DNA of 45,542 nt, taken from positions 1 through 45,542 of the forward strand of contig SHMX01000012.1 of NCBI GenBank assembly GCA_008080745.1, written 5' to 3'. The notes under the pieces were generated by a model that saw only the letters and a list, made by a program, of their open reading frames with translations, searched no databases and was not told where the DNA came from. Positions 1-45,542 of the stretch are shown here, in pieces. Each line of letters starts with the position of its first letter. Within the stretch, counting starts at the first letter, position 1. The DNA comes from Candidatus Thorarchaeota archaeon (GTDB lineage Archaea; Asgardarchaeota; Thorarchaeia; Thorarchaeales; Thorarchaeaceae). Both the position numbers and the translations under genes were made by a program.

Positions 1-97
1 AAAACATACATCCATTACAGACTTCCACCTATTCAATGTCTAACTTTGTCCAGATATTTCGTATCAGTTTGCAACCCATGAATAAATATCGACGTTT

Positions 98-148
98 GCT
101 TAAAGGCACCTAGCAAAAATTCATTGTCTGATGGTAAGTGTTATAAGT
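98..148 (+). promoter_or_regulatory. Candidate promoter(s) of the S13-S4-S11 operon
   Basis: Two TATA-like boxes lie upstream of the S13 start: GCTTAAAGGC at 98-107 and TTATAAGT at 141-148. The first matches the CTTAAAG-type box seen before several other genes in this window. The second would give a leader of about 30 bases. I cannot tell which one is used. The first 200 bases otherwise show no convincing gene. Confidence 0.4.
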
Positions 149-201
149 CTACCAAAAAGAAGCGAACTAGCCTCAAGCCAGTCAAAATGAGGTAATCAAC
201 C

Positions 202-669
202 ATGTCCGAGCAAGAATACAAACACATTGTACGATTAGCAGGCCACGATATTGATGGTCAGATTAATTTACTCCAAGGTATAACAAACGTCCGTGGAGTG
301 GGCCTTCGAATGTCAAAGGCATTAATTAGAAAGCTTAACCTAGATCCAAGTATGCGGCTAGGATTTCTTGATGATGATAGTATCGCAGAGATAGAAAATA
401 TTCTCAAGAACCCCCTAGAATCGGGTATACCTGAATGGTATGTCAACCGCCCAAGAGACAGAATGACTGGCAAAATGGTTCACTTGATAGGTGCAGACCT
501 AGAATTTGCTCATCGCTCGGATATTGACCGACTAAAACGGATACGATCTTGGCGTGGAGTTAGACATGCTCTTGGTCTTAAAGTACGTGGACAGCACACC
601 AGAACAACTGGTCGTGGTGGCGTTGCTGTGGGTGTATCAAGAAAGAAACTTGCAAAGAGGTCTGAATAA
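202..669 (+). CDS. rps13: Small ribosomal subunit protein uS13
   Basis: This is the 155-residue S13 protein of the small-subunit head, which contacts the P-site tRNA and the large subunit. The N-terminal half has the helical S13 fold with the motif GVGLRMSKALIRKLN. The C-terminal tail carries the diagnostic RGQHTRTTGRGG rRNA-binding stretch and a basic end. Length and order are normal for archaea. It is the first gene of S13-S4-S11: its TAA stop overlaps the S4 ATG by one base (TAATG), which suggests translational coupling. In most archaea this trio follows cbf5 on the same strand; here it is on the opposite strand, about 4 kb away from cbf5. Confidence 0.97.
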   Translation: MSEQEYKHIVRLAGHDIDGQINLLQGITNVRGVGLRMSKALIRKLNLDPSMRLGFLDDDSIAEIENILKNPLESGIPEWYVNRPRDRMTGKMVHLIGADLEFAHRSDIDRLKRIRSWRGVRHALGLKVRGQHTRTTGRGGVAVGVSRKKLAKRSE

Positions 670-1250
670 TGGGAGATCCACGTCGTCAGAAAAAGCGTTA
701 TGTCGCTCCAAAGAAACCCTTTGACAGTGAAAGATTTGAGCAAGAACTTGAGCTTGTTGGCGGGTATGGAATGAGAAATAAGAGAGAGCTCTGGAGGCAT
801 AGAACTGAGCTTTCACGAGTGCGAAGACAAGCAAGAAACCTTCTCGCAATTCCAGCTTCTGAAAGAGCACAGCTTGAGAGAGATTTAATCAGTAAACTCA
901 CACGAGAAGGTATTCTCTCAGATGAGCCCACTCTCGATAGTGTTCTTGACTTGACGCTTGAAGATGTGTTAGAGAGACGATTACAGACCCTTGTTCTAAG
1001 AAAGGGACTGGCATGTTCACCACACCACGCACGACAACTAGTCACTCATGGGCATATTGCTCTTAATGGTTCACGAATTACTACCCCCAGCAGAATCATT
1101 ACTCTCGCTGAGGAAGACAGAATTACTTATGCTGCTGGCTCACCTCTCAATGATGACACTCATCCTGCACGTATAGCAGCTTCAAGCGCAGCACAACGCG
1201 CTGGAGAAATGGGAGAGTCTGGAGAGGACGAAGATGAGAGGGAGGACTAA
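669..1250 (+). CDS. rps4: Small ribosomal subunit protein uS4
   Basis: This 193-residue protein is S4, a primary 16S rRNA binder that starts small-subunit assembly. The N-terminus has the archaeal MGDPRRQKKRYVAPKKP signature. Residues about 105-160 form the S4 RNA-binding domain (RRLQTLVLRKGLACSPHHAR, then VTHGHIALNG). The C-terminal 30 residues are Ala/Glu/Asp rich and probably disordered. It overlaps the S13 stop by one base and is followed after three bases by S11. Confidence 0.97.
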   Translation: MGDPRRQKKRYVAPKKPFDSERFEQELELVGGYGMRNKRELWRHRTELSRVRRQARNLLAIPASERAQLERDLISKLTREGILSDEPTLDSVLDLTLEDVLERRLQTLVLRKGLACSPHHARQLVTHGHIALNGSRITTPSRIITLAEEDRITYAAGSPLNDDTHPARIAASSAAQRAGEMGESGEDEDERED

Positions 1251-1253
1251 AAC

Positions 1254-1655
1254 ATGAGCAAGAAAGAAGAACGCGATAAATGGGCAATTGCTCATATTTA
1301 CGCATCATATAATGATAGTATCATTCATATCACAGACATCACTGGTGCTGAAACTATTGCAAGATATAGCGGTGGAATGATGGTTAAAGCTGACAGGAAT
1401 GAGTCGTCACCACATGCTGCTATGCAGGCAGCATTCCAAGCCGCTCGTGAGGCAAAAGATAAAGGAGTATATGGGATTCACATCAGAGTCCGAGCTCCTG
1501 GCGGACACGGTCCTAAGACACCAGGTCCTGGAGCTCAAGCTGCTATTCGAGCACTGAGCAGAGCTGGACTACGAATTGGAATCATTGACGAAGTAACTCC
1601 AATTCCACATGACGGTACAAGAAAACCCGGCGGTCGCCGTGGTCGAAGAGTATGA
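1254..1655 (+). CDS. rps11: Small ribosomal subunit protein uS11
   Basis: This 133-residue S11 protein sits on the platform of the small subunit. Visible family motifs are [19 protein letters not shown] near the N-terminus and [19 protein letters not shown] at the C-terminus. It is the last gene of this operon. The usual archaeal followers (rpoD, L18e, L13, S9, rpoN, rpoK) are absent, and a hairpin overlapping the stop codon ends the unit. Confidence 0.97.
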
Positions 1656-1670
1656 TTCGATAATCGAATC
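1654..1670. terminator. Hairpin terminator between S11 and TiaS
   Basis: A perfect 7-bp inverted repeat (GATTCGA, TAA loop, TCGAATC) overlaps the S11 stop codon and is followed by a T-rich stretch on the plus strand. The flanking genes are convergent, so it probably ends S11 transcription. Confidence 0.55.
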
Positions 1671-1686
1671 TACTCCATTTCTGTTT

Positions 1687-3036
1687 TTATTCTGAATGCC
1701 ATCTAGGTATGAGAGATATACTTCTTCCATCATTGTATCTGCCTATTCGTGCTATGGGACGTGTCAGATGACGGTGAGCTCGTAGCGGAGGAAGATAGAG
1801 TCCAGTCGACACTGTTCTGAGTTCAATAGATTCAATCTTTCTCATGTTTGTGGATCTGTATCCACATTTTTCACACTTGAATCCCTTATTTCTTCCCGCA
1901 CTTTTCAAGCGTTTTCCACAATCAGGACAAATAGGATTGAAATACGAAATGTTTTCTGCAAGATGAAGAACTTCTAGTCCTTCGACGTTTAGAGTCATTC
2001 CGTGAGTACGTGAGGCGGGCTTTACTCCTGTATGAAGCAACACTTTGTCACCAGGAATCAAGCTGCGAACGATATTGCGAAAATCACCCGTTGGCTCATA
2101 GGCTGCACATTCAATGGATCCAGTGCTATCACGGATGGTGAAAATGACATGACCGCCTTCGATGATTCTGGGGGACTCTATAACCTGGCCCTCCACTACA
2201 GCAGCCATATATGGACGAAGTTCTGCAATCATAACCTTATGCTGAAGATGTTCACCCGTACCTTGATTACTACGAAATATACACCATCTTTGGATCTGCT
2301 GGCCAGCATATACAAATCCACATGCAATTCGGAGTGAAACGGGATATTCACCTCTTATTCCAAACAAAACCGGATCGGGGCCATGAGGTTCAATAAGAAT
2401 CTGTCCTGTTTGAGGATCTACATTTGAGAAGGTATGTCTTGGGAATTTTGAGTCCATGTCATAGACAGACTCAGGATCAACATCTCTATCAAGATAGCAT
2501 TCGTTCGGATTTCTATAAGTAATCAATTCGTAAGTATGGTCGCCCACAAGAGTATTCCCAACCGCAGCAAGTGCTCCAATTATGCCCCGTCCAGTTCCAG
2601 TCCGAAGATGGTTCCAATCATATTTTTGCAAAATTCGTTCTGCGTAGTCAACAGGTACAGCACGCCATATCGCAGTCTGTGAGAAGTTTAGTAAGATCTC
2701 CGGAATCTCGTTGGGAACAATAACAATCCCTGGATTTGTATTGTGATGATTCTTTTGAACATATGATGAAACAGCTTTGTTCAAGACAGCTAATATTTCC
2801 GTAGAGCTACATTCTGTTGATATCCTTAGAGCAACTGCACCATTACCCCGCGTTCTAAAGGGAATGTTGGGGTTCAACCGAATCAGATTTGGATAATCAC
2901 ACCATTCCACACCAAGATTTTCAAGTTTGTTGACCATAAGACTCACAAAATGAGTTGTACAGCCACCTTGGGGGCTATCAATATCATCCATCCCAATATG
3001 AAGAACCTGAGAATCCACTATGAATCCCTCACACAT
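1687..3036 (-). CDS. tiaS: tRNA(Ile2) 2-agmatinylcytidine synthetase TiaS
   Basis: TiaS uses agmatine and ATP to modify C34 of the CAU-anticodon tRNA-Ile so that it reads AUA. The sequence shows the N-terminal family signature HIGMDDIDSPQGGCTTHF, the internal RTGTGRGIIGALAA segment, an OB-fold-like region at about 270-350, and a C-terminal zinc ribbon (CPDCGKRL ... CEKCGYRS). The 449-residue length fits the family. The first ATG lies inside the 3' end of the upstream Cys-rich gene. An in-frame GTG six codons later, overlapping that gene's TAG stop, is an alternative start. Both arrangements imply coupled translation. Confidence 0.92.
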   Translation of the reverse strand: MCEGFIVDSQVLHIGMDDIDSPQGGCTTHFVSLMVNKLENLGVEWCDYPNLIRLNPNIPFRTRGNGAVALRISTECSSTEILAVLNKAVSSYVQKNHHNTNPGIVIVPNEIPEILLNFSQTAIWRAVPVDYAERILQKYDWNHLRTGTGRGIIGALAAVGNTLVGDHTYELITYRNPNECYLDRDVDPESVYDMDSKFPRHTFSNVDPQTGQILIEPHGPDPVLFGIRGEYPVSLRIACGFVYAGQQIQRWCIFRSNQGTGEHLQHKVMIAELRPYMAAVVEGQVIESPRIIEGGHVIFTIRDSTGSIECAAYEPTGDFRNIVRSLIPGDKVLLHTGVKPASRTHGMTLNVEGLEVLHLAENISYFNPICPDCGKRLKSAGRNKGFKCEKCGYRSTNMRKIESIELRTVSTGLYLPPLRAHRHLTRPIARIGRYNDGRSISLIPRWHSE

Positions 3037-3296
3037 CTATCGCATATAGTAGCCTCATGGATTTTTTCACCATGATCTTCACACACAAGATTCCCACATC
3101 TGTTGCAGGCACGAGATGCCAAGTACTCTTTACAGATGTAACACAGAGTTTCAGAGCAAACAAGACACAAATCAGATTCAACAATACAATCACGGCATAC
3201 AGAGGCATCACAGATCCTACATTCCTTCAATGAGCTAACTGATGAGCATATCTCACATTTGGACTCTGAATGGTATGATATTGTCATAATACACAA
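3018..3296 (-). CDS. Small cysteine-rich zinc-binding protein upstream of TiaS
   Basis: This 92-residue protein has repeated CxxC pairs: CEIC, CRIC, CRDC, CLVC, CYIC, CNRC and CDRC, with His residues near the end (CEDHGEKIHEATICDRC). The spacing suggests two or three zinc-finger or B-box/RING-like modules; I cannot assign a family. Its 3' end overlaps the start of TiaS, so it is likely co-translated with it and may act in tRNA modification. That link is inference from position only. The N-terminus could also begin three codons later at a second ATG. Confidence 0.75.
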   Translation of the reverse strand: MCIMTISYHSESKCEICSSVSSLKECRICDASVCRDCIVESDLCLVCSETLCYICKEYLASRACNRCGNLVCEDHGEKIHEATICDRCVRDS

Positions 3297-3351
3297 AAAT
3301 GCTTCATGGGAAGCCTGAAATCTGTTACGACCTGTCGGTTATTGAGAGAAA

Positions 3352-3888
3352 ATGAGAAAACAGGTCGACTCCAAGATATTCGTGTATCACGCATCCCAAT
3401 GTGACCCGAAAAAATGTACTGGATTGCGACTTGGAAAATGGAATTTCGCTACGATTATCAAAGATATGCGTAGAATTCCTCGAGCATCTGTTGTGTTAAA
3501 TCCTGTATCAAGAAAAGCGTTTTCACAACAAGATAGAGAGGAAATCGAAAGACAAGGGATTGTTGCGTTAGATTGTTCATGGAAGCAAGCTGAAGATATT
3601 TTTCGAGCTTCTACATATGGAACACAAAGAGCGTTACCGTACCTATTGGCTGCAAATCCAATCAATACATACAAACCTATCAAATTATCCACAGCTGAAG
3701 CCATAGCAGCTGCTCTTTGGATTGCAGGATTTGAAAGAGATGCTAGAGAGATTATGTCCATATTCAAATGGGGTTCTGCGTTCATTACACTGAATCAAGA
3801 ACTGCTAGAAGCCTATGCAGCATGCAAAAATAGTACAGAAGTTGTAAAGGTACAATCAGAAATAATGGAGAACCAATCACATGGTTGA
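3352..3888 (+). CDS. tsr3: rRNA aminocarboxypropyltransferase, Tsr3 family (DUF367)
   Basis: Tsr3 transfers the 3-amino-3-carboxypropyl group of S-adenosylmethionine to a small-subunit rRNA pseudouridine. The 178-residue sequence shows the family motifs DPKKCTGLRLGK at about residue 18, LDCSWKQAEDIF at about 80, RALPYLLAANPINTYKP at about 95 and LSTAEAIAAALWIAGF at about 115. It is divergent from the Cys-rich gene with only 55 bases between starts. It stands among RNA-modification and ribosome genes, which fits its role. Confidence 0.92.
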   Translation: MRKQVDSKIFVYHASQCDPKKCTGLRLGKWNFATIIKDMRRIPRASVVLNPVSRKAFSQQDREEIERQGIVALDCSWKQAEDIFRASTYGTQRALPYLLAANPINTYKPIKLSTAEAIAAALWIAGFERDAREIMSIFKWGSAFITLNQELLEAYAACKNSTEVVKVQSEIMENQSHG

Positions 3889-3909
3889 ATTCTATGATTG
3901 AAATTCTGA

Positions 3910-4257
3910 TTAAAATGAGATAGATGAATCAGAGGAAGTTACCATTTCTACAAACATTGGCATGGATCCAATCTCAGCATCTGGATGAATCATAGTTGCA
4001 TCAATACCCCGAGATTTCACACAAGTCCCACAATAAACAACTCGAGCACCACCAGAAATAACGGATTCTAGAAGTTCATAAAGATTGGGCATATTATTGG
4101 GTGATTGTCTACTCAAAGCACAGAATACACCACTTTGAACAAGAAAGACATCAACTGAATGACCATTTTCCAATGCACTTTTTATAAATTTCAATCCCGT
4201 ATAAGCAGATTCGTCGGAATATGGCTCGGATTTTATTACTACGGTAATTTTCACCAA
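3910..4257 (-). CDS. DsrE/DsrF-like sulfur-relay family protein
   Basis: This 115-residue protein has the small alpha/beta DsrE-like fold pattern: a beta strand at the N-terminus (VKITVVIKSEPYSDES), an amphipathic helix, the strand VDVFLVQSGVF, and a C-terminal YCGTCVKSRG with two Cys, where the family carries its sulfur-binding cysteine. A GGTGA ribosome site lies five bases before the ATG. The real sulfur acceptor or donor is unknown; sulfur relay for tRNA thiolation is possible given the neighbours, but this is inference. Confidence 0.8.
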   Translation of the reverse strand: MVKITVVIKSEPYSDESAYTGLKFIKSALENGHSVDVFLVQSGVFCALSRQSPNNMPNLYELLESVISGGARVVYCGTCVKSRGIDATMIHPDAEIGSMPMFVEMVTSSDSSISF

Positions 4258-4340
4258 TTACTTTTCACCCAATATCATAATTATTGAATTGGTGGCAATA
4301 TTCACTATATTTAGGATTTATGAAATCGCACTTTGATCTA

Positions 4341-4355
4341 GTCACAAATTGTGAC
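4341..4355. promoter_or_regulatory. Perfect palindrome, candidate operator
   Basis: GTCACAAATTGTGAC is a perfect inverted repeat with 7-base arms around a single central base. It ends 32 bases upstream of the TATA box of the micro-ORF cluster. A second, looser TTGT..ACAA repeat lies at 4415-4424, near the expected transcription start. This spacing suits a dimeric regulator. No regulator is encoded next to it. Confidence 0.5.
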
Positions 4356-4387
4356 TACATTGTGTGTCCTATAATCGTGGCTTTCCA

Positions 4388-4395
4388 TTATATAC
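4388..4395 (+). promoter_or_regulatory. TATA box of the micro-ORF cluster
   Basis: TTATATAC lies 32-39 bases before the first ATG of the cluster. Initiation about 25 bases downstream would leave a leader of only 7-10 bases. Confidence 0.55.
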
Positions 4396-4426
4396 TAACT
4401 TGGAGTAGTATATGTTGTGAACAATC

Positions 4427-4531
4427 ATGGCGTTTGCAAAGAACTCCCACACCCGAACCGAGAAGAAGAACATCACCCGTAAGCCCCAGAGCACCAAGGC
4501 TCTGTCCTATGCTTACACCTATCGGAGGTAA
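4427..4531 (+). CDS. Micro-ORF 1: basic 34-residue protein
   Basis: A 34-residue basic protein starting MAFAKNSHTRTEKK and ending in STKALSYAYTYRR. I recognise no family. It follows a TATA box at a leaderless-type distance. Its last two Arg codons (CGG AGG) together with the stop form a strong GGAGGT ribosome site for micro-ORF 2. The C-terminus matches that of micro-ORF 2 (STKA, three residues, AY, ending RR), with different Ser and Arg codons, which favours selection on protein. GC content is higher than in the flanks. Confidence 0.55.
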   Translation: MAFAKNSHTRTEKKNITRKPQSTKALSYAYTYRR

Positions 4532-4536
4532 TCTCA

Positions 4537-4620
4537 ATGGCAGTATCCAAGACCAAGATCATCAAGGACACCAAGTCCCCCTCAACCAAGGCTATCACCC
4601 ATGCTTACTTCAGGAGATAG
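4537..4620 (+). CDS. Micro-ORF 2: basic 27-residue protein, relative of micro-ORF 1
   Basis: A 27-residue protein, MAVSKTKII at the start and STKAITHAYFRR at the end. A GGAGGT site sits eight bases before the ATG. As in micro-ORF 1, the terminal Arg codons (AGG AGA, then TAG) form the ribosome site for the next ORF. It appears to be a diverged tandem duplicate of micro-ORF 1. Function unknown; the basic, aromatic C-terminus could bind RNA or a membrane surface. Confidence 0.55.
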   Translation: MAVSKTKIIKDTKSPSTKAITHAYFRR

Positions 4621-4625
4621 TCCAC

Positions 4626-4730
4626 ATGAACTCAAGCGTTCAAGATAAGCAATCGACTCCAAAACACCAAGACTCTAGCAAGAGTGGTGAACTCACGCCC
4701 CATGAAGTGCTCGCGTTGGAAGCAACCTGA
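4626..4730 (+). CDS. Micro-ORF 3: hydrophilic 34-residue protein
   Basis: A 34-residue protein beginning MNSSVQDKQSTPKHQ and ending ELTPHEVLALEAT. AGGAGAT lies nine bases before its ATG. It does not share the STKA...RR tail of the other two and has a short acidic amphipathic C-terminus. The three ORFs lie in three different frames, with 5-base spacers, and are followed by T-runs. Function unknown. Confidence 0.45.
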   Translation: MNSSVQDKQSTPKHQDSSKSGELTPHEVLALEAT

Positions 4731-4735
4731 GCACT

Positions 4736-4763
4736 CATTTTTCTTTTTATGAAACAAAAAAAT
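4736..4763. terminator. Shared terminator between micro-ORFs and RNase P RNA
   Basis: On the plus strand, two T-runs at 4739-4748 (TTTTTCTTTTT) follow micro-ORF 3. On the minus strand a T-run (complement of 4756-4762) follows directly after the 3' strand of the RNase P RNA P1 helix. Both fit archaeal oligo-T termination of convergent units. Confidence 0.65.
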
Positions 4764-5107
4764 GGCTCTGGTCCGAAGAGTAGCCCCGATTTTGTTCCGA
4801 ATTCAAGGTTACCCGATGAATTCCTTGCAACATCAAACTAAGCTTCCTACCCTAGGTTTCACGTCGACAGATCATCAACCTATTCTTGGAATTGCTACCT
4901 AGTGATGGACCGTTTCATCGAATCCGAATAGGTCCTCAACAGGTGGTCCTGTATCATAGTCATATCCTATCCGGGCGTGTCGTTTCTGTTTCCAGAGCAT
5001 GGTTCTCACCATTCAGCTCGCGCTGAACTAGCATCGACAAGTAGTCGGGATCTTCCTCAGCCTCTACGAGAAGTAGATACCGTCGGTTGCGCTTTCGCTC
5101 CAGAGCC
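4764..5107 (-). ncRNA. rnpB: RNase P RNA, archaeal type
   Basis: This is the catalytic RNA that removes tRNA 5' leaders. The ends form a perfect 8-bp P1 helix: GGCUCUGG at the 5' end and CCAGAGCC at the 3' end, followed at once by a T-run. Inside, in order, are a P3-like hairpin (UCUAC loop GUAGA), the CR-I-like GAGGAAGAUCC, two hairpins closed by GCGA and GAGA tetraloops, the CR-II/III-like GGAAACAGAAACGACACGCC, GAUGAAACGG, AGCAAUUCCAAGAAUAGG, and the 3' elements GGGUAGGAAGCUU and AUCGGGGCUAC. The length of 344 is normal. It lies 46 bases after cbf5 but has its own TATA box. Short ORFs read from this strand are chance frames. Confidence 0.9.
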
Positions 5108-5127
5108 AGTATGAATTTGAATCATTT

Positions 5128-5134
5128 GTATAAA
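5128..5134 (-). promoter_or_regulatory. TATA box of the RNase P RNA gene
   Basis: On the minus strand TTTATAC lies 21-27 bases before the first base of the P1 helix, which is the expected TATA-to-start distance in archaea. It falls in the short gap after cbf5, so the RNA can be made independently of that gene. Confidence 0.6.
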
Positions 5135-5153
5135 GGATTTCTGTAAAAGGAAA

Positions 5154-6158
5154 TCAATCAGAGCGAGACTTCCAAAGTTGGGGGTATCTATCTCGCTCCA
5201 TAAGTACTCTCTGTATATCAGCAACAATACCTGTATTTGCCTTTGCAATTCTATCCGAGATATCTTTGCTGACCCCTATGGCAATTGCCTCACCTTTGAG
5301 GGTCTTGAGCGCAACGAGGTCGCCCTTATTAATGCCAGAACTAAGATTGAGAACACCGTTGGCAGCTAAAGGTGCGCCATGACAAATGGCTGCAACCGCG
5401 CTATCACGAACTACGATTTCAGGAAGATGTCCAATAGCAAATTCCATGGGTAGTAGATATTTTCGTAACTCAGTGTCGTCCTTGTCCTCAATCCAGAAAT
5501 GATATGCGTCTTTCAAATCATATAGGGAACACATGTGTATATTTTCCTTAAAGTTCCCTACCCGAGTCCTACGAAGCTCGCGCATATGCGCTCCAACACC
5601 CAAAGCCTCTCCAATATCAAAACAGAGTTTTCGGATGTAGGTGCCAGCTTGACATCCCACCTTAAAAAGGACCTGTCTGCCTTTCATTTCGATGATTTCG
5701 TTATAATAAATTTCTCTCACTCGTAGAATTCTACGAACAGCAGATCTGAGTGGCGGCTTTTGGTATAGTTTACCAGTAAACTCTTGAACAATGTCCCGGA
5801 TATCATCTTCAGGTGCTCTTCGGTGTAATTCCATGATGCAAACATATTCCTTTCCTGCAGGAAGTAATGCCTGCATAGCCTTGGTCGCATTATTAACACC
5901 TAATGGAAGAATACCAGTAACGCCTGGGTCCAAAGTTCCCCCATGGCCTACTCGCTCAGAGTCAAAAATCCTTCTTACCCATGTGGCAACTTCATGGCTT
6001 GTCGGTCCTGCGGGTTTGTCTAAAGCAATTACACCATTTTCTAAGAGAAAATCAATAGGAAGCTCTGTAAGGGAGGAGAAACCATAATCTGGATCTGTTG
6101 TATCCACAGCCCGGATTATAGTCTCACGGGGCTGATCAGCAGGTAGAATTCCTGGCAT
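5154..6158 (-). CDS. cbf5: tRNA/rRNA pseudouridine synthase Cbf5 (dyskerin/TruB family)
   Basis: Cbf5 is the catalytic subunit of the H/ACA guide ribonucleoprotein and also acts on tRNA U55. The 334-residue protein has the catalytic loop GGTLDPGVTGILPLG near residue 78, whose Asp is the nucleophile. It also has the GTYIRKLCFDIGEALG motif, the MRELRRTRVG segment, and a C-terminal PUA domain (about 245-320, with AAICHGAPLAANGVL and INKGDLVALKTLKGEAIAIG). It follows L14e after 23 bases, as in most archaea. The usual next gene, S13, is not downstream; RNase P RNA is. Confidence 0.96.
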   Translation of the reverse strand: MPGILPADQPRETIIRAVDTTDPDYGFSSLTELPIDFLLENGVIALDKPAGPTSHEVATWVRRIFDSERVGHGGTLDPGVTGILPLGVNNATKAMQALLPAGKEYVCIMELHRRAPEDDIRDIVQEFTGKLYQKPPLRSAVRRILRVREIYYNEIIEMKGRQVLFKVGCQAGTYIRKLCFDIGEALGVGAHMRELRRTRVGNFKENIHMCSLYDLKDAYHFWIEDKDDTELRKYLLPMEFAIGHLPEIVVRDSAVAAICHGAPLAANGVLNLSSGINKGDLVALKTLKGEAIAIGVSKDISDRIAKANTGIVADIQRVLMERDRYPQLWKSRSD

Positions 6159-6181
6159 GATTTCGGCCCTCTAAAATCCCT

Positions 6182-6469
6182 TTATTCAGGAATGCGAATC
6201 TTGGTACGAACTTGCTCTAGAAGCCCAGCTTCATCCAAGGCTTTCTGAACATCTTCATCACTGGCATCTTCTTTAATCGAAATTACAGTCTTAAGTGGTT
6301 CAAGATGTCGAATATTGCACTTTCGTCGACGAACACTTGTGATGTTTTTGGGACCTGTAACCTTGACAAAACTATCATTGTCCTCAAATACATCAATAAT
6401 AACACAATAACTTCCCGCTTCACGTCCCATAGTCTTTACACAGACTCTTCCGATTTCGTACAGTTTCAT
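6182..6469 (-). CDS. rpl14e: Large ribosomal subunit protein eL14
   Basis: A 95-residue L14e protein with an SH3-like KOW fold: YEIGRVCVKTMGREAGSYCV, then IIDVFEDNDSFVKVTGP and the basic RRRKCNIRHLEPL. Archaeal L14e is this short, unlike the eukaryotic form. A GAGGTGT ribosome site precedes the ATG. It sits between cmk and cbf5, the standard archaeal arrangement. The 111-base spacer to cmk holds no gene I trust. Confidence 0.93.
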   Translation of the reverse strand: MKLYEIGRVCVKTMGREAGSYCVIIDVFEDNDSFVKVTGPKNITSVRRRKCNIRHLEPLKTVISIKEDASDEDVQKALDEAGLLEQVRTKIRIPE

Positions 6470-6580
6470 AGTTTACACCTCAACGTTTCATTGGTCCACT
6501 CTCGAGTCACCTCGATAGTATCATCCTTTAGATGTGAGATAAATCAGTAGAGCAAAAATAGTCCATATCAGGCTTGCGCT

Positions 6581-7126
6581 TTAACCAATATTTCGCGAAA
6601 AGACGATTTCAATAGCATGTTGAACCAGGGAAATGACCTCTTCAAGGGTATATTTCTCAGTGTTGATGATTAGGTCATAGATGCTGAGGTCTGTAACATC
6701 AATATTGTAGTATTGCATGTATCGTTCCTGTTCACTCTGTTCTCTAGCTCTTGTTTCTTGAAGAGCAAAGTTGTAATCGGTATTATCTCGATCTGCAATT
6801 CGTTGAACACGTACCTTTAGAGGTGCTGTAAGAAAGATATGCAAATCCGCATTCTCTCCAGCCATCCAAGCTGCTAATTGGCCATCCAAGATTGCGTTTC
6901 CTTTTTGGGACTCTGACCGCAATGTATCATCCAGAAGTCTATCAATGGCCTCGTTTCCCTCAGCGAATTGGCTGAATTCCTCCAGACTCATATTACGTTC
7001 TTCAGCCATCTGCCGGAAAATTTGTCCTGCAGATACTCGTCTAAGACCAAAAATCTCTGCAATACCATCTGCAACTGAACTCTTCCCAGTGCCGTGCAGT
7101 CCACTCAGGGTGATGACCCTTTTCAT
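6581..7126 (-). CDS. cmk: Cytidylate kinase, archaeal type
   Basis: CMP kinase phosphorylates CMP/dCMP with ATP. The P-loop GLHGTGKSS is near the N-terminus, the substrate-side motif SAGQIFRQMAEERNMSLEEF follows, and the lid region RVQRIADRDN is at about 115. A longer in-frame extension exists, but the ATG at 7126 gives MKRVITLSGLHGTGKS, the usual family start. It lies one base after the L34e stop and follows a GTAGGA-type ribosome site. The product is 181 residues. Confidence 0.93.
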   Translation of the reverse strand: MKRVITLSGLHGTGKSSVADGIAEIFGLRRVSAGQIFRQMAEERNMSLEEFSQFAEGNEAIDRLLDDTLRSESQKGNAILDGQLAAWMAGENADLHIFLTAPLKVRVQRIADRDNTDYNFALQETRAREQSEQERYMQYYNIDVTDLSIYDLIINTEKYTLEEVISLVQHAIEIVFSRNIG

Positions 7127-7127
7127 C

Positions 7128-7397
7128 CTACAACTCTCTAGTAGCTCGCAATATTCCTCTTCGAACTGCCTCAGACGAGAGTTTGCCCCCATATGGTCTA
7201 TTGGGACGCTTTGAGGATAGACTTGCCTTCTTTCGCAGGCCATGCTTTGCTTCTCTGGGAAGTTGTAACTTCTTTCCAGTCATCGAACAAGTTCCTTTTG
7301 GCGAGTAGAATTTTCGTCGATGGACCTTGTGTCTACCACCAGGAGTAATAATGGTACGTTTTGCTCGTGAATTTGTCAGCTCGCTGGGTCGTGGCAT
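7128..7397 (-). CDS. rpl34e: Large ribosomal subunit protein eL34
   Basis: An 89-residue L34e protein: the N-terminus MPRPSELTNSRAKRTIITPG, the central HRRKFYSPKGTCSMTGKKLQ and the C-terminal RPNRPYGGKLSSEAVRR are typical. Of the usual CxxC zinc pairs only a single Cys is visible (TCSMTGK), so the zinc site appears lost or reduced. It leads the L34e-cmk-L14e-cbf5 unit, with AGGTGA before its ATG. Confidence 0.92.
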   Translation of the reverse strand: MPRPSELTNSRAKRTIITPGGRHKVHRRKFYSPKGTCSMTGKKLQLPREAKHGLRKKASLSSKRPNRPYGGKLSSEAVRRGILRATREL

Positions 7398-7448
7398 TAG
7401 TCTTCACCTAATTATCAATAAATGACTCTTCGTGGCAACAAAGTTTTG

Positions 7449-7459
7449 CCCTTAAAAGC
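7449..7459 (-). promoter_or_regulatory. Promoter of the L34e-cmk-L14e-cbf5 operon
   Basis: On the minus strand the box GCTTTTAAGGG lies about 50-60 bases before the L34e ATG, matching the CTTTAAAG-like promoters of this genome. The spacer 7398-7550 also holds the promoter of the divergent PfkB-like gene, probably AAATATATTC at about 7509-7518. Confidence 0.5.
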
Positions 7460-7550
7460 AAAGCGGTGTGCCTAGGTTGGTACATCACAATCACATTTTA
7501 GTTTTCTCAAATATATTCACACACGCCCAAATAACGGGAGATTTCACACT

Positions 7551-8438
7551 ATGGAACTTACTGTAGTCGGTCATATCTACAGAGACCTCAGGGTCACTAA
7601 AAAGGGAGTAAAGGAGACTATAGGAGGTGCTCCAGCTTATGCCTTGTCTGGACCGACCCTTGAAGCAAATGGTACATCAATAGTTTCCTGTATTGGTGCC
7701 GACTTTCCAGAATCAACTTTGAGTAGACTTACTCAGTCTGGTGTTGATACTTCAGGTCTATATCAAATGGGACCAAAATCGACCACACTAATAACTACAA
7801 TTGATGAAGAAGGAAAGAAAACGAGGTCACTTCAGAGTCTAGCTCCCAAGATTACAAAGGAATTCATTAGTCCACATCATCTTGAATCTACAATTATTTA
7901 CTTCTCACCCGTCTATCGAGAGATTGACAAATCTTGCTTTACTGCAGCTGCATCAACAGAAGCTATCCTTGCATTGGACTTGAAGGGAATTCTATATGAA
8001 GAAGAGAATAATGAGATACAAATTGCCTCGTGTAAAGACCTCGATTTTTACCTAGGATATATCAATGTGTTATTGTTAGATGAGATCGAGCTTTCTCTGA
8101 TTACAGAAAAAGTCACTGAACAGGATTCAGTGGACGAGGTTCTAAGAAGAGGTCCTTTTATTGTGATTCTACTAAAAGGAGAGGTTGGTTCATCCATCTA
8201 CACCCATCATGGAAAAGAAGATATTCCCTATGTCATACCATCACGATTTCGTGATGATGCTGGATTTGTACAGATGTATATGATGGGATTTCTACTAGAA
8301 TTCCTCAGAACAGGAGGAAACATCTCATCATCAGGGCATTTTGGTGCAGTCTGCGCATCGGCAAGTATGGAGTCATTTGGCCCAGGATCACTAATCTCTC
8401 GCTATCAAGTAGAACGAAGGTTACGAACACTCTACTAA
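7551..8438 (+). CDS. PfkB/ribokinase-like protein, probably without kinase activity
   Basis: A 295-residue protein with the ribokinase fold: the N-terminal TVVGHIYRDLRV and GGAPAYALSGPTLEANG (the PfkB substrate glycine pair), SCIGADFP, and a C-terminal segment aligned to the anion-hole motif. That motif, normally DTTGAGDxFxxG, here reads DDAGFVQMYMMGF: the catalytic Asp and the second Gly are gone. The NxxE-like region is replaced by LLLDEIELSLI. Either the enzyme uses another base or it is a regulatory pseudokinase. It interrupts the ancestral adk-EMC3-L34e order on the opposite strand. Confidence 0.75.
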   Translation: MELTVVGHIYRDLRVTKKGVKETIGGAPAYALSGPTLEANGTSIVSCIGADFPESTLSRLTQSGVDTSGLYQMGPKSTTLITTIDEEGKKTRSLQSLAPKITKEFISPHHLESTIIYFSPVYREIDKSCFTAAASTEAILALDLKGILYEEENNEIQIASCKDLDFYLGYINVLLLDEIELSLITEKVTEQDSVDEVLRRGPFIVILLKGEVGSSIYTHHGKEDIPYVIPSRFRDDAGFVQMYMMGFLLEFLRTGGNISSSGHFGAVCASASMESFGPGSLISRYQVERRLRTLY

Positions 8439-8453
8439 AAAATAAGGATGAAA

Positions 8454-8470
8454 GCGCCTGAAACAGGCGC
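8454..8470. terminator. Bidirectional hairpin terminator
   Basis: A perfect 7-bp GC-rich hairpin (GCGCCTG, AAA, CAGGCGC) sits between the convergent PfkB-like and EMC3-like genes. On the minus strand it is followed by TTTC and then a TTATTTTTTAG run. Confidence 0.7.
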
Positions 8471-8479
8471 TCATAAAGA

Positions 8480-9031
8480 CTAGGTTAATTGAGTACCCAT
8501 GACTCTCTGAAGAATCTGACCTAATCCAAGACCCACTAGAAAATAGAAGGACCAGAAATACATACCAAATCCAACAACAGTGGGTTCACCAATAAATCCA
8601 ACCAGAAAGGGTAGTGCTTTTGACACACTGAACGGAATAACAGCTACAACCAGTTGAGTGATTCCATCAGCGGCGGTATACCATCCTCGGAGAAGCGAGA
8701 AGATTAAGACAAATGGAATGAAAAACAGGAGAGATGGTTTGCATCTTTCAGTCATCATTTCTCGTTGAATTCGGTCAATGTAGGCTTTCCTTCGTCGAAC
8801 CTTCCTAAGCAGTTTTTCATTCTGGGTTTTTTCTGCCTTTCTCTGCATTTCTTGATGCTGTTTGATTTCAGCCTGATATCGCTTAAGTCGGCGCATGTCT
8901 GCAAAGCGACGCATGGCCAGATTACTGATAGACGTAACAGTCACAGATACGAGTAATATGAAAACTCCTGACCAGGGAGGTGTTCTGAATATCTCAAACA
9001 TGATGGCAAGGTCAGCCAGAATGTCCTGCAT
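8480..9031 (-). CDS. EMC3/TMCO1-like (DUF106) membrane insertase component
   Basis: A 183-residue membrane protein of the archaeal DUF106 family, related to eukaryotic EMC3, TMCO1 and GET1 and to bacterial YidC. A first membrane helix at about 20-37 (GVFILLVSVTVTSIS) is followed by a charged coiled-coil hairpin at about 45-95 (KRYQAEIKQHQEMQRKAEK). Two more helices follow at about 100-120 and 148-175. It likely helps insert membrane proteins beside SecY. The gene follows adk by six bases, the usual archaeal order secY-adk-DUF106. Confidence 0.88.
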   Translation of the reverse strand: MQDILADLAIMFEIFRTPPWSGVFILLVSVTVTSISNLAMRRFADMRRLKRYQAEIKQHQEMQRKAEKTQNEKLLRKVRRRKAYIDRIQREMMTERCKPSLLFFIPFVLIFSLLRGWYTAADGITQLVVAVIPFSVSKALPFLVGFIGEPTVVGFGMYFWSFYFLVGLGLGQILQRVMGTQLT

Positions 9032-9037
9032 TGTTTT

Positions 9038-9640
9038 CTACTCCATTAAGGATTCAGCCAATTGTTTAGCTGCCTCTTCTACTTTGCCCTCGCGGTTCTT
9101 GATTATTCTAACGGTTGCCCCAGTAAGAGTTCCAACTGAAACCGCTGCTGAACGACACATTTTCTGATGTGTATCAATCGCCTCAGCCATTTGAACATCA
9201 CGCGTTCGAGTTTCATCTGAACTTCTTCGGCCTGCAATCTTCTCTGGATCAGCTTCAACAAGTACCACTGTCTTGGGGTTTATAGCCCGAGCTACCCATT
9301 CAGGGAGGCCAATCAGAAATCCATTATTGGTCTGGATAAGTGCATGTGTATCCACAATGACTTTGGAGGTCTTTGCTTTCTCAGCGATAGCCTCTCCAGC
9401 TGCTTGTTGAACTTCTCGTTGTTTGATAATTGGCATCTTTCGCATCTCATCTCGGTCCTTAACATAGCCCTTCTCAGATGCGGTCTCGAACATAGCTGTA
9501 CCAAAATTCAAAACAAGTACTTCCGTATCATGTTCCTTTTTTACAAAATCGATGGCGGTGGTAATCACAGTGGTTTTACCAACACCGGGAATACCCGTTA
9601 CAATCACAATATCCCTTGGTTCTTTCATGGAGGGTGTCAC
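9038..9640 (-). CDS. adkA: Adenylate kinase, archaeal AdkA type
   Basis: This 200-residue enzyme interconverts ATP + AMP and 2 ADP. The P-loop GIPGVGKTTV is at about residue 16. Archaeal-type features follow: NFGTAMFETA, the DRDEMRKMP segment, VIVDTHALIQT, LVEADPEKIAGRR and the C-terminal GTLTGATVRIIKNREGKVEE. Ribosome site and ATG are preceded by AAAGGTGAC. It lies downstream of secY after a 426-base gap that appears to hold a structured RNA and the adk promoter. Confidence 0.94.
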   Translation of the reverse strand: MTPSMKEPRDIVIVTGIPGVGKTTVITTAIDFVKKEHDTEVLVLNFGTAMFETASEKGYVKDRDEMRKMPIIKQREVQQAAGEAIAEKAKTSKVIVDTHALIQTNNGFLIGLPEWVARAINPKTVVLVEADPEKIAGRRSSDETRTRDVQMAEAIDTHQKMCRSAAVSVGTLTGATVRIIKNREGKVEEAAKQLAESLME

Positions 9641-9732
9641 CTTTCATCAATACTAATGCGAAAAACACTTGCCCATTTTATAATTCCTTCTGTAAGGGGA
9701 TGCAACAGCTGGCGAAATCTTGGACAAGCTTG

Positions 9733-9760
9733 GATATATACCAATTGACTCTTTGATATA
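9733..9760. promoter_or_regulatory. AT-rich promoter region upstream of adk and the putative RNA
   Basis: Two TATA-like boxes are present: GGATATATACC at 9732-9742, whose reverse complement also reads as a TATA box facing adk, and TTGATATATTG at 9753-9763 facing the structured RNA candidate. The minus box would give adk a leader of about 70 bases. Confidence 0.4.
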
Positions 9761-9773
9761 TTGACCTGTATAC

Positions 9774-9984
9774 GGTAGCACCGGCAGCTCGGCCACCGGG
9801 AGTGTGTGCAGATACCATCAGAAGAGGGGGGTATTAGGAATCATGTCTAAGATAAGTATGCCGCCGTGAGTTGCACGGAGGCATAAAACGCCTGTGAAGA
9901 GGAAGTAAGACATCATCAGTCCTCTGTGATCAGTGATGCAGCCTCGATGAAGCAGGAAATAGACAGCAGATGAGGACTCATGTC
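9774..9984 (+). ncRNA. Putative structured RNA of unknown class between adk and secY
   Basis: The 426-base spacer has no ORF of substance but three strong helices. Helix A pairs GGTAGCAC (9774-9781) with GTGC/TACC (9806-9816). Hairpin B is TATGCC-CCGTG with CACGG-GGCATA (9857-9885). Stem C pairs GACAT and AGTCCTC (9909-9924) with GAGGACT and ATGTC (9972-9984). The long GC-rich helices argue for RNA. It lacks the SRP helix-8 sequence and clear C/D boxes, so I assign no class. The plus strand is chosen because of the TATA box at 9753; the minus strand is possible. Confidence 0.45.
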
Positions 9985-10036
9985 CACCTTTGTCCAAGTA
10001 TTGTGCAACGGGATGGATTCTGAAAGAAAAGAGAAA

Positions 10037-10058
10037 GAGTGGGAGAGTAGTCCCACTC
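10037..10058 (-). terminator. Terminator of secY
   Basis: A perfect 8-bp hairpin (GAGTGGGA ... TCCCACTC) starts nine bases after the secY stop. On the minus strand it is followed by TTTCTCTTTTCTTTC. Confidence 0.75.
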
Positions 10059-10066
10059 GATAAGAC

Positions 10067-11572
10067 TTACAGTATTCCAAGAAGGCCTGAAACGCCTTCT
10101 CCGCCCATTCCAGCTAATTGTTCCTTAGCTAGCTGTTCGTAATACTGCTTGATGATGGAAACCATTAGTAGAATTCCCGTACCACTTGCCAGTGCGCCCA
10201 TAACATCTGCCGCAGCAGCTAATACACCGACTAAGAAACCACCAAGACCAGCGACAATGGGGATGTATCGTTCGAGCAATCGCTCAAGGACCTTTTCGCT
10301 TCTTCTGAAACCAGGTACAATGTAACCAGAACTTAGAAGCTGTCGAGAAACATCTCTTGGTGCAATCCCGGATATATCGACCCAGATTTTACTAAAGCCC
10401 CAACATAGCAGAATCATCATTCCAGAATATATCACGATATGTAGTAATCCATCAGGTTGGGCTAATACATTGAATATTCCTTGCGGGGGAGTAATATATC
10501 GCGCCAATCCAGAAGTTGCAATCATTCTGCTGGACCCCGGATCTTGTTCAAATATCCCAATCCAATTGAGGAAAGGATTGTTACCTAGAGGGTTCCACGA
10601 AGTAAACACAATTTGTCCAAAGAATAGAATGTTTGCAAAGAGTGCCTGAGCCAGAATAACAGGTATGTTTGATGTATAGAGGAGTTTGATAGGATATCGA
10701 GCTTTCATACCTCTATACTTGGCATACTGGAGAGGTATCTCCACACGTACACCTTCCATGTACAGTACACCCATGAAGATGCCAATTGTGATTATCAGTG
10801 ATAAGATACTAGGATTGAAGTTATCACGAATTAGGAACCAGCTCCAGTCAACAACTGGACCCGCATCTGTTCCAATTCCAAAGACTCTGAGAAGGTTGGA
10901 AATTAGAGCAGCAATGATACCTTTTGGAAGATTTGTACCTCCCGTACCGGGGTATCCTTCTGGTGCAGCTGATTCAAGCTCGATGATATTAAGAGAGTTA
11001 TACATGACCTGACCAGCAACATTGGTCATAATGAACAATGAAACACCAGACCCAAGTCCCCATCCCTTCTGGATAAGCTCGTCCATTAAAATGACAATAA
11101 TGCCAGAAATGAATAATTGAACAAATACAAGAACTTGGCGTTCTGGTGTCAGAACTCCATAAGCATTACCAGCTATGTATGCAATAGCCTGAAGTGCGGT
11201 CATAATCATCGCCAGAACTTTCTGACCACCAGTGAATAATGCTCGATCTTCAGGATTACCAAAGTCAACATCAATAATTTTAGACCCTTGTAGGAGCTGC
11301 ATTACAAGTCCTGCAGTGACGATTGGTCCAATTCCTAGCTCCATCAAAGTACCACGTGTACTGGCGAGTATAACTCGCATAGCCCATAGATAGTCTGTTC
11401 CAGCTTGCCTATCCACACCATATAGAGGAATGTGTGACATCAGCAAGAAAACAACCAGCACAATTAGAGTCCAAATTGCCTTTTCTCGGAAAGAAACCTC
11501 TCTATCGGGTGTCTTTACTTCCGGCATGATTCGGACCATTGGTGAGAGTGCTCTCAAGAATATTGAAGTCAT
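10067..11572 (-). CDS. secY: Protein translocase subunit SecY (Sec61 alpha)
   Basis: This 501-residue protein is the channel subunit of the Sec translocon. About ten hydrophobic helices are visible. After a plug-region stretch (HIPLYGVDRQAGTDYLW) come the family strings LMELGIGPIVTAGLVMQLL, GWGLGSGVSLFIMTNVAG, the cytoplasmic loop VEIPLQYAKYRGMKARYPIK with its basic ribosome-binding tip, and SGYIVPGFRRSEKVLERLLER. It has its own promoter and is separated from L15 by a terminator, so it is not strictly in the ribosomal operon although adjacent. AGGAGA precedes the ATG. Confidence 0.96.
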   Translation of the reverse strand: MTSIFLRALSPMVRIMPEVKTPDREVSFREKAIWTLIVLVVFLLMSHIPLYGVDRQAGTDYLWAMRVILASTRGTLMELGIGPIVTAGLVMQLLQGSKIIDVDFGNPEDRALFTGGQKVLAMIMTALQAIAYIAGNAYGVLTPERQVLVFVQLFISGIIVILMDELIQKGWGLGSGVSLFIMTNVAGQVMYNSLNIIELESAAPEGYPGTGGTNLPKGIIAALISNLLRVFGIGTDAGPVVDWSWFLIRDNFNPSILSLIITIGIFMGVLYMEGVRVEIPLQYAKYRGMKARYPIKLLYTSNIPVILAQALFANILFFGQIVFTSWNPLGNNPFLNWIGIFEQDPGSSRMIATSGLARYITPPQGIFNVLAQPDGLLHIVIYSGMMILLCWGFSKIWVDISGIAPRDVSRQLLSSGYIVPGFRRSEKVLERLLERYIPIVAGLGGFLVGVLAAAADVMGALASGTGILLMVSIIKQYYEQLAKEQLAGMGGEGVSGLLGIL

Positions 11573-11618
11573 CTCATATGTCTCCTGCAGGTATTTTTGG
11601 CGCTCAGCGTGACTGTAC

Positions 11619-11627
11619 CTTTAAAGA
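11619..11627 (-). promoter_or_regulatory. TATA box of secY
   Basis: CTTTAAAGG on the minus strand lies about 47-55 bases before the secY ATG, giving a leader of roughly 25 bases with AGGAGA inside it. The rest of the 196-base L15-secY gap is the upstream terminator. Confidence 0.55.
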
Positions 11628-11706
11628 TAGTGGTTCTACTAAGATTGTGTAGATACTCGTGAGAAAGATTGGATTCTCTAATGATATCAACAGACTTCGA
11701 ATTATT

Positions 11707-11748
11707 AAAAATAAAAAACAAATGAGAACCGAGTGCTCGGAGGCACTC
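11707..11748 (-). terminator. Terminator of the large ribosomal-protein operon
   Basis: After L15 the minus strand reads GAGTGC, a short loop and GCACTC, followed by TTTGTTTTTTATTTTT. This hairpin plus T-run ends the L22-to-L15 unit and separates it from secY. Confidence 0.7.
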
Positions 11749-11768
11749 AGTTTCGTGTTCATGTAGGC

Positions 11769-12215
11769 TTATTCAAGTAGTTCTACTGAACCGCCCGCCT
11801 CGGTAATCTTCTCTTCTGCACCACGGCTAATAGATTTGACACCAATTAGGTTAATCTTCTTGGTGATTTGACCACTACCTAATATCTTATCAAAATCTAG
11901 ACGTGTCATATCGACAGTGTAGGTTTTACCCTTCTTTTCAGCAAGCCCCTTTTCAACAAGCTCGTCTATGGTCTCGTCTAGATCGCGAACATTAACGATC
12001 TTGGTCTCTTCTACTAATTGTTGTGGTCGTTTAAATCCGTGCTTTCCAAAATATCGTGGGTCTTCTTGCATGACTTTGATATAATGGTGTTTTTTGGAAC
12101 CGGCCATACCCTTACCACCCCTCTGTCCAGAGGCCCTATGACCAGCACTGAAGCCATATCCAGCGGCACGTCTACCTCTCATTTTGTTAATCTTTTTCGA
12201 TTTTCGTTTTCTCAT
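11769..12215 (-). CDS. rpl15: Large ribosomal subunit protein uL15
   Basis: This 148-residue L15 protein has the very basic N-terminus MRKRKSKKINKMRGRR and the glycine-rich YGFSAGHRASGQRGGKGMAG typical of archaeal L15. The C-terminal IGVKSISRGAEEKITEAGG strand-helix is conserved. It is the last gene of the operon, preceded by the inserted Hsp20 gene rather than directly by L30. AGGAGAG lies before its ATG. Confidence 0.95.
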   Translation of the reverse strand: MRKRKSKKINKMRGRRAAGYGFSAGHRASGQRGGKGMAGSKKHHYIKVMQEDPRYFGKHGFKRPQQLVEETKIVNVRDLDETIDELVEKGLAEKKGKTYTVDMTRLDFDKILGSGQITKKINLIGVKSISRGAEEKITEAGGSVELLE

Positions 12216-12229
12216 CTTGTATCTCTCCT

Positions 12230-12766
12230 CTATGCTTTCTTGAGTCGGACTTCGAGTATTCCGTTTCGTATAGCTGACCTAGCCGCATCCTTCTGGACTT
12301 TTGACGGCAATCTGATTTCTTTGTGATAGGGACGAGAGGGATTATCAACATGTATCGTTAGAGCCTGGCCTTTGATGCGTACTTTAATCTCATCACGCTC
12401 AACACCAGGGAGCTCAGCGACAACGACAATCTCATCTGCTTCCTCTATAACATCCACAAGCGGTTCGAGGGCTGGCCCGCTGGGAATTTCACTTTCATCA
12501 GCAGGAACATTTCCGAACCGTTGAATGATTGGTTTTCCATCGGGACCCATCTGCATTTTTACACCGAACACAAAGGGGTTTGTAGAGGATGGGTCACCCA
12601 TCAAATCCTCCATAACTGAAGGATCAAACATAGTACCATCACCAAAACCAGATAGCATCTGGTCAAGCATAGCTTCTATGTTTCTTAGCATCTCTTCTGG
12701 AAGGAACTCACCGAACCATCGGCGGAGTTTTCTTCTGCGTTCGTCAGCATCATCGTCCCAAGACAT
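12230..12766 (-). CDS. Small heat-shock protein, Hsp20/alpha-crystallin family
   Basis: An ATP-independent holdase chaperone of 178 residues. The C-terminal alpha-crystallin domain (about 100-178) contains VDVIEEADEIVVVAELPGV, ERDEIKVRIKGQALTIHV and a final GILEVRLKKA. The last motif is the conserved Gly-x-Leu strand; the free C-terminal I-x-I anchor is absent. The N-terminal half is acidic and has a Met/Phe-rich helix (FGEFLPEEMLRNIEAMLDQ). It lies between L30 and L15 in tight spacing (9 and 14 bases), so it is co-expressed with ribosomal proteins. This insertion is not part of the usual archaeal operon. Confidence 0.92.
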   Translation of the reverse strand: MSWDDDADERRRKLRRWFGEFLPEEMLRNIEAMLDQMLSGFGDGTMFDPSVMEDLMGDPSSTNPFVFGVKMQMGPDGKPIIQRFGNVPADESEIPSGPALEPLVDVIEEADEIVVVAELPGVERDEIKVRIKGQALTIHVDNPSRPYHKEIRLPSKVQKDAARSAIRNGILEVRLKKA

Positions 12767-12775
12767 GGAAACACC

Positions 12776-13258
12776 TCATATCATTCTCTGAGCGAGGTCG
12801 TTTATACCCTCGCCTCTGTATCCTGTTACACCACCCATTCCGATGGGTAGTTTTGTCTTTCCGCGATATCCTTTGCTGGGAGGGGTCAATCTGAAGATAG
12901 GTTTTAGATCCTTAACATCAGATATTTTCGCTTCACCCTTGACTAAGGCTTTTGCAAAGGCCTTGATTGACTTGTAGTCAGAATTCGCCTTGACATATTC
13001 ATCTGTTAGACGACGATTCCCAGGAAGTCTACCACGCTTTGTCAACAGTTGCTCAATAAGTTCAAGGCTGGGTTCACCCCAGGTAATGTAATCCTTGACC
13101 TTTGTTATCATTCCAGACATGCTTTGGTTCATCGTAATTAACCGTGCATGATGGAGTCTGATGAGCAATAGATTATCCAAAGTTGTTTCAATCTGAGGAC
13201 GTACCCGTACTTGACCTCTTACACGAATTGCAAGTATTGTCTTCTCATCATCACTCAT
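12776..13258 (-). CDS. rpl30: Large ribosomal subunit protein uL30
   Basis: A 160-residue archaeal-length L30 with the N-terminal strand TILAIRVRGQVRVRP, the helix TLDNLLLIRLHHARLITMN, and the C-terminal RLTPPSKGYRGKTKLPIGMGG, which is normal for archaeal/eukaryotic L30. Its ATG overlaps the S5 stop (TAATG). The C-terminal GVTGYRGEGINDLAQRMI is slightly extended. Confidence 0.95.
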   Translation of the reverse strand: MSDDEKTILAIRVRGQVRVRPQIETTLDNLLLIRLHHARLITMNQSMSGMITKVKDYITWGEPSLELIEQLLTKRGRLPGNRRLTDEYVKANSDYKSIKAFAKALVKGEAKISDVKDLKPIFRLTPPSKGYRGKTKLPIGMGGVTGYRGEGINDLAQRMI

Positions 13259-13932
13259 TATTCACCCACTCCTGACATTGACCATTCTTGAGGAGGTAGC
13301 ATCTTGAAAGTCTGCACGAGGGCATCCACAAATGCCTTTCCAAAATTGGAGGAGGTTCGAGACCGTCCCTTTCTGATAGACCAGACATCTTTGATGCCTG
13401 CAATTCTAAGTACTGTCTTACCAACATCAGCTGTGACAAGACCGGTACCCTTTGGGGCGGGTCTCAAGGTAACACTAACTGATCCTGCATGTCCTTGTAC
13501 TTGGAAGGGTAAGCTATGTTCCTCACCACATCTGCATTCCCAAGAACCACAACCACGTCTAAACATGGTAAGATTCAATTTTGCTCTTGTTTCAGCAGAA
13601 CGTATAGCAGGAACGAACTCTGGAGCTTTTCCAATGCCAATACCGATAACACCCTCGCCATTTCCAACTACCACCGTAATACGGAAACTCTTCTGTTGTC
13701 CGCTGTCAGACTGGCGTTGGACCAGGCTTACATCTACAATCTCCTGACGAAGATCAGGGAATAGTACATCAACAATCTCAGATTCACGAATGTTATAGTT
13801 CTCTTCGATAATGGCTTCAAGACTACTAATGTGTCCTTCCTTCACCATGTGACCAAGGTGGGTTTTAGGATCCCAATCATCAAGAGGGTTTCTGTCTTGA
13901 CGTGACCTGCGACGTTTTCTTCTTTTACTCAT
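13258..13932 (-). CDS. rps5: Small ribosomal subunit protein uS5
   Basis: This 224-residue protein is S5, involved in decoding accuracy and mRNA entry. The double-stranded RNA-binding fold includes SDSGQQKSFRITVVVGNGEGVIGIGIGK in two parts, then GSWECRCGEEHSLPFQVQG and the PAPKGTGLVTADVGKTVLRI loop. Archaeal insertions make it longer than bacterial S5. It shares the TAATG junction with L30. Confidence 0.96.
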   Translation of the reverse strand: MSKRRKRRRSRQDRNPLDDWDPKTHLGHMVKEGHISSLEAIIEENYNIRESEIVDVLFPDLRQEIVDVSLVQRQSDSGQQKSFRITVVVGNGEGVIGIGIGKAPEFVPAIRSAETRAKLNLTMFRRGCGSWECRCGEEHSLPFQVQGHAGSVSVTLRPAPKGTGLVTADVGKTVLRIAGIKDVWSIRKGRSRTSSNFGKAFVDALVQTFKMLPPQEWSMSGVGE

Positions 13933-13945
13933 AATAATTCATCCC

Positions 13946-14683
13946 CTATTTTTTACGCCTTTTGCCCTTTCCTTTAGCAATAAGCTTCTTTGGCTTAGGC
14001 TTTCTGGGCTTTGCACGAGGTGGTTTCTCCTCGAGTTTCTCACGTTTCTTCTTAGTTTTCTCAGGTACGGTCACTTCGACCTTCTTTGGTTTCTTAAGCT
14101 GGGATTTGGTAAGACCCTCCAACTCTTTTTTAACAGACTCAAATTGTTTGGGCAGAGTTGTGATGTTGGTCTTTTTCTTTCCAATCTCAGAGAACATGGT
14201 GGATTCCTTCTCATCCTGCAGATGCTTGAAGGATGATACAATATGCTCACCAACGAGTCTGTCTTCATCTGGGAAGACGCCGTCGCCATGAGGGATATCT
14301 AATCCTGCATCTACTGCACCTTTCAATGCAGCATAAATTTTGGATCCCTTCACTGGAGGGTGAAGTCCAATATCCAGAATGGCATTGTCAACACCGTTTG
14401 CTTTTGCACGTAATCCTGCAAGTAATCCAGTTAGGTATGCAGAAGGTAGATTACAGGTTCCACCCTTCCATCCATATGCTGCTAATTCGCGAGAATCAGC
14501 TGCACTCTTAGTGAAATCACCAATAATCTTAGCGTTCACTATCTGCACTATAACTCTACGATTGGTCTTTCTGACCACTAATCTGGGACGCCTTGAAACA
14601 AGTAGCCGTCGACGACGATAGTAGTTTGTTTTGCCTTCCCGGCGTCTTCTGAACTTAACTCTATAAGTTGGTCCTTGTGCCAT
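13946..14683 (-). CDS. rpl18: Large ribosomal subunit protein uL18, with Lys-rich tail
   Basis: L18 binds 5S rRNA. The start at 14683 gives MAQGPTYRVKFRRRREGKTN, the standard archaeal N-terminus, one base after the L19e stop; a longer in-frame start inside L19e is rejected. Typical motifs are NYYRRRRLLVSRRPRLVVR and LPSAYLTGLLAGLRAKANG. The 245-residue protein carries a C-terminal extension of about 50 residues that is dominated by Lys, Pro and Arg (KKPKKVEV, KPRKPKPKKL, GKGKRRKK), longer than most archaeal L18 and probably threading into rRNA. Confidence 0.95.
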   Translation of the reverse strand: MAQGPTYRVKFRRRREGKTNYYRRRRLLVSRRPRLVVRKTNRRVIVQIVNAKIIGDFTKSAADSRELAAYGWKGGTCNLPSAYLTGLLAGLRAKANGVDNAILDIGLHPPVKGSKIYAALKGAVDAGLDIPHGDGVFPDEDRLVGEHIVSSFKHLQDEKESTMFSEIGKKKTNITTLPKQFESVKKELEGLTKSQLKKPKKVEVTVPEKTKKKREKLEEKPPRAKPRKPKPKKLIAKGKGKRRKK

Positions 14684-14684
14684 T

Positions 14685-15134
14685 TCATTTCGCCTCCAGC
14701 TTTTGCTCCTTAATGTAGGTTCGGAGGTGAGCAGTATTTCTAAACGCATTACCTTTTGCTTTCAAATAGAGCATTCTGTAAACTCTAGGAGTGATAATTC
14801 CTTCACTTCTGAGTTTCTTTAGCTCCTTACGTAAAGGACGTATTTTTCGAATCCATCGGTCCTTACCGCTCAAGACAGATGTTGCTTTGCCTTTCTTAGT
14901 ACCAGGACCTCTCCGCTGCCCTTTCCGCTTCTGCTTTATTACGTGACGGGCTCTTCCACGACTAACGCCCTGTTTCTGTTTTGCTTGAATTGCACCTTCG
15001 TCAATGAGTCGGCGTATATCGTCTTTTGTGATAGCAAGTGAGATCTCATCAATGAAATCAGGATCACACCATACACGGGACATTCCAACTTTGAGAACTT
15101 GTGCAGCTAATCGTTTTTGTGTGGTGAGCTTCAT
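14685..15134 (-). CDS. rpl19e: Large ribosomal subunit protein eL19
   Basis: This 149-residue protein starts MKLTTQKRLAAQVLKVGMSR, the family N-terminus; a longer in-frame start overlapping L32e is rejected. Other motifs are VWCDPDFIDEISLAITKDD, the RRGPGTKKGKATS loop and WIRKIRPLRKELKKLR. It begins one base after the L32e stop. Confidence 0.95.
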   Translation of the reverse strand: MKLTTQKRLAAQVLKVGMSRVWCDPDFIDEISLAITKDDIRRLIDEGAIQAKQKQGVSRGRARHVIKQKRKGQRRGPGTKKGKATSVLSGKDRWIRKIRPLRKELKKLRSEGIITPRVYRMLYLKAKGNAFRNTAHLRTYIKEQKLEAK

Positions 15135-15135
15135 T

Positions 15136-16188
15136 CTAGTCAACCTCCAAGTCTTCCAAACCATCAAGTTCTGAGAAGATTTCCTCCTCGTCTAGTATCT
15201 CTGAAACACCCGGGTTAAGCACACGGAGTAACATTGCATCAGCTTTCTCAATGATAGCTTGACGCTTTTTACCCCCAACTGTTGCGCCAATTCTGATTGC
15301 GTGTATGTCAGGGTTGATTTCTTTCTCATCAATATCTTCAGGACGCTCAACACGTACCTCGATGTATCCCGAGGGATGAAGTCCTCGCACAGCCTTTGGT
15401 GTTCGATATCCTGATGACACCATTGCAATGCGACCTTTCTTCTTCTCACGTGTGGCGCTATCGATACCACGAACTTTTCTCCAGGAATCACTAACTCGCT
15501 TCCATCGATGAGCTTGCTCATGACGGAAGGCAGGTTTCCGCTTTTTCATTTCGGCAGAGATTCTTCGAAGTCTAGGATCATGAAGGGTTTCCCTGGTTGG
15601 AAATTCGGGTTCTTCCTTCTTTTTCTTCTCTTTCTTCTTCTTCTTTGGTTTGGGTTTTGGTGTGGGTTCAGCCTTTGGTTCCTTCTTTGGCTTTTCCTTT
15701 GGTTTAGGTTTAGCCTTAGGTGCTTCTTCCTCTTCTTTGGGAAGCATCTTCTTAGCTGCTGCTATCATCTTCTTTGCAGTAGCAGCGCCAACACCATCCA
15801 CTTTTTCTGCCAATTCTTTAGGATCTGCTTGAGATACCTTCAAGACCGATTTGTATCCAGCTGCTTTCAGACTCTCTACAGTAGAGGGTCCAACACCTGA
15901 AATATCTTGGAGTTCAGGCTTCTTTGTCTTCTTCGGCTCTTTCTTGGTTTTCTTAGCAGACTTTTTCGCTTTGGGCTTTGTATCTTTAGACTCTTCAGGA
16001 AGTAGCTTCTTTGCTGCTGCTATCATCTTCTTTGCAGTAGCAGCGCCAACACCTGAAACCTTCTCAGCCAACTCTTTAGGGTCAGCACGAGAGAGTTTCA
16101 GCACAGTCTTGTATCCAGCCTCTTCGAGGCTTTCAGCTGTGGAGGGGCCTACTCCCGGAATATCTGAAAGTTTGGGCTTCTTTGACAA
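15136..16188 (-). CDS. rpl32e: Large ribosomal subunit protein eL32 with duplicated helix-hairpin-helix N-terminal domain
   Basis: The last ~150 residues are L32e proper (FRHEQAHRWKRVSDSWRKVRG, ... SSGYRTPKAVRGLHPSGY). Before it lie about 200 extra residues: two HhH domains (IPGVGPSTAESLEEAGYK..VSGVGAATAKKMIAAAKK at about 9-62, and ISGVGPSTVESLKAAGYK..VDGVGAATAKKMIAAAKK at about 94-147), separated and followed by Lys/Pro-rich linkers (KPKAKKSAKKTKKEPKKTKK and KPKPKEKPKKEP). Single HhH extensions of L32e are known from haloarchaea; the tandem copy is unusual. A 41-base exact DNA repeat shows recent duplication or gene conversion. Confidence 0.93.
   Translation of the reverse strand: MSKKPKLSDIPGVGPSTAESLEEAGYKTVLKLSRADPKELAEKVSGVGAATAKKMIAAAKKLLPEESKDTKPKAKKSAKKTKKEPKKTKKPELQDISGVGPSTVESLKAAGYKSVLKVSQADPKELAEKVDGVGAATAKKMIAAAKKMLPKEEEEAPKAKPKPKEKPKKEPKAEPTPKPKPKKKKKEKKKKEEPEFPTRETLHDPRLRRISAEMKKRKPAFRHEQAHRWKRVSDSWRKVRGIDSATREKKKGRIAMVSSGYRTPKAVRGLHPSGYIEVRVERPEDIDEKEINPDIHAIRIGATVGGKKRQAIIEKADAMLLRVLNPGVSEILDEEEIFSELDGLEDLEVD
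15755..15795 (-). repeat. 41-base direct repeat, copy 2, within L32e
   Basis: An exact 41-base match to 16013-16053. It encodes the second GVGAATAKKMIAAAK of the tandem HhH domains. Confidence 0.9.
16013..16053 (-). repeat. 41-base direct repeat, copy 1, within L32e
   Basis: An exact 41-base match to 15755-15795, lying 258 bases away. It encodes the first GVGAATAKKMIAAAK. Flanking parts of the two domains have diverged more. Confidence 0.9.
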
Positions 16189-16201
16189 TTATCTCGCCTC
16201 C

Positions 16202-16765
16202 TTATACTATCGATTTCACACTTTCGCCCTTTCTCTTCCTGATGACATAGATACCATCCATGAAGACACGTCGGTCTTTATCACGAATCTTACAGGCAAG
16301 CTGAATATTAGCAGCACTCTGAGATACATGTTCAATATCGATGCCACTGATTATGACATCATCTTCGGTGATCTCTAATTTGACATCACCAATTAGACGG
16401 GCGGTTCTAACACCTCGTTCACCGATGAAGTTCTTAATCAGGACCTCCTGGCCTCTTTGTTCTACAGTAATTGGAAAGTGACTATAGACAATCTTCATTT
16501 CATAGGTATAACCATGGGTCACGCCAACGAACATATTTCTCAAGTGTGCGATTATTGTTCCAACAAGAGCTCGAGTCTTCTTTCTACTAATGAAAGTAGT
16601 AGCTACAACCTCGTTATTCTCGATTTCTATTCGAGTCTGTGGTTCAGGGAAGGATCGCTCCAATGTACCAAGAGGTCCACTGACAGTCAACTTACTTCCT
16701 TCTAAGACTACTTTACAGTCTTCTGGAATTTCAATCCGTTTTTCGTAAACCGCTTTATTAGACAT
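16202..16765 (-). CDS. rpl6: Large ribosomal subunit protein uL6
   Basis: A 187-residue L6 with two related alpha/beta domains. Signatures are the N-terminal EIPEDCKVVLEGSKLTVSG, GVTHGYTYEMKIVYSHFPI in the middle, and the C-terminal SQSAANIQLACKIRDKDRRVFMDGIYV. It supports the factor-binding region of the large subunit. The gene lies 14 bases after S8 and 13 before L32e. Confidence 0.95.
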   Translation of the reverse strand: MSNKAVYEKRIEIPEDCKVVLEGSKLTVSGPLGTLERSFPEPQTRIEIENNEVVATTFISRKKTRALVGTIIAHLRNMFVGVTHGYTYEMKIVYSHFPITVEQRGQEVLIKNFIGERGVRTARLIGDVKLEITEDDVIISGIDIEHVSQSAANIQLACKIRDKDRRVFMDGIYVIRKRKGESVKSIV

Positions 16766-16779
16766 TTGTCAGTTCTCCT

Positions 16780-17172
16780 CTAATACACATATGCGAGCAA
16801 TCGGCCTCCGATTCCTCGGCTCTTTGCATCATTATGGGTCATTACGCCTTGGGGGGTCGTAACTATCAGTATACCATAGTTGTAGGCTGGAAGATACCGC
16901 TTCTCAAACCTCTCAAATCCATCACGTTTGACAGGATATCGAGGCTTGATGACTCCACACTTGTTGGTGCGGCCCATAAGCTGTATTCGAAATCTGCCCG
17001 ACTTCCCATCGTCTATCTGCTCAAACTCGCCAATATATCCCTTCAACTGCATAACCTGCAGCACTCGTTCAATCAGGCTAGAAGCTGGAGCAATGATAAC
17101 TTCCGGCTTACCCACTAATTCACTATTATAGATGCTAGACATTGCATCTGCCAATGGGTCTAGTAATGTCAT
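16780..17172 (-). CDS. rps8: Small ribosomal subunit protein uS8
   Basis: A 130-residue archaeal S8, a primary binder of the central domain of 16S rRNA. Motifs are [20 protein letters not shown] at the N-terminus and [18 protein letters not shown].. [11 protein letters not shown] at the C-terminus, the latter being the diagnostic RNA-binding end. Confidence 0.96.
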
Positions 17173-17187
17173 TCTTGTTAGACCTCC

Positions 17188-17355
17188 CTAGCTATATTTC
17201 TTGAAACCTATCTTCTCTGCTGTTTCTCTAAAACAGCGTCGGCACATATACAGGCCATAGGAACGGATGATGCCTCGGTGTGTTCCGCAGCGGATACAGG
17301 ACCTGCTGCCCTTTCCCATCTTTTTGCGTTTCTTTCCACGTTCTTTCTTACTCAT
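17188..17355 (-). CDS. rps14: Small ribosomal subunit protein uS14, zinc type
   Basis: A short gene of 55 residues, read directly from the sequence between L5 and S8: a basic N-terminus ([19 protein letters not shown]) followed by the zinc motif CIRCG ... CRRCF and the C-terminal [14 protein letters not shown]. That is the C+ form of S14 usual in archaea. Two adjacent ATG codons (17358 and 17355) are possible starts; GAGGTGA is better spaced for the second. Confidence 0.95.
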
Positions 17356-17366
17356 CATCGTTCACC

Positions 17367-17951
17367 TCAAAATAGATAGGTCCTCTCACGTTCTTTCTCA
17401 AGGATCTCTATTCCGAACTTTTCCTTGATGAAGACCATTGATTCTTCTGGTGTCATTCTGTGTCTCCAAGGGACTTTCTGTCTCCTGCGACGTCTACGTT
17501 TCACTCTGAAACCAGGACGCTCAACACAGACTGTGATATTCATTCCTTGAATTCCTAATTGTGGATCGTACTTGACATCGGGAATGTCAATATGCTCACT
17601 AATACCGAAAGCAAAATTGCCATCATCGTCCCAATTCTTGAATAACAGTATGTTATCCTTGGCTTCCAAGGCTTTCTTGAGAAACTCTTCCGCCAAATCG
17701 TCTCGAAGGGTAACTCGGACGGCAATTGGCTCTCTTCGACGTATACCGAAATCACGTACAGTTTGTTTTGCACGGGACACTACTGGAGTTTGACCTGTTA
17801 GGTCTTCCAAGATAGTAGTAGCTCTTTCAAGGACACCTCCGCCACCTGTACACATATCAACTACGACTTTCTCAATCTTGGGTTTTCTCATCGGAGAGTA
17901 TTCCCATTCTTGGACGTATAGATCAGCGTTAGGTAACTCAATCTCACTCAT
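17367..17951 (-). CDS. rpl5: Large ribosomal subunit protein uL5
   Basis: A 194-residue L5, which binds 5S rRNA and contacts the P-site tRNA. Motifs: PMRKPKIEKVVVDMCTGGGG, TGQTPVVSRAKQTVRDFGIR, the central FAFGISEHIDIP and NITVCVERPGFRVKRRRRRR. Its ATG overlaps the S4e stop by one base. Confidence 0.95.
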   Translation of the reverse strand: MSEIELPNADLYVQEWEYSPMRKPKIEKVVVDMCTGGGGVLERATTILEDLTGQTPVVSRAKQTVRDFGIRRREPIAVRVTLRDDLAEEFLKKALEAKDNILLFKNWDDDGNFAFGISEHIDIPDVKYDPQLGIQGMNITVCVERPGFRVKRRRRRRQKVPWRHRMTPEESMVFIKEKFGIEILEKERERTYLF

Positions 17952-18703
17952 TAGCTAGAGCCTCCTTCGGGACCAAGACTCACAACAGGCTTGTCCTTGC
18001 CGATAACAAAGACATAATCAAGTGCTGTTTGAAGGCGATTGCCTTCAGAGTCTTGTATTGTAACAGTACTTGCATGGGTCCCGTATCGTTTCTCAATCTC
18101 TACAATACGACCTTGTATACCAACGTTCTTACCTTGTGTAACTAATGCATGCACACCAGTATCAAGAGATATCGACTCGCTGACATCCTGGTCAGGAATT
18201 GTAATCTTCAATGTATCAAGAGTTTTGTAATCTGATGCATCATGTCCTTCAGGAAGAAGGATATTTCTGCCATCATGAAGGGTAATCTGCAATTTACCTC
18301 CTGATACCATCATCTTCCTTTCAATTCTGCAGAGCTTGAATTTTGCCTCTGCTTCATCAATAGGAACCAATAGGAATCCGCCACGGTGTTTTGGCAATAA
18401 ACGATATTTCTCACCCGAGTTTTCAATCTCAATCACATCCATCAGACCAACAGGATAGCGACCATCTTTTCGGGTTCTTCCGTCAACGGTTACTTGACCA
18501 CTGGAGAGTATTGCTTTGACTTCACGCATATTCTCTGCGTATCCAAGGATTTCCCGAAGAACAATAGCTAAAGTTAGACTATTTTCTTTAGGATGAGGAC
18601 CGGGAATCGGTCTGGTTATGAACTTCCCGTGTTTCCTTTTTATTGGCCAATGCCTTGGCGCAGGTAGGCGCTTTAGATGTTTTTTCTGGCCTCGTCGTAC
18701 CAT
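17951..18703 (-). CDS. rps4e: Small ribosomal subunit protein eS4
   Basis: A 250-residue S4e protein with an N-terminal basic part (MVRRGQKKHLKRLPAPRHWP), an S4-like RNA-binding domain (REVKAILSSGQVTVDGRTRK), a central beta domain and a KOW motif (VGIQGRIVEIEKRYGTHAST). This protein has no bacterial homologue and marks the operon as archaeal. Confidence 0.96.
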   Translation of the reverse strand: MVRRGQKKHLKRLPAPRHWPIKRKHGKFITRPIPGPHPKENSLTLAIVLREILGYAENMREVKAILSSGQVTVDGRTRKDGRYPVGLMDVIEIENSGEKYRLLPKHRGGFLLVPIDEAEAKFKLCRIERKMMVSGGKLQITLHDGRNILLPEGHDASDYKTLDTLKITIPDQDVSESISLDTGVHALVTQGKNVGIQGRIVEIEKRYGTHASTVTIQDSEGNRLQTALDYVFVIGKDKPVVSLGPEGGSS

Positions 18704-18705
18704 AA

Positions 18706-19092
18706 TTATTCACTCTCCGCAATTTCAAGTATTTTCTTCTCGATTATCGCTCTGCGATCATCGTCTAATTCTAATTTCACCAGCATCAAATTGGACGGAT
18801 GAATTGGAATTTGGACCTCCTTCCCATCTGCCTTTGTTGTACTAGCGTTGTCCAAATAGACTAGGGCTTTAGTATAGTCGATTCGTACAATCTTTCCTTC
18901 TGTATCTCTGAATTGTCCCCGCATGACTCGTACGAGGTCGCCTTTCCTTGCAACAAGAGATCTAAGACCATATTCCTCACGAAGGAATTCATCCAATCGG
19001 CAACGTAGTAGTTTCTTATGCTCATGAATGGATGATTTGCGTAGGAATCGCCTCTGTTTGCGTGGGGATTTTGAACTTGGTTTCTTTGCCAT
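18706..19092 (-). CDS. rpl24: Large ribosomal subunit protein uL24
   Basis: A 128-residue L24, an assembly-initiating protein near the tunnel exit. It contains the KOW motif RKGDLVRVMRGQFRDTEGKI and the archaeal/eukaryotic N-terminal SSKSPRKQRRFLRKSSIHEH. It lies two bases before S4e and 11 after L14. Confidence 0.95.
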   Translation of the reverse strand: MAKKPSSKSPRKQRRFLRKSSIHEHKKLLRCRLDEFLREEYGLRSLVARKGDLVRVMRGQFRDTEGKIVRIDYTKALVYLDNASTTKADGKEVQIPIHPSNLMLVKLELDDDRRAIIEKKILEIAESE

Positions 19093-19103
19093 CTATATCA
19101 ACC

Positions 19104-19526
19104 TCATACAATTTTCGATGCAATAGCAGCAACACGTGGATACTTCAGAGTGACTTCACGGGCCATGGGGCCTCGAAGTTCGGACCCTTGGGGTTCTCCA
19201 CCAGGCTTCACCAATACTGCAGCATTATCTTCGAATTGCATCCACGTCCCATCTGGTCTGCGGAAAATCTTTCTCTGTCGCACGATAATTGCGATGAAGA
19301 CTTGTTTGCGTAATTCTTGTTTTCCTTTTGTAACTGCAACGCTAACTGTGTCACCAATACCAGCTTTTGCAAGTCTGCGTAGACGTCCTTGGTATCCCAT
19401 AACACCAATAATCTGGAGTTCTTTTGCACCAGAGTTATCTGCACAAGTAATCTTTGCTCCAACAGGCAGACCACGTGCAATTCGTGGAACGAATTTTCTA
19501 ATACCTCTTCCAACTTTTCTCGACAA
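19104..19526 (-). CDS. rpl14: Large ribosomal subunit protein uL14
   Basis: A 140-residue L14 with GAKITCADNSGAKELQIIGV, GDTVSVAVTKGKQELRKQV and the C-terminal GPMAREVTLKYPRVAAIASK. It lies at the subunit interface. It follows S17 by three bases. Confidence 0.96.
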   Translation of the reverse strand: MSRKVGRGIRKFVPRIARGLPVGAKITCADNSGAKELQIIGVMGYQGRLRRLAKAGIGDTVSVAVTKGKQELRKQVFIAIIVRQRKIFRRPDGTWMQFEDNAAVLVKPGGEPQGSELRGPMAREVTLKYPRVAAIASKIV

Positions 19527-19529
19527 TGG

Positions 19530-19892
19530 TTATTCCTCCTTTATCTCCGCAGGGGTGACATGGATTACGACCGAAGAGATTGTCTTGCTTATTGGTCTGC
19601 ATTCTGCGACTCGTACATAATCTCCAGCCTTGACATCAATACAAGATGGGAGATAGGCATGTTTTTTCGTTCTGCGTCGTTCGTACCGCATGAATTTCTT
19701 TACCAATGCAATGTAGTCAGTCTGGTACGTGATTGCTTTATGCATCTTAGTGCTTGTCACAATACCTTCCATGAGTCTACCGCGTACTGGTAGATTACCA
19801 TGAAATGGGCAATTAGGGTCATCACATATTTTCTCTGGAGGATTGACCCCAGCAATACCGATGTTACGAACTTTCTGTTTATCCTTCGCCAT
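19530..19892 (-). CDS. rps17: Small ribosomal subunit protein uS17
   Basis: A 120-residue archaeal S17 with NIGIAGVNPPEKICDDPNCP (the archaeal/eukaryotic N-terminal extension), the OB-fold with GIVTSTKMHKAITYQTDY, and the C-terminal DYVRVAECRPISKTISSVV. The ATG at 19892 avoids overlapping the Rpp29 stop; another ATG three codons earlier is possible. Confidence 0.95.
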   Translation of the reverse strand: MAKDKQKVRNIGIAGVNPPEKICDDPNCPFHGNLPVRGRLMEGIVTSTKMHKAITYQTDYIALVKKFMRYERRRTKKHAYLPSCIDVKAGDYVRVAECRPISKTISSVVIHVTPAEIKEE

Positions 19893-19894
19893 CT

Positions 19895-20179
19895 TTACCA
19901 TCTCCTACTGAGGCGTTTCTTCAATCGATCCTCAGGGCGTCCCTGTAGATACTCGCCATCAACGCGGACGACGGTTCTATCAGGTAGTGTAATATCAAAG
20001 ACACAGACACTCTTTGGCAACAATACATTACCAGTGTCGGTATCTAGTGTAATCATCTCTTTTGACTCACCAATGATTTTTCCAGACCTACAGATGAGAG
20101 TAGGGTCCCGTGAATCACAGACATGGGCCTTTAGGCCAACAAGCTCGTGGCCAATTAGATTTCGTGGAGTAATTGTCAT
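19895..20179 (-). CDS. rnp1: RNase P protein component Rpp29 (Rnp1)
   Basis: A 94-residue subunit of archaeal RNase P, which binds the catalytic RNA. The Sm-like barrel is seen in ITPRNLIGHELVGLKAHVCD, SGKIIGESKEMITLDT and LPKSVCVFDITLPDRTVVRV. Placement between L29 and S17 is standard in archaea. Its ATG overlaps the L29 stop (ATGA). The matching RNase P RNA gene lies about 15 kb away in this window. Confidence 0.95.
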   Translation of the reverse strand: MTITPRNLIGHELVGLKAHVCDSRDPTLICRSGKIIGESKEMITLDTDTGNVLLPKSVCVFDITLPDRTVVRVDGEYLQGRPEDRLKKRLSRRW

Positions 20180-20388
20180 CTCTCAAGCCCCAGTTCTTCT
20201 TCTCGTTGGACGGTGAGTATTCTCGCGATTGCTTTCTTAATGATTCGAGTTCGATAGGGGTTCTCAGTACCGCCGCCGGTTGCTAGAGAAATTCTCTCGC
20301 TAGAGAGCTCATCATATAGTTCCTCAAGCCTCTTCTGACGTTCTGCAGGAGTGAGTTTTCGAATATCTTTGGCTGTTAGTTGTGGCAT
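20176..20388 (-). CDS. rpl29: Large ribosomal subunit protein uL29
   Basis: A 70-residue two-helix L29 near the tunnel exit: LTAKDIRKLTPAERQKRLEE and RTRIIKKAIARILTVQREEE, with the GGGTENPYRTR turn. It overlaps S3 upstream (TAATG) and Rpp29 downstream (ATGA). Confidence 0.95.
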   Translation of the reverse strand: MPQLTAKDIRKLTPAERQKRLEELYDELSSERISLATGGGTENPYRTRIIKKAIARILTVQREEELGLER

Positions 20389-21248
20389 TATTCTTCGCCT
20401 CCATCAGATTCTACTGATTCAGCCGACTCGGCTGATTCTTCATCTTCATTCGATTCCTCAGTGCTCTCTTCTGCTACTTCCTCTTCTTCCTCGATTAGTT
20501 CAAGACCATCAAGTTCTTCGAGTTCTCGAAGCTCATCAATGTCGGTTATACCCTCAAGGGTTTCCTCAACTTCGTCCTCTTCTGCGGCTTCAGCCTCTTC
20601 TTCCTCTTCTTCTGGAGGTTTGACAAGAGTTGGTTGAGGTTCTTTACGAGGCTTTGGTTTCTTGACTGTAATAACCCCAGGTAACTTTGTTTCAGGACGC
20701 ATAATGCGAACCTTGATACCAATAACACCTGGTTTTAGTACAGCAATATCATCGGACTCGTCAACAAAGGTTGTTGCGGGTTGTCCAGTCTTTGCGATAG
20801 TACCCTGTTTGAACTTCTGATACCTTGCACGTCGGCTTGAGAGCTTTCCTTTTACGATAATCTCGCATCCGATTGCACCAGCACGCATGACCCGTCGAAG
20901 CACCCAATAAGCCATCCTTCTGAATCGAACGCCACGTTCGAGTTGTCTAGCAAGGCGAGATGCCATAACTTGAGCACTGAGCCAGGGGTTATCGATTTCG
21001 TTGACTTCAACCTGAACATTCTCAATTCCAAATTCGGTTTCAAGAATATAGGTCAGTTCACGAATCTTTGATCCTCGTCGTCCAATCACAACACCCGGAC
21101 GAGATGCATGTATGACAATCTCGGTTCTCATGGGCATCTTTCTAATCTCGCATCCACCATATCCAGCCGAGTTGAGTTCTCGCGTGAGAAATTCATCAAT
21201 CTTGAGGGTACGAGTGTTCTGCTCGATAAAGTACTTGATTGCCGACAT
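20388..21248 (-). CDS. rps3: Small ribosomal subunit protein uS3 with acidic C-terminal tail
   Basis: S3 lines the mRNA entry. The KH domain has VIHASRPGVVIGRRGSKIRE (GxxG loop GRRG) at about 50-70, followed by the C-terminal S3 domain with ARRARYQKFKQGTIAKTGQP. Residues beyond about 215 form a tail of roughly 70 residues, very rich in Glu, Asp and Ser, with almost no basic residues. Archaeal S3 often has some extension, but this is long. The tail is probably disordered; it could chaperone basic ribosomal proteins, which is inference. Confidence 0.95.
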   Translation of the reverse strand: MSAIKYFIEQNTRTLKIDEFLTRELNSAGYGGCEIRKMPMRTEIVIHASRPGVVIGRRGSKIRELTYILETEFGIENVQVEVNEIDNPWLSAQVMASRLARQLERGVRFRRMAYWVLRRVMRAGAIGCEIIVKGKLSSRRARYQKFKQGTIAKTGQPATTFVDESDDIAVLKPGVIGIKVRIMRPETKLPGVITVKKPKPRKEPQPTLVKPPEEEEEEAEAAEEDEVEETLEGITDIDELRELEELDGLELIEEEEEVAEESTEESNEDEESAESAESVESDGGEE

Positions 21249-21713
21249 TTAGGCCACCTCTTCTAGTACAATCTCTACGTGTGTGGTGTTCTCAAAATAT
21301 GGAGAACTTCTACCAAAGGCTCGTTCAATGAACGCCTTGTAGGTTCGTCCACGGTGTGCAGCTGCGTGCATGACTCTTAACCTGTCAATATCCAGGCCTT
21401 TGTTGTCAGCATTAGCCTCAGCATTCCTGACGATTTTTAGGATCATCTGAGCGGGCTTCACCGGATGTCCACCTGAAGGCCATTTCTTCATTCCTGAATG
21501 GTGACCTCTCTTTTTCTTGTGGCGTCTGTAAGGAACCCATGCTTTTTCCTCAATTACGGCCTCAAGATAGTCTATTGCCTTGTCCAGCATCATTCCTTTG
21601 ATGGCCTTACATACCTCTCTCGAGAACTTTGGGGAACAACGCATATTCCTACCGCTAGCTATAGCGGTCCTATCTGGGTCAATGCCTATTATTGAATATC
21701 TATACGATGGCAT
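21249..21713 (-). CDS. rpl22: Large ribosomal subunit protein uL22
   Basis: A 154-residue archaeal L22, which lines the exit tunnel. Motifs: SPKFSREVCKAIKGMMLDKA, VPYRRHKKKRGHHSG in the archaeal extension, KMILKIVRNAEANA-type helix, and RLRVMHAAAHRGRTYKAFIE. It is the first gene of the long operon here; in most archaea S19, L2, L23, L4 and L3 precede it. It has a leader of about 185 bases with strong hairpins. Confidence 0.95.
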   Translation of the reverse strand: MPSYRYSIIGIDPDRTAIASGRNMRCSPKFSREVCKAIKGMMLDKAIDYLEAVIEEKAWVPYRRHKKKRGHHSGMKKWPSGGHPVKPAQMILKIVRNAEANADNKGLDIDRLRVMHAAAHRGRTYKAFIERAFGRSSPYFENTTHVEIVLEEVA

Positions 21714-21736
21714 AGTGCCTCACTTCCGGTTATCTT

Positions 21737-21858
21737 GACTTGTGTGCGCTCACTTTCTGAGCAAGTCTTAGTCAAATGGCACCCTCGGACTAACCACTTC
21801 GAATCAGGACCCGGCACGCGTCTGCAGACGGTTCTCGCGAGCAGAACTAGCTGTCTGC
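21737..21858 (-). promoter_or_regulatory. Structured 5' leader of the L22 operon
   Basis: Between the candidate promoter and the L22 ATG lie two strong hairpins. The first (21824-21858) pairs GCAGAC with GTCTGC and, inside, GTTCT with AGAAC. The second (21737-21767) pairs GACTTG with CAAGTC and, inside, GCTCA with TGAGC. It ends 23 bases before the start codon. The layout resembles ribosomal-protein leaders that bind a product of the operon; no such archaeal class is known to me for L22. Confidence 0.45.
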
Positions 21859-21923
21859 ACTGCTCCGTTGATTCTGAAACAGTCGTCTTTAGAGAGCAAC
21901 TACTCAAAGCCCGACGAACTTCA

Positions 21924-21933
21924 CATTTAAGGC
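21924..21933 (-). promoter_or_regulatory. Candidate TATA box of the L22 operon
   Basis: GCCTTAAATG on the minus strand fits the CTTAAA-type boxes of this genome. Transcription about 25 bases downstream would start near 21900 and give a leader of about 185 bases. Confidence 0.45.
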
Positions 21934-22028
21934 TTACGAAAGAACAGGAAAAATCAACGATTTTTGGAATGAGTTACCAAGTTCTCTGTATCGTTGGCTT
22001 TTTTGACGGAAAAACGGAGATGAAGTGG

Positions 22029-22141
22029 CGCCCAGGATGGGATTCGAACTCATGCCTCCAAAAGGAGAGCAGCTGCCTGATCGTAAAGCCACTAGGCAAT
22101 TCGATTCCAGGCTGCCGCCGTAACCGCTTGGCTACCTGGGC
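22029..22141 (-). tRNA. tRNA-Ser (anticodon GGA) with intron; CCA at 22026-22028
   Basis: The acceptor GCCCAGG pairs with CCUGGGC; D-arm GCC..GGC; anticodon stem GCAGC/GCUGC with loop CUGGAA-A; long variable arm CUCC UUUU GGAG; T-arm AUGAG UUCGAAU CCCAU. The anticodon GGA (complement of 22106-22108) and the long variable arm identify Ser(UCC/UCU). A 30-base intron (22075-22104) lies after position 37. It forms a bulge-helix-bulge: central helix CUGG/UCAG, bulges AAU and GCA cut after their second base. Mature length is 83. The T-stem has one A-C mismatch. CCA is encoded. Confidence 0.92.
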
Positions 22142-22166
22142 ATTTTGACCCCAACAAACAAGTGAA

Positions 22167-22174
22167 GATATAAG
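22167..22174 (-). promoter_or_regulatory. TATA box of tRNA-Ser
   Basis: CTTATATC on the minus strand lies 26-33 bases before the first base of the tRNA, the expected distance for a start just upstream of it. Confidence 0.65.
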
Positions 22175-22200
22175 CATGACGCTGTTGCAAGAAATTAATA

Positions 22201-22220
22201 TTTAGAACACGTGTTCTAAA
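22201..22220. promoter_or_regulatory. Perfect 20-base palindrome
   Basis: TTTAGAACACGTGTTCTAAA is its own reverse complement. It lies 26 bases upstream of the tRNA-Ser TATA box and downstream of the asparaginase gene, whose T-run terminator overlaps its edge (TTTTTTAG on the minus strand). It may be an operator for the tRNA promoter or part of a terminator hairpin. Confidence 0.45.
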
Positions 22221-22258
22221 AAACCTGGATGAAGATTCACATAATCCAACCGTTGAAA

Positions 22259-23308
22259 TTAGATCTCGTAGACGTTGGACCCACCAAGAGCTGATAGTTC
22301 ACCAACATAGTCCTTAGACATCATCTCGTGAACAATATCGGGATCCCGGGTATGGCCCAGTACCCATGCCAGTTTTACCATAGCAGCTTCTGATGTCATG
22401 ACATGAGCACTCATAGCTCCTGCCTCCAATGCTGCCCGTCCCACTTCATAGAGAGATAAATCTGCCTGCCCAAAGGCACACTGAGAACTAACAACAACAA
22501 AACATCCCTGATTGACTGCTTGACGGATAGCACCAGTTAAAGAATTCTCTACGGTGGGGATATTGCCTAAACCAAACCCCTCGATGACAATTCCATGATA
22601 GCCCATATCCACAATCCGAGAGAGTATTCCAGGGGGAAGACCTGGAAAAACCTTCAGAAGAAAAACACGAGAGTCAAGACGAGTATCAAATTTCGGAACA
22701 AGATTGTGTCTTCGTCGCCTTGTTTCATAGAGGACTATATCTCTAGTCAATACGCCAATAGGAATGGGATCCATCGAGTCAAAGGCATCGTATGAGTTGA
22801 CACGTAGTTTTCTGGTTCTAGTAGCACGGTGAATCTCACCATTGAACACAATACAGGTCTCGCCAATATCTCCAAAGGCTGCAACGCGCATAGCATCAAG
22901 AAGATTGCGAGGGGCATCACTCCAGGGCATAGAGGCAGGAATCTGGGACCCTGTAAAGACAATCGGTTTACCAAAGTCTTGTACCATGAATGAAACAGCC
23001 GAGGCAGAATAGACCATTGTATCGGTACCATGTGTTATGACAATTCCCTCTATATCGGGCATCTCATCATAGATGGTCTTGATAGCACCAGCGATATCTT
23101 GCCAATGATGTGGTTGGGCATTAGCCGAGTCAAGGAGGAACAATTCCCTTTGAATCACATCGATGCTTCCCAATTCTCTAGGGAGAGTTCCCAATAGCAT
23201 ATCCAATGAAAGGCCAGGACGGAGTCCCTTGGTGACCGGGTCTGTTATACTTGATATGGTACCGCCAGTGGCCAGAAGGCAGACTTTCGCAACCTTGTCA
23301 GTCTTCAT
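22259..23308 (-). CDS. Type I L-asparaginase family protein
   Basis: This 349-residue amidohydrolase has the two catalytic threonine motifs: LLATGGTISS near residue 12 and VITHGTDTMVYSAS at about 95, with FTGSQIPASMPWSDAPRNL and the C-terminal GFGLGNIP. It could hydrolyse asparagine. It is related to GatD of the archaeal Glu-tRNA(Gln) amidotransferase but lacks the extra N-terminal domain of GatD, and gatE is not adjacent, so asparaginase is preferred. The ATG at 23308 gives the usual short N-terminus; an upstream in-frame start would add 25 unlike residues. Confidence 0.85.
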   Translation of the reverse strand: MKTDKVAKVCLLATGGTISSITDPVTKGLRPGLSLDMLLGTLPRELGSIDVIQRELFLLDSANAQPHHWQDIAGAIKTIYDEMPDIEGIVITHGTDTMVYSASAVSFMVQDFGKPIVFTGSQIPASMPWSDAPRNLLDAMRVAAFGDIGETCIVFNGEIHRATRTRKLRVNSYDAFDSMDPIPIGVLTRDIVLYETRRRRHNLVPKFDTRLDSRVFLLKVFPGLPPGILSRIVDMGYHGIVIEGFGLGNIPTVENSLTGAIRQAVNQGCFVVVSSQCAFGQADLSLYEVGRAALEAGAMSAHVMTSEAAMVKLAWVLGHTRDPDIVHEMMSKDYVGELSALGGSNVYEI

Positions 23309-23374
23309 GCTATACACCTGTTTACATGACAAGAAGATAATATATTGGTGTTGCTCAAACAGGCTTAGTGAGAA

Positions 23375-24583
23375 GTGATGCACGACCTTATTGTTGTTGG
23401 TGGAGGACCCGCTGGAGCAGTCTGTGCGAGAACCGCAGCTGAGGCAGGATTGGACGTGCTTCTGCTAGAAAAGGAAAAACACCCCCGATTCAAACTCTGT
23501 GGAGGTGCCCTTAGTAAAAGAGTTGAAGACTTGCTTGATATTGACATCTCACCTGTTATTGAACGACGAGTCAAAAGTGTAAAGATATCAGCAGGATATG
23601 ACCAATCTACTACGTGGACCCGTGATGATACTACAGGAATTCTAGTAAGAAGAAGCGACTTTGATCAGTTGCTTGTGAAACATGCGAGGGATGCGGGAGC
23701 TGAAGTAATTGAGCAGTGTAAGGTGCTCCGAGTGGAGCAAACTCGAAAAGGAATACGTGCATTGGCAATAGGAGACTCCTTCAAAGGAAGACTGGTTGTG
23801 GGAGCTGATGGCGTTAATAGTACAGTAGCAAGAAGTCTAAAAATTAGAGAAAGGTGGGATTTGAAGTCTGTTGCTCTTTGTATAGGTGGAGATGCAATAC
23901 TGAATCGGGAGTCCATGAATAAAATCATGAAAGATAGCGAGGGAAATCTAAATCCCGCATTAGAGCTATATTTCGGCTTGGTAAAGTGGGGCTATGCTTG
24001 GTGCTTTCCTCATTCTGATCGATTGAACATAGGTATAGGCTGCAGAATGGATCAATCCATAAGCCTGAAAGAAGAATGGGAGAAGTTCCTGAGTCATTTC
24101 AAAAAAATGAGGGGCGTTGATTTTGTAATTCAAAATCAGTCTTCGTTCAGAGTTCCTTTTGGAGGGGAAAAAAGAAGATTAACTGCACGCAGAGCTGTAT
24201 TGATTGGAGATGCTGCTGGTCTGGTATCCCCAGTAACTGGTGAAGGCATATACTATGCTCTGAAATCAGGAATGCTTGCGGGAAATTTAGCTGTACAAAC
24301 TGTAAGAGAGAAGAATCCCCTTGTGTTTAGAACGTATCAGGAAAGAATAGAGAGAAGTATAGTAGAAGAATTGTCTGTTGCGAAATTTCTCGCTGAAATG
24401 CTTTTCAAATCGAAAAATAACATCTCAATGGCTGTCGAGATAGCTAAAGATGATCTGACTATTCGGAATTACATGATAGATTTTGTAACAGGGTTCAGAC
24501 CAGCATCTGAGATGAGAAGAAAAATGATGAAACATATGCTCAGGTATCATCCACTTAAGGCTATAAGAATAGGATTACGATGA
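23375..24583 (+). CDS. Geranylgeranyl reductase family FAD-dependent oxidoreductase
   Basis: A 402-residue flavoprotein that likely saturates isoprenoid chains, as in archaeal membrane lipids. The N-terminal FAD motif is DLIVVGGGPAGAVCARTA; the family Cys motif is HPRFKLCGGALSKR at about 42; VVGADGVNSTVAR and IGDAAGLVSPVTGEGIYYAL are the second and third FAD-binding segments. Substrate is not certain: digeranylgeranylglycerophospholipid or another polyprenyl compound. It is divergent from the asparaginase gene and convergent with RNase Z, three bases from its end. Confidence 0.85.
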   Translation: MMHDLIVVGGGPAGAVCARTAAEAGLDVLLLEKEKHPRFKLCGGALSKRVEDLLDIDISPVIERRVKSVKISAGYDQSTTWTRDDTTGILVRRSDFDQLLVKHARDAGAEVIEQCKVLRVEQTRKGIRALAIGDSFKGRLVVGADGVNSTVARSLKIRERWDLKSVALCIGGDAILNRESMNKIMKDSEGNLNPALELYFGLVKWGYAWCFPHSDRLNIGIGCRMDQSISLKEEWEKFLSHFKKMRGVDFVIQNQSSFRVPFGGEKRRLTARRAVLIGDAAGLVSPVTGEGIYYALKSGMLAGNLAVQTVREKNPLVFRTYQERIERSIVEELSVAKFLAEMLFKSKNNISMAVEIAKDDLTIRNYMIDFVTGFRPASEMRRKMMKHMLRYHPLKAIRIGLR

Positions 24584-24585
24584 TA

Positions 24586-25527
24586 TCAATCGTCTGACTG
24601 CGTGATGGAAATGTTTCCATCCAGAGAGAGATTAATCTTCATGAGATCACGAGCCAATACGGTATTTGAAAAGGTTTCTTTGGCTTCTGATATAATCTCA
24701 GATCCATCACCATATCGCGGACTATAGTGAGTCAAAACTAGAAGATCGACATTGGCTTTCTTTGCCAGTTCAGCCACATCTTTGGCTGTTGAATGGCCTC
24801 TTTTATCTGCTAAATCAGAATGACTAGAAGAATACATAGCTTCATGAATCAAGACATTGGCGTTCTTTGATGCCTTACGAATCACATCGCAAGGTCTGGT
24901 ATCACCAGAATAGATTATACGAATAGGAGCTGGTTTTGGCTCAGTCACATCAATAGGAGATATTTCCCGACCATCTTTTAGAGTCACACTTTCGCCCCCA
25001 GCAAGTTTTCCCCAGAGAGGGCCCTTAGGTATGTTCAATTCCTTTGCCTTATCAACCAGGAAGGTTCCTGTGGGACGTTGATATTCAACCTTGTATCCAA
25101 AAGCGATTCCTCGGTGATCCACCTCAAGAGCTTCAACCTGTAAATCATCAAAGGAAAATACAGTTCCACTTGAAATACCATACACGGTAGATTCGAATGT
25201 TGTACCCAGATGAATAGTATCCTGACTAACTCGAATAAAGTCAACTATGCCCGGAGGACCATACACATCCAAAGGACGCATCCGATCCAAGAGTGACATA
25301 CGTAGAAGCAAGCCTGGTAACCCAAGAATATGATCTGCATGCATGTGAGAAATAAAAATAGCAGTCCGTTTATTCAATCCTGCGTTTACTCGTTCATATT
25401 GGCGCTGTACATCCTCACCTGCATCAAATAGTAGGTTCCAACCTTCAAACCTTACTAGGACTGCAGGATGATTACGGCCTTCAACAGGAATTGAACCACC
25501 ACTACCCAGTATGATTATCTCAAACAT
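24586..25527 (-). CDS. rnz: Ribonuclease Z
   Basis: tRNase Z cleaves the 3' trailer of tRNA precursors. The metallo-beta-lactamase metal motif is FISHMHADHILGLPGLL, preceded by ILGSGGSIPVEGRNHPA and LLFDAGEDVQRQ. Further ligands are in YSGDTRPC, LIHEAMY and the RGHSTAKD motif. The ATG at 25527 gives MFEIIILGSGGS, the normal start of this 313-residue enzyme; an upstream TTG is less likely. Confidence 0.93.
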   Translation of the reverse strand: MFEIIILGSGGSIPVEGRNHPAVLVRFEGWNLLFDAGEDVQRQYERVNAGLNKRTAIFISHMHADHILGLPGLLLRMSLLDRMRPLDVYGPPGIVDFIRVSQDTIHLGTTFESTVYGISSGTVFSFDDLQVEALEVDHRGIAFGYKVEYQRPTGTFLVDKAKELNIPKGPLWGKLAGGESVTLKDGREISPIDVTEPKPAPIRIIYSGDTRPCDVIRKASKNANVLIHEAMYSSSHSDLADKRGHSTAKDVAELAKKANVDLLVLTHYSPRYGDGSEIISEAKETFSNTVLARDLMKINLSLDGNISITQSDD

Positions 25528-25570
25528 GTAGAAACCCAACTAATCAGTAAGAGAGATATGCTCATATCAG

Positions 25571-26974
25571 TTATGCAAGGTCAAACGGTGTTGTATGGGG
25601 AGTACATTCACTGCGCACTACACTAAGCGCACGAAGATCGAAAAATCTCAAGTCCCATTTCCATCCATCAAGTCGCGTATCAAACATCGATAAGATTGGA
25701 ATGTGTTCATCGCGTCCTGTTGAAACGACATGGGCCATCCATTCATTTACAAAAGACACCTCCTCACCCAATACTTGGAGTATCTCTCCACCTGAACCTG
25801 CAGGAACGGAGGTTAGAAGTAAAACTTTTGACTCTCCATTACGACCGTCAGTAATCCTATCAATACGAGAGATATAAGTCAGAGGGAGAAAGTTCCAAGC
25901 GTTTATGACCTCACCAGCGCTCTCCGAGTCCAGTACAGCAATCACTCGTTCATTAAGTAGAGGAATATCGATTCGAGCACGAGGAAGGACATATTCGTTT
26001 TCAATAATTTGGATTCTACGTCGGAATATCGTTGATTCTGAGAGCCCAGTCGATTCCATAATCTCATGGGTAGTAGCATCAAAGTTACGTGTCATGTGAT
26101 CAATTATCTTTAGGTCGCTTGGAGCCATGGTTACTTTTGTTCGTGACTGGGAGGGCAATTCACCCAGTATCAGAGGTTCATCGCTGTTTCTAAGAAGCAG
26201 TCTGAAGTGAAACAGATTCGGCTTCCAATCTGGCCGGTTATATGAGAAATGGTGTGGACTGAATCGAGGATGTCCCTCTGAAAGGTGCCACGCAGTAACA
26301 GAGCTGGCCACATTGCGCAGAGAGGGCATCAAGACCAAGAAATCATCGATGTGTATGCTTGGAATGGCGGCTACCAGAAAGGCAAAAGTTGTGGCACCAT
26401 CAACAATCAGAGTCTTATAGATATAGGGGCCGCTCAAAACAAGAGAGGGATTTTCTAAAATTAATAGAATTCTTTCCAAACCAAGTTTTTGGAGATTAAG
26501 CAAGCCTTCTACAGAGAATACTTTGGAGTCCTTAAGACGTTGCATAGCCCTTCTACATTGGGCATAGGTCATATCACTCAGATCTGCAAGTTCGCTCAAA
26601 TTCGCATCGGGTTTTTTCAGAACTGATTCTAACGCACTAAGTTCGGTTTTGGATAAACGTGATGCGTTATAACTCCACAGTGCCTCAACCTCACGTAACA
26701 CATCAGGTTGGGAAATAAATCGTATATAACCAAGTTTGATTACATCAGTAAGCCTCTCTTTCAAATCCTCATAGAGACTACCCCGATAGGTATTCACCAT
26801 CATAAAGAGCCGTTCGCTCTCGGAAGATGTCTGGAAGAGATCTAATCCAACTCCGTCCTCGATGGACTGGAGAGATTGAACAACAGCAAGCGCACTAGGA
26901 CTGAGTTTCGATTCAATAGTTGGTTCTTCTTGCTCGTCTGACATATGCAGAACTTCTTCTCCATCGGTGGTCAT
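25571..26974 (-). CDS. Multi-winged-helix protein of unknown function
   Basis: A 467-residue protein not assigned to a named family. A first helix-turn-helix lies at about 115-165 (SKTELSALESVLKKPDANLS, ELADLSDMTYAQCRRAMQRL). A second lies at about 290-335 (DLKIIDHMTRNFDATTHEIM, ESTGLSESTIFRRRIQIIE), of Lrp/MarR-like pattern. Between and after them are alpha/beta segments that could bind ligands. The acidic N-terminus (EEVLHMSDEQEEPTIESKLS) looks disordered. It is probably a transcription regulator. The gene is flanked by RNase Z and TrmB genes on the same strand. Confidence 0.7.
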   Translation of the reverse strand: MTTDGEEVLHMSDEQEEPTIESKLSPSALAVVQSLQSIEDGVGLDLFQTSSESERLFMMVNTYRGSLYEDLKERLTDVIKLGYIRFISQPDVLREVEALWSYNASRLSKTELSALESVLKKPDANLSELADLSDMTYAQCRRAMQRLKDSKVFSVEGLLNLQKLGLERILLILENPSLVLSGPYIYKTLIVDGATTFAFLVAAIPSIHIDDFLVLMPSLRNVASSVTAWHLSEGHPRFSPHHFSYNRPDWKPNLFHFRLLLRNSDEPLILGELPSQSRTKVTMAPSDLKIIDHMTRNFDATTHEIMESTGLSESTIFRRRIQIIENEYVLPRARIDIPLLNERVIAVLDSESAGEVINAWNFLPLTYISRIDRITDGRNGESKVLLLTSVPAGSGGEILQVLGEEVSFVNEWMAHVVSTGRDEHIPILSMFDTRLDGWKWDLRFFDLRALSVVRSECTPHTTPFDLA

Positions 26975-27074
26975 AGATTACCCTTCACATACAATCTCTT
27001 GTATTACTCAATTTAAGCTCATAAGTGAATTAGTACCATGGCGCGTTTCTGTGATAGTTTTTCATTTAGCTATA

Positions 27075-27824
27075 CTAAACAGATTCTGAATCAGACCAAA
27101 GACTATCAAAGTATGCTGATGCCATTGCTGCAAATACAGGGGCTGAAGCGTAAATGCCCAAGAACTCTTCTTGCTCATTACCAGCCAACATTATTAGAGT
27201 TTCACGTCTGTCAATAACTAGACCCGCTCCAAAAACACGTGACCGAGTACGTACTTCAAAATTCGAAGGAATGAGGTTCTTCATATCCGATGGGAGATTG
27301 GATGTGAGTAGCATAACCTTAGCTTTCACACTAAAGGCACGTTCTATTAGCTCAGAAATCTCTTCAGTGGGCATATCAAGACTGGGGAGAGATAGCAATA
27401 CCTCTTCCTTTGATACTTCTAACATCTCGATAGCTTTAGCAAGAATAGAATGTCTTCCGTGTAGAAGCCAAACATCTCGTGTGGTAGCAGGTGTTTCACG
27501 TTCAAATCTAGGTTGTAATTCTTCAACAACATGTTTGCTAGCCCGTTCTAATCGTTCCTCCCATTCCAATCTAACTAGGCGCATTACCTCAGTGGGGGAT
27601 TTTGCACGGTATTGTGTAGGTCTTCCTTTCCTAGTCTGGATAAACCCTTTTTCCCCAAGACGCCCTAGTACGTCATATATTCGCGAATAAGGAACCTGTG
27701 ATTTTGTGCTAGTATCCGAAGCGGACATTTGACCATGATCAACTAGTGCGAGATAAGCAGAGGTCTCGTATTCTGTGAGACCAATCTCTTTCAGTGCTTT
27801 GAGAGTAGCTTCGCTAATTGTCAA
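27075..27824 (-). CDS. TrmB-family transcription regulator
   Basis: A 249-residue regulator with the TrmB N-terminal winged helix (LKEIGLTEYETSAYLALVDH, then STKSQVPYSRIYDVLGRLGE, then KGFIQTRKGRPTQYRAKSP) and a coiled-coil linker (WEERLERASKHVVEELQPR). The C-terminal domain resembles the phospholipase-D-like effector region of TrmB (SKEEVLLSLPSLDMP, ...). TrmB proteins usually sense sugars; the ligand here is unknown. The start is a TTG with GAGG ten bases upstream. It follows XTPase by 38 bases. Confidence 0.85.
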   Translation of the reverse strand: MTISEATLKALKEIGLTEYETSAYLALVDHGQMSASDTSTKSQVPYSRIYDVLGRLGEKGFIQTRKGRPTQYRAKSPTEVMRLVRLEWEERLERASKHVVEELQPRFERETPATTRDVWLLHGRHSILAKAIEMLEVSKEEVLLSLPSLDMPTEEISELIERAFSVKAKVMLLTSNLPSDMKNLIPSNFEVRTRSRVFGAGLVIDRRETLIMLAGNEQEEFLGIYASAPVFAAMASAYFDSLWSDSESV

Positions 27825-27862
27825 CGGGATACAACCTCATCGTATTTGAGAAAGTATGGAAC

Positions 27863-28429
27863 TTAAGATTTGTCAGATGTGTACCAGTCCAAAAATTTTG
27901 TAAATGCCTTCGTTCGATGTGAGAAGGCAATCTTCTCCTCAAAGGTCATCTCTGCATAGGTACGTGTTTCGCCTCGTGGAATGAAGATGGGATCATATCC
28001 AAAACCACCTGCCCCCTGAGGTTCATGGGCTATTGTTCCGTGCATCTCTCCAACAAAAGTGTAAACTCCAGAACCATCTGCGAATCCTACTGAACAGACA
28101 AATTTGGCTTGGCGTAGTTCAATATCTTGCATAAGTTTCAATATCCCCTCAAGTCCAATGGTTTGAAGAACAAATGCGGGATATGCCTGAGGAAAGCCCC
28201 CAAGTGAGTCGATATACAGACCTGTATCATCCACTACCACAGAGCAGTCCAATGAAGAATATGCCCTAAGAGCAGCCTCAAGAGCAATTTGCTCAGTGCT
28301 TGTAGACCGAATCTCCTGTTTCTCCAGAGAGGATGTTTGAAAAGATACGCCGTATCTCTGAAATAAGGGAGATAATTCTTCAAGTTTATGCTTATTTTGT
28401 GTTACAAGAACAAGTTTATCCTTTGACAT
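27863..28429 (-). CDS. rdgB: XTP/dITP pyrophosphatase (HAM1/RdgB family)
   Basis: This 188-residue house-cleaning enzyme removes ITP and XTP from the nucleotide pool. Family motifs are LVTQNKHKLEELSPLF at the N-terminus, VVDDTGLYIDSLGGFPQAYP at about 65, GAGGFGYDPIFIPRG at about 140 and EEKIAFSHRTKA near the end. Its start overlaps the end of the upstream luciferase-like gene by 14 bases. Confidence 0.93.
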   Translation of the reverse strand: MSKDKLVLVTQNKHKLEELSPLFQRYGVSFQTSSLEKQEIRSTSTEQIALEAALRAYSSLDCSVVVDDTGLYIDSLGGFPQAYPAFVLQTIGLEGILKLMQDIELRQAKFVCSVGFADGSGVYTFVGEMHGTIAHEPQGAGGFGYDPIFIPRGETRTYAEMTFEEKIAFSHRTKAFTKFLDWYTSDKS

Positions 28430-29540
28430 ACTGGAGTACTTCCTTCATTATTTGGTAGGATGGTCGGGTCTTGTTTAAATCGAACATTCCTGTAGCATTC
28501 CATAAAATAACATGTTGGAGCCCTTCATTTACATATTCTTCCAGACGTTTAATGATGGCTTCAGCATCACCCATGATGTAAAATTCCTGAAGAATTTCTG
28601 GGGGAACTTGCTGTAGAGCATCCAGAACTGCTTCACGTCCATAATTCATAGGAATGTAATCACGAAGAGAGTAAAAATCTTCACCAAATGGATGTTCAAA
28701 TCCTTTTTTACTCCACTCTGACGCAGGATAGAGAAGAGCAAAGGCACGGGCTATTGAGGTATCAGCCATGCGCATGCATTCGGACAAGTCATCATCCAAG
28801 ATACACCAATTCCATAGCGCTGCTGTGAAACGATTGGTTTTGCCCATCTTCATACGGTGCTTTTGTATCTCTCTGAAGCGTTTACCATAATCCTGTGGAA
28901 GTAGATGAGTTGGAATCCATCCATCACCAAACTCTGCTGCGATTTTGAGCATCTTTGGTCCATGTGCGGCAATCCATATAGGAGGAGGATTATCCTGAAC
29001 AGCAGGTCGTAGTGACATCACTGCATTCTTCAATTGCCAGAATTTTCCCTCATAATTGAATGGTTCATGTGTACTCCAGACCAACCTAATAATCTCAAGT
29101 GCTTCTCGTAATTTACCAACTTGCCCCGAATAGTTCAAACCATAAGGAGCTATATTTTCTATCTCTCCAGCACCTATACCCATAATGGCTCGTCCTTGAC
29201 TAATGTGGTCAAGGGTCAAAAAAGTCTGAGCCAACAGAATCGGATGTCTACGAAGTGGTTCTGTAACAGCAGAAATGAGTCGGACATTCTCAGTGACTGC
29301 TGCACAAGCAGCCATGATACTACCCAATTCAAAATATGTGTGCGGTGATTGTTGTAGAATTGCCAGGGGTGTTATATCAGGAGTCCAGATGCTTTCGGGA
29401 ACGAATCCTGCAAAATGATCTGGAAATGCCATACTATCGTATCCAAGAGAATCAATGAGCTTTGCATTCTTCGCAGCATTATCCCAAGGAGGGAGGAAAG
29501 GACCAGGAGCTCCTATTTCTAAATCATGAATATCGGTCAT
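28416..29540 (-). CDS. Luciferase-like (LLM) F420-type oxidoreductase
   Basis: A 374-residue TIM-barrel oxidoreductase of the bacterial-luciferase superfamily, related to methylenetetrahydromethanopterin reductase (Mer) and F420-dependent enzymes. Motifs include IDSLGYDSMAFPDHF, VRLISAVTEPLRRHPILLAQ, TLDHISQGRAIMGIGAGEIE and PPIWIAAHGPKMLKIAAEFG. The substrate is not determined; the sequence is closer to general F420 enzymes than to true Mer. It begins one base after the M20 peptidase gene and overlaps XTPase, so the three form one unit. Confidence 0.85.
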   Translation of the reverse strand: MTDIHDLEIGAPGPFLPPWDNAAKNAKLIDSLGYDSMAFPDHFAGFVPESIWTPDITPLAILQQSPHTYFELGSIMAACAAVTENVRLISAVTEPLRRHPILLAQTFLTLDHISQGRAIMGIGAGEIENIAPYGLNYSGQVGKLREALEIIRLVWSTHEPFNYEGKFWQLKNAVMSLRPAVQDNPPPIWIAAHGPKMLKIAAEFGDGWIPTHLLPQDYGKRFREIQKHRMKMGKTNRFTAALWNWCILDDDLSECMRMADTSIARAFALLYPASEWSKKGFEHPFGEDFYSLRDYIPMNYGREAVLDALQQVPPEILQEFYIMGDAEAIIKRLEEYVNEGLQHVILWNATGMFDLNKTRPSYQIMKEVLQYVKG

Positions 29541-30725
29541 CTATTCGCACGTCTCAGCGAAATGGATAAGCGCAGCTTTTACGCTCTCATAGGTCTTAAT
29601 GGATAACCATTCATCAATCCCATGAAAATTGCTATCTTCTTCAATAGTGCCATAACAAGCAGTAGGTATACCTACAGCTGTGAAGTAATGTCCGTCATTC
29701 CCACCCAAATCTGCTGCGATTGGGATGTTCGGGTCGACAGCTTTCTTCACCGCGGAATGAAAAGCTATGACAAACTCGTTTTCTGCGTCAGAGCCCCACC
29801 CACTTACCGCCTGTTTGAAAGTCAAAGAGGCTTCAACACATGTTTCTTCTTTAGCTTTCTCTACATATTCTTCAATAGATTTTACAACTTCTTTTGGATC
29901 CTCTTCAGGAATTGCTCGACAATCAAAGGAAAAAGCTGCCTTTCCCGGTATTACATTTGTTTTGCTTCCAGCCTGATAGACGGTCATTGAAAAGCGGCCC
30001 CAAAGATTCTGGTGAGGGCTTCCTGGGGGTGCAGGTAGTTGAGACTGAACCTTTGCTCGAACATCAATAAATCCTAACATGTAGTTGAGAAGAGGGATGG
30101 ACAGATGTATAGCATTATTGAAAGCAAATGGATATCCAGCATGTCCTTGAGTGCCATGAACTGTGATTGTCCCGGCGATAACTCCGCTTGCACCAATACT
30201 AACATAGGTGGGTCCCGAATCAACAACAATTCCAAAGTCACCCCGAATCTGTGGAGGACCATTTATCAAATAGTCGATGCCATATTCTCCTCCAATCTCC
30301 TCATTAGGTGATATGAGAATCTTGAGGTTCACTTTCGATGAATTGGATTTTGCAAGTTCTTTAGCGGCTGCAACAGCTGCAACCACATTTCCTTTGTTAT
30401 CAGTAACACCACGGCCATAGATTTTATCACCTTCGATGGTCAGTTTAAATGGGGGATGAGTCCATGCATCTGTGTCACCTGCGGGTACAACATCATAATG
30501 AGTGCAGAGTAGAATTGTCTTATCAGCACCAACATCTAAGGAAGCAACAATATTAGGTTGAGGAATGCCATCCTGTTTTGAATCAAAGACCTCAACTTGT
30601 AGACCAGCCTCCTCACAATATCGTTTAATTACACCAGCACATTCAGCATAGTTCTTCTTTTCTTCGCTGTTTGTATCTAGTTCAACAATCGCTCGAAGAA
30701 AAGTTTCTTCCCAATCATCCATCAT
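29541..30725 (-). CDS. M20-family metallopeptidase / deacylase (ArgE/DapE-like)
   Basis: A 394-residue di-zinc hydrolase. Metal and catalytic motifs: LLCTHYDVVPAGDTDAW (His and catalytic Asp), YGRGVTDNKGNVVAAVAA (bridging Asp), SPNEEIGGEYGIDYLI (Glu pair) and VVDSGPT. The dimerisation lid domain lies at about 185-290 (GTQGHAGYPFAFNNAI). It may be a peptidase, carnosinase or acyl-amino-acid deacylase; this cannot be decided here. It leads the M20-LLM-XTPase unit. Confidence 0.87.
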   Translation of the reverse strand: MMDDWEETFLRAIVELDTNSEEKKNYAECAGVIKRYCEEAGLQVEVFDSKQDGIPQPNIVASLDVGADKTILLCTHYDVVPAGDTDAWTHPPFKLTIEGDKIYGRGVTDNKGNVVAAVAAAKELAKSNSSKVNLKILISPNEEIGGEYGIDYLINGPPQIRGDFGIVVDSGPTYVSIGASGVIAGTITVHGTQGHAGYPFAFNNAIHLSIPLLNYMLGFIDVRAKVQSQLPAPPGSPHQNLWGRFSMTVYQAGSKTNVIPGKAAFSFDCRAIPEEDPKEVVKSIEEYVEKAKEETCVEASLTFKQAVSGWGSDAENEFVIAFHSAVKKAVDPNIPIAADLGGNDGHYFTAVGIPTACYGTIEEDSNFHGIDEWLSIKTYESVKAALIHFAETCE

Positions 30726-30920
30726 AATCGTACTCCAAAGAAATCAAGTCAAAATATGTCGTATCAAACAGATTAGTCTTGTGTTAATACATCATGATTG
30801 AAATAAATCAATGCTGGCGTGTCTGAAAGTAATTTATCTTGAGTTTGATAACGAGTACTTGAAGTTATGGAAGTTCTGGCATATAGTATCACAATTGAAT
30901 AGGAAATATATCAACACAGC

Positions 30921-30928
30921 ACTTAAGC
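30921..30928 (+). promoter_or_regulatory. TATA box of the gelsolin-like gene
   Basis: ACTTAAGC lies 24-31 bases before the ATG, so the transcript should start at or near the start codon (leaderless). The rest of the 225-base divergent spacer to the M20 gene shows nothing else distinct. Confidence 0.5.
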
Positions 30929-30951
30929 GCAATGCCGTATATTTTCTAAGC

Positions 30952-31554
30952 ATGTCAGAACCAACTGTATACCACATTCAAAAAGGTAATCTTGTCTTGA
31001 TGCCAGACCCCGGAGCTTTTGGTAAAGGGGACTGCTATCTTGTCGATGCAGGTCCAAAAATCTACATCTGGATTGGGCCGAATAGCTCTGTTGATGAGAA
31101 GTTTCTTGCAGCTGCAGAAGCGGTTTTCAAAGACACAGCCAGGAAGGGTCATGCAGATATAGATCACATCGATGGAGGCAACGAACCAGAAGAATTCAAG
31201 GCACTCTTTGATGATTTTCATCTTACTGATGAGGATACCGCAGGTATTCTAAAGAAAGTGCAGATGGAAAAACACGAATACAAGCTCTGGAGAGTACATC
31301 GCGATGCAGATAACGATGAAACCTTCTTTGCAGAGGTTCCATTAGAACGTTCTTCCTTGAGAAGCGATGATGTCTATATCTTAGATGCGTGGGAAGACAT
31401 CTATGTTTGGAGAGGAAAAGATGCTACTGCCAGAGAGAAATTTGACGCAACTATTCTTGCACGACGATACGATGCAGAACGTGTGGGAACACAGGATATC
31501 GATCTAATTGAAGAAGGAGACGAACCGGAAGAGTTCCTTGAAAAAATAGTGTAA
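30952..31554 (+). CDS. Two-domain gelsolin-like protein
   Basis: A 200-residue protein made of two gelsolin/ADF-like repeats. Domain 1 (about 1-95) has VYHIQKGNLVLMPDPGAFGK, GDCYLVDAGPKIYIWIGPNS and a final GNEPEEFKALF. Domain 2 (about 100-200) has YKLWRVHRDADNDETFFAEV, DVYILDAWEDIYVWRGKDAT and GDEPEEFLEKIV. The D/G-x-Y-(I/V)-W-x-G core and Asp/Glu calcium positions are those of gelsolins. Such proteins are known in Asgard archaea, including Thorarchaeota, where they regulate archaeal actin filaments in a calcium-dependent manner. The ATG at 30952 fits a leaderless mRNA; a longer in-frame ORF upstream is unlike the family. Confidence 0.9.
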   Translation: MSEPTVYHIQKGNLVLMPDPGAFGKGDCYLVDAGPKIYIWIGPNSSVDEKFLAAAEAVFKDTARKGHADIDHIDGGNEPEEFKALFDDFHLTDEDTAGILKKVQMEKHEYKLWRVHRDADNDETFFAEVPLERSSLRSDDVYILDAWEDIYVWRGKDATAREKFDATILARRYDAERVGTQDIDLIEEGDEPEEFLEKIV

Positions 31555-31582
31555 TTACAACCAAACGGGGTTGCGGGTGGTT

Positions 31583-33016
31583 CTATACCAAACGATAATG
31601 CCCCGTTCTTGGTTCATATACTACACTTGCTAGCTTCATTTCTTCAAGAGTCTTTGCAGTTATGTGAGTTGGTACATCTGCCTCTTGGGCAATTTCTTGT
31701 AACGTCGGCCCCAATGACCTTGTAGTACCATCATCAAGTTTCCGTAGTGCACGCAAGACTCTGGTATTGAATTTATGATACTTGGAGTCCGCCCCCCATT
31801 CCTCCTCCACTTCTGCTTTTAGTTCTGTTAGCTCTAAAAATTCTTTAAGAGCAGGCTCGAGAACTCGATCCCATGCTTTTTTGATATCACCTGCATTCAC
31901 CTTACTCTTCCACTTGGACCGAGCAGAAGAACGCGCAAGTTTGATAGTACTCAATGGTCTTCCTAGAGCATCTGCATCAAGAATATGTCCACGCCCTAAG
32001 GACTTGTCTGATAGGCCAAAACTATCCTTTAGCGAATCGATTTTTCCCAGCACGTGTTTTGTTGCAGCATCAATACTTCTTGAACCAATTGCTGGGGTCT
32101 GTAATTGAAATGTTATAGCGGATTTGAGAATGGGAAGCTGAAGATGAGAAGGATCGTGTGTTTCAACCCAGAAATCCTCTGTTGCCAAAGCAATTGGAAC
32201 ATCGGGAAGTACAGCAGTCTTTGCACCCGTCAAGGTGCTCACAGAGACCTCCCGAAAACCTGCTGGATCTACACGATCCAAACATAATTTTCTAAGTTTG
32301 GATTTCCCAATTCGTCCAACATCAAGGCGCCAAGAACGTGGAGCATATACCTTGATTCCACTTACATTTCTATTACGACTGCCTGAGCTACGAAAAGAGG
32401 GGGGGAGTACCCGTTTCATGAATCGTAGCAGTCTATTCACTTGTTGTTTGCTAGCTATTGCTTGAATACCAGCAGTGAGTCCTCCAATAGATTCTTGGAA
32501 GGGAGGGCTAGACACATACAATTGTGCAAACACACGTTTACTTGCTTCAGCCATGCCGACATGCTCGAAGAGAAGCTCGGATATCTCCTTCAACGACAGA
32601 GGAGGTCTGATATCATCTAAAAACTCCATCTGCTCAATAGAAACAGAGTCAGCAGTGAATGCACGCACAGTTTCCTGTTTTCGCGCTAAAACTCTGGGAA
32701 CCGCAATACTCCGGCCCTCAACCTCAACAAAAGATCCCTCTGGTGGAAGAGATTGGTCATCCTTAAACTGAATGAAAGCGCCTTCTAATATCCAAGGGCT
32801 GGGTGTAAGCAATATTAGAGATGAATCGCGAGTATAGTGTACAAAGCCACGATGACGAAATCTCCTTCCACTCATCCTATGATGAAAGTCTCTTTGCAAT
32901 TGCATCTCCCAAGCAGTCAGTTCAGCACCAAACTGCCGATCAAAGACATCACTTGATGCAAAAGCATCACCAAGCCGGTCTCTTGATAATCCATGACGTT
33001 CATAGATGTCATCCAT
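31583..33016 (-). CDS. MCM-like protein without visible Walker motifs, coupled to a DNA methyltransferase
   Basis: A 477-residue protein I cannot place with certainty. Residues about 70-130 look like an OB-fold. About 135-180 (RPPLSLKEISELLFEHVGMA, SKRVFAQLYVSSPPF) resemble the region before the ATPase core of MCM helicases. About 370-400 (ARSSARSKWKSKVNAGDIKK, AWDRVL) resemble the MCM lid helices. The C-terminus is a winged helix (LGPTLQEIAQEADVPTHITA). No GKS/GKT P-loop or DExx box is seen. It starts 14 bases after the methyltransferase stop, with AGGTGG before the ATG. It may bind DNA; function unknown. Confidence 0.6.
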   Translation of the reverse strand: MDDIYERHGLSRDRLGDAFASSDVFDRQFGAELTAWEMQLQRDFHHRMSGRRFRHRGFVHYTRDSSLILLTPSPWILEGAFIQFKDDQSLPPEGSFVEVEGRSIAVPRVLARKQETVRAFTADSVSIEQMEFLDDIRPPLSLKEISELLFEHVGMAEASKRVFAQLYVSSPPFQESIGGLTAGIQAIASKQQVNRLLRFMKRVLPPSFRSSGSRNRNVSGIKVYAPRSWRLDVGRIGKSKLRKLCLDRVDPAGFREVSVSTLTGAKTAVLPDVPIALATEDFWVETHDPSHLQLPILKSAITFQLQTPAIGSRSIDAATKHVLGKIDSLKDSFGLSDKSLGRGHILDADALGRPLSTIKLARSSARSKWKSKVNAGDIKKAWDRVLEPALKEFLELTELKAEVEEEWGADSKYHKFNTRVLRALRKLDDGTTRSLGPTLQEIAQEADVPTHITAKTLEEMKLASVVYEPRTGHYRLV

Positions 33017-33030
33017 TAAGGCCAACCACC

Positions 33031-34005
33031 TTAGCTTTCTTCATCATGCTTTTGCTCCCGTTTCAAGTATTCATTGTACGCACGAGGATATAACTCTGCC
33101 AACTCCTCAATGGTGGGAAGTCTTTCCGTATAGGGAATATAGTCCGAACCGAGCTGAGATGCCCTCAGACCCTGATCTATTATAGGCTGTAACAACGCGT
33201 TCTGCTCAAAACCAAGAAAATGACGGAAACTTCTTTTTGCAGCTATAGCCGTCGTTCCATTCCCCATAAATGGATCTAGCACTATTGAACCAGGGCGTGA
33301 AGCGAAATCAATGCACCTCATGACTATTTCAAGAGGTAATTTGGTACTGTTCTTTGCACGACCTGGATGATAGCGTCTATTGATTAGCCACACATCCTCC
33401 GTATAGTGTTCAATCCGGTTGAAATAATACTCCTTGGGGTCTTTGACTAAAAACAGAAGGTGGTAATGACTGGTCACAAACTTCCGTTTGGTAAACACAC
33501 CAAAAGGATAGTTCCAGATAATGTGGTTTATAGTTTCAAGACCAGCTTCACGTGCACCTCTAAGAACGGCTTCGAGATTAGTCCACCCACTGAAGATGAA
33601 TACCGACCCATGATCACAGAGGATACGGGGTAGTTCTGCAATCCAGGAGGTCGTGAATTCGGAATAAGTCACCTCGGGTTCTTCATAACCATCAACGACA
33701 AGCGATTCGTCACGATTATACATTCCACTCTTGCCATCAAAATCAATTCCAAAAGGTGGGTCAGCAATGATGAGGTCAATGGTGTTTTCTTGGATATTTC
33801 TCATTCCCTTAATGCAATCCGTAAAATAAACAGTGTCTACAGCACAACCAACTGTTGAGAGGTCTCGAGAATCATAAAGATCCTGAGCCTCTGCAACAGT
33901 CCAGTCCTCATCAGGTTGAAAATAAAATTCTGCTAGATGAGGAATATACTTACGAGTTCTTTTGGGTTCATCTTCGCATCCTGAAGATTCTGAACTCGAG
34001 GTCAT
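33031..34005 (-). CDS. DNA methyltransferase, beta-class N6-adenine/N4-cytosine type
   Basis: A 324-residue SAM-dependent DNA methyltransferase. The catalytic motif IV is LIIADPPFGIDFDG at about 82, and the SAM motif I, GSIVLDPFMGNGTTAIAAKR, comes near residue 235. That order (IV before I) is the beta class, as in CcrM-type enzymes. DPPF favours N6-adenine. No restriction nuclease is adjacent, so it may be an orphan methyltransferase. It is followed by the MCM-like gene on the same transcript. Confidence 0.88.
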   Translation of the reverse strand: MTSSSESSGCEDEPKRTRKYIPHLAEFYFQPDEDWTVAEAQDLYDSRDLSTVGCAVDTVYFTDCIKGMRNIQENTIDLIIADPPFGIDFDGKSGMYNRDESLVVDGYEEPEVTYSEFTTSWIAELPRILCDHGSVFIFSGWTNLEAVLRGAREAGLETINHIIWNYPFGVFTKRKFVTSHYHLLFLVKDPKEYYFNRIEHYTEDVWLINRRYHPGRAKNSTKLPLEIVMRCIDFASRPGSIVLDPFMGNGTTAIAAKRSFRHFLGFEQNALLQPIIDQGLRASQLGSDYIPYTERLPTIEELAELYPRAYNEYLKREQKHDEES

Positions 34006-34062
34006 GGTAGGTTCTTGAACTAATATGGAAACTAAGCTCTTAAACCATATGGGAAAATGATC

Positions 34063-34206
34063 TTAGAAATCCTCTCCTATTTTTTTGAGTGTGTTTTCTG
34101 TGACTTCTTTGCAGCCTTCTACAAAGGCACAGTTAAGACATTGAATGTCCTTTTCACTAAAAGATCCAAAACAGTTCGGGAGTTTTTCTGCAGTTGCATC
34201 GAGCAA
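34063..34206 (-). CDS. Tiny four-Cys (putative zinc) protein
   Basis: A 47-residue ORF with the start codon TTG, read between the ferredoxin-like and methyltransferase genes. It contains PNCFGSFSEKDIQCLNCAFV followed by EGCKEV: four Cys with spacing C-x10-C-x2-C-x5-C, compatible with one zinc or Fe-S site. A GAGGGAT ribosome site lies just upstream. The tail is KKIGEDF. I recognise no family name. It could be a short redox or DNA-binding accessory. Confidence 0.6.
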   Translation of the reverse strand: MLDATAEKLPNCFGSFSEKDIQCLNCAFVEGCKEVTENTLKKIGEDF

Positions 34207-34271
34207 AGCTATCCCTCATGAAATATTATGTAACCATCAATAAAAAAGACTACGGATGAGTAACAATCGTA

Positions 34272-35348
34272 CTAGAGAAGTTCTGATGGATCCACTCCAC
34301 GAGATTCTGCCTTTTGTGTCATCCAGTCAATCATATTCTCAGGGGGTCGAGTTCGTTCGCCACGTTCTACAAGACTCAATGCTCCTTCAGGACAAGTGAT
34401 TCCACACACACCACAACCAATACACCGTTCGTGGTCAATCTCAGCAGCTTCATTAACGGTTATCGCATCTAGCTGACATCGATCAATACATATCCCGCAG
34501 GCGGAGCACAAATCACTATCAACACAAGCAACAAAATCAGACTTGACTAATACATGAGGCTGGTTGAACTCAGAGATTCCCCGAAGGATTCCACAACAAC
34601 ATGTGCAACAATTACAAATGTAGTAGTGTTTCTCAACAATATTCATAGCACAATGAACCAATCCTGACTCCTCTGCATTATGAAGAATTTCCAGAGCCTC
34701 TGCTTTAGTGATTACTCGATCCAATTCGCTATTATCAAACTCGTTTTCAGATTTTGGCGACATGACCAGACAGACTGTACTTGGGTAATCGCATGTTTTT
34801 CCTAAGGATTCCTGCTGTTTTTTACAAATGCATTCTCGTACTCCCCAAGACTTCGCACGCTTCACCATCTCTTCAGCAGTCTCATATGGATAAATCTCCA
34901 AATTGGTTTGAATTGTCTTATTGACTGGTATGACTCTGAAAATCGGAGGTTCTGTTGTGAAAATACCAAAACCACGGTTCTCACGATAATATTCCTCAAA
35001 GACAGTTGCAAGTTCTTCGTCCATCCGTCCTAATTGCTCCTCATATATACCCACAACAAAAGGAATCAAAGCATAGCGTCTACCAGAGCTAGATTGCCAT
35101 GCACGAATCTGACCTTTTGATGACATGGTTTCTAGTAGAGGCTCTAGGTAATCAGACGACTTATCAAGACGAGATGCCATTTCTTCCAGAGTTTCACCGC
35201 GAAGTTTCATCCTGCTAGCTAGAGCAGCCTCTTCTGGCTCGAAAATGTGTTTCAAAAGACGAATATGAGAACCACTTGGAGTGGGAGAAAACCCCTGTGG
35301 AATAGTATTCAACACCTCAGCCAATTTTTCATAAGCATCCTCTGGCAT
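34272..35348 (-). CDS. Ferredoxin-domain protein with N-terminal winged helix
   Basis: A 358-residue protein. The N-terminal 100 residues form a winged-helix-like region (LASRMKLRGETLEEMASRLD, LLETMSSKGQIRAW). A central Cys cluster follows (VRECICKKQQESLGKTC, then HCAMNIVEKHYYICNCCTCC). The C-terminus is a classical 2x[4Fe-4S] ferredoxin (CSACGICIDRCQLDA and CIGCGVCGITCPEGAL). This layout is seen in archaeal 4Fe-4S proteins that combine redox and regulatory parts. The start at 35348 has GGTGG upstream; longer starts overlap the NYN gene. It is likely co-transcribed with the NYN-LOTUS gene. Confidence 0.82.
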   Translation of the reverse strand: MPEDAYEKLAEVLNTIPQGFSPTPSGSHIRLLKHIFEPEEAALASRMKLRGETLEEMASRLDKSSDYLEPLLETMSSKGQIRAWQSSSGRRYALIPFVVGIYEEQLGRMDEELATVFEEYYRENRGFGIFTTEPPIFRVIPVNKTIQTNLEIYPYETAEEMVKRAKSWGVRECICKKQQESLGKTCDYPSTVCLVMSPKSENEFDNSELDRVITKAEALEILHNAEESGLVHCAMNIVEKHYYICNCCTCCCGILRGISEFNQPHVLVKSDFVACVDSDLCSACGICIDRCQLDAITVNEAAEIDHERCIGCGVCGITCPEGALSLVERGERTRPPENMIDWMTQKAESRGVDPSELL

Positions 35349-35362
35349 GATAACCACCAAAT

Positions 35363-36700
35363 TCATTCCTGTGAACATTCAAGTGTTATTGACACATGTC
35401 TAAGTTCTTCATTGACAGTAGAAACTGTTTCCTCACAAGATTGTCCTTTGCCTAGGAGGACATGTGCAAGACACATCTGGAAAGGAGGTAGGAATGGAAC
35501 ATTACTAGTTTCCAAAATTTCGTTATAGGTACTTCGAATTTTTGAGTCTTTGAGATAAGTTTCCATCTGATGAAGCGTGGTCTTGTTCTCCAATAGCATA
35601 TTCATGATTTTCTCTAAGAAAACATCACGAGGAACTTTGACCGATGAACCAAACAAATTGCTCACATTTGCTTCAAACCAACTACGGACCTTGTCTAGAC
35701 TGCAATAAGGAAGAATTGTTGGTGACTGACTTTCATCAGAGGGTATAACGCGAATGTATCCTCGCTTATCAGCCGAGAGAAGAAAGTCAGCTAGCTTGGG
35801 ATAGCCAATTGTTTCAACATCTAGTCCCTGTTCCTTCAGTTCCTTGTTGATTACCGCTAAAGTGGTAGGTTCATTTTGTTGAACTTTATCCTCTACTACG
35901 GACACAAGGAGAGAGAATGCATCCTGTACATCTTCAGAGAGTTTCGTAGTATCTTCAGGAACTTCATCAGAGATAGTTATGATGGTAGATGGAAGCTCTC
36001 CTTCTTGTTTAATATAACCCATAGATTCTGCCCAATCTAAGAACGAAGACCAAGTAGGAAATCCAAGTTGTCTTTCATTGAAAGTTGGATTGAGTGATCG
36101 CATGACATGCTTCACATGACCAATACCAGGTTTATTCCCGGCATCTAGAATAGCCTGAACCGCCTCACGTAGCCGCACAGCTGCGATACGACGAGATTCG
36201 TCGGAACTGGTAAACAGACGTTCACAGTCAGCAGGATCTGAACAATCCAAGTCCGTAGGACGAAATGAATGGATATCGGAATAACGATTTGCCAATTCAG
36301 ACATCTCAGAGGAGGTTATAATGGGATTGCTGATAATCCAGAGCTGGTTGCCCTGTTCTCGTAAAGCACCAGCTAGTAGTTTGAAATCTCCATCTCCTGT
36401 GACCATAACATAGCAATTGACTTCGGGATATCGACCAAGATGCTCAAGTATGTAGGATGCCATCTTATAGTCCGCTGCGTTATCTTTCGAATCAGGTACA
36501 TGGATGAGATCATATCCCAAGTCATAGAGCTCTTCTGCCATTCTCCGTCGTGTATCCCAATCCGCAAATGCATATGCTTTGATAACCTTTCCAGCATCAT
36601 GGATAGTTTTTGTCATCGCTTCATGTGTGGAGTAGATATCATGCACATTCTCTAGATCCCAGAATATTGAGATATGAGGGGCATTCTCTTCCGATGTCAT
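35363..36700 (-). CDS. NYN-domain ribonuclease-like protein with LOTUS/OST-HTH-like domains
   Basis: A 445-residue protein. The NYN (PIN-like) domain at about 8-145 has ISIFWDLENVHDIYSTHEAM (acidic residue on strand 1), DSKDNAADYKMASYILEHLG and YVMVTGDGDFKLLAGALREQ, a full set of metal-binding Asp residues. After it come two helical modules resembling LOTUS/OST-HTH domains: about 185-240 (VQAILDAGNKPGIGHVKHVM, LGFPTWSSFLDWAESMGY) and about 265-325 (INKELKEQGLDVETIGYPKL, ADFLLSADKRGY). A C-terminal helical region follows. Eukaryotic MARF1 joins the same two domains. The ATG at 36700 follows GGTGA; a TTG four codons upstream is rejected. Confidence 0.85.
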   Translation of the reverse strand: MTSEENAPHISIFWDLENVHDIYSTHEAMTKTIHDAGKVIKAYAFADWDTRRRMAEELYDLGYDLIHVPDSKDNAADYKMASYILEHLGRYPEVNCYVMVTGDGDFKLLAGALREQGNQLWIISNPIITSSEMSELANRYSDIHSFRPTDLDCSDPADCERLFTSSDESRRIAAVRLREAVQAILDAGNKPGIGHVKHVMRSLNPTFNERQLGFPTWSSFLDWAESMGYIKQEGELPSTIITISDEVPEDTTKLSEDVQDAFSLLVSVVEDKVQQNEPTTLAVINKELKEQGLDVETIGYPKLADFLLSADKRGYIRVIPSDESQSPTILPYCSLDKVRSWFEANVSNLFGSSVKVPRDVFLEKIMNMLLENKTTLHQMETYLKDSKIRSTYNEILETSNVPFLPPFQMCLAHVLLGKGQSCEETVSTVNEELRHVSITLECSQE

Positions 36701-36793
36701 GGATGTCACCAATTAACTTGTTAGAAATGTTGTCAACCTATAAAAATTAGCAGCAATTACACAATAAACCGAATTAGAAGAGATATCTCCAAA

Positions 36794-36880
36794 ATGCACC
36801 AAACGAAAGGCGGAGCGTTCATTTTACGCTATAGATCTCCTAAAGGAAAGGGGGTCGCGGGCGTGAGTGAATATATCTGA
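36794..36880 (+). CDS. Possible 28-residue micro-ORF
   Basis: A short plus-strand frame, MHQTKGGAFILRYRSPKGK and so on to SEYI, in the 231-base gap between the NYN gene and the desaturase-like gene. An AATAAACC box lies about 25-32 bases before the ATG, as for a leaderless gene. No ribosome site and no known family; it may be chance. Confidence 0.25.
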   Translation: MHQTKGGAFILRYRSPKGKGVAGVSEYI

Positions 36881-36931
36881 TATAGAATATATAGCATCAG
36901 GGATTCTTGATGAAGTAAGATAGGTAAGGAA

Positions 36932-38464
36932 TCATATACTCTGAAAGGGACGTCCATCCGATGAACAGACAAGTTGGATGGCTTGCCGACCAGAATAGAT
37001 TGCTGGGAGTACACCGCCCATTCCCATAGCCCACTGCCCAGCTAAGTAACAATTGGCAAGGCCTGGAATCTCTTTCTTAAGTCGCGTCATAAGTAATTCA
37101 GCTGATGGTAGCCAGCCCATATAGGCACCACGATAATTACGAGTATAACGCCACATCGTATACGGTGTAGACACGTCAATCACTTCTATTGCATCATTGA
37201 ACTCCTCATAGTAATTTGAGAGAAAATCCGAGACCTCAGAAGCAATGCGGTTCTTTTCGACCTGATACAAATCCAAGTTATTCTCACGAAGTTCATACCA
37301 ATAATCCCAATCTGTTTCCAACTCAACTTGAACAACGGTCTTACCGGAGGGAGCGAAAACATCCCCATAATTAAAAATTCTAGCCATAAGAAAGAAAACT
37401 TCCTCAGAACCTATTCTGATAGGATTATCCAGTTTCCATATGTTAAGCCATGGTTCTGTAGGAAATTTCAAGGCAACACCATAATTGATGATTAGGATTG
37501 GACGACAGAGATTCCATTTAGCAAAACGATATGCCCACGTGTCTGATACATAATTCGCATCTAAAAGGTTGAAGAAAATTGTATGCATATCCATTGCGGG
37601 TATGATGTAATCTGCTCTGTGTTGGATCCCGTCGTGTAGACGTACACCAACTGCTCTGCCGGATTCAATTAGAATCTCTTCCACTTCAGACCGGTAGGAT
37701 ATTTGCCCCCCTAGTTCTATCAGTCTATCGACCATTCGATTTGTAAGGCTAATTGAACCTTCGTTCAAAAGTGCAATTTGACCAGCTGCAACCTGTCCAA
37801 GAATCATTGAGATGAACCAAACTGGCACCTCTGGAAGAAACATCATCCTTACAATTTCTTGCAAAACGGGATTCTTTATCCTTTGAGAATATTCACCAGC
37901 AGAGAGAGCATATTTTCCAAACATATACCGCATGAAACCACGCATCTGCCACAGCTCTGATACTTTGTCACGTAAGCCCATAAGTTCTGGAGGTTTATCA
38001 AAGCCAAAGTTAGTTGTATCAGTATTAGCCATTGTACGTGCTGGAGAGAGTATTTCGTAAATCGTTGATGCATCTTCGGGAAACATCGCGAGCAATCGCA
38101 TCTCCAAATCGTCTAGATCATCAGTGATGTTCACAGATACGCTATGTGATAAATCAGTAAACCTGCAATATTGTTTCATAGGAACAGTTGGAAGATATTG
38201 CAATCCAAGTTCCAGATAGAGGTCATAAATGTCAAGGTCTGGATCCGCAGGAGGGATAAAATGAATTCCGCCATCAAAAAGATACTCACCACGTTTCCAA
38301 CAAGCTGCAACACCTCCTGGTTGGGAATGACGTTCAAATATTGTTACTTCGTAACCATTCAACCGAGCGTAGATGCCAGCTGCCAGTCCCGATATGCCAG
38401 CTCCAATCACAATAACAGAAGGCTCTCTCAAAGTAATCCCAGACAATAATAGAGCGGGAAACAA
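36932..38464 (-). CDS. Phytoene-desaturase/carotenoid-isomerase-like FAD oxidoreductase
   Basis: A 510-residue flavoprotein of the CrtI/CrtISO/retinol-saturase group. The N-terminal FAD motif is VIVIGAGISGLAAGIYARLN, followed by FERHSQPGGVAACWKRGEY and FDGGIHFIPP; the mid-region has LIELGGQISYRSEVEEIL. The C-terminal FAD segment is AGQWAMGMGGVLPAIYSGRQ. It probably acts on a polyprenyl or carotenoid substrate. The start is unclear: TTG codons at 38464 and 38431 are candidates, and no ATG precedes the FAD motif. Confidence 0.85.
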   Translation of the reverse strand: MFPALLLSGITLREPSVIVIGAGISGLAAGIYARLNGYEVTIFERHSQPGGVAACWKRGEYLFDGGIHFIPPADPDLDIYDLYLELGLQYLPTVPMKQYCRFTDLSHSVSVNITDDLDDLEMRLLAMFPEDASTIYEILSPARTMANTDTTNFGFDKPPELMGLRDKVSELWQMRGFMRYMFGKYALSAGEYSQRIKNPVLQEIVRMMFLPEVPVWFISMILGQVAAGQIALLNEGSISLTNRMVDRLIELGGQISYRSEVEEILIESGRAVGVRLHDGIQHRADYIIPAMDMHTIFFNLLDANYVSDTWAYRFAKWNLCRPILIINYGVALKFPTEPWLNIWKLDNPIRIGSEEVFFLMARIFNYGDVFAPSGKTVVQVELETDWDYWYELRENNLDLYQVEKNRIASEVSDFLSNYYEEFNDAIEVIDVSTPYTMWRYTRNYRGAYMGWLPSAELLMTRLKKEIPGLANCYLAGQWAMGMGGVLPAIYSGRQAIQLVCSSDGRPFQSI

Positions 38465-38503
38465 AATGAGCGTATCGATTTTTAGGATGATTGAGCTTTG
38501 GCT

Positions 38504-38641
38504 CTAATATCTTGTAACACAGATACCTATTGAATTTTCACAAATAATCGAGTTATCACGATGAATTTGAATAGGTCGTCCTGCTTTTCTTGCTTGAGAA
38601 AGCGGTCCTTGTAAAAATGAAAATATGGGAGATTTTGGCAT
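38504..38641 (-). CDS. Small protein of unknown function (45 residues)
   Basis: A minus-strand frame starting MPKSPIFSFLQGPLSQARK and ending ICENSIGICVTRY. A GCTTAAAGA box on the minus strand (38680-38689) lies about 40 bases upstream of this ATG, giving a leader near 15 bases, and GATGGAA precedes the start. A longer ORF begins 16 codons earlier but would overlap the promoter box. No family recognised. It is divergent from the DUF523-DUF1722 gene. Confidence 0.4.
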   Translation of the reverse strand: MPKSPIFSFLQGPLSQARKAGRPIQIHRDNSIICENSIGICVTRY

Positions 38642-38736
38642 GGTTCCATCGTGAAAATTACTGAAGATTCTTACAAAGTCTTTAAGCATATGATTCAGTG
38701 AATATACCTATTAACAAGTAATCAACAAATTATGGC

Positions 38737-39723
38737 ATGTCGCAATTTCCAAAACCAAAGGTCTACGCAAGTAAATGCCTCGGATTTTGTGCGTGTTGGT
38801 GGAATGGAACAACAATATTTTCTGACTTTATTGAGATGATCAGACCGTTTGTAGATTTCGTCACTCATTGTCCAGAAGTTGAGATAGGCCTAGGTGCACC
38901 CCGTAAATTCATCCGAATAGTGATGGAAGAGGGAGAAAAGAAATTCGTTCAACCTGCTACTGACAAAGACTTGACTGAAAAAATGATGAATTACATTCAG
39001 ACTACGATTGAATCCCTGGGAGTTATCGATGGATTCGTGCTCAGAGAAAACTCACCATCATGTAGTATTCAGAGAGTGAAATATTATCACAGCAAAAATC
39101 GAGATTCATCGATTGAAGGTACCGGCCCCGGTCTTTTTGCTGAATCGATTCTAAACAAGTATCAGAATTATCCTATAGAGAGTGATGGCAGACTAAGAAG
39201 TAGAAAAATTAGAGAGGCGTTCTTGACACAAATATTCTTACTGGCATCTTTTAGACAAGTCAAGAAGTCAGGTGAAATCAAGAATCTAGTTGACTTCCAT
39301 TCTGACAACAAGTATTTGCTAATGACATACGGCCAGGTACATGTAACCAAATTAGGGAGAATTGTATCCAATCCAGAACATCTTCCAGTAGAACAGGTAA
39401 TGAAACACTATTGGAAAGCGTTATTGCCAGCTATCAATACAGGACGAAAGAGGTCTTCTACAACGAATGTTTTTTCAAAGATCTTTGGGTATTTTTCAAA
39501 TTCTTTGAGTGGTGAAGAGAAGAAGTATTTCCTACAAAGACTAGAGGAGTATAGAACGGGACGTGTTCCGGTTTCACTGGTCAGAGAATTATTGAGAGTA
39601 TGGATGTTGCGATTCGAGGATGATTACATTAGACGACAAAGCATCTTTGAGCCATACCCTCGAGACTTGGAGGAATTGTATGATTTCGATGAGTACAAGA
39701 AAGAACAGACTCGAGGGGATTAG
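38737..39723 (+). CDS. DUF523-DUF1722 fusion protein (TudS/YbgA-like)
   Basis: A 328-residue protein. The N-terminal DUF523 domain (about 1-155) has KVYASKCLGFCACWWNG, THCPEVEIGLGAPRKFIRIV and FVLRENSPSCSIQRVKYY; proteins of this family, such as TudS, bind an Fe-S cluster and desulfurate thiouracil. The C-terminal DUF1722 domain (about 195-310) has DFHSDNKYLLMTYGQVHVTK and a helical end with EYRTGRVPVSLVRELLRVW. The pair is common in bacteria. A GAATATACC box about 30 bases upstream suggests a short leader. Confidence 0.85.
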   Translation: MSQFPKPKVYASKCLGFCACWWNGTTIFSDFIEMIRPFVDFVTHCPEVEIGLGAPRKFIRIVMEEGEKKFVQPATDKDLTEKMMNYIQTTIESLGVIDGFVLRENSPSCSIQRVKYYHSKNRDSSIEGTGPGLFAESILNKYQNYPIESDGRLRSRKIREAFLTQIFLLASFRQVKKSGEIKNLVDFHSDNKYLLMTYGQVHVTKLGRIVSNPEHLPVEQVMKHYWKALLPAINTGRKRSSTTNVFSKIFGYFSNSLSGEEKKYFLQRLEEYRTGRVPVSLVRELLRVWMLRFEDDYIRRQSIFEPYPRDLEELYDFDEYKKEQTRGD

Positions 39724-39836
39724 TGGAGGATAGATTTAGTCCAAATATAGCCGAGTAGACACTTAGGCATTCTAAAACACGCGAGATTGTATCACCGCTT
39801 ACAACCGCCCGACACCATCCGCAACAAAATTTGGAT

Positions 39837-39858
39837 GGTAAGGTCCTAGAACCTTACC
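39837..39858. terminator. Hairpin between convergent genes
   Basis: GGTAAGGT, a six-base loop and ACCTTACC form a perfect 8-bp hairpin between the DUF523-DUF1722 gene and the membrane-protein gene. No long T-run follows on either side. Confidence 0.5.
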
Positions 39859-39867
39859 AGAATAAAT

Positions 39868-40290
39868 CTACAGTAATGATAGAAGTAGACCTAGAGATAC
39901 AAATGTCCAGGTGTTCATAATGATTTTCTCCATCGGGTAGGGAGTTCCCGTCACAAATACTGCAACATCAAGAAGTAACGATATTACTAGAGCTAGTAGC
40001 CAATATGCTACTTTGGAGTCTAACCCAAGAATGGTCGCTTGTGCGGTCATTGTTTGAAAGATGAAACCTGCTATTGGACCAATAAGTAAAAGCCCAAACA
40101 CGACCATGAAGATAGGAATACCAAATTTGAATAGCATGCTGGCTGTTTCAGAGTTCAAGAACTCATCATCGGGTTCATCTGCACGCATATCAGCAATCAT
40201 TCCATCGGCTATAAGAGAAAATACTAAGGCAATTACCAGTCCCCATGCAAGCCCTGCAACCAGGGAGTTTGTATTGAATACAAGTACCAT
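39868..40290 (-). CDS. Small integral membrane protein of unknown function
   Basis: A 140-residue protein with four predicted membrane helices: about 8-27 (GLAWGLVIALVFSLIADGMI), 52-76 (GIPIFMVVFGLLLIGPIAGF), 90-113 (AYWLLALVISLLLDVAVFVT) and 122-140 (MNTWTFVSLGLLLSLL). A short acidic loop (ADEPDDEFLNSE) lies after helix 1. I recognise no family; it could be a transporter fragment or a small channel-like protein. Confidence 0.7.
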   Translation of the reverse strand: MVLVFNTNSLVAGLAWGLVIALVFSLIADGMIADMRADEPDDEFLNSETASMLFKFGIPIFMVVFGLLLIGPIAGFIFQTMTAQATILGLDSKVAYWLLALVISLLLDVAVFVTGTPYPMEKIIMNTWTFVSLGLLLSLL

Positions 40291-40383
40291 TTCTATTTAC
40301 CTCAAGTTATTAGTTTCATTACAATCAAGAGTAGATAATACAAGAAAGATTAGCAACTGAAAGATTGAAGTTCCGAAAAGTCA

Positions 40384-40391
40384 CTTATAAG
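40384..40391 (+). promoter_or_regulatory. TATA box of the Lrp-type regulator gene
   Basis: CTTATAAG lies 41-48 bases before the ATG. It is itself palindromic and sits in a spacer of 141 bases between divergent genes. Confidence 0.5.
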
Positions 40392-40431
40392 CAGTCTTTC
40401 GGAATTACAAGATGTTTCAGGTGTTGAAGAA

Positions 40432-41361
40432 ATGGACCAACTCGATAAAGCAATCTTGATGGAGCTCGGTATGGATTGTAGAGCCTCGTATTCAATGATT
40501 GCTAGGAAATACGGAGTTTCCGTCACAACAATTAAGAAGCGGGTTACATCGTTGATTGAGAGTAGAATCATTCAAGGGTTCAGTGTTCAGCCAAATCAAC
40601 AGCTATTCGGTGCAAGCAGTGCAATTGCTCTTCTAAAACTCTCTGAAATCCCAGATGAAATTCTGGAATATGTAGGTGCTAACAAGTTTGTATCCGCAGC
40701 AGGATTAGGTCTGAATCACGAGGGATTTGTAGTCATCCTATATAGAAATAATGCAGAATTAGCACAAGTAACGGAAATGTTCTATTCAATCTCCCAAATC
40801 GATGATTTTGAAATATATCAGGTTTTACTGCCATTACAAGAAAGACAGCATGTTCCTACAAAAAGTATCACAGATATGAAGCGAATCGATTGGAAGATAA
40901 TTCATCTGCTACAGGATGACGGGAGGAAACCACTTAGCGAGCTATCTTCTCAAATGGCAGCATCTGTACCAACTATCAGAAAGAGGTTGAATTTTCTAAA
41001 GAAACACCATCTTATCGATGTCACCATACTTCTAAACCCAGGAGCTATCCAAAAGGGATTCATGGTGATCATAACCATTGAACTTCCAAGTATTACCTCA
41101 GAGGAGCATTTCATTATGGAAGAGAAAATAAGAGAGAGAATGAAGGATAATTTCTGGGTCAGTTGGAAGGTAGTGGATAGGCCAATTTTACTTCTAGCCT
41201 TTCAAGCAACCAATCCTATTGAAGTGAATCATATACGCGAGGGCCTTCTGAACCTGTTCCCTCACGCCACCTTGCTCAGTGAAACAATTGGGGGTGAGAT
41301 TCAGTATTTTCCTGATTTTAGAATGAACGTTGTCGAGTCAGAAGCAGCTCGAAAACGATAG
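40432..41361 (+). CDS. Tandem Lrp/AsnC-type transcription regulator
   Basis: A 309-residue protein with two Lrp-like modules. HTH 1 is at about 1-45 (MDQLDKAILMELGMDCRASY, SMIARKYGVSVTTIKKRVTS). A ligand-type alpha/beta region follows at about 60-135. HTH 2 is at about 145-190 (DWKIIHLLQDDGRKPLSELS, SQMAASVPTIRKRLNFLKKH), followed by a second alpha/beta region. Double Lrp proteins are common in archaea. The ligand and targets are unknown. Confidence 0.85.
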   Translation: MDQLDKAILMELGMDCRASYSMIARKYGVSVTTIKKRVTSLIESRIIQGFSVQPNQQLFGASSAIALLKLSEIPDEILEYVGANKFVSAAGLGLNHEGFVVILYRNNAELAQVTEMFYSISQIDDFEIYQVLLPLQERQHVPTKSITDMKRIDWKIIHLLQDDGRKPLSELSSQMAASVPTIRKRLNFLKKHHLIDVTILLNPGAIQKGFMVIITIELPSITSEEHFIMEEKIRERMKDNFWVSWKVVDRPILLLAFQATNPIEVNHIREGLLNLFPHATLLSETIGGEIQYFPDFRMNVVESEAARKR

Positions 41362-41368
41362 TGCAATA

Positions 41369-42007
41369 TTATATTGGTAGAATCTCTCCATCTTCGGGAA
41401 TAACACAGCGCTGAGCAGGAAATCTCTTGTGAAAGTTCTTACAAAAACTTCCGGGACGACGAACAAGCCAGTGCATAGGAACAATTACTGAGGGAAAGGG
41501 ATCAAACTTCTCAAGAGTGTCATAGACTTTTGTGGGGGATGCAGCAAACACACCACTAATAGGTACTGCCAGAACATCTAAAGCTCGTCCTGCAAATGCT
41601 CCAAATTCTTTTGCGTCCCCACAATGACCAAATTTGAATGTATCAAATTGTATCTCCACACCATAATTCTCGACTCCACTAAAGAGTCCATGACGCATTT
41701 TTGTAAATATGAAATGCAAATCGCCTTCGGTTAGATGTTCTCCGTCTTCAACTGTTCGAATTTGGTCCTGCCATTGTTCATATCTATCTGCCACTTGTTC
41801 GTTACATATGAATAGAGCATCAGGATTACGTTTTAGAAAAACGTCAACTCCACCCGTATGATCAGAATGATAATGAGTACAATACAAGATGTCACCATCA
41901 TGTTTTCCTGCTGTTTTGTCTCTAGGATCGATTAGGACGGCATAATTTGGTGTCTTCAGAAGAAAACCGGATTGTCCTAGAAATCTAATCTCTAAATCTT
42001 CGTTCAT
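41369..42007 (-). CDS. Metallo-beta-lactamase-fold hydrolase, UlaG/UPF0173-like
   Basis: A 212-residue hydrolase with the metal motif LYCTHYHSDHTGGV (HxHxDH) near residue 45 and further ligands in KFGHCGDAKEFG and VPMHWL. The N-terminus EIRFLGQSGFLLKTPNYAVL is typical of the UlaG-like group. The substrate is unknown. The ATG at 42007 follows AGGTGG. It is convergent with the Lrp-type gene and divergent from the histidine kinase. Confidence 0.87.
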   Translation of the reverse strand: MNEDLEIRFLGQSGFLLKTPNYAVLIDPRDKTAGKHDGDILYCTHYHSDHTGGVDVFLKRNPDALFICNEQVADRYEQWQDQIRTVEDGEHLTEGDLHFIFTKMRHGLFSGVENYGVEIQFDTFKFGHCGDAKEFGAFAGRALDVLAVPISGVFAASPTKVYDTLEKFDPFPSVIVPMHWLVRRPGSFCKNFHKRFPAQRCVIPEDGEILPI

Positions 42008-42184
42008 CAAACCACCTAACCTATGCTAAGTAATGTATCCCTATTAACAAGGGGGTTGGGATGTATACTAAAGACAGTATTTTCCCGAAGTAAAGTCCTA
42101 ACACCATTTATCTGTGTGTTTCCATATTATGATTGGTACAAATGGCAATACTATGCTCCGAAAAAACCTCTACGATGTGTGTTA

Positions 42185-43264
42185 ATGAAAACCGATGAGA
42201 AGCAGATAGAGATAGAAGCAAGTAAAGTATCCAAAGCTATTGAGTTCTCCCCAGCAACAATTGTAGTTACAGATATAGAAGGAAAAATAGAATATGTAAA
42301 TCCAAGTTTTGCTCGTATAACTGGATATTCGCCAGAAGAGGTGATTGGCAGGAACCCAAGCATACTTCAATCGGGTCGCACACCAGAATCGGTCTACATC
42401 GAAATGTGGAATACAATCCTTGCAGGCAGAGTATGGAGGGGAATGTTCATCAATAAAAAAGCAAATGGTGAATTCTACTGGGAGGACGCATGGATAGCAC
42501 CGATTAAAGATGAGAGTGGTGAGATAACGCACTTTGTGGCCATCAAGGAGGACATCACCAAACAAATACAAGCTGAAAATGAGCTTACAGAGGCATACAA
42601 AGATCTACAGATTTACTCCAGTCTGCTTCATCATGATATCAGTAATGACTTGCAGATTGTATTAGCCCAGATAGAAGTACTTGAACTGCTTACGGAGGAC
42701 TTTCAAGAGCTGAAGGAGAGTATAGAAACAATCAAAGGAGCTTCTTCTCGAATGTCACATCTTCTCCAAATGTTGGGCAGCTACAAGAAAAAACATGAAG
42801 ATAATATTGAGGTTGTGATCAGGAAACAGGTATTATTAGCCAAGGCAACTCATAGGGGAATTGAGGTGACGATCAACGCCACACCGAACATTGAGAATGT
42901 TCGAGTGGATGGTTTAGCTCTCTTCCCAGCTGTAATTGATAATTTATTGAGGAATTCATTCCAGCATGCAGGAAGTAATTTGAAAATAACAATCTCTCTT
43001 TCCATTAGTGAAGACACTCTCGTCATAAAGTATCAAGATAATGGTCCGGGTATATCATCAGAAGTCAGAGATAACTTATTCGAGAGAGGGATATCAACAA
43101 GAAATGGAGGACTGGGTCTTTATTTATCTAGAAAGATAATTGAAGGTTATGATGGAACAATAAAACTGTGTGAATGTGGAAACATTCACACTGGAGCATG
43201 TTTTGTAATCAGACTTCCAGCCACATACATTAAGAAACAACACTCTGAAAAGGAAATTCAATGA
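42185..43264 (+). CDS. PAS-domain sensor histidine kinase
   Basis: A 359-residue soluble kinase. A PAS domain with PAC lies at about 15-135 (EFSPATIVVTDIEGKIEYVN, GYSPEEVIGRNPSILQSG, HFVAIKEDITKQ). A histidine-containing segment follows (SSLLHHDISNDLQIVLAQIE, candidate phosphoacceptor His). The ATPase region has DNLLRNSFQHAG (N box), KYQDNGPGIS (G1) and GGLGLYLSRKIIEG (G2). No membrane helix is seen after the chosen ATG at 42185, which follows a short-leader region; a longer in-frame ORF upstream is less family-like. The next gene overlaps its stop (ATGATGA). No response regulator is adjacent. Confidence 0.9.
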   Translation: MKTDEKQIEIEASKVSKAIEFSPATIVVTDIEGKIEYVNPSFARITGYSPEEVIGRNPSILQSGRTPESVYIEMWNTILAGRVWRGMFINKKANGEFYWEDAWIAPIKDESGEITHFVAIKEDITKQIQAENELTEAYKDLQIYSSLLHHDISNDLQIVLAQIEVLELLTEDFQELKESIETIKGASSRMSHLLQMLGSYKKKHEDNIEVVIRKQVLLAKATHRGIEVTINATPNIENVRVDGLALFPAVIDNLLRNSFQHAGSNLKITISLSISEDTLVIKYQDNGPGISSEVRDNLFERGISTRNGGLGLYLSRKIIEGYDGTIKLCECGNIHTGACFVIRLPATYIKKQHSEKEIQ

Positions 43265-43851
43265 TGAACGCAGATGAGAGCTGGGACTACTCTCAGATTC
43301 CCAAAAGAGAATGGAAGTGGCACTTTGAGCCTCATCACTGGATGGAGCTTGAAGTCAATCCAAAAGGATTACGATATATTGGAACTGACTGGACAGTATT
43401 AAGCGGTGGGGCATACTTCGGGGGATTTCAGACTTTTGATAGCTTCCTAAAAGATGGAGGTATCCAAGAGATGCCTGATGACGTTTTCTTGGAAGTTAAA
43501 GAGTGCATTATAACACATAGAAGAAAAGGAGGAGCAACTCTCGAGTTATCCTTTATCTCAGAAATTGAGAATTTCCGATTGTGGAGGATTTTTGTCCGTC
43601 TGGACGAGAAACCAATCCGTATGGAAGAGATTTCTGAGTACAAAAATGAACAGGAGATGTCTCTTTACAAAGGTAGCATTCTTTCTGGAGACCATAAAAT
43701 TAGTTTTGTGATTCTGCTTAAATCTGGAGATGACCAAATGAAACTCTCAGGTGGATTCGAGTTCCCTATTGAATTTGGAAATTATATCATCAAGTTGGTT
43801 GCATTTAGAGATGAAATAGGAGAGATAAGAGTGGTGCTTGAAGACGACTGA
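43261..43851 (+). CDS. Unknown protein coupled to the histidine kinase
   Basis: A 196-residue protein with no recognised family. It is mostly beta-strand by pattern (WHFEPHHWMELEVNPKGLRY, FLEVKECIITHRRKGGATLE, GNYIIKLVAFRDEIGEIRVV) and has many Trp and Glu. There is no signal peptide. It begins inside the last codons of the kinase gene, which implies translational coupling and suggests a role as its partner or target. That is inference. Two consecutive ATG codons are possible starts. Confidence 0.7.
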   Translation: MMNADESWDYSQIPKREWKWHFEPHHWMELEVNPKGLRYIGTDWTVLSGGAYFGGFQTFDSFLKDGGIQEMPDDVFLEVKECIITHRRKGGATLELSFISEIENFRLWRIFVRLDEKPIRMEEISEYKNEQEMSLYKGSILSGDHKISFVILLKSGDDQMKLSGGFEFPIEFGNYIIKLVAFRDEIGEIRVVLEDD

Positions 43852-43853
43852 GA

Positions 43854-44273
43854 TCACTCATTCCTTAGGACGATACATGAGGAATCTGCTTTCGCGATAA
43901 GTTCACCTTCATCATTTCGTAAATCACATTCAATATAGCCAAGTCGTTTTCCTCGTTTTATCACAGTTGCTGATGCAATAATTTTTCCTGTAACCACCGG
44001 CTTGAGGAACTTGATGTGAAGGTCCACGGTAGTATAGCTTTCATCAGCATCAAGAGTTGTAAAGAATGCGCTTCCCATCGCTGCATCAGCAAGATCGCAC
44101 ATGACCCCTCCGTGCAGTGTATGCATTGGATTCCAATGCTCCTTGGTTGCCTCCATCTCCATAATAACACAACCTTTACTGACATCCTTCAGTTGCATTC
44201 CCAGTAGTTTTGCAATAGGTGGTGCAGGTATCTTTCCAGACTGCATAGCCAATAGTACCTCTTCATTATTCAA
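43854..44273 (-). CDS. PaaI-type acyl-CoA thioesterase (hotdog fold)
   Basis: A 139-residue hotdog-fold thioesterase. The family motif is HWNPMHTLHGGVMCDLADAA (catalytic region), followed by TTVDLHIKFLKPVVTGKIIA and GKRLGYIECDLRNDEGELIA. The start is probably TTG at 44273, which has GGAGGA six bases upstream; a TTG eight codons earlier is the alternative. It is convergent with the kinase-linked gene. The substrate is probably an aryl- or acyl-CoA. Confidence 0.87.
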   Translation of the reverse strand: MNNEEVLLAMQSGKIPAPPIAKLLGMQLKDVSKGCVIMEMEATKEHWNPMHTLHGGVMCDLADAAMGSAFFTTLDADESYTTVDLHIKFLKPVVTGKIIASATVIKRGKRLGYIECDLRNDEGELIAKADSSCIVLRNE

Positions 44274-44433
44274 TAATAGTCCTCCATAGAATAACAATCC
44301 ATAGCATATTAGTTACGATACTACCATGATAAGTACTCCGTAACGAATACGATATAAAAAAAACAATCAGCAGGTATACAAATTTGGCATATATCTATCA
44401 ACTAGTTCCAAAGATGAAAAATCAGTTTCTGGT

Positions 44434-44562
44434 TCACACCAGCCAGCACTTTGAGTCTTTTTCTAAGAAATCACCTTCGTAATACCACGCATTTCCTCTG
44501 CATCCCCCGTTCTCTGGCAAGTTAGCAACAGGCACAATGAGGATTATTACAGTAGAGTCCAA
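44434..44562 (-). CDS. Possible small protein or 3' gene remnant
   Basis: In the 410-base gap between the thioesterase and exonuclease genes, the minus strand has a protein-like frame with VPVANLPENGGCRGNAWY and FLEKDSKCWLV. Upstream of the TTG start at 44562 the frame stays open for about eight more codons, with two Cys (DLCCV). A GATAAATC box (44587-44594) lies about 25 bases before the TTG. It could be a leaderless 42-residue protein or the end of a degraded Cys-rich gene. A CTGG..CCAG hairpin overlaps the stop. No family recognised; the rest of the gap shows nothing else. Confidence 0.35.
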   Translation of the reverse strand: MDSTVIILIVPVANLPENGGCRGNAWYYEGDFLEKDSKCWLV

Positions 44563-44683
44563 GACACAACAGAGGTCATAGTCTAAGATTTATCCCGACG
44601 TTATGAATCATGATTCTTTTGTATCCACATTTTCTGAAAGGTCTTGCGTTTATTTGAGCAAAAAAGGACGAAAAAGAGTCAAA

Positions 44684-45352
44684 TCAGATATTGAATCTGC
44701 CTTCATTAATGATGTACTCTGCAATCAAGAGAATATTAAGAGCATCTCCCTCAATGTAGTATCTAAATGTGTCTAAATCTTCCATCCATAGATGATAGAT
44801 GTCTTGAGCTTTATCATCAAATCTCTCAGAAATGAGATTCTTCTGTCGGACAAGAGGAAGATCAGAGAGTTCAGAGGCTTGGAGCACACCTCTCAGACTG
44901 CGTTCTTTGAACATCTTCCGCAAAACAAAGATAAAATCAATCGGTACACTCTGCTGAATCAGGTCTACCAGCTTCCACGGCTTGATTGTCTTCTTGTATC
45001 GCTCCAATTTCATGGACAGTAGAGGAAGGTCGTAGGAACGGTGATTATAGCCCAAGACACCAAGAGGGCGTACTACATCCAGTGCCTCACCGACTTTCTG
45101 AAGCATCTGCATCTCTGCTTCATCAGTGTCCTCTTCAAGTACGAAGGTCGCAACACTAACGCCCTCACTCTGGGTCAGATAGCCCTCATCACGACAGGCT
45201 AAGGATAGACCCAGAATGCGTTCGCCAATTAAGAACTGACCATCTCGTGTATCGGTCTCGATGTCGAGGGATACGACTCGTGTCCAGTACTCTGAGAGTA
45301 CCTTCAATATCTTTAGTGTGAATGTCTCTTGATACATCTCTCTCATCCTCAT
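44684..45352 (-). CDS. DEDDy-type 3'-5' exonuclease domain protein
   Basis: A 222-residue RNase H-like exonuclease related to the DnaQ / family-B polymerase exonuclease. The motifs are VVSLDIETDT (ExoI, residues Asp and Glu), LGYNHRSYDLPLL (ExoII, Asp) and YIEGDALNILLIAEYI (ExoIII, Tyr-x3-Asp). There is no polymerase part. It may act on DNA or RNA. The ATG at 45352 overlaps the TGA stop of the upstream gene (ATGA), so the two are likely partners. Confidence 0.83.
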   Translation of the reverse strand: MRMREMYQETFTLKILKVLSEYWTRVVSLDIETDTRDGQFLIGERILGLSLACRDEGYLTQSEGVSVATFVLEEDTDEAEMQMLQKVGEALDVVRPLGVLGYNHRSYDLPLLSMKLERYKKTIKPWKLVDLIQQSVPIDFIFVLRKMFKERSLRGVLQASELSDLPLVRQKNLISERFDDKAQDIYHLWMEDLDTFRYYIEGDALNILLIAEYIINEGRFNI

Positions 45353-45542
45353 GCAACTAGGGAGGCTATGATGTGGCCTTGATAAACTTCGACATGGATT
45401 GTTTCTCGCTCTTCATAAGATGGCACTGTAGAATAGTGATACCAAGGCCTCAAGTACCACCCATCCAGATGAAGAATTGTTCTGGTTGTGGATTCATGAA
45501 AGTTTAGCACACCAATGGTATTAGCTGGAAGGTCGATATCGA
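45349..45542 (-). CDS. C-terminal part of an unrecognised protein, cut by the window edge
   Basis: The minus strand is open from the window edge to the TGA at 45349-45351. The last 63 residues contain DLPANTIGVLNFHESTTRTI, HLDGWYLRPWYHYSTVPSYE and IHVEVYQGHIIASLVA. The Trp/Tyr-rich, beta-like pattern is not one I recognise. The stop overlaps the exonuclease start. Confidence 0.7.
   Translation of the reverse strand, partial: DIDLPANTIGVLNFHESTTRTILHLDGWYLRPWYHYSTVPSYEERETIHVEVYQGHIIASLVA

Follow-up and report, generated by a model that had tools for sequence, protein, structure and literature searches.

A cassette of coupled micro-ORFs, apparently specific to Thorarchaeia, and its possible role in leader-peptide control of efflux pumps

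Previous studies in bacteria have shown that mefA is controlled by a leader peptide, MefAL (MTASMRLR, ending in Arg-Leu-Arg), and that MefAL and MsrDL stand ahead of mefA and msrD, respectively (PMC10314930). Another leader peptide, peTrpL, acts in trans on a multidrug operon (PMC7298713). Termination–reinitiation with the SD embedded in the upstream gene is common and well known (PMC6728339), the coupling is strongly distance-dependent (PMC10666635), and reinitiation from leaders has been proposed in bacteria (PMC4833913). The open-access literature yielded no described leader peptide in Thorarchaeota or other Asgard archaea, and little on leader-peptide control in archaea.

Here we describe a cassette of three micro-ORFs in a genome of Candidatus Thorarchaeota archaeon, lying within the 45,542-nt window to which all positions refer (the whole stretch of DNA analysed; contig SHMX01000012.1, positions 1 to 45,542). 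For family members that precede MFS pump genes, MefAL and MsrDL may by analogy be the nearest functional parallel: as in these and in Erm-type antibiotic-sensing leaders (PMC10314930), one or more short ORFs conserved up to the stop stand before a Mef-type MFS pump. The cassette differs in being archaeal, in having one to three tandem ORFs, each about 24–38 codons long, coupled directly without an attenuator gap, in showing neither a stop-codon preference nor sequence homology to those leaders, and in occurring in stand-alone multicopy versions. Termination–reinitiation gene pairs of archaea and bacteria (PMC6728339, PMC10666635) share with it an SD in the upstream 3' end and a very short stop–start distance, so the claim of an earlier note that the coupling design is unknown from described archaeal systems was overstated; most of these pairs, however, consist of ordinary genes with an overlap of 4 or 1 nt, whereas the cassette is a chain of micro-ORFs that has a conserved motif and, for the most part, a spacing of +4 to +7 nt. 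The likeness to peTrpL (PMC7298713) lies in a leader-type peptide tied to multidrug efflux and possibly acting away from its own gene, but peTrpL is the product of a bacterial trp attenuator without sequence relation, and the Thorarchaeia family has stand-alone gene copies. Small ORFs detected by Ribo-seq in Methanosarcina mazei (PMC11456600) are likewise archaeal coding ORFs missed by annotation; translation was measured there, whereas the Thorarchaeia multi-ORF cassette is known from comparative sequence alone.

The cassette extends from an operator-like palindrome (4341) to a hairpin and U-rich tract (about 4748), and its elements are listed in Table 1. The three ORFs lie in three different frames behind a TATA box, as the earlier note had read them, and a transcript with a short leader is expected from the position of that box. 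The end of ORF1 (CGG AGG TAA, 4523–4531) contains GGAGGT 5' of the ORF2 ATG, the end of ORF2 (AGG AGA TAG, 4612–4620) contains AGGAGAT 5' of the ORF3 ATG, and each ATG lies 5 nt past the preceding stop. The gene for RNase P RNA (4769–5102, minus strand) is convergent to the cassette, as had been noted; this adjacency is incidental, the two being neighbours only here and at the orthologous locus of a sister species (G015). A 148-aa ORF starting with TTG (4284–4730) and overlapping the whole cassette was rejected because it is not open in other copies, such as L002–L004. No Rfam model matches the cassette; the window gives only RNase P and one tRNA, and eight related loci give none. The tRNA model match covers 113 nt at 22029–22141 on the minus strand; it is missed by ARAGORN and is perhaps an intron-containing tRNA.

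Table 1. Elements of the micro-ORF cassette (window positions)
Feature	Position	Strand	Basis or remark
15-bp operator-like palindrome GTCACA-AAT-TGTGAC	4341..4355	.	seven GTCACA-N3-TGTGAC sites genome-wide
Conserved promoter block TGTGAC-N7-TGTGTCC-N7-GTGGCT	4350..4382	+	pattern in 38/47 family genomes
TATA box (TATATA), 38 nt 5' of ORF1 start	4389..4394	+	sequence; TATATAC conserved in alignment
ORF1, 34 aa, MAFAKNSHTRTEKKNITRKPQSTKALSYAYTYRR	4427..4531	+	pN/pS 0.49 in frame, 1.2–1.3 in other frames
SD GGAGGT for ORF2, within last codons and stop of ORF1	4524..4529	+	sequence; family statistics
ORF2, 27 aa, MAVSKTKIIKDTKSPSTKAITHAYFRR	4537..4620	+	pN/pS 0.23 in frame, 1.1–1.6 in other frames
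SD AGGAGAT for ORF3, within last codons and stop of ORF2	4612..4618	+	sequence; family statistics
ORF3, 34 aa, C-terminus EVLALEAT	4626..4730	+	pN/pS 0.42 in frame, 1.1–1.4 in other frames
Hairpin GTGCTC...GAGCAC around ORF3 stop codon	4707..4734	+	compensatory changes in outer stem, 47 sequences
U-rich tract TTTTTCTTTTT, probable transcript 3' end	4738..4748	+	sequence; similar tracts in nearly all copies

Loss of the reading frames in relatives, or conservation independent of frame as in a structured RNA, had been set beforehand as grounds for refutation; instead the frames are conserved, and conservation depends on them. Among moderately diverged pairs from 35 triads, in-frame pN/pS is below 1 for all three ORFs (0.23–0.49, against 1.06–1.59 in the other frames), values that are descriptive rather than a significance test because the pairs are not independent, although the contrast between frames is clear. 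Comparative evidence thus indicates that all three ORFs are coding and under in-frame purifying selection, and a reading of the region as RNA only was rejected because selection is frame-specific. Nor is the cassette a chance arrangement, given its five copies in the genome, its conservation across the family, the in-frame selection and the matches of an ORF1/ORF2-type profile, which scored 196 different small ORFs of the fetched loci above 10 bits but nothing in reversed-DNA controls. Codon usage is also unusual: GC3 in this genome is about 0.73 for ORF1 and ORF2 and about 0.36 for genes (0.27–0.48 for those in the window), and 0.72 was reached by none of 20,000 random 60-codon stretches. This preference for C- or G-ending codons spans 4427–4620 and recurs in the other four copies; ORF3, near 0.5, does not share it. 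High-expression codon bias was rejected as its cause, since four ribosomal-protein genes (GC3 0.30–0.45) lack so extreme a composition, and the bias is therefore not simply translational selection.

ORF1 and ORF2 are members of a single peptide family, [ST]TxA[ILV]xxAYx(1-4)RR*, with 193 distinct peptides; the products of the cassettes are 27–40 residues long. Their common tail, STKA(L/I)..AY...RR, is encoded by different codons, and members stand one to three in a row, which bears out the suggestion that the two ORFs arose from a duplicated protein; the version in genus g2 has only ORF1 and ORF3. Conservation peaks in the last ~13 residues before the stop and also covers a short MAL start, whereas the middle regions vary freely. 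AlphaFold places a helix over the conserved C-terminus and leaves the rest mostly disordered, with low confidence (pTM 0.28), and searches of Pfam (E up to 1) and NCBIfam gave no match for the peptides tested.

The double use of the terminal Arg-Arg codons as the next SD, first noted at the two junctions of this locus, extends to the family: of 203 ORFs, 188 have an SD overlying the stop and the codons just before it, and the first possible next start is 4–7 nt away in 155. The last codon is AGG or AGA in 188 of 196 Arg-ending ORFs, compared with 136 of 381 internal Arg codons, an excess by which the terminal Arg could be a mere by-product of the SD. Among the 15 ORFs without an SD at the stop, however, five (L067, L072, L077, L113 and L139) retain a final Arg-Arg encoded with CGC, CGT or CGG in last place; because of these, terminal Arg-Arg seems to be kept for the peptide as well as for the SD, albeit on a small number (n=5). 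Stop codons are used evenly (TAA 73, TAG 69, TGA 61). Divergent ORF2 versions ending in TEVYRTSF[RL]R occur at L040 (G024:C197) and L116/L012 and retain the SD at the stop.

ORF3 represents a second peptide type with a variable body and a fixed EVLxLEAT* end, predicted helical by AlphaFold at low confidence. The hairpin around its stop shows compensatory changes at outer-stem pairs 6-29 and 9-26 (47 sequences), a different hairpin is kept around the stop in the divergent L056 and L057, and pyrimidine- or U-rich tracts follow 3' in nearly all copies. Judged by these alignments, the hairpin at the 3' end is genuinely a feature of the RNA.

Five copies of the cassette occur in this 3.16-Mb genome (G000) and four in the sister species G015. 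The G000 copies (~395 bp) are 88–98% identical, with sharp borders and unrelated flanks. A DNA match was found in 35 of the 47 genomes of the GTDB family, and the C-terminal pattern of ORF3 in 32 of the 47 and in none of 181 other Asgard genomes; a looser AY-RR DNA pattern stayed at control level outside Thorarchaeia across the phylum, and IMG/VR contigs gave no match to the patterns tried. Among the genomes compared, the cassette thus appears specific to Thorarchaeia. Four positions correspond between G000 and G015, which belong to the same genus, with flanks 64–85% identical (L001/L007, L003/L037 and L005/L036, and L002/L038 on one side only). Cassettes are 88–98% identical within a genome and 81–85% between the two, whatever their position, a pattern suggesting that syntenic copies evolve in concert, with chimerism of MAG assembly as a caveat to this two-genome comparison. 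Gene conversion among old copies would be the simplest account.

The palindrome GTCACA-N3-TGTGAC occurs exactly seven times in the whole G000 genome: at the five triads, in the leader of an MFS gene (C4:63943) and in the promoter between genes for an HTH_45 winged-helix protein and a bactofilin. Matches to the promoter pattern in genome_contigs came only from MAGs of this group, almost all named Candidatus Thorarchaeota, apart from two chance matches in Streptomyces. At L185, the own-genome locus, the winged-helix gene (1148–1471) is followed by the palindromic operator (1501–1515) and the bactofilin gene. Among 30 such loci (L192–L221, own genome included), the strict palindrome lies 15–48 nt past the winged-helix stop in 24, and L205, L217 and L218 carry a one-base variant beside the gene; the arrangement is conserved across most Thorarchaeia. 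By position only, the HTH_45 protein is a candidate regulator of the regulon. The promoter of the triads at L026, L034, L054 and L055 is of another kind, carrying the repeat GGTTTG...CAAACC next to the TATA box, and the ORF cassette is therefore the constant part. The same inverted repeat abuts the TATA box at some pump promoters too, the instances noted being these four loci, L139 and L150.

Turning to genomic context, we assigned 77 distinct promoter modules by an automatic chain rule: 27 are triads or dyads ending in EVLxLEAT, 12 stand before MFS cluster 1 and 16 before MFS cluster 0, 12 precede something else, and contig ends truncate the remaining 10. A family ORF ends directly at the start of the pump gene, or shortly ahead of it, in 11 of the 12 cluster-1 modules, in most cases with its last codons containing the SD, and these Mef-like genes start a few nt past an AYFRR*-type stop; L140 has no directly preceding family ORF, the SD is weakened at L077 and the choice of start is uncertain at L106. 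ORF and pump gene are probably carried on one transcript. The cluster-1 protein passes Pfam MFS_1 and MFS_3, matches TIGR00900 over its full length (E=1e-64; 219 bits, under the curated cut-off of 320) and matches Mef(A) far under the cut-off (E=5e-22); it thus appears to resemble the H+ antiporter 2A0121 (TIGR00900) and Mef families without counting as a member. Directly coupled loci separate leader and gene by no more than a few nt, so that a classical attenuator hairpin would not fit.

The 16 cluster-0 modules reach the MFS gene only through a longer second regulatory region with TGGTCA repeats spaced by 10–11 nt. At L167 (about 4110–4190), L151, L138 and about 20 other MFS leaders, a TGGTCAC array followed by CAGCATAT and TGTGACCA lies upstream of the MFS gene. 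The array is probably a second operator–promoter, or else an RNA element; a structured leader RNA was rejected, as the spacing is more like that of DNA operators and no consistent fold was found. The triple TGGTCA array was not found in G000 with up to two mismatches allowed. Many cluster-0 genes are followed by a conserved protein, rich in glycine, that has CxxC pairs and lacks a Pfam match (cluster 3; L164, starting at about 2746, plus eight further modules).

What can be read directly from the sequence is a single promoter, three micro-ORFs that are coding, junctions that each have an SD across the stop, and a 3' hairpin with a U-tract; in relatives, members of the peptide family also stand immediately ahead of Mef-like MFS pumps. 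We propose that ribosomes may pass along the cassette by termination–reinitiation, that the conserved C-terminal helix STxAIxxAYxxRR could act in the exit tunnel and set the efficiency of hand-over to the next ORF, and that, where a pump gene follows, this hand-over would amount to leader-peptide control of the pump. More weakly, stand-alone triads could be a further source of these peptides, provided in trans and at raised dosage, and this would account for triads being multicopy and homogenised in sequence. The interpretation as a whole, an operator-controlled cassette particular to Thorarchaeia within an efflux and envelope regulon, with leader control of pumps, is one to which we give somewhat less than an even chance. 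In-frame selection, the conserved C-terminus, Arg-Arg kept without an SD, MFS adjacency, the shared operator and concerted evolution support it, as do the precedents of MefAL on mefA and of peTrpL in trans. Like ribosome-arrest leaders, the micro-ORFs are short, lie upstream of a gene (11 of 12 in cluster 1) and have conserved stop-proximal residues, and like reinitiating ORFs they combine a short stop–start distance (4–7 nt in 155) with an SD in the upstream ORF (188/203). Against leader control, stop-codon use is even, unlike in some termination-arrest leaders; directly coupled loci show no alternative RNA structure hiding the SD or terminating transcription and leave no space for one of the attenuator type; and cluster-0 modules reach their pumps only through the second region. 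Stand-alone triads without a consistent downstream gene argue against control in cis alone. Still more ambitious is a new archaeal form of nascent-peptide control, in which the C-terminal helix of serial micro-ORFs governs hand-over, acting on pumps in cis and through gene-converted triads in trans within one Asgard regulon; we regard this as conceivable though unlikely.

The products might instead be stable trans-acting microproteins that bind, for example, RNA, the ribosome, a regulator or the pump, with coupling preserving stoichiometry and MFS-linked copies reflecting co-expression. That stand-alone triads have their own promoter and 3' end, occur several to a genome and are homogenised by concerted evolution fits this account, as do the pN/pS of 0.23 for ORF2, the strong GC3 bias of ORF1 and ORF2 and the finding that genes coupled in pairs are often those for subunits of the same complex (PMC10666635). 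It is nevertheless doubtful: the peptides are predicted to be mostly disordered apart from the short C-terminal helix, their middles vary freely, no known domain matches them, and the codon bias is unlike that of the ribosomal-protein genes. Generic reinitiation leaders, which would merely load ribosomes onto the next start whatever the peptide sequence, have precedents in the short leader genes common near structural genes and proposed as translation boosters (PMC4833913) and in the wide occurrence of SD-in-stop coupling (PMC6728339), but purifying selection on the residues, conservation of STxAxxxAY upstream of the SD and the SD-less Arg-Arg ends make this improbable.

Small cationic peptides in multiple copies beside efflux-type MFS genes could also suggest secreted or toxic products of bacteriocin or RiPP type, with the MFS protein as exporter or immunity pump. 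Such products are very improbable here, as neither a hydrophobic stretch nor a signal sequence is apparent, no modification-enzyme family recurs beside cassettes among the downstream clusters, and none of the five triads in G000 has a pump as its next coupled gene. Copies scattered through the genome, sharply bordered and with unrelated flanks, together with the covarying 3' hairpin, might point to a mobile or selfish element or to a structured non-coding RNA with accidental ORFs, a combination that is barely plausible and already largely refuted by frame-specific selection and synteny. A MITE-like element was rejected because copies are syntenic between G000 and G015; neither terminal inverted repeats nor target duplications are apparent, and no Rfam model or IMG/VR contig was matched in the searches described above.

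Taken together, the coding micro-ORFs, the duplication and the embedded SDs proposed by the earlier note stand, and the novelty of the coupling design falls away. What looks new is the peptide family itself, its place as a leader of MFS transporters, the concerted stand-alone triads and the shared operator; for the family, its arrays and the triads, the open-access literature gave no described counterpart, and the peptides look like an unrecognised regulatory family. With 193 members and no Pfam or NCBIfam match among those tested, this family is a concrete target, and the way in which its scattered ~395-bp copies evolve together suggests that gene conversion maintains a product whose dosage matters. 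If the peptides are leaders or act in trans, efflux control in Thorarchaeia would resemble that by bacterial macrolide leaders, carried out on an archaeal ribosome.
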